From: Auricularia sp. M13
Lineage: Eukaryota; Basidiomycota; Agaricomycetes; Auriculariales; Auriculariaceae
Direction: 5' to 3'
Assembly: GCA_037042915.1 (NCBI GenBank)
Contig: CM073198.1
Location: 2,728,001-2,792,000 of the forward strand
Length of the DNA: 64,000 bases
Shown here in pieces: positions 1 through 64,000 of the stretch (its first letter is position 1; every line of letters starts with the position of its first letter). Both the position numbers and the translations under genes were made by a program. The notes beneath the pieces were generated by a model. The model was not told where the DNA came from, searched no databases, and was given only the letters and a program-made list of their open reading frames with translations.

Positions 1-1
1 C

Positions 2-405
2 GGTGGCCTGCGCTTCGGTGAGATGGAACGCGATTGTATGATTTCGCACGGCCTCGCCGCTTTCCTGAAGGAGCGCTTGTTCGACGCCAGCGATGCGTAC
101 AGACTGCATGTCTGCGATATTTGTGGCTTGACTGCGATTGCGAACCTGGTAAGTGGCATGGTCTCTGGAGTGGGCCTCTTGTCTGATGATTGGTGCAGAA
201 AAAGCAGAGCTTTGAATGCAGAGCTTGCAAGAACAAGGTCGCAGTTTCGCAGCTGTACATTCCGTATGCTGCGAAGCTTTTGATCCAGGTCTGTTCTTCG
301 CGGACGTTAGTGCGCTGCATCAGCTGACATACTCTCCAGGAATTGCAAAGCATGAATATCGCAGCACGTCTCTATACAGTGTCCACAGGTCGCACGCGCG
401 ACTGA
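2..405 (+). CDS. RPB2: RNA polymerase II second-largest subunit, C-terminal end (partial)
   Basis: This is the 3' end of the catalytic-core subunit of RNA polymerase II; the 5' part lies outside the window. Coding exons are 2-148, 199-288 and 340-405. Reading starts mid-codon stream at [12 protein letters not shown], the conserved clamp/anchor segment. The zinc-binding pair of Cys motifs follows (CDICG, then CRACKNK after intron 1), and then the conserved ending [12 protein letters not shown]. Introns of 50 and 51 nt have GTAAG/CAG and GTCTG/CAG ends. Identity is very secure; only the upstream part is missing. Confidence 0.96.
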
Positions 406-566
406 GCTTTGACTTTGTTTTCTATAGCAAATCTGTATTCTACACGCGCACATCTGCTAACAATGTGATCTTCGCGCCGGTGGTGGCTTTTGCGAGACGG
501 TGGATTTGCATATGAAGCATGAAGAATCGATTTATATGTCCATTGTCGCGACACTCCAGTCAATTC

Positions 567-1872
567 TTACTTGCCATTTATCGAGACCTTCCCCAAGAGA
601 TCTGCAAGTTCATCTGCAACATCCTTCTTGACATTTGGTACATCGACCAAGGAAGACGCCGCCTTGTTTTCACGCGCGTTGGCCTTGACCTCGTCGTCAC
701 TGTTTTCTTGAGCACTGTCCGGACCCTCCTCCTCGTCCTCCTCTCCTTCCTCCATGTCGTCCAGTTCGTCAAGGGCCTCGGCATGCCCGTGCGAATCCAG
801 CGCCGCACGAATATTTTCTATGCATTCGTCCTCTGGGTCGGCAATGTTTCCATTGATTTCGAGGGTTGCGAGGTGCTCAAGATGTTCGTGGATAGCCTTG
901 GCGAGGAGCTCCAGCGCACGAGAGTCAAGCTCGTCGTATTGCATCTTGAGCGTCTGAAGTTTCTTCGACGAGCCTTTTCCGAGCGCAAGCATCAACGCGA
1001 CGCTTTCCCGCCGACCAAGGATGCAATCCGACACGTTGAGGAATTCCAGACCTGGCCACGACGGCAGGGCGCTCGCGAGCGCGCGTGTGCCGTTGGGCGG
1101 GACGGTGCCAGGCTCCGCGTCGCGCTTGCAGAACGTGTTGTCCTGCAGGTCGAGGGTGCGCAGCTTCGTGCACGCCGCGAGCCCGCGCACGATCTGGCTG
1201 ATACCCTCCGCGCGGATGCCGTTCTGCGGCAGCCGGACCTCCTCCAGGTTGGGCAGCGCGGCGAATGCCTCGGCCCAGCTCGCCGCGGAGCCGTTCTCCA
1301 AGCGGTTGCGGCCACAGACGATGCTGCGCAGCTGCGACTCCTTGCCCTCCAGCTTGCGCAGCCGCGCGTTCTCCAGGATGGCGGACGCGACGACGGACGC
1401 GCCCTCGGGGCCCAGGCCGTTGTTGGTGAGGATCAAGTGCCGCAGCGAGGTGTTGTGGGTGAGGAACGGCACCATGGGCTCCACGACGCGTCCGCCGAAC
1501 GCGTTATCAGAGAGATTGAGCGTGTGAAGCGTCTTGCTGTCTTTTAACGCGTCGCAGAGCGCGGTGAGCGCTGCGGGGATCTCTGTGATGAGCCGGCCGG
1601 TGAAGATGTCGGACAGGTCGGCCAGCTGGACGCGATTGAGTACGATCGGTGAGCATATACGCGTATTTGAAAGCCGAAATACGCACCTGGAGCTCCTTCA
1701 GTGTTGCTAGAACCTCAGCCAGCGCTTGCGCGGCCTCGATGCCCAATGTGTTACCACTGAGATGAATCTCATGTACGGTGGGCATGGCGCGTAACTGCGC
1801 GAGATGGGGCTCAATGTCGGCCCGCGTGTTGAGCTTGAGCACTTGGCCCTTGAGCGAGAATGTAGTTGCCAT
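567..1872 (-). CDS. RNA1: Ran GTPase-activating protein (RanGAP/Rna1)
   Basis: The predicted 414-residue protein stimulates GTP hydrolysis by Ran in the cytoplasm and so sets the direction of nuclear transport. Two exons, 1687-1872 and 567-1625, are joined across a 61-nt intron. The body is a run of leucine-rich repeats with the RNI pattern (LRHLILTNNGLG, LEEVRLPQNGIR, LRTLDLQDNTF). It ends in a strongly acidic stretch (EEGEEDEEEGPDS), as in yeast and animal RanGAP. The length is slightly above that of the fission-yeast protein. The start MATTFSLKGQ is the only ATG before the first repeat. Confidence 0.93.
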
Positions 1873-2315
1873 TGGAGAGAAGATGTGGGCAAAAAGTGGT
1901 CGACTTGTTGGATGTGGCGCAAGCAGAAGACAAATTCCGGGATCAAGCGCCAGCTCGCGTCAGCGCATCTCAAGACCCATGCCAACCCCCCCATGTGCAG
2001 CAACCTCAGCCCACAATTTTGAGACGTCGTGATCATTGCCATATAATGTTTCGACTTCATCAAGTCCTCGTTTTGAATGCTATATCCCTTACGAATTCGC
2101 AGGTATGAGGACGACCCCGCACCCAGCGTCGTATTGCGCTGTGGAACCCCTGCTGCAGCTGCATCCTGCTTCACAGCTGAGCTCAATACTGAGAGTATTG
2201 ACATGTCGATGCTAAGATTGGCGGGCAAAAGATTAGATCGGATAAGATCTCCGAAAGCCCGAGCTTGGAAGCTTTTCCCCATGACGCTTGTCTCTTGCAC
2301 TCTGGACAGTCAGCA
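1873..2315. promoter_or_regulatory. Divergent intergenic region between RNA1 and CFD1
   Basis: This 443-bp region separates two divergent start codons and must hold both promoters. I see no convincing TATA box. A reading frame on the minus strand crosses most of it but shows no family resemblance, so I take it as non-coding. Confidence 0.5.
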
Positions 2316-3252
2316 ATGTCCTCGACGACCGACACGCCCGTCTCTCGGCGGCTAGCGAACGTCAAGCACATCATAGTCGTGCTCGCCGGCAAGGGCGGCG
2401 TCGGCAAATCGTCCGTGAGCGCGCAACTGGCGCTGTGCCTGCATCGCGCGGGCAAGCGCGTCGGCGTGCTCGACATCGACCTGACCGGGCCCTCCGTTCC
2501 GCGCATGCTCGGGCTGGACGGCAGCGGCGTCCATCAGAGCTCGTCGGGCTGGGTCCCCGTGTACGCAGACGGCCAGACGGCCCGGCTTGCGTGCATGAGC
2601 GTCGGCTTCCTGCTCAAGCGACGCGACGACTCGGTCGTGTGGCGCGGGCCCAAGAAGAATGCCATGATACGCCAGTTCCTGAGCGACGTCCACTGGGGTG
2701 CCCTGGACTATCTCATCATCGACACACCACCTGGTACGCTTGACTCTGTGCACGACGCTGCAGTTGCTGACATAGCATGCAGGCACCTCGGACGAGCACT
2801 TGAGCATGATGGAGCACCTCGCGCCTGTCCTGGACCGCATGTCCGCCATAATCGTCACGACACCCCAAGCGGTCGCGCTCGCAGACGCAGCGAAATGCCT
2901 TTCGTTTACGCGTGCTGTCTCTCTTCCCGTGCTCGGTCTCATCGAAAACATGAGCGGATACGTTTGCCCATGCTGCGGCGAGATCAGCAACGTATTTTCT
3001 ACTGGTGGAGGGCAAGAAATGGCTCGCAGAGAAAACCTCAGGTTCCTTGGCAGTCTGCCAGTCGACACGGAATTGGTCACCTTGCTCGACGCCGCGGAAG
3101 GTACCCGCGCAGAGCTATCAGTGGAAGACAAGGAGGCACCGTTTCCACTTCTGCGGAGATACGAACGGACAGCATCGTTTAAGCTCTTCCATGCCGCGAT
3201 AGATAGCCTTTTGCAGGCTGTTGACATCGACACCACAAACGGATCGCAGTAG
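2316..3252 (+). CDS. CFD1: Cytosolic Fe-S cluster assembly ATPase (Cfd1/Nubp2)
   Basis: A 295-residue MRP/NBP35-family P-loop ATPase, which acts with Nbp35 as the scaffold on which cytosolic and nuclear Fe-S clusters are built. Exons 2316-2733 and 2783-3252 flank a 49-nt intron. The deviant Walker A motif GKGGVGKS lies near residue 25, the switch DIDLTGPS follows, and DTPPGTSDEH spans the splice junction. The C-terminal cluster-binding Cys pair is in GYVCPCCGE. The short N-terminus without an N-terminal Cys cluster points to Cfd1 rather than Nbp35. An in-frame upstream ATG-like start at 2265 exists, but MSSTTD at 2316 fits the family better. Confidence 0.93.
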
Positions 3253-3655
3253 GATTTATTGCATGGTTTTGGTGCGATGAGTACTGTAAGCAGTGACTAT
3301 TGTAATCGATGATTGATTCTAGTTGAAATGAGGAGTGCGAGTGCATGAGGTGCAGGCGGGTGGGTGAACTGCAATGCTAAAAGTCTATGTTAACTGGATA
3401 TTGCCCGATGCACTTGTGCGCGCATTGAACATACATCGCGACCTAATCGCGGGAGAAACGAACTGGAGGGATGATGCGAATGTTAAATGAGGTGGTAGTA
3501 CAATGACGTGAGTCTTGCGGCGGACGGATGACTGGTTGCGATGAGACGGGAGGGAAGATAGTTGAAGGATCTCAGGAACAGGCTGAAAGACTTGGAGGGT
3601 AAGACGGGGAGGTAGAGAAGTTGGAAACGGAGTTGAGCCGTTGCACGGTGCGGGA
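3253..3655. other. Convergent 3' intergenic region
   Basis: 403 bp between the stop codons of CFD1 (plus) and the RRM gene (minus). It should contain both 3' UTRs. I see no gene or clear repeat here. Confidence 0.5.
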
Positions 3656-6600
3656 TCACCATTGTGGAGGAGCGCTCGCGCCGGGAGCACCATGCGCAAA
3701 CCGAGCGGCGGCGGCCTGCTGGTGCATGATCGCCTGCTGCATGGCATGAATAGCGAACGGGGGAGGAGGCGCAAGCCCCCCTTGGTACGCATGCTCGGCG
3801 TAAGGGGGCAGATATGCAGCAGGCGGTTCGACGTTGGTAGTTTGCGCGTTCATGCGCACCTGACGCGGCACGCCACTCGCCTGTGAAGCGCGCGCCATAC
3901 CCTTGTTGACATGACCGCCGCGACCATTATGAGTGAATTGACCACGCGCGAAGTGAGGAGCCTGCGGGACGGCCATAGAGGGCGACAGGTTCGTAGATGT
4001 GGTGCCGGCGGTTGGGGACAGCATTCCCATCCACATGGGAGGGACAGGGGCATACAGAGGCGACTGCCACGCCACACCAGCTTGCTGCATCCCGGCAGCG
4101 GCGTACGACGCATTCGGCGGAGTACCGTTCAGACCTGCGTTGCTGCCGCCCGACGCTTGCTGGGCAGGGCGGGAGTACATAGGAGGCGGATAATATGGGA
4201 TGAGCATGCCGTTTTGGTCGTAGCACACCATCGGCTGGGGCATCATGGCCCACGGGGCTTGGGCCGCGTGCCAGGATTCGCCTGCGCTCGAAGTGCTGTC
4301 GGTGCGAGCGTGTGATGCAGGGACATACGTTACTGGCGCGCAAGGATACGGGTAGAAGAAAGGTTGAAGGGGAGGCTGCGCCATGAGGGGCGCGTTGTGC
4401 TGCAAGGACGACGCGGCGGATGGCGGACGCGGCGTGGTTGTCGAATGTGGCTGCGAGTTAGGAACTTCCACAACGGAGCTGGCGGGAGTGGACAGTCCAG
4501 TGTACTGCGTGTACGATGACGAGTGTCCGATGTGAATGTTAACGCTGGACTCGTCGCTCAAATCGTCGACAGTGGAGTCAGCGTCTCTGATATGCATGTG
4601 GCGAGGATGGAACTCCTGGAACGATCCATTGGGATGCGCTAGCCCGCGCATGTCAAGAGCAGACGGCTTGTGGGAGGCATCCAACGGATTCGGCGGTGCT
4701 GATGGCTCGAAGCCTCGCATCTGCGGTGGCTTGGGGGAAGGGATAGGCTCTTGCACCTCGGCAATCTGGACGTCCTGCAACCCCGCATTGTGGCCATAAT
4801 GGACTGAGCCTGCTGGCGCAAATCGACGATATCCGCCGCGCCCGCGACCGCGGCTACGGGGTAGCCAGCCTCGATATCCTGGCCCAGAATCCTTGACTTT
4901 GACTTTGATCTGCTGGCCCTCGTGATCGCGATTCACCTGGATGCGGAACAAATGCAGAAAGCCACTTAGGAAGATTCAACAAGAAGCGTGAAATACGTAC
5001 GTGGTCTGCGATAGCCTGACTCGTTGACTCTTCGTCGGCGAATCTGACAAACGCGAAGCCCACGGGCTTGCTGACTGCGTATGTCCTCAGAACGGGACAG
5101 ACAACGATGTATATGCGGTACTCACGGGGCTTGACCAGCTTCACCTCCTCAATGACGCCGTAACGACTGTAAAACTCCTTGATCTTGTCCCCATCCCATG
5201 CTGGAGGACGGTTTGTTATGATCCCACCCACAAAGAGCGTGAACGGATCAGGATGGTTGAACTGGAACTCCGGTAACAGAGGTGTAGGTGGAACGAGAGA
5301 TGAAGGTGTAGAAGGCTCATCATCAGTTGGCGAGACCAAGGGAGGTGTTGAACGGCGCGACCCGCTCCCGCTCGTGTCCGCTTGAATCTCCAAAGAGCCT
5401 ACGCCGTTGGGCGGGACGGCACCATTGGTGATAACGTCATCGCCGTCTTCTCCGCTAACCAATTCGCATGAATAAAGGAATGAGACGAGTCATGAAAACG
5501 CACTGTGCATCCTGAAGCTTCAAGGTCTTCACCCAGACGCTATCCAGGTGCCTAGGACGCTTGTTCGACAACGGCGGGAAGTCCTGGTCTGTGATGCCGT
5601 TGAACGGAACGAGGGCATGTGCTAAACACTCGCTCGCCGATGGCAAACCAGAACTGGTCTGCGCAGGTGATGTGGAAAGCGGTCGAGGAGGTTCGTCTTG
5701 GGCCACATCGACGCGGTCTGGGACGGCGTTGCCCATAGTGCCAGCATTGCGGATGCTGGCAAACCGGGTGACTGGAGGGCGCGCTGGGGTCGCGTCCGGA
5801 TGGAATGGGTGACTGTGAGCCCAAGACACGGCAAGGAACGGGAGGTTTGAGAATAGCTATGACACATGAGGATCGTGCTCGAATCCCAAGAAAGGAATCC
5901 ACGCACATTATACGCGGACACAGCATCGTTGCGATGCTCCCATTTAACTTGCATAATCCGGGGGAACATGTTCGCTGCTCGCGTCCCGTCATGAGGCTGG
6001 GGAGGAGCGCGGGGATCAGGGATGTCTGCTTGCTTGATATGCTCGATCGGGCCAAAGGATTTGCACAAAGTAAATAGAGTCTGAAATATGGGGTAAGCCT
6101 CGTCAAAGCACGTGATCCTGAGAGGAACTTACGTCCTCGTCGAATTTGAGCGGGGCAAAATAGACACCGGTGTATGAAAACGGGTCGTACGGCGTGGGAT
6201 AGGACGAATTGTTGCTGGGATCACTGACGTCGAACGTGTCGGCTTCTTGGTCGTAGAGAACATGAACATATCTAGGGCATGTAAGTACGTTGAACCGAAT
6301 GATTACTGGCAACCATACCGCACATCCTTCTCTCGACGCAGCCTGAGAGTGCGCGGTAGGTCTTGGGCACCCGGCCCACCAGAGAGCGGCATCGCCAGAG
6401 CATCCGGCGCCACGGGCAGGGAGGGAAGCTGGTAAGAGATGAAGAGCGTCCTGAGGGCCCTGGCTTTTTCGCAACGAATAGGTCTCCCATGAAAATATGA
6501 TAGATGAAATTTGTCGATGAGGCTGGCAGCGTCCTCGCTGTTCTAGATAGGGGGTAAGAGGTAAGTCATGACGCGCGAACTCGATCGATTGCGCGCACAT

Positions 6601-7016
6601 TTGCCTGGACGAAGGCGCAGACTGCACCTCTCGCGTCGGGGCCGATTACCTTGACGTGTCTGATCGGCCGGTGGGCGCTGAACGTATCGAAGAGAGCCCT
6701 GCGCAAGTCCTGCTCTCCAAGATGGGAAGGCAGGCTGGTACGGTGTCAGGGCTAATTGAACGCTGGTTTCTACCGCATACCTAGCTACGAATACGCTCGC
6801 ATCGTGGGGCAGATGCTGGTACGGGGCTTGGGGCGCGTCGTCGTTGGTGGCTGGCATCTGAACGCGCGGGCGAGGGCTCTCGGGCAGAGATGGGGCCGTC
6901 GGAGCTACCGGTGACGCCGGAAAGGGGTCGCTGGCACCGGGCGAGGGCGGGACGAGAGGGGAGAAGCGCGTGCCCCAGGTGCGCGTCTGCTTTTGGGCGA
7001 CAACGAACGAGGACAT
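3656..7016 (-). CDS. Three-RRM RNA-binding protein with RGG patch and Pro/Gln-rich tail
   Basis: About 964 residues in nine exons: 6781-7016, 6581-6734, 6319-6542, 6133-6271, 5903-6080, 5504-5783, 5122-5454, 5001-5070 and 3656-4936. RRM1 (near residue 75) has SVFVA and a degenerate AVCAFV. A second RRM-like fold includes YVHVLYD and TLCKSFGPIEHI. The third and best RRM has FTLFVGGI and KPVGFAFVRF. A Gly/Arg patch (RSRGRGRGGYRR) and a low-complexity Pro/Gln/Ala tail ending in PPQW follow. The layout suggests an mRNA-binding regulator; I do not recognise a named orthologue. The 5'-most introns are short (38 and 46-47 nt), and the exon 5/6 junction is the least certain. Confidence 0.8.
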
Positions 7017-7031
7017 CTTGCGAGGGCGTGC

Positions 7032-7046
7032 GAGAGAGAGAGAGAG
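7032..7046. repeat. (GA)n microsatellite
   Basis: About seven and a half GA units lie just upstream of the RRM gene start, in its presumed 5' UTR. Confidence 0.8.
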
Positions 7047-7077
7047 GATGCCACAGTCGGAGTTGACGCGCCCCCGC

Positions 7078-7085
7078 CTTTTATA
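7078..7085 (-). promoter_or_regulatory. TATA box of the RRM gene
   Basis: The minus strand reads TATAAAAG, 62 bp upstream of the ATG at 7016. It sits between a GC-rich block and the GA tract, a plausible core promoter position for a fungal gene. Confidence 0.5.
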
Positions 7086-7443
7086 GCCTACGCCCGATAG
7101 CGCAGAAGGTGGGATCAGCGCTGTCTGACGTGACAGTAATGACGACCCCCTATCGAGGATCTGTATATGCAGGCGCCGCCTCTGGCTATGCTGGCTCGTA
7201 ATACGAGGGTGAGACCACGGCTGGTACGTCCGTACAGGCAAGGCGACACAAGGCGCGACAATACGACGTACAGGAGATTGGATGGGTACAGCTGCTCAAA
7301 TTTAATCTCTGAGGTGTGCCGCCACTTGCAGTCTTTTCACCCTAAAGCTTGAAGCCACGGAGGCGACGGGGCTCGCGACCGTGGCCAGCATCGAAGTCCC
7401 CGATGTTGTCCCAATGGAAAAGATATACAACGACAGCCATCAG

Positions 7444-7850
7444 TCACCACGTTGAGCCTTCCGAGGCAACTGCTCTACACTGCCAACAGCTTCCCACTAG
7501 ACCTCGGGAAGATCGCGAACTCCAGAAACGTCGCCAGGTACCAGATGGTAAGCAATCGTGTGGCCAACGGCTCGTGCAAGACGCCGAAGGAGCGCAGGCA
7601 AGCCCCAGTAAATTCTGCTCAAGCGACACAGCTGGCTGCATATCCAAGATAACCTGGAGCAAGGCACCAGCGCCCGACCGCATAGTTGTAGGCAATCTCC
7701 TGGTGGCGGGGGCTTTCCCAATAATTGCGGAGGGCTGTCAATGTGAAGAGGTGGTAGCGAGAGAAGGTCGGCGTATCATCGCAGGATAGACACCAATTCC
7801 GAAACACTAGTCTGTATTCACCCTGAGCATGGCCTTAATCATACGTTTGT
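7444..7850 (-). pseudogene. Possible decayed coding remnant, family unknown
   Basis: One minus-strand frame reads like protein: FRNWCLSCDDTPTFSRYHL, then YWESPRHQEIAYNYAVGRW and GYLGYAASCVA. After one in-frame stop it continues with a hydrophobic stretch (RLLTIWYLATFLEFAIF) and a second stop. No splice pair removes the first stop neatly, and I see no start codon in a good place. It could be a broken host gene, or a real gene with introns I failed to resolve. I do not recognise the family. Confidence 0.2.
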
Positions 7851-8127
7851 AAGTCGTTGTCGGACCAGTGGTTACAAGCAGGATGCTCGATCGTGAAGCA
7901 CAGTGAAGTGATCTTCAAGAGCTCTGGGAAACCAGCCGTAGTTGATGGCGCAGCCAGTTACGCGTTTACCAGAATGTAGACGTTCAGGCCATAAGGTTGT
8001 ATCCAATCCTGACGCATTGGAATCGAGCTTCCCGACGCGTTCCAGAAAAGAAATCCGAGGTGCAAGCGTAAGGAATCATTTCAATCTCCGACTTGGCGCG
8101 TTTCACATTCGCCTCGACCACGACGCA

Positions 8128-8777
8128 ATGTCCGACGACGGCTACGACGGGGGAGGCTATGGTGGAGGGTGTGTAAAACGTGCGTTCTTGGTACGCGCTG
8201 CCATGCTAATTATATCTGCAGCTACGACGGGGATGCCACATTCGTGCGCTCAACTTCCTTATGCTAACCAGAGCAAGCCTCATAGATCTGCTGCAGGAAG
8301 GCGATATTGATATCACCATGGAGGCGCCAGAGGGCGAAGAGCCGACTGAACTCAACCATGGCGGCGAAGAACTGCTCAGCGCCATGAACGGCGCGGCCGA
8401 ACCGAACGGTACCGCTACCGCCAACGGCACGACTGGCGTGGAAGCGAAGCAGCAACCAGCCGAACGACAACCTAACAAAGTCAAAATTACAACGCCCTAC
8501 CTGACCAAGTACGAGCGTGCGCGAGTGCTCGGGACGCGTGCGCTGCAGATTAGGTGAGCAGTTTGTCGCGAAGTCCAGTCCGACTGCTGTAGTCGCATTT
8601 GCTAACTCATTCCGCAGCATGAACGCCCCTGTGCTCGTACCCCTTGAAGGCGAGACAGATGCGCTCCAGATTGCCATTAAGGAGCTCTCGCAAAAGAAAA
8701 TACCTCTGATTATTCGACGTTACCTTCCGGATGGTAGCTTCGAGGATTGGAGTATCAAGGATTTGATCACAGAGTGA
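8128..8777 (+). CDS. RPB6: RNA polymerases I/II/III common subunit RPB6 (ABC23)
   Basis: Small shared subunit that stabilises the clamp of all three nuclear RNA polymerases. The conserved half is certain: [20 protein letters not shown], then after a 64-nt intron (8554-8617) [15 protein letters not shown] and [14 protein letters not shown], ending at 8777. The acidic, Gly-rich N-terminus starts [14 protein letters not shown] at 8128 and is followed by one or two short introns between about 8170 and 8290. More than one donor choice keeps the frame there, so the first ~20 residues are not fixed. The total should be near 140-150 residues, typical of the family. Confidence 0.92.
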
Positions 8778-8960
8778 TTTGCCTGCTTTTCGCGGTTTTG
8801 CCTGTCCTCCAGAGGCATGCTTTTCACATCGCTTTCATGCCTCAGGAGTGCTTTGTAGCGTACTGCACATGGTAATAATATTGTAAAAGATACAAATCTG
8901 GGTCAGGTGATAAAGACAGCAATAGTCTACGGAGGAGTCGAGCAGCACAAATAAATTAAG

Positions 8961-11204
8961 CTATTTTTTCAGACCCAGCTCTTGCGCGAGGATCTGGAGC
9001 CCTAAATGGCGGCTGTAGAACCGCGCGTGGTTGAAGCCGCCAACGGCGTACCACAGTCCAGGGTGCCCCGATGGCCTGTACATGCCCTTGGTCTCCCCTT
9101 CAGCATCCAGACCCCAGACATCTGTCGTTTTAGCGATGAGATCTGAACCGAAGAGTTTTTCAGCTGTATGCCGTATGCCCTTGTACCCAGTGCTGCAAGG
9201 CTTTGTCAGCAAACGGAGTGGATGCAGTTTGATGCACATACGCAAGTACGACCACATCGGCGGGGACGCGACTCCCATCCGCGAATACCACAGCATCCTC
9301 CTCGTAGCGTTCGATCTCACTGCCCGACTTCACGGCGATTCGGCCTGACGCGATCTGCTTCGCGCAGCCGCGGTCGAGCCAATAGCCACCAAATCTGCGC
9401 TCCTGTTCAGTCCCACGACGCGAAATGCAGACAGGCCTCAAGGGATAAAGAGCGTATACGTACCGCTCTAGCAGGATGCCGAACATGCCAATCTCCCCAC
9501 GGCCGTACTCCTCGCCCCAGGTCAGGCGGAAACCCGCTTGGCGCAAGCTCTCGTGCATCTCCTTATCCGCGGCCTTCTCCATCGCAGTACCTCCGCCCAC
9601 TGCGAGTTGACACAGCGTTCGCTGCGGAAACGCGTTGACAGCGAAGTCGGAGTCCTCCACGGACCTCGTCTCAGGCCAGAGCGAATAGAAATTCTGCTCC
9701 ACGACGGCGAGACTGATTACGCAACTGCGTGTCGTGTGAGTGCGCATGGACGCGGGATCAGCGTGCGTGCCTCACGTCGCAGAGCGCTGCACCATGGTGA
9801 TTTTATCCGCGCCGGAACGAATGAGATCCATGCAGATGTCCGCTGCACTCTGACCCTGAACGACGCTCGTGAATAATAAGGCACCTAACAAAGCAAATCT
9901 TGCTTACCGCCCCGACCACGACCACGTTCTTCCCATTCAGATGGTGGCCGCCCTGATGTTGGCTCGAGTGATAGACTTTTCCCTTGAACGTCTCCTCGCC
10001 CGGCCAATGGACGATGTTCCGCTCGCCAGCGAAGCCTTGGAGAAATACAATGAGCAGACGTCACAGATCAGCGAGTGAAAGTTACCTGTAGCCATTACGA
10101 TGTGCTTCGGGCGAAGATGGACCTCTTTCCCGGCCCGGGATACGACGACAGACCACCTCTTACTGGTGGGGTCGTACTGCGGCAAGGGAAGCATCGTCGT
10201 CGATGTCCACACCGTCAAATCCTGCGATTTGACGTAGGCTTCTAGTGCGTCCGCGACACGGTCCTTGGGCATGTCTAACACAATAATCAGCAAGCAAGAT
10301 CGTCTCGCGGTACAGTGGGGTATCGTACAGTAAGGGAAATTCTTCGGGTAGGTTTCGTAAAGGACTGCATGGATGGGTTAGAGCGAGTTCATTGGCGGAA
10401 TGAGGACAACTGACATGAGCAGATGCGACTAGACGTGTGGAGCTTCAGCGAATCGTATCGCTGCCTCCAGGTGTCACCGACACGTCCCTCTTTCTCAATA
10501 ACGAGCGACGGAATGCCTAAAAGAGGTAAACCCGGGAAGAAGGTCAGATCCGTGTTTGCGCACCCATTTGAGCGAGTCGCGCCGCGCAGAGAAGACCATT
10601 CTGAGCACCGCCGACTGCAGTGCATTAGCGAACACCTAACACAAAGACTGATCCACATACCAATCAAGACGGTAGGATCCGTCTCAATTCGAGCCACCTT
10701 TGCCTGCTGCACCTGCCTCCATGTGAGGTCGTGATCAGCTGGGCGCGCCCCGACGATCTCCTCGTGGCCATCCAGATCGTGCAGCGAAGTGAACAGAGTG
10801 AATGCCTTGAAGCGGCCGTCTTGTGGATCCACCATGAGCCGAGCCATGCCCTTGGCAAAAGCCTTCGGAGACGAGAGCCGCAACGTGAAAAAGAGCTGGA
10901 TGCCTGTGACATCCGGGGGCGCGCCTGGGACGGGGTAGAAGGACGGAGGGCCGAAGTCTGTCCTCTCGTCGAGCTTGAAGGAATGCATGCCGGCGCGAGC
11001 AAGACGCTTCTCCTCGCTGAGAAACTGCTGCACCTCGCTGCGTCCTCCAGGGGAGCGGAAGTCCCACGAGAGGCAGAGCAGGTCGCGATACACCCCGTCA
11101 GGAAGCAGCAAAGCGGCGAAAGCGGCTGGGTCAGCCCGTGAGCAGGCGACGTCAAGGGCGTTCAGCCATTCCTGTGCGAGGGCACGAGCTTGCATGTTGA
11201 CCAT
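8961..11204 (-). CDS. Flavin-containing monooxygenase with N-terminal NTF2/SnoaL-like domain
   Basis: About 590 residues in ten exons (10661-11204, 10564-10614, 10430-10516, 10329-10364, 10086-10274, 9908-10035, 9776-9855, 9460-9724, 9242-9402, 8961-9192). The first ~170 residues look like an NTF2/SnoaL-type fold. An FAD-binding segment follows (TVLIVGGAQNGLLCAARL), then the family stretch RVGDTWRQRYDSLKLHTS and YPKNFPYYMPKDR. The second, NADPH-binding dinucleotide motif is VVVVGAGQSAAD, and VVLATGY near the C-terminus is the flavin-monooxygenase signature. It probably oxygenates a small soft nucleophile or ketone with NADPH and O2; the substrate is unknown. No signal peptide is seen. Such fusions are common in Agaricomycetes. 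Confidence 0.88.
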
Positions 11205-11611
11205 TACCGAGGATAGGCATGCCTGCCCTGTTCGAGGTTGGGTTTTATACTCTGCTGGAGCCTCGGATCAGCAGAACTTAAGCAGGCAGATCATAGGCTC
11301 GCGGATTCAACTCTATATGAGTCGACCGCACGGTGCGAGGTGCTATTCAACAGCAAGAGAAGTGATGAGCGCAGCATCGTGGTTGGCGAGGCGGAAAACT
11401 GCGAGCATGTAACAATTGTTAGCGTCATGGTTAACAACGAGATCGTCGGCAGCTTAATTTTGGCGGATAAAGCTACCCTTCGGGCCACAAATAAACTCGC
11501 GTGACAGTGTGCACGCGTTCAGTTTTCTGGGGCAAATAAAAGCATCAATAAGGATAATTACCAACATATACAGGTAAGATAGGTTTAGCGGTAAAATGGC
11601 GTTCATGTGTA
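11205..11611. other. Intergenic region between monooxygenase start and sirtuin stop
   Basis: 407 bp holding the monooxygenase promoter (TATA at 11243-11249) and the sirtuin 3' UTR. No gene is seen. Confidence 0.5.
11243..11249 (-). promoter_or_regulatory. TATA box of the monooxygenase gene
   Basis: The minus strand reads TATAAAA about 40 bp upstream of the ATG at 11204. Confidence 0.55.
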
Positions 11612-13232
11612 TCATCGTGTGCGGCCTTTCTTGCGTCGTATGAGCAGCTTCGTCGAAGGCTCGGCATCTGCACCGTGAGTGGTTGGATGCTCAGTGGCGT
11701 CGTCATTATCGGAGTCAGAGCTGTCGCCCCGTCGCCTTTTGCTATTCAGCAATGGAATGACGATCTTGAGGCGTGTGATGACCGGCGGTGGAGAAGAGAG
11801 AGGATGAACGTTCTCGGGATCCGCCTTGCGCTTCGTCTCTGAACGCGGGTTAGTCGCATACGGGCAAGTAACGTTTTGAAGCATACGAGGCGGAATCTTG
11901 ATGCTCAGCTTGGGCGGCTTCGTCAATTGCAGACCGTCAAACGATTGGTAGAGTGTAGGTTGTGCCTCAAAATCAGCGGGGCGTATGCGTCGCCATTCTG
12001 CAAGGAGCATGGTGAAGCGCAAATCATTGCCGTGCAAAAGTGCTGTTTACCTGCCATGACATTTTGGACCCATACGTCCGTCTCGCCTTGGACATGGTAG
12101 TCGATGTATTCTGCCCATTCGGCACCAGGAGGCGACTTGTTTACGAACACAACCTGGCCGCCCGTAGTCGCGTTTCGGGGGGGGCCATTCGATGGGCGCT
12201 CATGCACGGCCTTTGCAAACTCTTTGACGAGTTTCTTGACTCCATGCACTTTGAGGGATGTCCCCATAATAAGGAGCAAGTCCGGCTTGCGAGAAATATC
12301 CAGCGAGCACATGTTCCCTATGTCTTCCCCGTTGGGATGGTGCTCCTGGTACAGAACGATGGCGGGTCGTAGTAAACCAACGCGGAGAGAGCGCGCAGCG
12401 CGAGCCACCCTGTCTTCACCTGCGTGCGACGTCAGAGCTGCAAGCACAGCCAAGGCGAGACAGTACGCACAACGGATGATACACTCTCGACATGGAGGCG
12501 CGGAACCTTGCCGCAACAACTCCAAGTACTCATCGGAGCACTGGTACTCTGAGTAACACACGACACAGCGTAGGCGGTGTATATCTCCGTGTAACTGGAC
12601 GCTTCGTATTTCCTTGACTTTGATTTTGGTCTTGCCGTTGATAATGCAGCGAGCCTAGGCGACGTAAGAAGGGAGAAGTGATATAGATGGGGGACCCACC
12701 TCCTCTGAGGAGCTTCCAAGCAAGCTCAAGCGCTCTTCAAAGCCATCTATGTTCTGCGTGTATCTGCACTAGCGTTGAGACATTGTCCCGTTGGGTTGGA
12801 GACGAAAACTCACGACCGCACGAGTCGGCCCTTGGCGTTCAGCGTAGAGATGAAGTGATGCGTGAGAGAGGGCTCTGCGTTATCGATTGAAGTCTTGAGC
12901 TCTGCAATGAACTGATAAAATAGGCGGAGCGTTGCTGGGTCACGAAAAAGCGACGCGTCGAAAAGGTCGCTGCCCTTGAGCAGCACATCTGGATGCCGCT
13001 GCTGTAGCATATTGTACAGGCCGTCGGACGACCTAAAGTCTGGGATGCCAGACGAACTGGTCACTCTGGGTCAGCGAGATCGCTGGACTTAGGCCGCCAC
13101 ACACCAGCTGATGCCCGCACCGGTGACGACAACAATGCGACGACGTTTGGCGACCAAGGACGAGATATCATCCAGCGTGCGCTTGACTTGGACATTATTA
13201 TCGGCCTCGTCCAGGCGCACTGTGACGGTCAT
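11612..13232 (-). CDS. Sirtuin NAD-dependent histone deacetylase, Hst3/Hst4 type
   Basis: Exons 13105-13232, 12814-13056, 12700-12763, 12474-12654, 12051-12419 and 11612-11997. The NAD-binding motifs are clear: VVTGAGISCSSGIPDFRS, YTQNIDGFE and the catalytic His in LHGD. The zinc Cys pairs are CVVC and CREC. MGTSLKVHGVKKLVKEFA is characteristic of the Hst3/Hst4 branch, which in yeasts removes acetyl from histone H3 Lys56. A basic, low-complexity tail ends in RRKKGRTR, consistent with nuclear location. A 48-nt in-frame segment (11839-11886) has a GTATGC donor, CTAAC branch and CAG end, so it is probably a sixth intron; the protein is then about 440 residues. Confidence 0.9.
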
Positions 13233-13439
13233 GGTACAGGACCTGACCAGGGAGCTAGCTGCAGCCAGTAGCGAGGCGGACGGTCAAAGCGGGCTATGGT
13301 TCCGATTCGGACCTCCGGTTCGCTCGCTCCCCCTATGCCGCTCGTATTCTCGAGCACGCCATGCAGAGCACGCCTAACAGTAATCTAAAGCTACATGGCC
13401 ACGCCAGGTGTCTAAGAGCCGGGAAGTATGCTAGGAGAG

Positions 13440-14227
13440 TCAAAAATCGTCAAAGCCGCCTCCGCTCTTCCGTGACCTCTTCACAGAAGAGCGATAATCT
13501 TTGCTCGTGCGGCGTCGCAAGTCCTGGGCACGTGCATAACCTTTAACTCGGTCCGCGACCGCCTGCGGTGTCTCATTCACAATGTCCTGCTGAGCAGCAG
13601 CCAATATTATCCCGTGCAACTGAGTTGGCCAAGTCAGTCTGAGGCACATCCAGGCTCTGGCAAGGGACAGCGATCGTACACACCTTCCGCAGCGCTTCGT
13701 CCAGATTCTGAGACTGGCTCCGAGTCACGTCTGAGGAGACTACGAGAGTGCCAGACGACGCCGAGTAAGCCGGCTGCGTCGACAACGCCTCACTCGCTGT
13801 GCTTCTCGTTTTGCAGTATGACTCACGTTCCGCCGCAAATGCGTCTTTGCCCACTCTGGTATCCAATTGCCGCTAAGAGAGCAACGCGCGGTAGCTTTCG
13901 TATTGACTTTATTAACGTTCTGCGACAAAGTCAACTCTGCGAGTGACTGCAAGCCAAGGACGAGCGAACCTGGCCTCCGGGTCCAGAACTGCGAGAGAAT
14001 GACAGCTCTACAGCAGTTCTGGGGATGGCGGTCCGACGGAATTCATCGATCCACGCGCGTGCAGCACGCGTCTCATCCGGCGTCGACAAGCTTCGGACGC
14101 TTGGAGGGATCGGCAGAGGCTTAGCACCCGCGGATAGCAGGCGTACGTGGCCGCATACGTGGGGCAACGTCGGCCTTGCTTGCGCTATGAAAATATGTTT
14201 GCGCAGGAACGCATTGCGCGAAAGCAT
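13440..14227 (-). CDS. Mitochondrial ICT1-like peptidyl-tRNA hydrolase (GGQ protein)
   Basis: 206 residues in four exons (13970-14227, 13827-13919, 13684-13773, 13440-13619). The catalytic GGQ loop reads SSGPGGQ|NVNKVNTK across intron 1, the universal release-factor motif used for peptidyl-tRNA ester hydrolysis. It lacks codon-recognition domains and has a basic C-terminal tail (RRRTSKDYRSSVKRSRKSG), as in ICT1/YaeJ-type rescue factors that free stalled ribosomes. The first ~40 residues (MLSRNAFLRKHIFIAQARP) look like a mitochondrial targeting sequence. A TATA element lies 25 bp upstream of the ATG. Confidence 0.9.
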
Positions 14228-14251
14228 GAGAAGGGGAAGGAAACAGTCGGA

Positions 14252-14258
14252 CTTTATA
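14252..14258 (-). promoter_or_regulatory. TATA box of the ICT1-like gene
   Basis: The minus strand reads TATAAAG about 25-31 bp upstream of the ATG at 14227. That is close for a TATA element, so the transcription start may lie very near the start codon. Confidence 0.4.
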
Positions 14259-14436
14259 ACCGCGTTTCAACGCGGTAGATGAACTTTAACTGTTGTGCAC
14301 TATCGTTCAACGAGAAATTTAGCAGCAACTATAGGTATACCCTAGCATATCCAAACATAGAATGGGTCAAATAATAAAAATCATCGCATATCATAGCAGG
14401 AAAGCAAGAAAGGCGAAGGGGCGAACGAAAGGTGCA

Positions 14437-17327
14437 TCAACTGGCTAACGATGGCGCGTTTGCGAAACCACCGCGCACAACAAAGGTTCCCAATGCGCTG
14501 GCGAATAAGGCTACGGCAAGCACAACGACGAAGGCTATCATCGTTTTCCAAAGATAGAGGACGACGACATGCAACCAGCCAGAAGTGCCGAAGACGATGA
14601 TAGCGCTGATCGCCACAAGCGGAAGGATGTACCGTTTCCGCGTCATGAAAGAGCGGTATAACCCTGCGAACCAATTGAGGAGGAACTCGAGCGAGCGAGC
14701 GGCGGCCTTCTCGAAAGGTGAGGTGGCGAGGTGGGTAGCTGTCTTGACACCATAGCTTTGCGACGCGAGACCGCCAACGACGTCGGCCTCGCGCGCTAGC
14801 TCCTCGTACAAGTTGTCGATGATGGGCTGCAACGTCGCGACTTCGTTGGCGGTGCGCATGATGGCTTCGCGCTCAGCTTCCAAATCTTGCAGGGTCTGCA
14901 GAAGCGAAGCGAGCGAGTCGCCGAGCTCTGGGCCAGGTCGTAGCATGAGGTAACACCGATAATTCGCGAGGAATGCATCGATGGCAGAACGTTGGCTCTG
15001 TATCCGAGTAGCCACGTCCTCTGCCGCGCGCCACGAGGTCGCTGCGAGCGGTTTGCGCTGAGTCCTGGGCAGAGCGAAAGGATCGAGGTCGATCATAGCG
15101 AGGATGTGCTCATCAATAACCCGCACTCCCTCGCCGAATAAACTACCATAGCTCTTCTCCAGCTTAGCATATTCGCGCAGTGAGCCCGCGACCGAGTGCA
15201 AAAACCGTTTTGCGGTCTCGCCTTCCGTCGCAGGGTCTCGATAGTCCTTTACGACAATAAGACGCAGCTCTGCACGTAGAACTACGACGACTCACCGGAC
15301 TTTTTGACGATATTGCTGGCGGACTTGCGGGTTGTCTGCATACTCTTCCGACGATCTGCTGGTCGCAGCCTTGCGCCAATTGGGAGGAGGGAGCAAGTAG
15401 GGACTGCGCAGAGCCCTCGTATCATCGATGGTTTTCCCCACACCGTCGATACTGCCAGCCGGGGACAGTTGCAAAGCTGACATCTCCGAAAGTTTGTCGC
15501 GGTGGCCATGCGAGTGCTTATCATCGCGGGTCATGCCAAACAAATTGTGCAGGCTCTTCTTCGCCAGGTGGCCGAAGCTACGGCCACTGCGAGCATCGTC
15601 GTCCGTCGCAGAGTCAATCGGCGGTGGCGGATCTGGCGTGACCGGTCTCGAATATGATACTTTGCGATGTTGCGACGCGCCAGATTCGTCGTCAGTGTTG
15701 ACCGTGCTACCTGGGCGGCGCGTCGGTGAGGGTTCGCGCCGGAAAGCGCGCTTGGCAGCTGCAGATATTTTAGACAAGCTGGCTCCGGAATGGTCTCCGG
15801 GATCGCGTCGCCCAACACCGGCAAGCATCGCATTGAGCGGTCCTTTGAGTGAATCCAAGGACGTGCCGGGATGCGACAATCGAGCAATGCGTCTGCCACT
15901 GTCTGACGGGGAGCCACTGGCGTCTAGTCCTTGTTGAATAGACAAGCTAGCGCCACGAGGTCGAGTCTGTACTGGGGGCCCACGGATCGTCTTCTGCGCC
16001 GCAAGGCTGTTGGGCATCAAGTCGTGGGCACCGGGCGGGTTGACTTCGGCCTCGAGCCACTCGTGGACGATGGGAGACGTGATTCGAAACCGGTTCTTGT
16101 GTTTGTCGTCGAGAGAAAGCAGTAAGGAAGGATCGGAGGTGGCAGCAGCAAAAGACGGCAAGGACGCAGTCGAGATGAGGCCGCCCAGAGGAGCATGGCC
16201 CTGGTGGCGGGCTCGCCATCGCACAACCTCGGCAGGGTTGAAGGCGCGTTTGAAATCGTTGAGAAAGCGGAAGAAGGTACCATAGCGCGCGGCGAGCTCC
16301 TGCTTTGCCAACGAGACTTTACTCCAGGTGGCCTCCGAAGTGCGGTCGCGGATAGCCTTGAGAGATGCTGAAGGCATTCAATGTAAATGGAGCTGCCGTC
16401 GCTAAATGCGTGCGTACCTTCAAAGTTGTCGGCTTCGTCGCCTGTGTCGGATGTGACCTCTGCTTTCTTCGGCGGTTTGTGCTTGCGCGTCAGGGAGAAC
16501 GTGCGCCTGTGCTTCTTTGGTGCAGTCTGCTCTGGCGGGTTGTAGCCGGACCAATCGAGGGTAGTCTTTGAGCTGGAGGCGGTAGGAGTCTCGTAAAGAC
16601 CAAAGCCTCCGTTGACGTCGTCGGTCGTAAAGATTGCTGCTGCACTTGGGTCTTGCTTGGAGTACTTGGCAATGACCGAATGACCGCCGCAGGGGACGTT
16701 TGAGTCTTGGTTAGGACTGGGCGTTGCGGCGGAGGAATCTTCTGCGACTGCAATGTGCTAGCGGAGCCCTGAGAGGACGTCAACGAGTCCTTCGTGCGCT
16801 GCCTGTTGGCCTTGGACTCGAGCAGGCGGGCGACATCCTCGGCAACGGCGGAATCTGGCCCGGCGCAGCCGTTAGCATCCCGGTCCCGCGCATCAGACGG
16901 TGCATACCATCAGGCCCTAAGCGTAGCGGGGTCAACACACAGGAGCACAAGCCAGGGCAACGTGCAGCACACCTAGGTACAGGTCTTCGCCGGTGCCGCC
17001 AACGCCAAAGCCTCCAAAGAGATCGCCCGCGAAGCCGCTCTGCTCGCGTTCCTTGCCTCTGCCCGTCGCGGCGGACTGCGTGACGACGCGCCGCCGCTGG
17101 GAAGAGCCTGGCCCCAGTGGGCTGGGCACAGAGGACCTGTGCGGTGACTCGTGGACGATGGCGAACGACGTCGAGCGGCTGCCATGCTTGGGTACGCCGC
17201 GCTGTGTCGTTGGCGACCTGAATGACGGCGTTTCGGGCTTCGTTGGCGACGACGCCCCGGAGCGTGCGGGGGAGTCCTGGCTGGGAAAGCTGACCGAGCT
17301 CGAGGGGTGAGCGTCGGCGGGCTGCAT
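14437..17327 (-). CDS. Uncharacterised protein with Ser-rich N-terminus and C-terminal membrane segments
   Basis: A long multi-exon gene, roughly 800-850 residues. It starts MQPADAHPSSSVSFPS at 17327; exon 1 is 16973-17327 and exon 2 begins at 16854. The N-terminal third is Ser/Pro-rich with basic patches (KKHRRTFSLTRKHKPPKK). A conserved-looking block follows (KVSLAKQELAARYGTFFRFL, FKRAFNPAEVVRWRARHQGH), then another disordered stretch. A helical region (GSLREYAKLEKSYGSLFGEG, LASLLQTLQDLEAEREAIM) comes next. Two hydrophobic spans near the end (YILPLVAISAIIVFG, TMIAFVVVLAVALFASAL) suggest a membrane anchor. Splice sites near 16400-16700 and 15260-15300 are uncertain. I do not recognise the family; a membrane-contact or vesicle-associated role is only a guess. 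Confidence 0.65.
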
Positions 17328-18363
17328 TGCTATGCAATGGGCATGGACAACGGAAAGGAGGGGATTGGCGGGGTGCGAGAGGAGTGTAACCACACGTGAT
17401 TCAATCACTGTATTCGGACCAGCGGATCTGGTCCCGCGCTTTGCGTGCGTTTGAGTCAAGATCCCAGCAATACAAACGTCAAAATCAGGCGTTTCTGGTC
17501 AGAAACAGTCTTCTCATGCAGTTTCTGTGCAGTTTACATGCGGTCAAATGCATACGGATGCACCTACAAATCACTTCAGGTTGCACGGTCCTCATTGCCA
17601 CGATGACGATGTCCAAACAACTCTACAACGCCGGGCGCAATTCGCTCCTAAAATGCAGAAATCCTTAGAGATGTTCATAAGGGAAATCAGTGAGCAAAAG
17701 CGACGTAAGCACTCACTGGTGGCTTGAAGGATACATGTCACAAAACGACGACTAGCTCAGGCTGAGATAGGCTGAGACGATATACTGTTGTCGAGTCCTG
17801 TGGCAAAAACGGCAGAAATGTCGAGTAATGCTGTACCATTCTGGAGATGAGAATTATCCGACCAGAGCACGCCTAAGAGCCAGTTGAATGTCGTCCCTCT
17901 ACCCTGCAGCCCGAGCGCTGCAAAGTATCCAATAATTCTGCCCAATACCCGGAGTTGCCAGCTGAGGAGATACAACGAACGTGTTCCAGCCTGTTCGCTG
18001 AGAAGCGTCTAAAATGATCTTCGAAGAAATACCAGCAGGAAGAAGTCGATGGATGCACAAGTATCGACAGCCGTGCGATGGCATGGCAAGCGCGACATGC
18101 TCAGACTACGGGGAAGGATCTCGTCGTCTCCCAATTTCTAGAGCGCAACAAATGGGATCTGGCGGCGCAAGAATGAATAGGACGGTGTCCGCGATTCAAA
18201 GAATGCGGTCTTAGATGCCCAGCTCGAATGAGACATGACCACGAGATGCAAGGATAGATAGAAAATAGTGTTGGAATGCCGTCCGGGAACGTGAGAGGGA
18301 TGCATGCAGAGTCTGCGAAAAGAGCAAAGGCAAGGAAAAAGTCCAGACGCGTCAGAATCTCCG
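17328..18363. other. Intergenic region between two divergent genes
   Basis: About 1 kb separates the start of the uncharacterised minus-strand gene and the SURF1 start. Only short frames without family resemblance are present; a 72-residue minus-strand frame at 17757-17975 is too short and isolated to support. I see no repeat or RNA gene. Confidence 0.4.
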
Positions 18364-19453
18364 ATGCTCGCTCGCCGTTTCCCACTGCTCACGCGGCGCG
18401 CAGGCCGCCACCTCGTGCGATGTAACACCACCGCTTCCAGACCGCCCCCGGAGCCCAAAGCGCTCGTCGCGCTCCCGCCGCGGCTCCTGCCCATCGACGA
18501 GGACCCCGGCGTGCTGCGGCCGCCGCGGCGCTCGCGCTTCAGCGGGCCGGCGTTCGTGCTGGGCTTCATCCCCATCTTCACCTTCGGCCTGGGCATCTGG
18601 CAAATCAAACGGCTCAAGTGGAAGCTCGGCCTGATCGAGGAGCTCGACGACAAGCTCGCGCGCGACCCCATCCCGCTCCCGCCGCGTATCAAGTAAGTCG
18701 TTCCCCGCGCACCCACTCGCTGCATACTGACGCAGCCAGCTTGGATGCCCTTCCGGAGTTCGCATTCCGCAAAGTACGCGTGCGCGGGACGTGGGACGAC
18801 GAGCACACCATCCTCTTTGGCCCGAAGAAATACGACGTCGAGCATGGGTTCGACGTTATCACGCCCCTGAAGCGGCCGGGGGGCTCGACGCTGCTCGTCA
18901 ACCGGGGATTTATTGCGCGCGACAAGGTGGACGAGTTCCTCAAGCGCGGCAGTGACGGCAAGGAGGTCGAGGTGCTCGGCATGCTGCATGCACCCGGCCA
19001 GAGAAACCGATACACGCCCGACAACAACCCTGAGAAGGGAGAATGGTACTGGCTGGACGCGCCTGCGATGAAGGAGCACGCGGGCGGGGACGCTGCGGGC
19101 GTGCAAGCGGTCCTCATCGACGAGATATTTGGTATGAAGCCTCTATGCGTGCATGCTTGCAACGCTAACCTAACATTCATGCACGCAGAGGGACACTCGG
19201 CAATGGCAAACCAAAGGATTGCACATGGTGTACCCGTGGGTATCCCGCCCTCGTTCGAACTAAGAAACATGCATGCAGTCTACGCAGCGACATGGTGTGA
19301 CATCCGTACTCTGGCTCCGCACACGAAACTAACTGCACTCTCAGGTTTTCTCTCTCGGCTGCAACTACTGTATTATTCTTACGCCTTGTCCTGCGCGGTC
19401 GCGGGCCTAATCCCATCTTCAACAAGCCTATGGGACGACGACCAGTCTGGTAG
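18364..19453 (+). CDS. SHY1: SURF1/Shy1 cytochrome c oxidase assembly factor
   Basis: 311 residues in four exons (18364-18692, 18740-19131, 19189-19294, 19345-19453). SURF1 is an inner-membrane protein needed for maturation of Cox1 and haem insertion. The start MLARRFPLLTRRAGRHL is a typical mitochondrial presequence. The first membrane span is FVLGFIPIFTFGLGIWQIKRLKWK, where GxWQxxRxxWK is the family signature. FRKVRVRGTWD, LLVNRGFI and the second span SAATTVLFLRLVL just before the C-terminus complete the two-helix topology. An in-frame ATG at 18304 would add 20 residues but would bury the presequence. Confidence 0.93.
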
Positions 19454-19673
19454 CAATCATATAGAATCCACTGCAATGCTTAATCCCCAAGTCCATCGTC
19501 AACCAACACTGGCATGACATTTGACATCACTCGTGAACATCAACATGCATGCAATGCAACAAGAACAACAGACAGCTCGAGACAGAGAGGATGCGTAGTA
19601 CTACAGCAAATGGTATGAGTCGTCACAAAAAAGAGGGGTCTAGAAGCCGAGTCGTAAACTATTTATCGTGTCA

Positions 19674-21119
19674 TCATAAGGTGGATGCGGGAGTGCGGAG
19701 CAGGTAATAAGTCAATGCGATGAGTGCTGCCGGAGCGAGACGATGCAAGGCTTGTCGGACGGCGATGCTTTCTACGTCGTCCTTGCGAAATAGAGCTTTG
19801 CGCCGAGAATACCTGTTGGAAATCCAGTCAGCCGACCGTGCTTGTAGAAAGGGCGAAGAGTGATGCTCACAATTTACACTGGGGATACTGGCGCTCTAAC
19901 GCAAAGGACCCCAGCAACCAAAAACACACGGAACCCAGATTAAACCACACGAAGTGGCGCACGCGGAAGAAACGCGCGGCGGCAAGAGCGAGAAGACAAG
20001 AGCAAAACAGGCTGCCGGACAACACGAGGTAGGGCAGCGGAGTCCACTGCGCACGCTCGACGCGCCGTTGGCGCGCGAGTTTTGCCTCGACCGACATGGG
20101 CGTCGAGTCCGTGTCGGAGTCTGCTGCAGCCAGCCGCGTCAGGTCTTCCTGCGTATCGGTGGGTCCGAATTCGACCAAATGTCGTTCGCGCAGCGAGGTG
20201 ATGTCGAAGGCGACGATCAAGAACGGTATCGTTGACCAGGCCATTAGCCAGGGCGGGCCAAACACGGCGAGGGCGCCGGCGAAGAGCGAGTAATATACGA
20301 GAAGGTCCAAAGCGAGAAAAATGCGAGAGCCTTCGGTCGCGGCTTCTTGCACAATAGTGCCCATGGCGAGACAAAACAATAGCGACGACGCGAACCCGGG
20401 CGAGAAGTCTGGTGCCTTTTGGGACAGAGAGAGTTCAGGCGAGGGTGGCGGGGCGTCAAAGTGTTGTGGCCGAAGCGGTGAAGGCAAAGGCAAACACGGA
20501 ATAGTGCTGTCGGAAAAAAAGGACGACGCGCTTGTCGCGGGCGATGGCGGGACCGCCACCTCTTGCCGCTGAAGAGGGAGCGAGATGGGCTGGTCGACGG
20601 GCGGCGTGGACAGCGATGCGTCCGAGTCGACGGACGTGTCCACGCGACCGGCACGCGACGCCACCGGGACCTGTACGACCCAGCGCGAATCCCCCTTTTC
20701 CGCGTCGCGTGGCCGGGACCAGGGCGAGTGCGCGACGGCGTCGTCGAGCGTGAGCACCCGCTTGGCCGGCGCCGGCGCGCGCGGGGGCGTCGCGAACGCC
20801 GTCACGATGGGCTGCGGGCGGGGGCGGACGTGCAGGACGTGGTCCTCGCTGTCGTGGCGCCGGTGCTTGGGCGCGAGCGACGACGCGCGCGGTGGTGGGA
20901 CCTCGCCCTTCTTGTACGACGGCTGCGGGCGCCCAAAACGCGTCAGTCATATTTTGTACATAATGGCGGCAGGACGCGACGCACGATGTGGCCCGGGCGC
21001 GACGGCGCGTAGAAGGCGCGACTGGGCAGCTCCGTGAAGCTCACAGTCTTCCGGCGCCGCGCAGACTGCACGGGCGCCGACGTTTCGTCGAGACTACGTC
21101 TCGGGGCTGGGTGGTACAT
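19674..21119 (-). CDS. Uncharacterised multispan membrane protein with disordered N-terminus
   Basis: 441 residues in three exons (20985-21119, 19871-20922, 19674-19812). It starts MYHPAPRRSLDETS. The first ~190 residues are Pro/Ser-rich and basic. Hydrophobic segments then follow: FASSLLFCLAMGTIV, FLALDLLVYYSLFAGALAVF, PWLMAWSTIPFLIVAF, YLVLSGSLFCSCLLALAAAR and FVWFNLGSVCFWLLGSF. The last exon (KALFRKDDVESIAVRQALHR and a final short span ending TYYLLRTPAS) extends the frame past a stop at 19867 that lies in an intron. I do not recognise the family. Location in an internal membrane is an inference. Confidence 0.6.
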
Positions 21120-22223
21120 GGCGCAAATTGGCGGCCAAAATATTGAACAAGGTTTGAGTGCTCAGTGCGCGAGCGGCGGGCTATCAAACAGAGCTGATTG
21201 TATGCGGCCTGGACGAGTGCGGGAAGAGCAGCGTCAGGCGGGAGAGTGGGTGGGTGGTGGTGCTAAAGATGAAGAGCTGGGGCGCTGTGCCCCGGTGGGC
21301 CGCGGATATGAGCGCGGTGATATCCGGACCACGTGTCCCTTCTCCGAACATCACCCCAACGCTGCCAACAGTGCTTCAGCTCGCCCAAACCTTCTCGAAC
21401 GTGTGCTCTGGAGGCTTTTCCTGCACTGCTGCTCCCTCCCACTGGCGCCCAGCTCAGCCACCGCACGACCGTGGGTGGTACGACTCTCTGGTCCTGCTCG
21501 ACCCTTTCGTTGACGTCGAAGCTTCCCACGATGAAGCGTCACTGTTTTTCGACCATCTGTGCTTCTCGAGGTCTCCTCGGCTCTTCTGCTCCTCCTCAAC
21601 TGTGTTAACTGAATGTCGAACTGGCACCCTCTCAGTCCTTGATCCTACACTGTTCCTGTTGCCATTCAATATCCCACAATATCATTCGTATCTGCCAGTG
21701 GTTATTGAATGGAACAACCATCAGCTGGACTGCCTCGCCCTTCGCACGTGCCTCGCTCTGGTTGCGCCCCTTGAGTTGCAGTTTGAGTATGCTCGTCAAG
21801 TATCTTCGGAGCGGATTTGTCTATTCGATCTATTCCACCTTATAAGCTTCGGACATGTCGTTAAACTAGTTCATCTCGCGGGTATGCGCGCCCTAGTACG
21901 AAATACATATAGTCAGCCAGTCGAGCAACACGAAGACCGAGATTCCAATGCGTTTGTGGTGCGTGAGATGGGTGGCCGTCAATCGAACGAATGCAGGGTG
22001 AGGAGCGGAGGAGGAAAGTCGAGGAACGAACGAGGATTCCGTAGTAGGCGGGGGATGGATGGCAGACGGTAGACGGGGTCGGTCGCGGCGACTCGGAGTA
22101 CAAGCGTGCAGAGCGTACCGTGCGCGGTCGTTAGATATAAGTACACAATAAACAGAGATCTCCTGTAGATACGCGCGTTCGGTTTTGCAGCAGCAGCAGC
22201 ACGACGCATGCATGTGGTTCACA
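21120..22223. other. Intergenic region, no supported gene
   Basis: 1.1 kb between the start of the multispan protein gene and the stop of the Ser/Pro-rich gene. A 304-codon plus-strand open frame (21158-22072) crosses it, but its translation is Cys/Ser-rich, shows no domain, and begins at a non-ATG codon. I treat it as chance. A short CAG run lies at 22188-22201. Confidence 0.4.
22188..22201. repeat. (CAG)n microsatellite
   Basis: Four and a half CAG units just downstream of the Ser/Pro-rich gene stop codon, in its presumed 3' UTR. Confidence 0.7.
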
Positions 22224-25200
22224 TCATCGACCCCAGTTGAGGAAGTCGGAAGACGCGTCCTGGTCAATCGACACCGTGTCCGGGGCGTCGTCGCTCGATG
22301 ACTGTTGGGTCTCGAACGACATGCGGCCTAGGTCGAGGAAGCTATCTTCGTCATAACGCGCAGCTGGTTGCGGTCGTCGGGGTCGTTTTCTGTCTCGCCG
22401 TCGAGGCGGGTGGGGAGGGTACAGCTTGTGTTGGCGTCAGCGGAGGGGCGTCAAATGCGGTTGGTGCGGTTTCGTGCGCTGGACCGCGACGCTAGCGCCG
22501 ACGCTGTCGAACGTGTCGTCGTTCTCGAAATCCAGGAACGACGGCTTCTTCAGTATAGACCGTTTGCGCGACACGGGCGGCGGGCCAGAGCCAGAAGGCG
22601 TCGCGGGCTCGATGGAAGACCCGCCACTCGCAGTAGAAGCCTTCGACATTGGTCGCGATTTTGCGCTAAGCAAAGCGGCGTTGCCACGCACTCCGCTGGT
22701 GTGTGAGCGTAACGCGGAGTCGGAGCGCACGGAGCTCGCAATAAGCGATGGGCGGCGCGAAGTTCTCGGAGGCGGTGGAAGTGAATTGAGCAGGCCCTGG
22801 CGGCTCGCTTCTCCTATGAACGAGCCTCCGCGCGCACGCCCCATACTCAGGGACTGCGGCTTCCTAGGAGGCATCGGTGCAAGAGCAAGCCCACCACCGA
22901 AGCCCACAGGAGTCGACAACAGTTCAAGATCATCGGGTCGACTGCTGCCAATAAGAGACACAGCGCGAGACGGCGGCATAGAATTCGATCCAGCCTCGTT
23001 GTGCGGTCGAGGGCGCCGGGTGGGGGAGCTAGGCGTGCTCTTGCTAGGCATCCGGGAGCTCGAGTCCGACGGTGCCGAGCTCGAATCGCCCGGCTTCGCC
23101 TCAACGTCAGACACCATGGCAGACGCTGTGCCCCAGCTCGACGCCAACTCCTCCGGCGGTACGATATGTTGAATGATATCGCTCCCCCGACGGAAATTGA
23201 CGCCACTTCCTCGCCGACTTTTCGGACTGCTGACCTCATGCGACGTCGAAGAGCGATGCACCGACTCCGAGTCGTCGAAAAACGTCGAAATTGCAGGCGA
23301 CGCGGGTCGGCCGCCGCTAGTGACGCTAGGCCGGCGGTTCGCCTTATCGCGGCCCGCCTTGACGGTCGTAGTGGGTGTCTCCTCATCCTTCTCCCGGTCT
23401 CGCTCTCGTGACGGCACCAGCGTCAGGAAGGTCGAAGATGACCCGCCTTGCAGCTGGCCTTCCACCTCGCGCGCTCGGCTACCGGAGCGACGCTTCAGTG
23501 ACCAGGAGGAAAGCAAACTCGGACCCGTAGTGGGCGAGGTACCTGCGCCGCAAAAGCGTTAGCGTAATGAAGGAACGGGCACGTGGGAGCCCTGGCACAA
23601 AAGTCAAATAAGAACACGTACCAGGCGTGGGAGGCTGGGGTACGACCTGTCTAGGGACGGGTGGTATGGCAACGTTGTGCAAGGAGCGCTGTTTGCGTAT
23701 GAGCTTCGGCGCGTCGGAGCGCTGCGTGGTCCCTCCAACCCATACTGTCGACTTGATCGTGACGGCGCTCAGGGCTGAAGACGTGCTAGAATCCACTCTA
23801 TGCCGCGTCGTGCCAGGGAGGAATGATTGTGATGTCGACTTGCGAAGAGGATGCGGTGGATGTGGTTGTTGCTGTTGAGCCTGAACAGTCGACGCGTTTG
23901 ATGTCCTCCGTGAATGATCGATGACAGAGATACTGCCCCGCGGCGTGCTGGTGTCATCGTTGAACAGCCGCGCAAACGATGAGTTCTCCTTTCCCGAGCC
24001 AGGAAAAGAGTACGAGTTGTCGCTGGTGGCAGGCCGCACAGGGGACTTGAGTCGCCTGACAGCTGGGTTGCTGGCGACCGAAGAGGCCTCCGATTTGTCG
24101 CTATCTGGAACCGTAGCGAACAGAAGCGACGACGACTCGGAACTCGAGACGCGAGGGCTCAGGCCGGGGCTGCTAGAGCGCCCTGACATCGAGCGCTGCA
24201 GATTTGCGTCCGGCACCGCAGTCCCAAGCACCGAAGTGGGACTCGGTAACACAGGGCTCAGGGCACGTTCTCTCCGCGGCGAGGGATGGCTGGCGGTCGT
24301 GACCGACAGCCCCTGTGCGGTGGACGGGCGGTCGGTTTGTATGCGCGGCTGCCCTAGCAATCCGTTCCCATTTGGGTGTTGGCTTGTTGGGCTGGTCTGC
24401 GGGCGCTCGTGGTGAGAGTGTTGCGTCTTCAGCACAGGGACGGGCGGCAAGGACTGAGTGGGCGGCAGTGTGGGCAGCAGCTTGCGGAGGGTATTGGGGC
24501 TTGTCGTGACCGGGGCACCGGCCCGTTTCTTCGCGGTCTCGCCGACGGTCTGCGAACGCGCTCGTGTCACCGTCGGCGGCGACGTTGGCGGCGACGGTAA
24601 GGGCGACGACGGCGGTAGCGCTCGCGCAAGAGGGACCACCGCAGACGCTGTGCGCGCCCGCACAACCGAGGGAGAGTGCGGACCGGGCGTTATGGACAAG
24701 GCATTGTTCTGCAAATCCGCAGCCGGAGACGGGACCGGTTTGGAGGACGAGCCGGCGTTTGCGACCGCGTCGAGGATGGAGGAGAAGTCGTCGGACGTCC
24801 TAGGCGACCTGAATGGCATGTCGCGGCCGAGGTTACTCCAGCCGCCTATACAGAATGGGACGAAAAAACGGGGACGCACCGAGCGAGCTTGGGCAGCTGC
24901 ATGTCGATGGACGAGCGCGAGCGCGCATGCCAGCTGCTGCGCGCCGGCTCCTTCTTGGCGGGCTCGCTGTGGGCGACGCCGACGGGCAGAAGCTGCGACG
25001 GGGCCTTTCCGCGGTACTGACTTGAGTCAATGCGCTTGCGTTGAAACATGTTTCCTGTCGATCCGCCAGCGCCTTCAGTGGCCGTGGGTGGCGTCAAGGG
25101 CAGCGCAGGCAGGTCGCGCTCGTGCTCGCGCTCGCGTCGCTGCCCGCTGTCCGACTTGGAGCGCGGGAAGTCTGGCCGCCCGCCGCCGGACGCCGCGCCG

Positions 25201-25601
25201 GCCAGCGCAGAGTGCGAGAGGCCCAGCGTGGGCAACGGCGGCGGCGAGACGGAGTGCTTGTAGCGCTGCGCAAACGGGTCGTCCTCGAGCGAGTACTGCG
25301 GAATGGGGTCGTTGCCCGCGTCCTGGCCAAACTGCTTGGCGTGCTTGGACGCCGACGCCCGCGAGCCGAAGCCAAAGGCGCTCGCAAACGCCGCAGAGAG
25401 CTTGGAGGACGTCTTGAGCGGGCGCGGCGAGTGTGCGGTCGCTGGCGCGGCCATGGGGACGGGCGGGGGTGAGTGCGGCGGGACGCTCTGGGCGCTGGAC
25501 GAGGCGGCGGAGGCCCTAGACGACGACGGCTTCAACCAGTGTTTGAGCGAGCGCGGCGAGCCGGTGTGGTGAGTGGTCGCTTTGTCGAGGACTCCCTTCA
25601 T
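22224..25601 (-). CDS. Large Ser/Pro-rich, probably disordered protein
   Basis: 1053 residues in four exons (24880-25601, 23622-24808, 22491-23542, 22224-22424). It begins MKGVLDKATTHHTGSPRS, the only ATG in frame after the stop of the gene upstream. The protein is dominated by Ser, Pro, Thr and Arg, with many SP and RxxS sites that kinases could use. Short conserved-looking islands include STVWVGG, KLIRKQRSLHNVAIPP, KRSILKKPSFLDFENDD and the end SFLDLGRMSFETQQ...DFLNWGR. The stop at 22437 in the third exon lies in a 66-nt intron, and the frame resumes beyond it. No enzyme domain is visible. A scaffold or signalling role is a guess. Confidence 0.65.
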
Positions 25602-25679
25602 AAAGGGGGAGAGCGACTCCGACCAAACAACATCCAACTACTGCCACTAGCCATAGTCCTCGAATAAATTAACAGAATA

Positions 25680-26695
25680 CTACCTAGCAACCAACGGCCG
25701 TCCCTCCTCCACGTCGCCCGCGTCAAACAGCTCCTCCTCGGGCATGTCTATGTCCAGCGAGTAGCCCCGCTGCTGCGCCCGGCTCAGGTCGATCGGCTTG
25801 GGGCGCGAGAATATTGAGCGCCCTGACCTGGAAACCAGTGGCGTCAGTATTTCAGGGGCCGGTGCAAATCTGGAATCTCAGAATGCAAAAGCGTGCAGCC
25901 GAGATCTCTTGCGGTCATGAAAAAAGAAGGCCCGCGTGCAGGGACCAAGCAGTGCTCCGGCGACGGCGTTGGCAAACTCTGAACTTACTTTCGCATGACG
26001 GTTGCCAGCCGGCCGAACTGCAACACGTTTCGTGCGACGAGCAACAACGTATCCAGCAGCTCCTCCTCCTTGGACGTCGTCGAGCCGCAGCCCGAGACGG
26101 CGAGCACGAGCAGGGTCAGGGCGCAGAACATGGTGAGCGCCAGGTCGATCGTATTGAAAGGGGATTGCCAGAATCGCTGTCAGTATCCGTATCAGCACTC
26201 GGGCTTCAGCAAATACAGTAAATAGGTAAATGTGACGTACGCGTCCAAAGGCGACGAAACGCGTGCACACTTCCGCAATCATCGCCGTGTTGACTATTAT
26301 TTCGAGGATATAAAACGCGAGAGACGGACACGCGCCGGCGCTCGCGCTCAGGCTGAGGACGACGGTGGTGATGGAGAGCGCAGCCATGAAGAGATAGAGG
26401 AAGATGTATGCGCGCGAGTGCACGAAGCGGTTGGCGATGTTCTGGGCGATTTCTTGTCGGGTGAGCGTGTACTGCGAGCGCAGCGGTCTGAAGGGCATGG
26501 TGAGCGCAAGCAGGACGTGTACGGCAGCGGTTGGGCGGTGACATACATCGCCGCAGTACTTGGCGCGCCGGCCGGCGGCAGCTCGTCCAGCTCGTCGTGC
26601 CCGTCGTCCGACCCGTGGTCCTCGAGCCGGATCTCGCGCCCGGAAGCGTATCTCGCCCGGCGCGCGTCGACGTCGCTGTCTTGTGGCGCTGCCAT
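25680..26695 (-). CDS. Four-helix voltage-sensor-like membrane protein without a pore
   Basis: 243 residues in four exons (26547-26695, 26241-26487, 25989-26176, 25680-25827). Four hydrophobic helices match the S1-S4 part of the ion-transport fold: IFLYLFMAALSITTVVLSL, FYILEIIVNTAMIAEVCTRF, then FGRRFWQSPFNTIDLALTM with LTLLVLAV, and DTLLLVARNVLQFGRLATVM. The segment VAFGRRFWQSPFNTIDLAL is the classic S2-S3 link of voltage-gated channels. The fourth helix has fewer positive residues (Arg, Arg, Arg-Lys) at wider spacing than a classic S4. There is no S5-pore-S6. An acidic tail follows. It may be a voltage-sensing or proton-conducting protein; the function is not known. Confidence 0.75.
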
Positions 26696-27203
26696 GCTGT
26701 CGCGACGAGCAGAGACTTGCGCGGAAGAATCCGAACGACACGGCTCGAACTCTTCCAGCCTCGTGCCCTAACGATCCACAGACGTCGACGCGTGTTCTAG
26801 TGCGTTAAGCACGGTCTCACTGTGCATGGCGTACTTGTATGGGCCCTTCTTGACATGGACAGCGTTGCCTGTTTTGTCTTACGCGCCGTAGCTTTCACTT
26901 TGTAGCATTGCTACACTGGTTGACAGCCTCCAAAGGCTCCTAGCTCTGTACAATGGGGATGTACGTCAATAAAGAGCATCAGTGCGGGCACGGGCAGCGA
27001 TTATGTTCAGTCGCGCCAGGGTCTCATTCCCGCTACTAGATCACGCTTTTGACGCGTCGTTCGTATCTCTGGACGTGTTCAGCGCGTTCATGCCGCAATT
27101 CAGCGCTGCAGCAATATTGGACTGTATAATGACTTGCACAGAGCGTCATGAAGTTCCGGCGCGCGGAGTCCGATGTTGTGGCACACCTCTCGCGTCTCAT
27201 CCC
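26696..27203. promoter_or_regulatory. Divergent intergenic region between voltage-sensor gene and BDP1
   Basis: 508 bp separate the two start codons. An open frame continuous with BDP1 extends upstream to 26982, but its translation has no resemblance to the family, so the ATG at 27204 is preferred. No clear TATA box is seen. Confidence 0.4.
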
Positions 27204-28893
27204 ATGTCTTCTCCTGCACCGAATGAATCTGCGCAGAAGGACGCGTCGCCAGATCCGTTCATCCGGCCGCTGCGCAAACGCAAGGTCGTCGACTACGCAG
27301 ACGACGATGAGGACGAGCACGAGCCGAAGCGCGCGCGCGGCCGCAAGTCGCGTCAGGTGGCCGAGGATTCAGACGACGACAAGCACGACAGCGACGACAA
27401 GCATGACAGCGACGGCGAGGCTCCTGCGCCGGCCAAGACGCCGGCGAAGAAGGCTCCTGCGAAGCGTGCGCCGAAGCTCAACGCTGCTATTCGGAGCAAG
27501 GGCAAGCCCCAGGCGAAGAAGACTCAGACCGTTGACTCGGACGATGACGACGGCTCTTCGGCCGCATCGGAGGACGAGGACCGGCCTTCGACTTCGAAGC
27601 GCAAGGGCAAAGCGACTGTGAAGTCCAAATCCAAATCCAAATCCAAATCCAAGAAGGCCAAAGACGACTCCGAGTCCTCGGCCTCCGCCACAGACAACGA
27701 CGACGAGCCCGCTCCCAAGAAGCCAAAACGCACGCGCAAACCAAGAGCACCCAAACCTGCCGCGGAAGACGGCGAGGAGGCCCCAAAACGACGCGGCCGC
27801 AAGAAGGCGACGTTCCCCGAGCCAGCCATCGCGCACGACGCGGACGGGCGCGCGTCGCTCGACCCGACCATGGCCACCATGGCAGACATCTGCGCGGACC
27901 CGGGCGTCGGCCGGCTCAGCACGCGCTACGAGCTCATCCAGGAGTCGTTCACGACGGAGAAGCAGCGCCGCAAGGAGCGCCGCAGCGAGATGCACGCACG
28001 TGCGATGAAACGGCTGTACGGCGAGCCGGTCGACGGCGAGCCCTCCTCCGCCGTGCATGTGAAGCTATCGCTCAAGGAGACCGAGGACGAGGACGGCACG
28101 AATCGCGACGACTTTGACTACGACCAGGCTGTCAATGTCAGCGGGCACCATGCCGCCCAGGTCCGCATTGGTCCTAATGGCGAAGTCATCATCGACGAGG
28201 AGAGCTTGCAAGTCGATCGGTCTGCGGCGCCCGAGCACCAGGTCGACGAGGATGCCATGGTTCATATTGAGGAGAACGACTTCTCGCGCTTTGTCAACCA
28301 GGCGACGTACTCGCGGAAGGTCTCTGGAGCGCGCTGGACTAAGGAGGAGACCGAACTCTTTTATCATGTGCGTACTATCCTTGTCTAACGGCAGGCCGCT
28401 GACGCTGGATGCAGGCCCTTCAACAGTTCGGTTCGGATTTCACGTCTATAGCGCTTATGCTGGGGACCCGTCCACGAAATCAGATCAAGCAGAAATTCAA
28501 TCGCGAAGACAAGATCAACCCAGACCGTATTACCTGGGCTCTGAAGAATCGTATTCCCATCGGTGAGACACCCATCGAATCTCGCGCAAGCTCTTCATTG
28601 GCTAACACATTCACCAAGACATTGAAACTCTGTCGAAGAAGACGGGCAAGTCTTTCGACGGTCCGGTCCCTCAATACGGGCCATCGGCAGAGCAGCTTGC
28701 GGAAGCAGCAGCTCGCGCTACCCCCGCAGCGTCGTCGCGCAAGCATACGCCAGGTTCAAATCGCGATGCAAGCGAAGCACCGAGCGCTGCGTCTGGCAGC
28801 AAACGCGGCGGACGAAAGAAGGGCAATGCTCTTCCTGAAGGACTGGAAGTCTTGGGCAGCATTGATGACTACGTCGACAAGGATGACGATTAA
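27204..28893 (+). CDS. BDP1: TFIIIB subunit Bdp1 (B'')
   Basis: 528 residues in three exons (27204-28367, 28415-28562, 28619-28893). Bdp1 joins TBP and Brf1 at RNA polymerase III promoters and helps open DNA. The diagnostic part is the extended SANT/Myb domain: SGARWTKEETELFYH|ALQQFGSDFTSIALMLG, then RPRNQIKQKFNREDKINPDR and the following helix. A short conserved segment precedes it (ENDFSRFVNQATYSRKVSG). The N-terminal half is highly charged and rich in Lys, Ser and Asp, with a TCCAAA hexamer repeat encoding KSKSKSKS. The protein ends DDYVDKDDD. Confidence 0.92.
27624..27653 (+). repeat. TCCAAA hexamer repeat inside BDP1
   Basis: Five units in frame encode an alternating Lys-Ser run in the charged N-terminal half of Bdp1. 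Such coding microsatellites often vary in copy number between strains. Confidence 0.8.
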
Positions 28894-29132
28894 CCCGCCC
28901 TCTTCATTAGCAGTTTCTTCCTCTGCTCTCCGCCGCATTCGGCATATGGTATTCCCTACTTATTTCCTTGCACTGCGCGTATAGCTATCTGCTCAACTCT
29001 AATAAGATACGCTCTTCGCACCAAGATACACAGCAGCCATCACTATGCATGGAAAGGAATGTTATATTATCCCAGAAGGTGTTCCGTGTCTCGCTTAGCA
29101 GTAGTACAATGACGAAAAATGGGGGCGACCTC

Positions 29133-32100
29133 TCAATCCTCTTCTGCGTGGTATCCCGCGCGGCGCATAGCGCCCAAGCGGTGGCGGGCGGCGCCCAGCT
29201 CCTTCTCGAGCCGGAGGATCTCGACCTGCTGCTCCATCTCGCGCACCTTGAACTCGTGCGGCGCCCACTGGTCGGGGTGGAAGTCCTGGTCCTCCAGCTG
29301 CTTCGCGGTGATGGCCTTGACCTGGCGCACGAGCGCTTTGCACGCCTCGGTGACGGCCTTGGCTGCGAGCTCTAGACGGTCTTGCGTCTTGGACATCAGG
29401 TTGGCCTTGACGCGCGATGCGGCGACGAGCTGCGCAGTGGCAGCGGCGACCTCGTTTGACGCGACGATGAGCTGCTCGAGCGAGTGCGTGCCGGAGAGGA
29501 CGCCGTCCGCGGCCTCAATGAGCAAGTTCGTGGCGAATGCAACGGCCTTGGCGGCCGAGATGAGGCCCTCCGTCCAGCGGTTGTTGCGCTTGTAGAACTG
29601 CTGCGTCGTGCTCGAGCCCTTGCCCTGCGCGACGATCTCCTGCTGCGAGTCCGTCGCGGCCTTGATGAGCCGCGCAATGGCGCTCGTGATCGCCATCGCA
29701 GCCTGCAGGATCGAGTCGTGCACCTGGATGTCGAGTGTGCTGTACCGCGACGAGTCACGCGGACGCGACATAAGCGCCTGCAAGCGCTGCGTAGCCTCCT
29801 CGATTGCACGCGCCGCGCCGACCATCTCGCGCTCGACAATGTCGCCGATGTCGCCATTGGCCTGCGCAAGGCCGGCACCCTTACCCTTCGGCACAAGCTT
29901 GTCGACAACCTCTGACAGCTTCGACAAGGCACCCCGGACTTCAACGTTGTTGCGCAGAACAACTTCCTGCCGCTGCTGCAGTGACGTGACCAGGTCCAAC
30001 TTGTAGGACTGCAGGTTCAGGAAGCAGCGCAGCGCAACATCTCCCGCGCCTTTCGCGACCGCCACCAACTTGTCCGACGCCTCGTCACCCTCCGTCAAGC
30101 GGGTAATGCCCTTGGAATTGAGCAACACCTCGGACATGACCTGCGCGAACTCGTTCGCGGCCTTGATGACATCTACGTGGTCGCCACCAGGTTCCTGCGC
30201 GATGTAAAGATTGAAGATCGACGCGAATTCGGTCGCATTATTGGTGGCCTTTTCGATGATAGAAAGGGTGAACTCTGGCGTCGCGTTCGTGTGACCGCTG
30301 CTTGCAGGAGATTCAAGCTCGTAGATAGCGTCATCGACCTTCTGTACACAAGCCTGGAGGATGGAATCTATGACGAAAATGAGCCGTGCGCGCATGCAGT
30401 CATACTCTAAACTCGCCAATAATTGTATTGAGCTTCTTGCGGTTATCCAGGATGAGCGTGTCGATTTGGGCGGTAGTGGCTTGGTCAGTGAGGCCGTGGA
30501 GCTATATGCCGTTAACACGACGGCAAAGGGTTATGCATGCCGCGGCGACTGACCTGCTGCATCTCCGCCATTTGCTGCAGCGTGCTATCGACCTCTTCGT
30601 GCAAGATCTGAATCTCCTGCTCCTTCTCCTCCCGAACACGGTCCGCCTCCAACCGTGCGTCATCGACGCGGCGAAGTAGGTCGTCAATTTGGATCTGCTT
30701 GGCCTACAAACGGTATGAGAACAACTCGCGACGTCACTTGGGCGCCCTTACGCGAAGGGAGTCCTCGAGTTCCTGAATCTGCCGGTTGAACTTGCTCATA
30801 ACGGTGGACACTTCTGAGCTCTTCGACCTAGAAGCGTCTTCGGCACGCTCGTTGGCGAAGTCGAGTTCGCGTCGTAAGCGTTCTACCTCGTCCTTGTGAC
30901 TCTGGAACTTGTTCAGCAGCTGTGATAAAAGTTGGTCATAGCGTACGCACGGCCTTCTGACGGTCAACCTCAAAGCGGGCACGATCGCGTTCGCGAATCA
31001 TATCTGCGAGCTCGATATTCTTCGCTTTCACATCGCGCTCCATGCGTTCCATCTTGTCAATGGCTTCCTGCGCAGAATTGGCCTTGAGTTGCATCTGCTT
31101 AAACTTGGATAACATGTCGAGGTGTTCCGTCCGGAGTTGGCTATACAACTTCGCCAGCGCTTCATACTTGTTGCGCCAAAGCGCGACTTGGTCTTGCAGT
31201 TGCCTAATGAGGTCGTCCTTGGACGCTAACTGTAGACCCACATTGGCATTCATGCCTGCCAGCTCGCCTTCGAGACTTTTCACTCGCTGAATGCCCGGTC
31301 AATGAACCGAATAGATCCCTGTAAGGGCTCGCACGTACTCGGTCGTACTGCTCAAGCAACAGCTGATCGCGCTCGTACTGGCCGCGCATGGCGAGCATCT
31401 GGCGCTCGAGTTCCTGCATTTGGGCCGCAGCCTGGTTGTTCATCTGCAGCATATGGTTCTGCATTTGATTGGCGAGCAGCTGTTCCTGCGCCAGGCGGTC
31501 TCGCTCGGCCTGCTCGCGCTGCCGCTCTTCGAACTCCCGCAGCCGCCGCGCCTCTTCTTCACGCCTGGCGCGCTCCTCTTCATCGCGCTCTTTCTGAAGT
31601 TTGGCCTGCCGCTCTTCGTACTCCTTCAGAATCCGCGCCTGTTCGGAGACGACTGCTTGATCGGGAGAGGGTGCAGGTGGCGGGCTCTTGGCGGTCCGCG
31701 TCTGCGGCCGTGCAGGCAGCTCAGGGGCAGCGCCGTTGTCTGTCAGGTTCGGGGGATCCTGCGAACCGACCGTGAGAAAGCGGAAGCAGCTACGAACGAG
31801 ACACACACCTGCCCAAGTTTCGGAACGTTTATCAGACCAGTCAGATACTTGAGATTAGAACATTCGTAATAGAATTTTCGCAGAGCATAATGCTGGGAGT
31901 TGTAACGTTGCCGCAGTGGTTCCAGGGCCTCTGCATCTCCGGTACCTGCGCCAAATTCAGCCCACTGCTCGTCATGCGGTAGAGACCGCCACGCACGGCG
32001 GAACAAAGCACGCAACATGCTGGTGATAAAGCGGTAGATGTTGTAGCTCTCCTTAACCAAGGGAACGAGAGAGGATATACGGCACTCATTGTTGTTTGAG

Positions 32101-33142
32101 TGGCGGAAGTGCGCAAAAATCAACTTCTGGAAGGAGTCAATCTGGTCTTGCAGTCCCATGAGATCGGAGATAGTCTCGTAGCTAGTATACTGTCAAGACA
32201 AGCTTGCATGTGGCAGTCAACGCACCCTTCGTTGGGATCATCAATGCCCTTCAAACTGATGTACTCCTCATACTCGAAAAGGCCGTTGAATTCGGGGCGA
32301 TGCCTGTGAAAACGAAGCTTGGCCAAAATGAACGAAACGTAGGTCCTGATGAGCTGCCCATAACCTGCGGCATGTGAGAGATCATCCACAGTATGATCAA
32401 ATGTGCTGACCTCTTTGTCCGTCGCCAACACTGCGGGCGCATGTTTCGAGCCAACCGGTTTGACTCTGGGCTTCCTTCAAAGTCTGGGGCGCTTATTTGT
32501 GAGATGTGCACGAATATGACGGCATGCACGTACGACAGGATGGCCCTCTTGCAATATCTTGTGGACCATAATGAGTGCCTTGAAAGTCTGCACTTCGTCC
32601 GACAGAATGGGCTGGACTCTAAGCCCTGTCCAGATGGATATGGACGAGTGGTAGTCCCAGGTATAGACGATGCATTCTTTAATCATGCGTGTAAGAAATT
32701 AACAAAATTTGCAAGACGTCCACGCACTTCGAACATGCTTCTGCTTTGGCGCAGTCTCCTCAGGGCTTGTGGCCTTCTTGATGTTCAGAGAAAGCTCGGC
32801 CTCCGCCTTGTCTTTATCGACCGGTCGCGTGGGGAAGTGCACCTCGTTGCCGTCGTCATCATACGTGCGCGGCGCCCTATATGCACATGCTAGTTCAAAA
32901 TAAGGGCATTGAATGGGGCGTCGAGGACGCACATAGTTGCGGGCGTGTAAGACGAAAGCACGGGCTGCGGCGAGAGGTCTGAACTTGAGCCCGATCGCGC
33001 ACAGCCGGCACCCGTCTTGGTCCCCAGTTGTACTCTCCACACCGCAGTCCTCTGACTCTGGCACCTTCGTGCTGCGGCTTTTGCTGCGGCTGGGGTCTAC
33101 TGTTAATGCCCTGCTTGGCTCTGTAACTTTACAATGGGACAT
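29133..33142 (-). CDS. SLA2: Endocytic adaptor Sla2/HIP1R (ANTH plus I/LWEQ domains)
   Basis: About 1090 residues. Sla2 links PIP2 membranes and clathrin to actin at endocytic sites. The ANTH domain begins in the exon ending at 32728 (SLNIKKATSPEETAPKQKHV) and continues CIVYTWDYHSSISIW, VHKILQEGHP and YGQLIRTYVSFILAKLRFH. A Gln/Glu-rich coiled coil fills the middle (EEERARREEEARRLREFEER). The C-terminal I/LWEQ actin-binding module lies in the 1235-nt last exon (29133-30367), with YKRNNRWTEGLISAAKAVA and LVAASRVKANLMSK. The start codon is not resolved: no ATG lies in the first recognisable exon, and 33142 is only a candidate in a possible upstream exon. One intron (30368-30416) needs a GC donor. 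Confidence 0.92.
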
Positions 33143-33414
33143 TGGTGCAGCAGCTCGCGTCGCGCATGAACTTTCTATTGGACATTGAACATGATCCTCG
33201 CGCCGCGGCCTCGGGTCTTGCGTCTATGTGTACTGGCCCTAAGGCCCCCAAAGCCAACAATGCTGGTTTCTCGGGGCTCGGTAGCTCTCAGGTTATCATG
33301 GCTCTGCTGTCTTGCGCTCGGATCGTGTACAGCATGAAATTGCACTGGCACTGCTAACGCTATGACAATGTCTACCCATCTACTCCAGCCCAAACTGTAC
33401 ACCAAGGAGAACCA

Positions 33415-34475
33415 TCATACTTTCCATGCCTGCTTTATCCGGTGGATCATGAGCTCGTGCGCCTCATCTCTCGCCTGGACGAACGGGCTGTCAGGCGTTA
33501 CGAAACGCATCCAGCCGTGGCCCGTTCCTTCAACGAGCATCTCCTCGACGTCGTTCCCGCTTTTCCTCAGCTTCGCAACCAACCGCTGAATACTGGGCAG
33601 AAGCGGGTCGCAATCTCCGCACTGGATGGAGTATCAGCTTTGCACCTTTCTCGGGACGAGATCGTCGCTCACAATGATCGTCACTGGAGGGAACGCTTCG
33701 CCGGGCGCGTAGACTGGAGAGAGTCTCGGGTCCTCTCTGTCTACGCCCTCCGGCAAGTATGCCTCCATGATGCGCTGGCGCTCCCAGAGCGGTAGCGGAA
33801 GTCCAGGATTTCCCTTTGGGATGTCGGGAACAAGGTAGTTGCCCGACGGATGCAGCGAGCAATCGACGACAGGGGACATGGCAATGACGCTCTTGATCAG
33901 GCCACATGCCTGGTTCGCGCACACTGCAAGCGCGAGTGCTCCCCCCGACGACGAACCGCTCATGGTGAAGCGAGTGACGTCCCATTCGCTCGGCTGACTG
34001 AGAATGTAGGCGACGACGTCACAGACGTCGTTGTAGCCTCCTGGGAATCGGTGTTCCGGTGCCTTTGCGTAGTCGGTGTCGAGTACGATGCAGTCGGCTT
34101 TCAGAGCGATGTATGCCGCGAACTCAGAATCACTGGGGTGGTGTCAGGCCTCGATCACCCATGCAGTACTGTGATCACTCACGCAGTGAACGTATTCCAC
34201 ATGAATCCAGATCCATGCACGTTCAAGTGCACAGGCAATGGCTTCAGCGTGGACGCGGGGTCGTATCCCGGAGGATAGAAGACGTGAACGGTGATGCTAC
34301 GCCTTGAATCCTTCGTCGACGGGATGCGAATGACGCGGTTGGGCTCAATAGAGAAGGACGCTGGGAGGATGGACCTCGACGACTTCACGGTGCGCATGAA
34401 GATGAATCGCACGCCGAGACGCATGACGAACATCCATAGCTGAAGGCGTAACCAGGCGAACCAAGAAAGAGACAT
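33415..34475 (-). CDS. Alpha/beta hydrolase (HSL-type esterase/lipase), copy 1
   Basis: 319 residues in three exons (34183-34475, 33673-34132, 33415-33621) with introns of 50 and 51 nt. The oxyanion-hole motif of hormone-sensitive-lipase esterases appears as VHLNVHGSGF. The family stretch DTDYAKAPEHRFPGGYND follows. The nucleophile elbow is SGSSSGGALAL (GxSxG), the Asp lies in VDREDPRLSP or CGDCDPLLP, and the His is in GTGHGWMRF. A hydrophobic N-terminus (MSLSWFAWLRLQLWMFV) may be a signal anchor. It should cleave short acyl or carboxyl esters; the substrate is unknown. A close paralogue follows immediately to the right. Confidence 0.88.
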
Positions 34476-35767
34476 TTTGCGCGCAAGAGCTGCGTATGCG
34501 CTGTGTTCTGCGCTTTTATTCTCGCCACCAGAAACCGATATACTGGCTGGCTGCCGGCCGCGGGTTATCCTAGAGCGGCGTCTAGCCTGCACACCTGTGT
34601 GGTTACTGATGTTACCTATCTGCCTTCAGCGCCCTGTGGCATCTCGTAATACCCCATCTGGTTCTCCCGACTCTGTCCTCGCCGCCCAATCATAATCTAC
34701 GTCTCCATCTCCGTGCTGCATTACGCGGAGTAACGCTGAACAACGTCAGTCTTCCTAAAATTATGGAGATGTGCGTGGGCCTGTGTGGACAGGGTCCAGT
34801 TGGCGTTGCATCTTCCTTCTTTTCGGAGGAGTTCCAACGCAAATAGATTGCATTGCGGACACATCAAATCTCCCGGCATCGTCCAGGATAGAAGCACATT
34901 GTTGATATTCACGAAAATAGGATATATCTCAGGATAGTCGTGATCGTCAGGGTCTGGCTGTCAACGACACATTATATGACCAGGGTAGGATGGATCGCTC
35001 GAGTCCACGCTTATACCCTGCTCCACGTCCCTTGGCCAGCCGCAACTAAGTTAGCAGGCACGGAGCCTGGGCTCCACGGTTGCTTCTCGAGGAGCATAAT
35101 CAACCAATCACCGACAATCTGGAAGCATACAAAGAGGCCTCCGTCGAGCTTCCAGGCCCACGGCGGCCAGCGAGAAGCGGCTCCTCGTGCTCGAGGCAAA
35201 GGTTGGGGCACTGCGAATTCGGGATTCGCTGAGACGGCGGCCCGGCGTGGACTTCTCATGAATATCGCGATGTCGATTTCTAAACATTCCCGCTTTTGTT
35301 AGTGGGCCAAACGGTCTGAGAAATCAAGGCAGCGGTTGACTGTGGCGCTCTAGAGCGAGTCTCACGAAGGCGGCGTGGAAATTCCTGCCCATACGCAGTC
35401 TGTAAAGCACGTTGTGTGGCTGGTGGCACACTGTGCCCTTCGTGATGTTGTTCACCATCTCTTGAACATCTCAAACCTCACGATGTCGGGAATGCAATTG
35501 TGTCGCACGGCCATCCAGCGGTAGTCTGCGTAATCCAGAATTTACTCTCGCACGTTGGTGCATATTGTAAGACAAGTACCCTATGGTCGACTGGAAGATG
35601 AGGAAATCCACATCGCGAGGGTGATCGATACACCAGCGAACCAGGAACTCTGACGATAAGCCCTCTTTTCTCGGTATACCCAGACCGTGTCTACTGGGTC
35701 GAGGAGGCGACATATCAGAAAACGGAGTTCCTCGTGGACAAAAAGACATCGCACCGAAAGCAAGTAG
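34476..35767. other. Region between the two hydrolase copies, no supported gene
   Basis: About 1.3 kb. Near 34510 the minus strand reads AATAAAAG, a possible TATA element for copy 1. Several short minus-strand frames look partly protein-like (FVNINNVLLSWTMPGDLMC at 34721-34912; FVCFQIVGDWLIMLLEKQPW at 35011-35259), but I could not join them to start codons or splice sites. They may be remnants of an old gene or chance. Confidence 0.35.
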
Positions 35768-38700
35768 TCACTTGGTCCAGCTCTGCTGCATGCGGCTCAC
35801 GCAGAGTTGGAGCGCCTCGTCCCGCAAACGAGCAAATTCGCTATCCGGCTCCACCAGTCGCTCGAAACCATGCCCACAGTTTGGCGCAATCATTTCTACA
35901 AGGTCATTCCCACCTTCTTTCAGCTTCGAGATGAATCGGCGAATACTGGGTAACATAGGATCCCGGTCGCCGCACTGGTGGCGTTACCGATGGAATCATA
36001 AGCATAAAGATATCGTAGCGCCGCTGGATTCGCGGCAGTCACCGACTCCTTGCAACGGAGGAACGCCTAGGATCTCATGCAAAGGATATCGATATGTATT
36101 TGGACACATTAGCCAAAAAAAATGATGGGTACAGTATATTGGTATTGAGCGAGCTTTCAATAAGCTCGGTCTCAGTACACCTAAGCTTAGCTTGGCTAAA
36201 ACCGTGCGTTGCAATCGGTGGATCGCGGGGTCACGCTGGCTTCCCCACTCCGAAATGAAACCGCACTATACATGAGGCTGAGAATTTGATTTGGCAGGAT
36301 GCTTCGGGGGTCACACTCAGAGCGCTGCACGCACACCGATATAACAATCTTGCGATGCATGGTTGTCGCAGCGCGCACCACAGTTGCCGCACCTTGTGCC
36401 TTGACAACTTGTAGCTCGAGGAGAATGAGCTGTGCGTCTCGTGCGACGCGACGCAACTGTACTTGGTAGGAACGCCGGCAGCGCAAATGTGATGAGCGGT
36501 TTGGTCGTGTATTCTTAATCGAATGTCAAACGCACCTCGATCTCGGCTCCTGAAGCTTTGAACCTCTCAATCAGGCTACATGCCGCCTCAATGTCTCCAT
36601 TCGCGTGCATGACCTCGCGAAGAGCAGCCGATGAGCCCCTCTGCTTGCGGGCGTGCTCGAGCAGCCCGATTGCATCGCGGATGATCCTGTGCAGTATGGC
36701 ATCAGCATGAGGCGTATACTGCTCATGGCGCTTGCTACATACGTCTGCCTGATGCACACTGCGCTCGAGATTCGAGGATTGCGTATTTGCGCGCTCTCAG
36801 ATGTTTTGCGCATGCTGCGATTCCGCGTTCCTCTTGGATTGCCGCGCATCCCGGAAGTCCACACATCATACAGCATAGGAAACTAATGGAAGAACATGAC
36901 GATGATTCCCGGAGCAGCCGTGCGAACAACGTCTATTGCAGAGAAATGGCGGGAACCTTCCCGCTGGCAACCACCCAGTTGCGAAGCAGCGTGACTTCAG
37001 CCTCGTCGAGCGCGCACTGCGCCCACGCACGCTGAAAGATGTCCCAGTCGAATATGTCACGGTCCCCGGCGACAGACTGCCAGCGCGCGAACAGCCGGGA
37101 AAGCACGGGGCATAGCTGCTTGTGGCCGGCCTTCCAGTCCTCGCGCTGGCAGTCGCGGTGACAGTAGCGCACGAGGCGGCACGTCGCGCACACGAAGAAC
37201 CTCCGCGTGCCGCTCGCGGAGATCTGCTGCGCGCCGCACGTGCAGAACGCGTTCGCGGGGATGGCCGCGCGCCGCGCGTACTCGAAGACGAGCAGCGCCG
37301 TGGGCCGCGGCGGGGCAGTGTCGTTGTGTGTGAGCCGCGCGCGCAGGAGCGCCGCAAACGACACGAGGACCTCGCCCTGCCGCGCGGTGAGCTGCGGCAG
37401 CGCCGTCTTCGCGCGCTCGGCGGCGACGAGGAACGGCACCTCCAGCCCCGCGATGAGGCGCAGCAGGTCCGAGTCCGTATCCGAGTGCGTGCGGCCGCAG
37501 GTCGAGATGAAGTTGATCGTGTCCACGATGCGCTGCACGACGATGGGCGTCCCGCGGCGTACAAAGCTCGTGCTGAGGCTATCACGCGGGCTGAACGGGG
37601 GCACGCCACCCGGCCAGGCGACCAGTTTTGGGGACATAGCTTGCACCATCGCCCAGGCGAGCCGTTCGCGGCGCGGCGGACTCATTACGACGGGGAGGAC
37701 GACGGCTGTGGCTGAATGCATGTAGAGCAGAAGGATGAGGAGCGGATGGAAGGGTTCGGCGGCGGCACAGCACCAGTAGATCAGCACGTCGACGCCGCAC
37801 TCGACGCCAGCGGGAAACATCTGCTCGAGCGAAGTCGGCCAGTGCTGGAGAGGGGGTACGCTTCGAGCGTGCGCGAGCCGTTGACGAGGCCGATGCTGAG
37901 GAGATGGAAAACTTCTGCCACGAAATGTACAAAGACGTCTTTGCCGTCGACGAAGAAGCGGTGCTTTGGGCAGGCTGATTGCGCGTTGCTGAGACTCTGT
38001 CGCACGCGTGAAATAGGCTCACGCTCGAGCGCGTCGAGGATATGCAGACACACTGCAAACAGATGATTTTTCTGCTGCTTGAATTCGTCGATCGCGTCCG
38101 GACAGTCGTATAGGTCTTCGGTCAGACAGTGCTCCGGAAGCATGAACCTGTGTATGGTCAAAGTACGCAGACATTGAGCGCCGCCGAATGATGGCGGGTG
38201 TTTCCAATCGCAGGCAGAAAGGCTGTGACTGGCGCCGTGAAGCAGAAGCAGAACAGGAGCAGTAGACACGCAGAAAGTGCAGTGCAACGGCATAAAGCGC
38301 ATGCGCATGAACAAGGATGCCAAGAGGCCCAGGGCGAGGAAAAGAAAAGGAAAAGAGAAGATCAGGTCGCTTGCAGGAGGGCATATAGACATCAAACGTA
38401 CAGCACATATCGACTCGTGCAGTGTTGCCTCGAAGCATGGACAGGCGTGGATCAAGCTTCAAGGATAGCGCCGTTGAACGGCCAACATGAACGTTGAACT
38501 CGGATGCGCACTGCAAACTCCGCTGCTCTGCGCCGAGTTTGCCAGTCCGTATCTGTCGTTTTGGGAAGCCAACAAATATGTAACACAAAAGCTGGATCGA
38601 CGTACGGGCAGCTGGAACTCGTGGAATCGAAGGATAAGAGTTCTTCTCAAAATTGCAGCAGGGCGCACAAGCGCGCGTCCGCAACGATACTGACAACGAA

Positions 38701-39980
38701 ATGCGGCTATTGGCCGTACTATAAGAGCTGTCCATACGCGAGCACGCTCACGCATACCGACTGACGCTAAAAAAATGATGGCAAGTGAAGCCGCGGCGCG
38801 ACAAGCGCGAGGAAATGGTTATCATCCGAATAATACAAGGCAACATAGCATAAGGCTACAGAAAGCGGTTGAGACGTCCACATGTAGTTTTGCGCGAGCT
38901 GCGGTGACAAAATTGAAAAGTGAGGCGGCTGGGTCTGCGCAGGAGAGTGCATTTAAAGGTGAGTTTCCGAAAAGGGAGGCTGATCGGAGGCAGTTCTTGA
39001 AATCCCATTGGACCGGCAGTCGGACCGGGATTTTTCACTGTTGCAACGAGAGACCCCCCCAGGAAAACCGAATTACCTTAAAAGGTAAGACTTCGTCTAA
39101 CCTATTAAGGAGTCGGTGACTGCACTCACTATTATTGTCACAGGCGGGAATGCATCCGCCGGTGCGTAGATTGGGGAGAGGCGAGGATCTTCTCTGTCCA
39201 CGTCGTCCGGCACGTATGCCTCCTCAAAGCGGCACCTTTCCCACAGGCTAAACGGCATTCCCGGTTGACCTTCCTCAAGTTCGGGGACGGGCGTACGGTT
39301 CGATTCGTGCGTGCTAGGAGGATACTACTGAGTTGGGCGGGCGATTGCGCAAATCAACGCTGACCTGAGATCGACAGGCGGATACCATACTTGTAGGGAC
39401 TTTACTACGCCCTTGGCTTGTGCTGCTGCAACCGAGAGTATGAGACAAGCCCCAGAAGAGCAGCCGCCCATGGTGAAGCGTCCAAGATCCCAGCTCTCTG
39501 GGTGGCTGAGAATATATCCCACGACATCGGAGACATCGTTGTACGCTGCTGGGAATGGACGCTCGGGGGCCTTCGCATAATCGGTGTCCAGAACAATACA
39601 ACCCGCCTTTTGGGCAAGGTAAGCGCAGAGCTCGGAGTCTCTGCAGTTCGATATGGTCAAATGAAATCATCATAAGAGGTTTACACATACTCCGTGAAGA
39701 CCTTATAACAGAATCCGCTCCCGTGTGCGTTCAAATGCACAGGCAGCTTGCTTCTGTCTTGGTCGCCGACGTCGGGCGGGTAGAATACGTTCACGGTAAT
39801 GCGACGCCTGGGGTCGGTTCTCGAAGGAACCGAGAATGACGACTGCGGCCTGACATCTGTTGTCGCTGGTAGAAAATTATAGCGTCGTGGTCCTCTTCGG
39901 AATATGATGCGGATAATGGTGTTCATGAACAGAAACCACGCATGAAGGCGTAGCCACCCGTAAAAGGAGAGAGCGGCCAT
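35768..39980 (-). CDS. Alpha/beta hydrolase, copy 2, with a ~3.16-kb intron holding another gene
   Basis: Coding parts are 39691-39980, 39365-39640, 39130-39313 and 35768-35974. They give 318 residues, one fewer than copy 1, and the last exon is the same 207 nt. Shared landmarks are VHLNAHGSGFCYKVFTE, CIVLDTDYAKAPERPFPAAY, GGCSSGACLI (GxSxG), VDREDPRLSPIYAPADAF and NCGHGFERLVEP with the catalytic His. The intron after AFPPVTII runs from a GTGAGT donor at 39129 to a CAG at 35975, about 60 times longer than in copy 1. It contains a MYND gene on the same strand within a TIR-bounded segment. Every exon is open, so the gene could still work if the long intron is spliced; otherwise it is split. Confidence 0.75.
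36515..36880 (-). CDS. Small hypothetical reading frame downstream of the MYND gene
   Basis: The last part reads well as protein (HADAILHRIIRDAIGLLEHA, LREVMHANGDIEAACSLIER, ending EIEVRLTFD). The upstream part has Cys/His residues resembling a MYND-type finger (MMCGLPGCAAIQEERGIAAC; VCSKRHEQY), but the two halves are in different frames and no ordinary intron joins them. It may be a second, broken MYND gene, or a 3' continuation of the neighbour. Confidence 0.3.
36933..38143 (-). CDS. MYND-type zinc-finger protein nested in the hydrolase intron
   Basis: 389 residues in two exons (37886-38143 and 36933-37844) around a 41-nt intron. It starts MLPEHCLTEDLYDCPDA. The first two-thirds are helical and have no domain I can name. 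The C-terminal MYND finger has cysteines in FCTCGAQ, FVCATCRLVRYCHRDCQREDW and GHKQLC; the first pair is spaced CxC rather than CxxC, and the spacing from the last Cys to His is one residue long. MYND fingers mediate protein contacts and are very numerous in Agaricomycetes, where most have no known function. An ORF extension upstream to 38455 is hydrophobic and probably not coding. Confidence 0.65.
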
Positions 39981-40418
39981 CTTGGTATACGGCGCACTCC
40001 ATCGCCGTCACCTTTATCTATGTTTCACTGCCGCACCGCTCCCGGTCTGCCGATGGCAGAGGGTGGCTTCCTAAAGCGCAGGTATGCGCATTTCTGAGCG
40101 CCGCTGACAGGAATGCGGCGCTGCGGCGTCTTGGGTCCAGGTCGTATTCATTAGACGAGTTCATCTTTCTGATGCTGGCAGTGATTGGATCCACGTTGTT
40201 GGAGCAAGTTGTTCGCGGTGAATACTGTACGTCGGAGATCAATTGGCGAACCACCGTTGAAACCTGATACGTATCGGAACGAAAGTAGTAGTACAGTTCT
40301 TGAACTTTACATGCACGCACTGTGCAGTGGATGGAAGGGTCACAAATACAAATGCGGATACAACAATGCAAAGCGACGATAGCAAATCTACGGGTCGAGG
40401 GAGGAAAGCCAGCAGTTA
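39981..40418. other. Intergenic region between HD2 stop and hydrolase copy 2 start
   Basis: 438 bp holding the hydrolase copy 2 promoter and the 3' UTR of the HD2 gene. No gene is seen. Confidence 0.5.
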
Positions 40419-42421
40419 TCACGCCTGGCCAGGCTGGATGATACTCAGATCACGCCAACTGAAGTCATGCTCCAGGGGCAATAAGATCGATCCAGTACCA
40501 GCGCCATCTAGGAGTGCTTGCAGATTCGGGAAAGAGCTTGTGCTGAGATCGAGGAATGCGTCCATATTGGCCATTGCAACGTCGAGCGACTGATGCCCCA
40601 TGACAGGCATAGGAGCTAGGTTGGCGGAGAACTGTTGCTGGAATTGAGTTATTTGAAGTGGTTGTAAGGACTCTGGATCGCTGAAAAGAGCAGCGAAGTC
40701 GGCCGATGAAGTAGTAGCCGGTCCGTAAGTTGTGGATGTTAGGTCGTACACGGAAATCTGAGCTTGCTGATGATTTGGCTGAGAATGCGGCGCGGGCGCG
40801 TTGAGGTCGAAAGAAGCATCCTGGCATGCCATTTGTGGCTGCGAGCGAAGCGGCATCGTCGGTGCGGACTCCACGGAAGTAAAACTGCAGCCCGAATCCG
40901 CGGAACCGAAGGAGAAATCTGAGGCGTACGATGTACTGCGCGATGAGCTGGTCGAGGAGGACGAGACAGATGTCATGGATTTATCGGATGGCTGGCGGCG
41001 TAGGGGTTTGGATATAGGTTTCCTGCGCGAAGGACCAGCTTTCTTACGTCCCTGGACGGGGACGTCTGACGGCACAGAGTTTACCCCATGGGTGGCGAGA
41101 GGATCTGGAATAGTTCTAGAGGACGAAGGCGCCGCAGATGCAGATGACGTTAGGCGACGGCTCCCGGCGACCTTACGCCGCTCCTTGCCAACGCCAGTGC
41201 GCTTCGGTGGAGGTTCTAGAGTCAGTTCAGGGAGGACAAGGTCGCCTTTGGGTGAGCCGCAAATGCCAATAGAGCTGGCACGCCCTGTTGTACGGCGATG
41301 GCGGAGCGTAAGACGGGCCATCGAGCGAGCGAGCTCGTCAACGGATACCGTGGAATTGCATGCAGGAGGATGCCTCGCAACGGTCCGCCTCCACGACGGT
41401 GGATCAAAGCTAGCCTGGGAGGTCGGCTGCTGGGGGACATAGATGGCAGGATAGGAGCGTGGGGTCGGCGCCGCAGTTGAAAGCTGCACAACTTCGTGCA
41501 TAACGAAAGTCGACGGCAGCTGCAACATGAATGATTGGTGATCCGAACCAGACTGTGAACAGTTAATGGACATAAGGATCCGACAACTTTAAATCACTCA
41601 CGCAATAGCCCGAGTCGTTGTCGTCCTCGAGTTCGTCTTTCTGAGCCGATTCTGCAACGAGATATTAGAATCACCCGCATCCACAAATAATCATAGGCGT
41701 ACTGGCTATGTCGGCACGTTTTCGGGTGGCCTTTACACGTTCCAACACATCTTGTAGCTGGGGACCAGGGCGAGATGGCATTTCAGCGTGTCTCTTTTTC
41801 GAGCGAGAGCGCCGATTCTGAAACTAAGAGATGATGTATCGGCGAACGATATCGACTGCAGTAGAAAAATACGAACCCACACCCGAACTTGCTCGACAGT
41901 CAAACCAGTTATGGATGCCAATACTTGGCGTTCTCGCCGTGACGGTTGCTGCGAACGTTCGAAAGCATAGAGTAAAACATCCTAGACGGCGACAATAAGC
42001 AATTCGTATGGAGCACAATCTGAACTGAACTTACATTAGCAAACGGTTGCTTCTCACGAGGAGGCGAGGATTTCTGCGCACGCGCAGCACATTCCAGAAC
42101 CTTGTTTTCGTAGATGGAGGTGACGGTGTTCCGTATCTGTACTGCGAGGCGTTGCAAAGAAGCAGTATCCGAGTGTCTATGTGTGTCATGCAAGCGATTG
42201 CACGCGTGACGGAAATGTTCCTGAGCAACGCAATGCAGCTGCTGAGCGATGGGAGCGGGAACAGCAGAGTCTTCAATCCTCGGGATCCCAACATCTGCTA
42301 TGTTCGCAAGTATAGATGCTGCGTGCGCGTTGGAGGATGTAGGTGGACTATACGACGGTTCTCCTATGGAGGAAAGAACGCGTTGGGCGATGGATATGCA
42401 TCGGTCGAGTTCGGCCTGCAT
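40419..42421 (-). CDS. Homeodomain mating-type transcription factor, HD2 class
   Basis: 598 residues in five exons (42035-42421, 41877-41981, 41703-41823, 41602-41651, 40419-41552). The homeodomain lies near residues 118-175. Its recognition helix TVEQVRVWFQNRRSRSKKRH carries the canonical WFQNRR of HD2 (bW-type) proteins and runs into a basic nuclear signal. The ~115 residues ahead of it are the variable dimerisation region that discriminates self from non-self. The long Ser/Pro-rich C-terminus fits a regulatory or activation region (LLLPLEHDFSWRDLSII near the end). In mushrooms an HD2 from one mate pairs with an HD1 from the other and switches on the dikaryotic programme. It is divergent from the HD1 gene 175 bp away. 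Confidence 0.92.
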
Positions 42422-42596
42422 GTTGGAGTCTGACCACTAGGTGGTGGGGAGAAAAGCTATGAATCAGATTCGAAGTCCGGAGCCAGCTAGGCTGGCGTGC
42501 CTCTTTGTCCGCCCAATTTGGGAAACAAAAGAGCGCGGGACCTTTCTTCAGCAGCCAGTAAACAAGTAACCAAACAACTACACTCTCCCACACGCC
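42422..42596. promoter_or_regulatory. Shared divergent promoter of the HD1/HD2 pair
   Basis: Only 175 bp separate the two start codons, so the two mating-type genes share one short control region. Such compact divergent HD promoters are typical of basidiomycete A/b loci. I see no clear TATA box. Confidence 0.6.
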
Positions 42597-44727
42597 ATGT
42601 CGGACGACCTCTTACAACGAATTCGCTGCCTGCAGGCCAATTTCCTGGCTGCCGTTGGTCAGGGGGCCGATGCTGTCGTTGCTTTCAACGCCGATTACAC
42701 TGCCCTCCTGAAGGAGGTAAAGCACGCTCTCGTCAGTGGCTCCCTCCCGCCGGACGTAGGCGAGATTGCGCACACTGCATTTGCCGCCCTTGCATCCCAG
42801 GCCACCATACTGCTGGACTATGACACTGGCGCGGCCAAACTTGTTCGAACAGAGCTCGAGTCAGAGGGCGATGTCGACGAGTCCGCCGGTTCGCCGTCCA
42901 TCCCGGCAGCATCAGCACCGCTCTTCCGTTATTTCCTCGCGAACGTGACCTTCCCATACCCCGAACAGGAGGAGAAGGAACGCATTGCCGAGGAGGTGCG
43001 GTCTCTAGGCTGGCGAGATTTTGACAAGAAGAAATTCGAGGACTGGCTAAATCGCAAGCGTCACCAGTCGGGTTTCCTCGCTGTTATGCGCAGATATTGC
43101 GGAGAGGACCGTGAAGGCATGCGCAGCTTATGCCGAAAGGCGCTCTACGGCTCTGCTGCTGAGAAGGCGTCCTTGCCCGACGGCGCCTTGGAGGACATCG
43201 AGGACATATGTGACTTTTTGCAGTCACAGTACGAAGACCTCGCTGCGGACTGTAATACCACCTGGGTCGACGAGCTCACCATCGGCGTTGAAGCTTTGTT
43301 CAGTCACCACCCATCACAAGGGCTCTTTTCCGTTGACGATACCTTCGACTCTTCCGACCCCGAGTCCGACTCGGACTGTGATCTCTCGGACACCGATGTC
43401 GAAGACGAGGACGATGATGAGGACGAGGATCCTCCTCGCGTTCTTATCGGTGCCAAGCGCAAATTGGCAGCCTGTTCCGAAATCTTGCATCATCCCATAT
43501 CTCGCCCTCTATCTCGCTCGCCTTCCATCGCTTCTTCGACTAGCTCCAGTTCAACAGCGTGCTCGCTGCGCTCCTTCTCCGGGACTAGCATGTCGAGCCT
43601 GACTGATGTCGGGGGCGACGACGATAGCGAAATATATGATCGCCCTTCGAAACGTAGTCGCAGCGAGTCTTGCAGTCCTCGGCTCGAGCAGAGTGAGTTT
43701 TTTTTGTCTTTCATGACATTATTCCGGCGCTGACAGATTTCCCAGGCTTTGTCCAAACTGCATCGCTACCTGCCGCTACGGCGACTAATCCCCTCTTCAC
43801 TTCGTATCGGACGAAGCGCAAGCGCACGGATGATGATCCTGTTACACGCATGCGCTCCATCAAGCGTTCTCGCTATGCAGCGCTTGGTGTCGCCTCTCAC
43901 GCTATTGGCATATCCGACTCGCACCTCTCCGCCTTGTCCTGTCTTTGCTCTATCAAGTGGACACTCGTCGACAGCGCAGTTTCCGATTTCAACGTTGATG
44001 CGTACACGATCGACTGCACTCAGCCGGGCTATTCTGTCAAGCTGGAAGATATCGCTGTCTTCAATAGCGAAGTCGATGAGCTTGCTGAGGACACCCTGAC
44101 ATGGTCTAAGCTGCAGGTCTATACCATCTTCCGCATGCTCTTGCCTGCCGGAGTCCGGCCACTACCCCCCGCGCTTGCGCAGACCATGACGCTATCCTTC
44201 GATGTCAACGCGCTTTCTCATCACGACGTCACATCGCTGAGCCAGCTCTTTGCGCTCACACCTGAAGACATCGCAGCCATGTACAACTCTATGAACGCCG
44301 CCTCGCCGCCTCTGGAGACTCCGGAGATTTTAATGCCTGTAGCTGAGGATGCCACAAGCCCCACATCCTCGTCCTCGTCAGAGGGCTCTAGCCCACCAGC
44401 GCTCTCGGACGACTCGGGGTCGAGCACTCGGAGCTCCTCTGTTGAACCGAGCAGCGAGCAGGACTCGCTGTTGACATCGCCGGCAGAGCTCTCTGCGGAC
44501 TATAGCCAGCTTTGCAACGAGCTGTTCAGTTGGAAGACGTTGAACGTTGACCCGTGGCGACTCAAAGTGGAACACGGCGCAATGCCCGATGTTGCCATCG
44601 GGGCTGACGAGCTGAGCGGTGCGGCTGATGTGAGTTCAGCTCTTCATTACTGTCATTTGTGCAAACGCTGATAATTTCATCGTAGCTGTTGTCTCGCTAT
44701 CTTCTGGACTCGATAACTGCAGCGTGA
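42597..44727 (+). CDS. Homeodomain mating-type transcription factor, HD1 class
   Basis: 676 residues in three exons (42597-43692, 43737-44629, 44686-44727). Residues 1-100 form the variable dimerisation region. The atypical, TALE-like homeodomain lies near residues 105-165: FRYFLANVTFPYPEQEEKER, then FDKKKFEDWLNRKRHQSGF. The PYP triplet marks the three-residue loop extension of HD1 proteins, and WLNRKRH stands in for WFxNxR. An acidic Ser-rich stretch, a bipartite basic motif (RTKRKRTDDDPVTRMRSIKR) and a Ser-rich tail follow. The last exon adds only LLSRYLLDSITAA. It forms heterodimers with HD2 proteins of a compatible mate. Confidence 0.9.
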
Positions 44728-45212
44728 AAACGTTGCAATACTATTTATCCACTATGATTATGGTGCGTGCGTTGTAGCCTTCGATGCTATCTGGTCATTG
44801 AACCTATTTTCCAGTTTATCTGCTCGACCCGGTCCTTGTTGCTTTGTCGCATTGATGCTCTGTGTTATCCTGCTTCCTTGCTGTCTTGCTTTCGTGTTGG
44901 ATATCTGCGCTGTCCCCGTGTTGTACAGTACCGTCATCCAGTCATCCTCATCCGCTATCATCGTTGCTGCTATGCTCTGAAATATTACTTCGATGACTTG
45001 GGTTACCCACGTATGGGAAGTACGAACAGCAGGAAGCTGTCTGGAGTGAACACGTGTCAAGCGCGCGGTACGGCCAAGTGGTCCGAGGGGTATATACTGC
45101 CGACATCCCCTTTGCATCATCTCCTTCGTGTGGCTCAGTACTCCTACCGAGCGCTCCCCACCCCCTATCGACACTTTCTTCCCGCCCTTTTCGCGTTTCC
45201 CAGCCTTGTGCC
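44728..45212. other. Intergenic region downstream of HD1, with promoter of the next gene
   Basis: 485 bp without a supported gene. A TATATA element lies at 45091-45096. Confidence 0.5.
45091..45096 (+). promoter_or_regulatory. TATA element
   Basis: TATATA about 117 bp upstream of the ATG at 45213. Confidence 0.45.
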
Positions 45213-46553
45213 ATGAGCCACCGCGCGAGCAACGTCCAGACGCTCTTTGTGTCAGCCTCTGTGCTGGCGCTCGCCGTCACTGCGCGCCCCATCTCGGACC
45301 CCAACGTTCTGACCGAGATGTACGTCCATACCGCGCCAGCTCGATTCGGGAACGATGTCTGAACCCAGGCGTCGCGCAGGGGGTCTCAGGCTCAGCAAGT
45401 CTCGCACTCGCTCCTTTCGTATGTCGCGTGTTCGACGTGCGTTGGTTGATGCCTTAGGCTGATCACGCGCAGGCACCTCTCCCAGTTCACCCATCCCTCT
45501 TCCTCCACCGACAATGCCAATGCTAGTAATCCCGGCGACAATATCGACCAGAAGAACGAAGACAACACCAGTCCCAGCAAGGAGAGCACGTCGGCCAAGG
45601 TGCTCGATCGCCTGATGCAGCTCGCTGGACAGGCACCGCTGCAGCTCGTCGAGAGCTGGGCGAAGAATGCCAACGCCCAGGGAGCTGCTGCCGTGCAGTC
45701 CCATGGCACTGGCGAAGACGAGGCGACGATCTTCGTCTTTACTGCGCCGGAAACGCCAGAGCCCGTGCTGGTTGTCCCGCCCGGTTCCGGCGCGCCCATG
45801 GAGGTCGTATTTACCGACGCGCCTGCTCCCAAGGCTCTCGCTCCCCAGGAGAACGCCGAGGGCAACAGCAGCAGCAGCAAGGCTAAAGTTGTCGCGAAGG
45901 GTCAGCAGGCCATCGCCTCTCTGCAGCCACTGGTGGCAACCACCATGCTGGCCCTACTCAGCCTCGGCGTCATCCTGGCCGCGGTGGCCATCTACCACAC
46001 GCTCGGGCTCGCTACCAGGACTGCCCGCCCGGCGGACCTCGAGGCGAATACCGAGGATCCCGACGTCAAGAAGCCCGCGCAAATTGCAACTGACGAGGAG
46101 AAGGCGGCGCACCAGCTCGCGGAGAAGGTGCTCTCCCTGATGCCTCCCCCGCGTTCGCCGCGCCCTCGTGCCCGCTCTCCCATTCCCCGCACGCCACGCA
46201 TGGTGCCCCTGCCAGAGCCCACGTCTGATGAGCTGGGCTTGGATGAGAAAGCCGCGCTGCTTGACGCGCTGTCGCGCTCGCCATCGCCGTACATGACTCC
46301 GCACGAGCTTGACGGCGTGCCGGGCGAGTACTTCCCCGACCCGGAGGAGCTTGAGCTCCTCATCGACGTCGCCGCGCAGACGGTGCCACGCATGCAACAG
46401 CTGCAGGCTATGATGGACCGCCCGGAGCCCGTGCCTATGCTCCCGCTGCAGGTCGCGCTGCTCTTCCCGTACCTCAACGACGGCTGGGTGCTGCGCTTCT
46501 TCGTCGTGCTCTTCGGGTGGTGGACCATGATGCTCTCCCCGCGGCGCTCATAA
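45213..46553 (+). CDS. Uncharacterised membrane protein with signal peptide
   Basis: 408 residues in three exons (45213-45319, 45380-45418, 45473-46553). The N-terminus (VQTLFVSASVLALAVTARP) is a likely signal peptide. A Ser/Asn-rich lumenal or extracellular part follows, then a clear membrane span (LVATTMLALLSLGVILAAVA) near the middle. A Pro-rich, acidic region (LPEPTSDELGLDEKAALLDA) leads to a second hydrophobic stretch at the C-terminus (LRFFVVLFGWWTMML). I do not recognise the family. It borders the HD pair, but nothing in the sequence ties it to mating. Confidence 0.65.
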
Positions 46554-47118
46554 TCCTTTCGCACGCCACACTTCATGCGAAACGAGCCCGCATAATATTG
46601 ACATCATGATTACGCCCCCTTTATGAAGACCTGCTGCTGCACGACGACTAGGAAGTACTATACTGCTCCTTCCACGGAATTTGTTTTGTGTTGTCCCTCC
46701 GCCATCCTCCTGAACCCGCCCACGCTCGTTCGCATTGCATTTGCCGCTCCAACCCAACCCAACTTGCATCGACCGCCCCCATATGCATACTTTTCTGCTC
46801 ATCGATCTCTTTTCTTGCTGCGCATCTGCATCTGTCCCGCCCTCTCGACTGTCCTTGTCCGCCGCCGTGAGTATTTATCGTCCATGGACAGTGACATTCA
46901 TCCGCCTGCTGCACTTGACCATTGTACATACGGAGGCCCCTTTCATGGACGAGGAACAACGGTCGCGTTATTACCGTATTTTCGATTTGCTTGTCGCGCA
47001 TGGCTTGCTTATAGAATGCCGTGTTCAAGCCTGACGAGTGGTAGCGGGGTTTGCTGTTCTCGCAGTAATTGACCATGAAATAAGATCTTGCAAAATGGAT
47101 GCTCTACTGACAATACTA
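46554..47118. other. Convergent 3' intergenic region, no supported gene
   Basis: 565 bp between two converging genes. Overlapping frames on both strands (about 140 codons each) have no recognisable features and are taken as chance. Confidence 0.4.
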
Positions 47119-48362
47119 TTATTGACGTGCGAGATCCCTCTTCTCCTTGCCTCTTGGCCGGTCCTTGACCACCATTTTGTTGTTTCCGCGAGGACCAAGG
47201 GGGCCGGGCTTGCGCGTGCGCTTGCCCTTGGTGTGCCAGCCCCAAATGGACTGGGGATGCTTGCCACCCTTGGACTTGCCACGACCACCACCGTGGGGAT
47301 GGTCGACGCTGGCAAGGTATGAGAGGGTAGGGCGGGAATCGGGAAATATACGCACGCATTCATGGCGATACCGCGCACGTGCGGGCGACGGCCCAGCCAG
47401 CGGTTACGACCTGCCTTGCCGAGATTGCGCTGGTTGTGCAACGGGTTGGACACCTTCCCGATGGTCGCACAACATCTCGCATGAATCTTGCGGATTTCGC
47501 CCGACTGAAGTTTGACGAGGACGTAGTGGCCGACTTCCTGGTGGGCGACGACCTGCGCGAAGGTGCCGGCGGCGCGGACGAGCTGGGCAGGGCCGTTCGG
47601 GCGGAGACAAATGTTGTGCACGAGCGTTCCGGGAGGGATCAGACGCAGCGGGACGACGTTTCCTGGCTGGACAGTGATCTGGCGCAGGACGGAGACAGCG
47701 AGCGACTGCGCGGACGCGGCGGCGACCTTGCTATTCTGGCCCGTGAGAGGCAAGAGTTCATCCTTTTTCTTGCCAGCCTTGTAGTCGTCGACGTATCCAG
47801 GCACGAGGTCCTTCGGGATGCCCTGTCTGAAGGACGCGACTGCGTGGCCGGCGCGCAGGCCGTCGGGCGCGACGATGTACGAAAACGGCTGGGGGCAGTT
47901 GGGGTCGCGCGACTTGAGCAGGGCGATGTGGGCGGAGCGGCCCGGGTCGTACTCGATGCGCACGACGTCCTGGAAGCCCGGCTCGCGGCGCACAAAGTCG
48001 ACGATGCGGATGCGCTGCCGGTGCCCGCCGCCGACCCAGCGCACGGTGATCCTGCCGCGGTGGCCGCGGCCGCCCTTCTTGCGCTTCGCGAACGTCAGGC
48101 CGCGCAGGGGCCGGCCGCGGTACAGGTGGTCGTTGATGGGCCGCTTCAGATGCCGCAGCGAGTTCGTTATGGGCTTGTAGCGGCGGAACAAGCCATCCTC
48201 GATGGTCCCATGCTGCCGCGCGGGATTCTTCTTCACTGGCACCGCCGACGCTGGCGCGTGTGTTGCGAGGGAGCGGGAGAGAATAGACGGCAGCGTGACC
48301 TGGGACGTGGACGCGACGGCAGTGCGTCGCAGCCCCGCGACGCACGCGCGCAGGAAAGACAT
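47119..48362 (-). CDS. RML2: Mitochondrial ribosomal protein uL2m (Rml2)
   Basis: 398 residues in two exons (47356-48362, 47119-47308). It is the mitochondrial counterpart of bacterial L2, near the peptidyl-transferase centre. [19 protein letters not shown] is a likely targeting sequence. Family landmarks are [50 protein letters not shown] and the C-terminal [20 protein letters not shown] with the conserved histidine loop. There is an insertion between the N-terminal fold and the core ([17 protein letters not shown]), as in other fungi. The start codon is 51 bp from that of RVB2. Confidence 0.94.
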
Positions 48363-48413
48363 GCAGACTCGCCGCAAAATCTCCGCTCAACTCGTTCCTT
48401 TGCACCAACGACC
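48363..48413. promoter_or_regulatory. 51-bp divergent promoter region of RML2 and RVB2
   Basis: If the RVB2 start at 48414 is right, only 51 bp lie between two divergent start codons. The 5' UTRs must then be very short or overlap. An alternative RVB2 start at 48519 (Met-Glu-Arg-Ile-Gly) would widen the gap to 156 bp. Confidence 0.5.
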
Positions 48414-50162
<1,749 letters not shown>

Positions 50163-50359
50163 TGGGATTTTGGCTGAGGGTGTTATCTTGCATTTAGATA
50201 TACAGAAATATACTTGAGTGTACTATATCCCACGGTTGCGCCTTGTTCCTGGAGTTCTGCGGCGACGGTGTTGACCGGTGCTTGCCACCGTGTCATCTCT
50301 GTCCGGTTCATCATTGTGCATTCTGTGCACATCGTGCTGAGGATTGAGCTCCATTCGCG

Positions 50360-51758
50360 ATGACTGCCTCGAAGCTCACAGTTGCCGTCGACCGTCTGAA
50401 GGTCGTCGTACGCCGCCTTCCGCCCAACTTACCCGAAGAGGTGTTCTGGGACAGTGTCAAGACATGGGTCACCGACGACACCATTATGTGGCGCTCCTTT
50501 GCAGCGGCAAGGTCAGCAAGCGGTGCGTAAAACACTTGATAGCTAGTTATGCAATGGTGCTGATATCGCGATTACTATTGCAGGACGATCAAGGAGAACG
50601 TACCGAGTCGCGCGTACATTACCTTCAAGACACACGAGTCTGTCGCTGCGTTCAGCCGCGAGTACGACGGGCATATCTTCCGCGACAAGCAGGGTGCGTT
50701 TAGCGTCGTTGCATGCTTCGTATCGCTTCATACTTATCAACGCTAGGCCGCGAGACCGCCGCCGTGGTTGAGTTCGCGCCATATCAGAAGATACCTCCAG
50801 CGGACGTGAAGGCGGACAAGTACAAAGACACTCTGCTTAGAGGTACGGATTCCTGCTTGCCCTGTCGCGGTATTTGCTCATGATTCTGCGCTGTAGATGC
50901 TTACTACGGACATTGGCTCGAGGAACTGGAGAATGTCAAGAAGCTCTCCGAGCAAGATACTCTCGAGGCATACAGTGCGTATTCCTGTGTAATGCGCACA
51001 GCTGAGAGAGAGCCCCAGCTAATGCACTGAGCAGAGAATGGCGCCAACGAATTGGAGTCGAAGCCGAAGACGACGCCGTTGCTGGAAGCTCTCAAGGCTG
51101 AGAAAGAGAGAGCTAGGGAGGCTATCCTGGCTCGACGGCATGCAGTTTCGCAGCAGGAGAAGGAGAGCAGGAAGGGTAAGGGCAGCGCCAAGGAGCCCCA
51201 CGCCGGTCCCCTGCACGCGTCGACGATGCCGCTGCCGCCTCCGCTTCTACCAAGCCCTCGCGTACTAAGCGCCGTCCGAACCCAAAGGACAAGAAGGACA
51301 AAGAGGCAGCGGTGCCACCGAAAGTCATCATCGCGAAGAAGCCTGTTGAAGCCTCTTCTCCTGCTCCTGCTGGTCCGAGCAGCCCCGCGGTCGCCCCTGC
51401 GAAGCCGAGCAAGGAGCCTGGGGAATCCAAGAAGAAGAAAGCCGCTGCCGCGCAGTCTTCTTCTGCAGGGGACGCCGAAGGCATCAGCAAGCCGCCTCGT
51501 AAACGGCCCCAGATTGGTGCAATGCGCGGCTTCGACGTCGCGCTCAGCGGTGTCGTCTCCAACCCTGTGCTCCCGCCACCCCCAGCCCCGCGCGAACGGC
51601 AAGAGACCCCGCCTCCCAAAGCTGTGGTTGCAGCTCCCACTGCAGGCACGCCTGGTGTCTTGGCTATCAATCCAGCAGATGCTGCTCCTGCAAGCCCAGC
51701 AGGTGGGAGGCGCAGACGTCACCGTGGCCACAAAGACAGGCAACCCCAGGCTGACTGA
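50360..51758 (+). CDS. UPF3: Nonsense-mediated decay factor Upf3
   Basis: The conserved Smg4/UPF3 RNP-like domain starts at once: LKVVVRRLPPNLPEEVFWDS, then RAYITFKTHESVAAFSREYD, GHIFRDKQGRETAAVVEFAP and the dipeptide-rich helix that follows. Upf3 bridges Upf2 to exon-junction complexes or terminating ribosomes in NMD. Introns start after 50511 and near 50695, 50841, 50973 and 51173. The C-terminal half is Lys/Ala/Pro-rich (KAEKERAREAILARRHAV; KKKKAAAAQSSS) and ends RRRRHRGHKDRQPQAD. The last intron (about 51174-51311) is long and its ends are not certain, because two frames both look coding around 51180-51310. Confidence 0.87.
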
Positions 51759-52164
51759 AATCTGCGAGTGGCAGTACATACTACCATAGCTTGTGGTTAC
51801 GTTCACCGACGCTCAGGTTCACGCTTCCGCTGCGCTTGCATCTCATTGTCTGACTCTTTGGCTGCGTCGGAAACCAAGCAACGGCATCCGTCTACTGGCA
51901 ACATCTGTGCACGAGGGCCGCAGCGCATCGACATGTCGTTGATCTCCATTGCCGCTACTGCGTTGGAGACGCTTTATTGCTATCTCATGCTATCGCCTTT
52001 CTGGCTTGTGCTGCCGCCTGCTTACTCCTGTATGCCATTGTATATCTCTAATTCGCCGCCGCTCACATTTGTTCTGATTTTAAATGATCTATTCAAGCAA
52101 GGAGCAGGGAGGGGTTTGTGATTCTCGGAAACTATCGCTACATCATTTGGCTAGGGATACTTGC
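51759..52164. other. Convergent 3' intergenic region
   Basis: 406 bp between the stop codons of UPF3 and the NDH-2 gene. No supported gene or repeat. Confidence 0.45.
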
Positions 52165-54447
52165 TCAAATCTTGGAAATGTCTCTTCCCGTGATCCCTGT
52201 GTGCAGTTAATGCGTGTCGCAACGACCTATCGGTAGTGGCAAGCTTACAGTTGAGGAACCAGTACACTGGTATCAAAATCTTGTTTCGGGTGCTCAGAGT
52301 CATTGTGAAATACGCAGAGCGCCACAACAGCCATGCAAAGCGTCTGTGCAGGAGTGTCAGTCATCTATTTGAAATTCATGTCGATGGCCCCACCCAGATT
52401 CTTTGCGGAAGAGGCCTTTCGATTGCCACCGTAGCCTCGGTCATAAATCGCCCGCCTGCAAAGGGTTCGGGTCATAGGTACGATGGTGACAGGTGAACGC
52501 TTGACTCACCAATCGCCCAGATAAGCGAGCATCCCCCTGTTGACGAATCTAAAAGCAGCAGGACCAACCTTGCCCTTGACCTCGGCATTCAGCTTCTTCG
52601 CCACGTAACCGGCTTGTTGCGACGCAACTTGACGTTCAGGTTAGCCTTTGGCAGGTCTGAATGCGGTTGTATTGAGTGTATCTCACCCTGCGCTGTTGCA
52701 GGTAGACGGCCAGATTGAATGACGGCTGTGTCGCCGATCGCGTACACATTGCTCAAGACCTTGCCGTCCGGCTCCAAAACGTTCAAGGCGTCGTTGACCG
52801 TAATTCTGAGCATGTTTAGTGACACGGAATAGGGGAGTGTTGACTTCGTCGGACTCACGCGTTTGTTTTGGGGTCTTTCCGCAACGTCTCGGCAGCGATG
52901 GATGCGGTCAGCGGATTCGGAGACAGGCCCGTCGACCAGACCAACATCCCATAAGGCACTGTCGTAGATGAGCGTTGACATTCTCCTAAGAATTTCTATC
53001 GCACCTTCTCCTTCCTCCTGTATGAACAAAGATGTCTGTGCCTGAATCAGCGCCAACGTGAACATTGCGCTGACTCCTGTGCTTACCGGACCAACGCGCT
53101 CGATATGTCGCCCTCCGCGTATCTCGATGCCCTCCCGAGCAAATCTCTTCACGGCGTAGCTATAATAATCGGATCGTCGAGTTTTAACGATGTGTGACGA
53201 GAACATGGTGACAGAATGGCGACTTACTCGACGAGATCAGCATCGAAGCTCCCCAGGATTTGGGGTGCAACATCGTAGACCGTAATACGGGCATATTTGG
53301 CAACGCGAGGGAATGCTGCATTCAGCTCACGGGCGATTAGATCATGCAGCTCCGCGGCGAATTCGCATCCAGTTGGTCCGCCGCCTCAGGGAAGTGGCAT
53401 GAGCCTCTTTAGCGCACAGGACGAATTGTGGAACATCTCACCAACGATGCAGAAGTTCATGAGACGTTTTCGCTCCGTTTCGCTAGTGTTCGGTAAGCTC
53501 GCCTGCTCAAAGCCTCCGAGAGAGTAATTAGCCACGATAACGCCCATCCATGTAAGTAACTCACAGTTCATGATATGGCTCCGAATGGCTCGTGCATCGT
53601 CAACGTTCTTGAGGACGAACGCGTGCTCCTTGACGCCCTGAGAAGATGTCTCAGTGGCCTGGAGCCCGTGAGCGCCTGCGACAGCCCTACCGGGATCCCG
53701 AAAGCTGAAGAGAACCAATTAAATCAGCAGTAAACGACTAATCGCTTTTCGTGGCTTACTTTGCGAGTATGCTCCAACTGCAATGATTAATCTATCGTAG
53801 TCGACGGTGAATGGGTCCAGTGCATGAGATTTCTGCGTAGTCTTCGAACTGGACGAAGACCAATCGGCATTGCGTGCTTGTGTCAGGGATGTCTTGTAGG
53901 ACGAAGGTGGTGGTACAGGTGTCTACCCCCGAGGTAAATGGGAATCACTTTTCATTGCGAATTGTCATACGCATAGTAGTTTCTGTGTCTTGAAGTCTGC
54001 ATTTGTCGCTATAATTTAATACTATGGGATTAGAAGGAGACGCATAAACGTACCAATCTCATCGCACCATGCTTGATACGCTGTCTGCGTGAATGTTATG
54101 GCACTCAAAGCGGTATCATATTCAAGCCTTACGACTTGGGGGCTAAAGCGTCGCACAGGTTCCAGAGCCGTTCGAAATTCAAGCGTGCCAACGGCGCAGG
54201 AAGCCAGTAGCGGGGTAAACGTGAACGTATTCGTCGGGCAGACGACAGTCACATCTGTTGCAAAGAATGAGATTTCGTTCAGGACTCGCTATAAGACGGA
54301 AATACCCCATCGAGACTTGTCGATCGCACGCAGAACGCCATAACCTCCCCAGCCAGATCCGAGGATGACGAGCCGTTTCTTCGGGGTAGAGCTACTAGAG
54401 GCAAGGCCACGCCGTACAATGTCCAACGAGCGCGAAATACGCGACAT
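52165..54447 (-). CDS. Alternative (type II) NADH dehydrogenase, mitochondrial
   Basis: A rotenone-insensitive NADH:ubiquinone oxidoreductase of the inner membrane that feeds electrons to quinone without pumping protons. The gene is cut into about 14 short exons. After a presequence ([20 protein letters not shown]) the FAD Rossmann motif is [18 protein letters not shown], followed by [18 protein letters not shown]. The second dinucleotide fold is [70 protein letters not shown] and [17 protein letters not shown] complete the family. The C-terminal membrane anchor ends [15 protein letters not shown]. No EF-hand insertion is present. Despite the fragmentation, every exon joins in frame, so it looks intact. 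Confidence 0.9.
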
Positions 54448-54506
54448 GTAAGCAGTCAGCAGCCAAGAGTCGTAGAACGACAAGGCGCGCGCTCCAAGCG
54501 ATAAAA

Positions 54507-54529
54507 GCTCAGCGCTCAGCGCTCAGCGC
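54507..54529. repeat. Three copies of a 7-bp GCTCAGC repeat
   Basis: The unit GCTCAGC is repeated in tandem about 60-80 bp upstream of the NDH-2 start codon. It might be a regulator-binding cluster or simple slippage. Confidence 0.6.
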
Positions 54530-54829
54530 CCGTTGTCCGTCATCATCCGATATCCGTTCCGAGCCGACGTGGAGTGACCCGGATTCGATTTTGCAAGTCA
54601 TTCACATTGTTCATCTCATGCGTTGGACACTGTTGGACAGTTGAGTCAGAAGACGCAGCAAATCGGTACGGGGCAGCAATAGCAGCTCGTATTTTACTTT
54701 GCTATGTTTGTATCGGTACAATGCAAGATACAGCTGTTACTACAGGCCGGAAGCGCGAAGATAACCATGTCGCATAAGCCCAAGACGCATATAGTAGGAG
54801 AGAGAGCATAGGGAAACATAACTGGCGTA

Positions 54830-54844
54830 GGTGGTGGTGGTGGT
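54830..54844. repeat. (GGT)n microsatellite
   Basis: Five GGT units just after the CLP1 stop codon, in its presumed 3' UTR. Confidence 0.7.
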
Positions 54845-54849
54845 CCCGT

Positions 54850-55902
54850 TCACGGCTGCTCGAGAGTGACGCCCGACTGCTCAGCTTCCTTGAAGGTCTG
54901 CATGAGGAGCGCCCAGGAGACCTGAATGATCTTCCACAGCTCGTCGTCGACGACGCCGAGGGCACAGGCATTGCTCCACATCGCGTGCACGCGCAGGACG
55001 TGGTTCATGATGACGGAGGGCGTGTACGTCTGCGCGAAGTGACGCGGAGTCTGCTGAGGAGTGATGCCTGGCTGCGTCGGATGTGGGAGGAGGAAGGCGA
55101 GAAGGCGATCCTTCCGGCCGGTGTAGAGGAAGTGCTGGAGGTGGGAGAAGGAATCGCAGTGTGGCACACCGACGGACACGACGGGAAGAGTGATCTTGAC
55201 ACTGCCATCCTCAGTAGTCGTACGTGTCGACTTGGAGGCTGGCAAGTCGGAGAAGCTCGTGCACATGGACGCGAAGACGATGTCATGCACCGGGTACACC
55301 TTTGCGCGCCGGCCTGCGGAGGCCTTGTCCCAAACAGCGAAGATATGCGTAGGGAGGTTGGAGGGCTCTGTGTTCAGCGTGACTTCCATCTCAGTAGGAA
55401 TCGCGTTGCATTGTACGGTTTGGTTGTTCGCGATGCTGCAAAGCATGCTGCGGGAGGTGAATGTAAGCCTCGCTGTTGACAATCGTGGGAAAAGTTGAAC
55501 ACACCTGGCACCCGACTCCCTGATCTTGGCGTGGACGTATTCGAGGGGAACGTTGGCGAGTTCCCTGTCGATGCCGACGAGGGCATCGGTGTCGATTTCC
55601 TGCGGGACAGGGCGCGGGAGGAAAGCCGGGAACTTGATATGGAATTTGGAGGCGTCGAGTGTGGCACTCGTGGAAGCATCCTGCATGTCGACATCGGAGG
55701 TAACGGGCGACGCCGCGACTGGGGCTCGATGTCCCCTGGCCCGGGCACGAAGTGCATGTTGCACCTTGTACGGATCGTGGCGCGGCTGCCTGTGCGCGGC
55801 ACGACGGGCGTTGGCTGGCGTGGTGGTTGGGGCCTTGGGCGCGGGAGCGGAGACCTGAGAGACTCCGTTCTCCTTGTTTTGGTTGATAGGTTGGAAGGCC
55901 AT
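54850..55902 (-). CDS. Clp1-like (clampless-1) sexual development protein
   Basis: 331 residues in two exons (55505-55902, 54850-55447) around a 57-nt intron. The N-terminal third is disordered and basic. The body matches what I recall of basidiomycete Clp1-like proteins: FPAFLPRPVPQEIDTDALVG, IDRELANVPLEYVHAKIRES, LPTHIFAVWD, YPVHDIVFASMC, HLQHFLYTGRKD and HAMWSNACALGVVDDELW. In Coprinopsis cinerea clp1 is switched on by the A mating-type homeodomain pair and is needed for clamp formation; in Ustilago maydis Clp1 binds bW. The start MAFQPINQNKENG is the first ATG in frame. Here it sits only 10 kb from the HD pair. The assignment rests on remembered motifs, not a search. Confidence 0.75.
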   Translation of the reverse strand: MAFQPINQNKENGVSQVSAPAPKAPTTTPANARRAAHRQPRHDPYKVQHALRARARGHRAPVAASPVTSDVDMQDASTSATLDASKFHIKFPAFLPRPVPQEIDTDALVGIDRELANVPLEYVHAKIRESGARCVQLFPRLSTARLTFTSRSMLCSIANNQTVQCNAIPTEMEVTLNTEPSNLPTHIFAVWDKASAGRRAKVYPVHDIVFASMCTSFSDLPASKSTRTTTEDGSVKITLPVVSVGVPHCDSFSHLQHFLYTGRKDRLLAFLLPHPTQPGITPQQTPRHFAQTYTPSVIMNHVLRVHAMWSNACALGVVDDELWKIIQVSWALLMQTFKEAEQSGVTLEQP

Positions 55903-56425
55903 TGGTGCTGAAGGGCGGGGAGCGCTGGAGAGCGGCTGGCGCGGGCGGATGTTCGATGGGGCGAGGGTGCTGGTTGGGCATCTTGTGCGACAGTCGCCGC
56001 TTTTAAAGCTGTTGAAGGAGCTCGCTGGTCGTCCCAATCGCTCACGACTCGAGTGGCGACGGCAGTGTTGATATTCGTGTACATGTGTTGCCGTCTCAGT
56101 ATTTCCTATCCCTTACACGCACTTCCGGCTATTGTCGCAGTCCTTCCGGTAGGTGAGAAGCGCCTTCCGATCCATGCATCACCCGGCAATGAACCTCCAA
56201 TTGTTTGTTTCTCATCCGGCGAGGGCCGACCGGAACAAATTGCGGACAGATCATCGCAAACAAACACATCAACTATGTATTCGCATCCATCCTAGACGAA
56301 TGGACCGTAGATACGGTGGGACACAGCAAGCAAGCCGTCAAAGCAAAGGCGGGAAAGCAACAAGAAACACTGGCCAACGTAGGCGCAATAATCTACACAT
56401 CGAGTCCGTTACGACAGCAACGAAT
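55903..56425. promoter_or_regulatory. CLP1 upstream region
   Basis: 523 bp upstream of CLP1 and downstream of the SAP gene stop. A TTTAAA element lies about 95 bp before the CLP1 ATG. I looked for the HD-dimer-type pattern GATG-N10-ACA, found no clear match, and did not search exhaustively. Confidence 0.4.
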
Positions 56426-58789
56426 TCAGCTCTTGCGATGAAGTTCGGACTGCCTGATGCGCTTCCGCGCCGCGTGCTCAATGCTGAGCCGCTTGTCCGC
56501 CACGCGCTCCTTAACAGCCAAAGAACGCCTCACGTGCTTCAGGCCGAGACTGTCCTGGTGCCCATGCGACGCAGTGCGCTTTTCGGCAAGCTTCGCCACA
56601 ACCTTGGAACGGGAGATGCGCGGACGGCGTGGCGCGAGTCCGGGTTTCACGACCACCTTTTCCACCGCGGGTTCACCTTGCATTCCGACCTTCTCCGAGG
56701 CAGGTTCCCCAGCGGCTGGTGCGGGAGCGTTCGTAATGGCCGCCAACTTCGGGAGAGGCGGGACTGGCGGAGGCGCTTCCCGGACGCTGGCGAGCGGAGA
56801 TTTCGCAGTACCAGCGCTGCTGACCCGCACACGATTCTGAGTCTTGGCGAGAGAACTGGCGGTGGGTGCGAGTAACCTAGATGAAGCGCGCGGCTGAAGA
56901 GATGCACGAGAGCTGACGCTTGTCTTCCCGACGGATGGAGAGCGCATAGAATTCATCGTCATATCACCCGCCTTGCTAGACGTCGAAACCTTGCGCCCCA
57001 GACCCTGAGGTTGTGATGTCGCTGATGAAGAGCGGACCGATGGGGCGCGTTTCGGCGCCGTCGTCAAGGTCGACGGCCTTGACACTGGGCCCAGCGCGGG
57101 CTTGGCCACCTTGGCCGGAGGCTTGACCAGCGTAGAAGGTTTCAGAGTGGGCTTAACATCTGGCTTCGTCGCCGGGTTCCGACCCCAGAGACGACCGACG
57201 AACGATTTCGCGGTGGACATCAGTCCGCCTTTCACTGCGTACAGCTTTGAGTACAAAACCAACAGCGATCAAAAGAAATACACAGACCTGGTCCTGCACC
57301 TGGAGCCACACTGACGCGCCCACGGCTGCTGCGTCTCCTCGCACGCGACATCTCGAGTTTCTTCTTGACGTTCTGCCGCTCGTTCACGATCACTACCTCG
57401 GGCGCTGATTTCGCACTGGGCTCGACGACCTGCACTCGCTGCCTCTTGGGGCTTCTGTTCAGGTCCTCGTCATCGCCGGCGTTCGTAAGCGACCGCTTCT
57501 TTCCGTCATCATCGTCTTCCAGCTTGCGCTTGCCGCCGATGACTGGGGACGTGCGTTTAGCGGCATAATGGTTTAGGATGGAATCCATGTTCTCGAAGAC
57601 TGCGTCGTGTGCCTTGGCAAAGCGGGCCGCGGTGTCGCTCTTCGCGTGTCCCGCCATTGAGGCGGAAGGCTGCGATACGGCAGGCTTGTCCTTCTTGAGA
57701 ATGTTGAGGTCAAGTGCAGCATTAGTACCCTGCAGACCCATACGGCGATTCATCTCGTCCAGAACGGCGTTGGCTGCATTCGCGAACTGGATGTTAGAGA
57801 CCTTGGCTTCGGGCGAACCGAACACGAAGGGCGCAGGGAGAGGAGATCGGCGCGTCGAGGGCGTGCGAGACGGAGTAGGCGCCGCAAGGCGCGAGCGAGT
57901 GGGTGTTGGGAACGCGCCCGGCATAGCGCCACCGTCTTCGTCCTGCTCCTCGGCAGGCTTAAGGCGCGTAGAGAGCGGCGAAGCCTCCGCAAGCTGGAAG
58001 CTGGGAGCGACAGGCCTGAGAGCGGGCGTGGCTGAGCCCCACGATACGGACTGTCCAGACACAAGGCGGATGGTGGGTGGCGCGTCGGGGTCATCAGGTG
58101 GTGCGCTTTCGTTGCAAAGCGAGGGCGGAAGAGCCAACGACTCAGCGTCGTATTCTTTGGCACTAGCGACAAGAGATGTGTTGGCCTCCTCGTCGATGTC
58201 CATTGGTGCGAGCCGGCTGCGCAGGGATGACGAGTTCGACACGGAAACCGACTTGTTGAGGCCAAGAACCGAGCCCGCGCGAACCAAGGAGCTAGCAAAG
58301 GTCTTGATAGAAGAGCTCACCGAGCTCTGACCTGCAGAGGAAAGTGTGAGAAGAGAAAGGAAGCGGCTCTGCGGTGCCACGCGCACTCTTTATACCAGGA
58401 TTGTCGGTGCCAAATTCATTTGGGCTCTGGATGTTGACGCTGGAAGTCAAGCTGGAAGAGGAGGCCGCGGGAATGTCGTCTAGGACCCTGAACTCCTGGA
58501 GTATCTCCCACTGCTGGCTCGGTCGTCCAGACTCGTCCTGCATGGTCACGTCGCCTTCGTCCTCGTCCCCTGAGACTGACGATGCAAGCACGACCGTCGT
58601 ATTTCCACCGCTAGAGTCCACACCGTCGCGCGCTTCTGGGGGCAGCGAGGCCGCATAGGCTTGGAGTTTGTCGATGAGGTCGACGTTCTTGCCCGACGCC
58701 TTAATGCCATGTTTCTTGCAGAGCCTGACAAGCTGCTCGCGCTTGAGCGAGTGGAGCGCGGGGGAGTTGAAGAGTATGTCTGCTGCCAT
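56426..58789 (-). CDS. SAP-domain nuclear protein, otherwise uncharacterised
   Basis: 749 residues in three exons (58387-58789, 57288-58331, 56426-57228). A SAP motif lies at the very N-terminus (ALHSLKREQLVRLCKKHGIK, DLIDKLQAYAASL), predicting DNA or chromatin binding. The rest is disordered, Ser/Pro-rich and basic, with SP/TP sites (TPTRSRLAAPTPSRTPSTRR), possible nuclear signals (KRKLEDDDDGKKRS, SPKRQRVQVVE) and short repeated-looking basic helices near the end (SLGLKHVRRSLAVKERVADK; IEHAARKRIRQSELH). No enzymatic domain is seen. It may be a spindle or chromosome-associated protein; that is a guess. It is divergent from SLX1. Confidence 0.7.
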
Positions 58790-59014
58790 CGTCGCCACTG
58801 ATGCTGATGGTGGCAGATTCTCGAGGGCTCAGACTCAGAGTGAGCAAGCAGATCGTTGGTTGAGTTGGTTTCCGTCGGGATTAGCCGCCACCGCGCCTTT
58901 CCTCCGAAGGTCACGTGCTGCTACGTAAACAACACCTGCAGAACAATTGTGGCACCGCGTCTCGGCGTACGGACAGCCCGCCAGTGGCTCAAGCACTTTG
59001 ACGCTCTCGCCGCA

Positions 59015-61337
59015 ATGGATTCCGTCGCGGAATCATCGCCAGCAAAGGCGAAGTCGCGCTCATCGCTCGTCCACCATGCTTTTCCATCCTTCTACGCCTG
59101 CTACTTGCTCAAGTCCTGTCGCACACCCTCAAGCACGGCTACAGTGCGTCACACATGACACCCACTGAACTGCCTTGACTGAATGCAACAGTATATTGGC
59201 AGCACTCCCCACCCGCCGCGCAGAATACGGCAACATAACGGAGAGATACAGGGCGGCGCGTGGAAAACGCGTAAAAGCCGTCCTTGGGAGATGGTACGCG
59301 CGTTAGCACCTTAAATTGTCTGACGCTCACCCTCACACAACTCAGAATATGCTCATCTACGGATTTCCGAGCAAACTTGCGGCACTGCAGGCTGAATGGG
59401 CCTGGCAGAATCCATCGAAGACGCGCCATTTCAAAACCATTCGCGAGCAGGGTGTCTTCTCGAGTAACGGCAAGTCTCTCAGGAAGAACATTCTGTACGT
59501 ACAGTGGATCTGTGCTCTATATGCGAGCTGATCATAATGTTGAACAGTGTGGCGAGACTGATGCTCAGCTCCCACCCATATAATCTATGGCCGCTGCACG
59601 TCAAAATATTCACAACCGACGCCATGCGACACTGGGGAGACGCCGCGCGTAGTACCCCACCGTTGCCCAATGGCCTGACGGTGCAGATAGAGCTTGAAGG
59701 TATCGACGGTAAAAGTGGCAAGCCGGGCTCTGGACGGAGCGGCCCTATTGACGTTACAGACGGTACGTTTCTATTGAACCGATGGCGCCTGTGCGAACGA
59801 TCCACCGACTGTTTGTAGATGCATTCACCAAGGCGCACCTGGCAAAACACAAGGCTATGCAGAGTAGCCCGTGTGCTTGCGCTGTATGTAACGAGGAGTT
59901 GGACCTACATACAACCGTATGTGGCCCAGTTTGAGAATCCCGCCCACTGCTGATCCCGCTCTGTCGCCATTGAAGGACCCATTGACGATCGCGCTCTGTC
60001 CGAGCAAATCATGTACCAGCATTTCGCACTTGACCTGCCTGGCGGACAAATTCATGTCCAAGGAACTCTCGCCGTCCTCGGAGCCCACGCGGAGCATTCT
60101 CCCACGAGGCGGTAACTGTCCTGGCTGTTCGCAATATGTGCTCTGGGGCGACATTGTCAAGGGCTGTTATCGGCGTCACGTGGGTAAGGCAGTCGCTGCC
60201 GTACCTGACGCAGAAGCGGAAAACGATGGCCAGTTTAGGAGGACAAAGCGAAGTTCCAAAAAAGGCACCGCGATGCTTGACGAAGGCACGCACGAATTCT
60301 TCGACCTTGAGGCCGTCAGCGCGTGCTCAGAGGACGACGAGCCCGGACCGTCTGTCCCGTCTCCGCAGCTCCCAAATAAGAAGAAACGGGGACGTCCGCC
60401 AAAGGCCAAAGAGGCCATACTAGGCTCATCAGACACTCGAGCATATTCTCCAGTGACCGATGCCGTCAACTTGGACTTCTTCTCATCTGCAGAGGAGCCT
60501 CTTGCGACTCCTAAGAAGCGGAACGGTCGACGGCCAAATTCCAAGACGGTCAGTGGAGAAGTGCGGTCGCGTGGGAGGCCGACGAAGGCTGCGTCTGCTT
60601 CTGTCAGCGATATTGCTGCGGTGACAGCTGCAGTGGGTGCACCGACACCGCAGGCATCTCCTTCTCCTCGGCGCCGCGGCAGGCCACCTAGGAACAAAAC
60701 GAACGCTGCTCGCATCGCTCCGGCGCGTGCTCGCGAGCAGTTATCTGGCGAATTCTTTGATATCATGGCCCGTGACTCTTCCGACAACGATTTCCCCTCA
60801 CTGCCACCAGCGCCAATCCCACCCACAGGAAAGAAGGCGACACGTGTGCAAATGGCTACATACAGTGCCAATCTAAACGAAATATTAGCTTCCGACGACG
60901 TCAGTACTGCAAGCCTGGCGCGCAATCACCCGACGGCCGACGCGCACGCTGGCTCCAGTGTGTCAACGGCCGCGGCAGCAGCAGCACCCTCATCACTGCC
61001 TTTGGCCATTGCCAAGGATTTAGCGCGACACGAGGCAGTCACGTTGAAGCGTGCGCCTCGCTCAACCGGGTTACGGGCCCGAAATCCGCACGATAACCCC
61101 ACGCATTCGACGACTGCCACATCGCAGAGTCGAGTTCGGCAGATAGCTGCTATATTCGACGATTCGGATTCTCCGGCTTCATGTTCCCTGCGACCCAAGA
61201 TTCGCTTAGGAATCGCAGCACCTCCACCTGCGGATATGTCGACGCGGAACTGTGCAGATGATCAAACCACGCCCCCAAGCTCACGGGCACAGTTCGCGCT
61301 TCCTGCACACAATCTGGACGTAATTGACCTCACTTGA
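59015..61337 (+). CDS. SLX1: SLX1 structure-specific endonuclease with AT-hook tail
   Basis: 684 residues in six exons (59015-59143, 59192-59293, 59346-59494, 59548-59762, 59819-59916, 59976-61337). The GIY-YIG nuclease core starts near residue 25: [10 protein letters not shown], then [30 protein letters not shown] and [17 protein letters not shown]. The C4HC3 zinc finger reads [24 protein letters not shown] and [12 protein letters not shown]. With Slx4 it resolves branched DNA. The last ~400 residues are unusual: acidic and Ser-rich stretches with at least four RGRP/RRPN AT-hook-like motifs ([31 protein letters not shown]) and an acidic end resembling a SUMO-interacting motif (LDVIDLT). Confidence 0.92.
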
Positions 61338-61706
61338 CATTGCTACACCATATGCCAGCCTTGTCAGCGTCGAATTCCTGACTAGGCTTCCAGAAGATCG
61401 TGTCATGTATTGCGCACCATGCAAGTTATCCACTGTACCTGCACGTGTACTCTAGAAATTCGATGTAATCTCTCACTCGTGAATCGCGATAATCATCAGC
61501 CTCGTGCTCGACACCAAGTCCACAATCCTCCACTTGGGAACCATCCTGCCAGGACAGTATCGTCTGCCTCTGGTCAATGAAACGTGCGGGGGAGCAAAGC
61601 ATCTGGATTGTAGCGGTTGTGGAGGTTACGTAACATGCGACAAAACCATGTCCATGAGGGAAATGCAACGATTCAGAATGTCCAACGTTACAACGTGAAA
61701 GGGGAA
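61338..61706. other. Convergent 3' intergenic region
   Basis: 369 bp between SLX1 and the chitin synthase stop codons. No gene seen. Confidence 0.5.
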
Positions 61707-64000
61707 TTAAGTGCGGCTATAAAGGGCGCGCTCGATCATAGCGTTTATGGCAGCTTTTCGCGAAGAAAGGTCTGTAGCGAAATGATCCTCCAGGCGTTGC
61801 CGGATCTCTCGCTTTGTAATAGTATTGAGGTCGGCCTCCTTGACGATGGCTTGGACGGTGCTCTCGAGCTCTATGTCGCTCGGTCCGCCCAAGTCGTCGA
61901 AAGGACTGCTAACCTGCGGCACGTTCACGTCCAAGTAGCCAGTCACTGGTCGAGATGGCGACACGCTCGGGGGCGTATTGCCTTTCGAGACTGACTGATA
62001 CCCGGCCTGGTAACCAGGGTATAGGTGGGCTTGAGACTGTGCAGGCGAATAGCTGCGAGACATCGGGGCATCGTAATAGGTTTCTCGACCGTAGTTGGAC
62101 ACCGTCCGGTTGTCGTACTCGTCCTTGAGCTTGGGAGGTGGCACCCACGAGCCAATGCTATGGTTGGATTCCTTGTCCCACAGCTCGTTCTCCTGCAGCC
62201 GCAAGTGAGACAATGATACCAACGAACGTAGGTACGGCTTGGACATACGTAGTCGTTCCAAGACTTCAACGGAATAGACCGCGGATCGAACTTGCCCTCG
62301 TCCTGGAACAGAATTAGCGCGCTCACATCGATATACCGGCAGAAAACATACATGAACAATGAGCTTCTTGCCTTTCTCGCCAAGTACCACACGAGTAGCA
62401 CCCCAGGAGAAGTCGTCCATCTTCCAGAACGCATAGAGTGGCAGGAAGAAAGAAAACGCCGGAATAGCCAGAATGTAGAAAATCATCCAGCCGATCATAT
62501 CCCACTTCCTCCGGAATATGAAGATGAGTGCTTGAAGGCCGTAGATGGCGGCGAGCATGATGAGCGACAACTGCGGGATGCCAGTACCCTCCGCGACGAT
62601 AAGGTAGATGAGATATGCGATCTGGAAACAAAAACATAAGTATTGACACGGAGGAACAAATCGAGGATCACTGACGTAGGCCACCTGGACTGGTTGCACA
62701 ATTGTTGACAACAGGTCGATGAAGACCACGAAGCGCATGGAGAAACAGCAGAATCCACACAAACGGTCAAGGAACACCAACTCGGCCAAGTTATGGATTG
62801 TGGAATTGATCCAACGACGACGCTGCGAGAGGAGAATCTTCCATTCGTCTGGGGCAACAGTGTAGGCGTGGGCGTCTCGCACGAACTGGGTCTTGTTGGA
62901 AGGGAAGTGCTTGAGGAGGAGCGTCGTCAGGTAGCGATCCTCGCCGAGATGTAGTAGGTTCTTCATATGAAGAGTGTCGACCCGATTCTCCGAGTAATCT
63001 TGGATAACCTGGTTGGAAACGAAAAGCGGCTTATGGGTGTCGGCCGTTCGTAGGCGATACATGGTGAAACAACCGGGTAAGCAAGTCACAGAGCCGAACA
63101 AGCTTTCGAATGCTTTCGCAAGATGATGCGAGATGAAGTACTCGTAGACCTACCACGCAATTAGTGAAATATCGCTGCTAGCAGTCAAAGGATTCTCACC
63201 TGCATCATCGTGATGATTGACTGTTTCGAATTGGCCAACGAGGTCTCGCCGCAAACACCGATGAGCTTCTTGTCATGCATCATCCTAAACGATGTGAGTG
63301 AGGGAAGAATGACATCACGAATGAAAGACGCACGCAGATACGAGACGATTGAGCGACAGCGGTTCAACGGTAGTATCGGCATCGACCACCAGTAGATATT
63401 CGTAGAACGTTGGGTTGACTCCGATGACGTTCTTGATCTGGTGGTATATTTCCAGCTCGAGTGGGTTCATAGGCGCGTTGAAGTGAACCTGTGGACGGCA
63501 AATTAAGCCATGGAACAAAATTGCGGGTTAAAAAGAGCATACCTTGTTAAGGAAGTGCATCAAGACCATCTGGGAGTCACGCTTGCCACGATTGCCAGGA
63601 CGCTGCCTCTCGGTCGGCTTCCCGACCTTGACGACGACGAGGTATGGAACGACATGGCCGCCACATTCGTACAAACCAGAATACACCTTGCCCATGTTGT
63701 GTTGCTTGGCGCCCTCGCCGAGCGAGAGGAAACTCAACGGCTCAGGATCGAGGTTGGGATCGGCACCAAGAATGTCGAGGACGATGCGCGGCGTGGGCCG
63801 ATCGTTTCCAGAACCCACGATATTGCCATCGCAGATGATAAACAGTAGCTTGCGTTTGTCGTCATACCGCAGCTTGGCCAACGAGTCGATGGTGTGCCGC
63901 ATAGACTCCTCGCCTTCGGTGTAGCAAGGAACCTGGCAAATGACGAACTTGTCGTGATCCTCTGGGGCACGCGGCGCGCCGAAGTGAAGAGCAGCCAAGA
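61707..64000 (-). CDS. Chitin synthase with C-terminal DEK-type domain, 5' part missing
   Basis: The gene enters from the right edge; only the catalytic and C-terminal parts are seen. Landmarks in order are [75 protein letters not shown], the catalytic [16 protein letters not shown] and the processivity motif [16 protein letters not shown]. Several membrane spans follow. The C-terminal ~60 residues ([29 protein letters not shown]) form a DEK-type domain. That domain points to the class V/VII group, whose members often carry an N-terminal myosin motor; that part would lie outside the window. It makes chitin at the plasma membrane. Confidence 0.92.

Follow-up and report, generated by a model that had tools for sequence, protein, structure and literature searches.

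A probable non-autonomous Helitron2-like transposon carrying a captured MYND-finger gene fragment in a hydrolase intron of Auricularia sp. M13

The window analyzed here, a 64,000-nt stretch of one contig (C6), contains two copies of a hydrolase gene on the minus strand. Copy 1 (33415 to 34475) has three exons separated by introns of 50 and 51 nt and served as the element-free comparison. The exons of copy 2 (Abhydrolase_3) were modeled by eye against copy 1 and then checked; they lie at 39691 to 39980 (290 nt), 39365 to 39640 (276 nt), 39130 to 39313 (184 nt), and 35768 to 35974 (207 nt). All four are open, giving 319 codons including the stop, and the last exon has the same length in both copies, as the initial annotation had reported. 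That annotation had also placed a large insertion within one intron of copy 2, a location that we can confirm. The third intron (35975 to 39129, minus strand) starts with the donor GTGAGT at 39129, ends with the acceptor CAG at 35975, and is now 3,155 nt long, 48 nt of host sequence plus an element of 3,107 bp, i.e., a lengthening of ca. 65-fold. The empty intron, first estimated at ca. 66 nt, comes to 48 nt when recomputed, versus 51 nt (a figure that stands) at the matching place in copy 1. In two more hydrolase paralogues on C6 the matches are interrupted close to the same residue, by gaps of 26 and 44 nt. Inserted 10 nt into the intron, the element has left in place the donor site, the acceptor, and a CTTAT motif that we take to resemble a fungal branch site, so that, as far as can be judged from sequence, the 3,155-nt intron could in principle still be spliced.

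The element extends from 36013 to 39119 on the minus strand, limits that follow from the ends common to nine other paired elements and from two paralogous empty sites of a 20.9-kb relative. They replace the segment originally delimited (36035 to 39123; 3,089 bp) by what had been described as a perfect 17-bp terminal inverted repeat. Read on the minus strand, the element starts with TCACCGACTCCTT at 39119 (TCACC...) and finishes with ...CTACGA at 36013, 26 nt beyond the second copy of the repeat. A 5' end at the left was rejected, since the strand of the Rep gene in the relative shows the opposite orientation. The base adjoining the 3' end (36012, minus reading) is a T in all 10 paired copies and, according to the alignment of the relative with its empty sites, belongs to the host. 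The exact match is real: GCAGTCACCGACTCCTT is found at 36035 to 36051 (plus strand) and 39107 to 39123 (minus strand) with 0 mismatches, and 1 of 100 shuffles gave at least two matches when up to three mismatches were allowed. The family-wide repeat, however, is of 13 bp, with one copy at the extreme 5' end (39107 to 39119, minus strand) and the other subterminal, 26 nt from the 3' end (36039 to 36051, plus strand). The outer four bases at the right end (GCAG, 39120 to 39123) are host intron sequence that lengthens the match by coincidence, with other bases in 9/9 of the other paired copies, and at the 3' end ca. 23 bases conserved in the family extend beyond the 17-bp match.

Both ends are predicted to fold, on the evidence of single-sequence folds. 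A 5' hairpin (39067 to 39117, minus strand) includes most of the 5' inverted repeat, with a DNA folding z of −3.25 and 1 of 200 shuffles equally good. Thirteen 5' ends were folded, and in seven of the eight distinct ones the predicted hairpin contains the repeat; the end from C7 forms the inner stem only. A smaller 3' hairpin, with a 5-bp GC stem and a 7-nt loop (36020 to 36036, minus strand), lies between the subterminal repeat and the 3' end and is predicted in 9 of 10 3' ends, although in the window copy its stability does not exceed that of shuffled sequence (z = −0.35).

We screened the 52.1-Mb genome for further copies. The 17-bp sequence has 11 exact occurrences, 2 of them in the window, which disposes of the outcome that no other copy would exist; allowing up to two mismatches there are 62 matches (20 plus, 42 minus) versus 14 (8 plus, 6 minus) for the reversed control pattern. 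With up to three mismatches, at least 16 matches were found to the 32-base 3' end and at least 10 to the 26-base 5' end, both with 0 in the reversed controls. Each of the 10 matched 5' ends has a 3' partner in the matching orientation. Seven of the 16 3' ends are not paired with the element's 5' end; four of these have a variant 5' end nearby and three have none in the stretch examined. One of the pairings, C7:3346755-3373207 (26.5 kb), joins two distant ends and may represent two elements or one with nested insertions. We also noted a 77-bp repeat with 18 copies. One copy is a sibling at C9:424121-426463, with both ends ca. 98% identical to those of the window element and a different cargo. 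They share a 5' segment (38121 to 39119, minus strand; 98.4% over 999 bp) and a 3' segment (36013 to 36173, minus strand; 98.1% over 162 bp, host T at 36012 included), while their middles have no blastn similarity (best E value, 0.1). No donor of the sibling's middle was found in the genome beyond a 76-bp match at 84%. Pfam scans at an E value of 0.01 returned no family for any of the seven open stretches taken from another four elements (L010, L017, L015, and L031; 0/7), and thus we make no claim of host genes in them.

The initial annotation had pointed to the absence of a transposase, and this holds for the window copy; however, the 20.9-kb relative with the same ends (C9:1476114-1496995) encodes Rep and PIF1-helicase domains. 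Its Pfam matches are Helitron_like_N (E value, 2.8e-25; C9:1493255-1493932) and PIF1 (E value, 2.5e-22). Its Rep-helicase may be broken as well, given that it falls into three open stretches, of which the first and second are separated by a stop codon and the last is in a different frame. No Pfam match to an endonuclease was obtained at an E value of 0.01 in the three stretches scanned (the helicase one in full), and the Rep part, compared with solved structures, had only two matches, both weak and unrelated. Two paralogous empty sites, 95% and 82% identical, continue across the point where the relative is inserted; the match spans 110 bp to one side of that junction and only 20 bp to the other. 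Relative to the joined flanks they have a single extra T, and a target-site duplication is absent. Nor was a duplication evident by eye in the 10 flank pairs of the family.

Taken together, the asymmetric ends, the empty sites without target-site duplication, and the Rep and helicase domains of the relative make it very probable that the segment is a non-autonomous, gene-capturing Helitron2-like rolling-circle transposon of 3,107 bp on the minus strand, a class assignment based on ends, empty sites, and the relative's domains. Helitron2 elements are described as having an asymmetric inverted repeat of 8 to 15 bp, 0 to 2 bp from the 5' end and ca. 20 to 30 bp from the 3' end, upstream of a hairpin (PMC3627910). 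The repeat found here has 13 bp and lies 0 and 26 nt from the respective ends, the predicted 5' hairpin involves it, the 5' base is a T, and a coding relative has Rep-helicase domains (predicted from sequence). The lack of duplication at both empty sites agrees with what is usual, although not absolute, for this group, since some Chlamydomonas Helitron2 elements carry target-site duplications (same source). In contrast to the Helitron2 elements described there, the 10 copies here have no TTTT before the insertion point and the coding relative reaches 20.9 kb. A canonical Helitron1, which ends in CTRR and inserts between A and T, was rejected, as the 3' end here is ...CTACGA and the base before the element is an A in only 4 of 10 copies. 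A Helentron was also discarded, given that the three scanned stretches of the relative had no endonuclease match.

The cargo is a fragment of a MYND-finger gene (36469 to 38124, minus strand) with the finger itself (PF01753) at 37110 to 37238. The MYND-finger content first noted was correct, but rather than a gene, this is, on the sequence, a broken copy of one, 5' truncated and frameshifted, whose donor (C6:1003118-1004783) is found elsewhere on the same contig. In all, 22 of 93 MYND matches fall in a cluster on C6. Copy and donor differ by 24 substitutions in 1,656 sites and by a 10-bp deletion. The fragment starts inside the donor's open frame, while the donor and its paralogue remain alike upstream of the capture junction. 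Between the fragment and the 3' segment there is a further segment (36174 to 36468, minus strand) for which no other DNA match in the genome was reported; a DNA search of the genome did not find the source of element positions 155 to 995 and 2652 to 2946, and the stretches flanking the MYND piece on either side gave nothing over the Pfam cutoffs. The element thus belongs to a known kind and clearly illustrates how a mobile element can steal a gene. Because one genome holds the donor gene, the captured copy, a sibling whose cargo differs, and a relative with Rep-helicase domains, the junctions allow the route of capture to be traced. In the sequence of events that we envisage, copying in an earlier round would have switched from the element into the MYND gene, with 3 to 4 bp of matching sequence on the 5' side, and then returned to the element, so that the MYND piece was gained. 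Later, Rep-helicase supplied by a relative would have introduced a nick at the 5' end of a source copy, one strand would have been displaced up to the 3' end, and the displaced strand would have been joined beside the host T in the hydrolase intron without target-site duplication. Such a Helitron2-like route suffices, and the unspecified insertion route once entertained for this locus is not needed.

The piece could instead have been gained by end-bypass, in which a 3' end lying beside the donor gene is missed and read through, and a new one arises later. This is described as the confirmed capture mode of canonical Helitrons (PMC5148889), but we regard it as unlikely here: the cargo sits between two segments common to the sibling, and the same 3' end would have had to be regained, because the last 162 bp are 98.1% identical in both elements. 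A copying switch inside the element remains our preferred route. There is still less room for the idea that the element moved a functional MYND gene, which selection has since maintained. The finger is intact within an open stretch of 361 codons and, in the window copy, the captured start can be read in frame from an ATG within the element's 5' segment. However, the first part of the donor frame is absent, the 10-bp deletion, found neither in the donor nor in its paralogue, breaks the frame, 8 of the 19 coding differences from the donor alter the amino acid, and the 11 changes placed on the captured lineage are 4 at first and 7 at third codon positions. We therefore keep to a broken copy as the reading of the cargo.

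For the segment as a whole, the initial annotation had favored a non-autonomous DNA element with a captured host gene in an intron, which stands, of a class implied by its terminal inverted repeats, which does not. A cut-and-paste element of the Pack type would explain a host gene copy framed by a perfect 17-bp inverted repeat, but the outer 4 bp are common to 0/9 of the other paired copies, the conserved bases beyond the match imply ends without symmetric tip repeats, duplications are absent from the flanks and empty sites, and the coding relative has Rep-helicase domains, which leaves this class with very little probability. We found nothing in favor of an assembly artefact, the least credible option of all, since the same ends recur at 10 distinct sites that differ in their flanks and include both orientations, and without the element the exon frame and splice sites are consistent.

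Compared with other known systems, the Helitron2-like element in the window resembles FoHeli of Fusarium oxysporum (PMC5148889) in being fungal, in its asymmetric repeats and non-autonomous copies, and in the lack of an endonuclease domain, but the terminal letters are TCAG or TGCCT there versus TCACC here, and capture was inferred there from database hits, whereas here the donor gene was identified in the same genome. Joined ends pointing to a circular intermediate have been reported for FoHeli1. Helentrons and HINE/DINE-1 elements (PMC4067079) share subterminal repeats, a 3' palindrome (here a predicted one), a T beside the insertion point, and fragments of captured genes, now broken, for which a putative donor is named (Culex histone genes, a Phytophthora gene); Helentrons differ in the endonuclease fused to the Rep-helicase, absent from the three scanned stretches of our relative. 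HELPO1 and HELPO2 of Pleurotus ostreatus (PMC4289320) are also basidiomycete Helitrons, of up to 13.7 kb and with extra genes in HELPO1, but with canonical-type ends (CTRR; CTTG in HELPO2), A-T sites, and, according to their authors, no P. ostreatus gene fragments in intact elements. In PMC4289320 and PMC5148889, host-gene capture is called absent or unimportant for the fungal Helitrons of their species. Our search of open-access titles and abstract openings returned nothing on this element or on a Helitron in a basidiomycete intron, which is no proof of absence.

The locus also shows that chance lengthening of a subterminal repeat can mimic a perfect terminal inverted repeat. Far more speculatively, and with a low probability in our opinion, the window element and its sibling might be snapshots of a cargo-swapping platform, with a fixed 5' module of ca. 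1 kb (ending, in the window, with a start codon and a few codons reading into the MYND piece), a 3' end that is kept, and DNA behind the module that is replaced through copying switches at almost identical positions. The sibling has ATT at the position of the window ATG, and the pattern is seen in only two elements, both observations against it. If it were true, such a Helitron2 could serve as a gene trap for host fragments. The hydrolase gene itself is a natural experiment on the ability of a compact fungal gene to splice an intron that has grown from 48 to 3,155 nt.

In the initial annotation, 3089 bp of the window were framed by a perfect 17-bp inverted repeat. Its letters are present, and a genome search for further copies of this end showed that it belongs to a repeated family, since there are 11 exact matches (52,096,326 bases, 14 contigs) and, at ≤2 mismatches, 62 matches versus 14 for the reversed control pattern. 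When the flanks of the copies were compared, similarity was seen to run past the 17-base match on one side and, on the opposite side, to stop four bases before its outer edge. The family-wide repeat is only 13 bp, because the outer four bases differ in the nine other paired copies (GTAA, GCGA, CGCT, TAAG, GAGA, GTCT, TGAA, CCGT and TTAT), and, judged by this comparison, the outer GCAG of the window's right repeat is host sequence. The 13-bp repeat is asymmetric, one copy lying at the element tip and the other 26 nt inside the opposite tip. At ≤3 mismatches, the 32-base end ATCGTAGCGCCGCTNGATTCGCGGCAGTCACC had 16 genomic matches and the 26-base end CGTCTAACCTAATAAGGAGTCGGTGA had 10 (both counts are lower bounds), with 0 for either reversed control pattern. 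All ten 26-base ends are paired with a 32-base end, the one on contig C7 with a more diverged version; the resulting elements span 2.0 to 26.5 kb, the 26.5-kb pairing being doubtful. Nine of the 16 32-base ends fall in these pairs; of the remaining seven, a variant partner lies close to four, and the stretch examined for the other three contained none. Variant ends (5' TCACC[GA]ACTCCTAAAAGG...) distinguish related subfamilies, whose elements measure ca. 1.5 to 2.9 kb (C5:4168395, C4:4415047, C5:1725638 and C5:4308208).

Folded as single-stranded DNA, the 5' end is predicted to form a hairpin that takes in the repeat (z = -3.25 in the window and -4.04 in the C1 copy). The whole hairpin is predicted in seven of eight distinct 5' ends (13 folded), the C7 end having the inner stem alone, and a 3' hairpin in nine of ten 3' ends, with folding energy that is not exceptional. 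Asymmetric repeats and hairpins of this type define Helitron2 (PMC3627910), and the window family resembles it in its asymmetric repeat and 5' hairpin. Fungal relatives are the FoHeli elements (PMC5148889).

A minus-strand Helitron_like_N match lies in a 20.9-kb relative (C9:1476114-1496995). Three neighboring open stretches of this relative match DUF6570, Helitron_like_N (E 2.8e-25) and PIF1 helicase (E 2.5e-22) in Pfam, with a stop codon between the first and second and the third in a different frame, so this putative Rep-helicase may itself be broken. Read along its Rep gene, the relative starts with TCACCGACTCCTT and finishes with the subterminal repeat, the hairpin and CTACGA. The last ca. 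200 residues of the helicase stretch (L026:3492-6623, minus strand), which have no Pfam match, include a Trp/Cys-containing part with a possible likeness, by eye, to cysteine proteases. Four of the 51 Helitron_like_N matches in the genome sit 17.7 to 18.9 kb upstream of a family-type 3' end in matching orientation (C1:8217926-8235662, C1:4472055-4490979, C10:3386987-3405139 and C9:1476114-1493932), three of these pairings relying solely on a 17-base match with 1 or 2 mismatches. This group may commonly include coding elements of ca. 20 kb.

Empty sites were sought in the genome with the joined flanks of ten elements. The junction of the 20.9-kb relative is bridged by two further genomic sites (95% and 82% identity), aligned over 110 bp on one flank and 20 bp on the opposite one. 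Their sequence is GGCCGTTTGCG, and that of the filled locus is GGCCGT, element, TTGCG, with the element taken as TCACC...CTACGA. Judged from these two sites, there is no duplication at the insertion point, and with the element so delimited the T found directly after each of the ten copies would be host. Applying this boundary to the window gives limits of 36013-39119 (3107 bp, minus strand). The same search found no empty site for the window insertion or the other eight elements. A stretch of ca. 77 bp (C2:4675146-4675222), 33 bp beyond the 3' end of element C2:4675256-4678408, has 18 other matches at 85 to 97% identity and may be longer than the portion searched.

As first annotated, the segment lies inside one intron of hydrolase copy 2 (Abhydrolase_3, E 4.3e-36). 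Modeled by eye against the element-free copy 1, this gene has exons at 39980-39691, 39640-39365, 39313-39130 and 35974-35768 (minus strand), introns of 50, 51 and 3155 nt, and an open frame of 319 codons, stop included; 175 of 321 aligned columns, also counting the stop, are identical to copy 1. The third intron shrinks to 48 nt once the element is left out, versus 51 nt at the same place in copy 1. In two more paralogues (C6, 2.25 and 2.27 Mb) the matches are interrupted close to the corresponding residue, with gaps of 26 and 44 nt; in a fourth set, on C5, the matches overlap and a stop is present. The insertion point lies 10 nt into the intron from the donor site, with CTTAT plus the acceptor retained on the far side. 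The exons read as open, but with an insertion of seemingly recent date this is no proof of function. Elsewhere, the window has an imperfect 37-nt inverted repeat (81%; 9541-9577 and 56883-56919, 47 kb apart).

The annotated cargo does contain MYND sequence, but as a frameshifted copy of a donor gene: element positions 996-2651 (window 36469-38124) match C6:1003118-1004783. There are 24 substitutions over 1656 aligned sites; rooting on a 77%-identical paralogue assigns 11 to the captured lineage and 6 to the donor lineage, and leaves 7 unplaced. The 19 coding differences comprise 11 silent and 8 non-silent changes, and the captured frame is shifted by a 10-bp deletion that neither donor nor paralogue has. 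The donor arrangement is the older one, since donor and paralogue remain similar upstream of the capture point. The source region is a dense MYND cluster on both strands (C6:968334-1101072) with 22 of the 93 MYND matches of the genome. For the segment linking the MYND piece to the 3' end (36174-36468), no other DNA match was reported in the genome.

A sibling element (C9:424121-426463, 2343 bp) shares its first 999 bp with the window element at 98.4% identity and its last 162 bp at 98.1%; its middle 1183 bp have no blastn similarity (best E 0.1) to the 1947 bp of the window middle. The two diverge within a few bases of the MYND piece start, where element and donor have 3 to 4 bp in common. Near the end of the segment shared with the sibling, the window copy has an ATG in frame with the captured start, and the sibling has ATT. 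The cargo would have been acquired by a copying switch from the element into donor DNA and then back out. Capture by end-bypass is less likely, because window element and sibling retain the same 3' end. Broken gene fragments with putative donors are likewise borne by Helentrons (PMC4067079), and intact Helitrons of Pleurotus ostreatus were reported to contain no host gene fragments (PMC4289320). The window element is a well-documented, Helitron2-like addition to an already known type, and two points about its locus can be tested: whether the 3155-nt intron is spliced, and by which route the cargo was captured.
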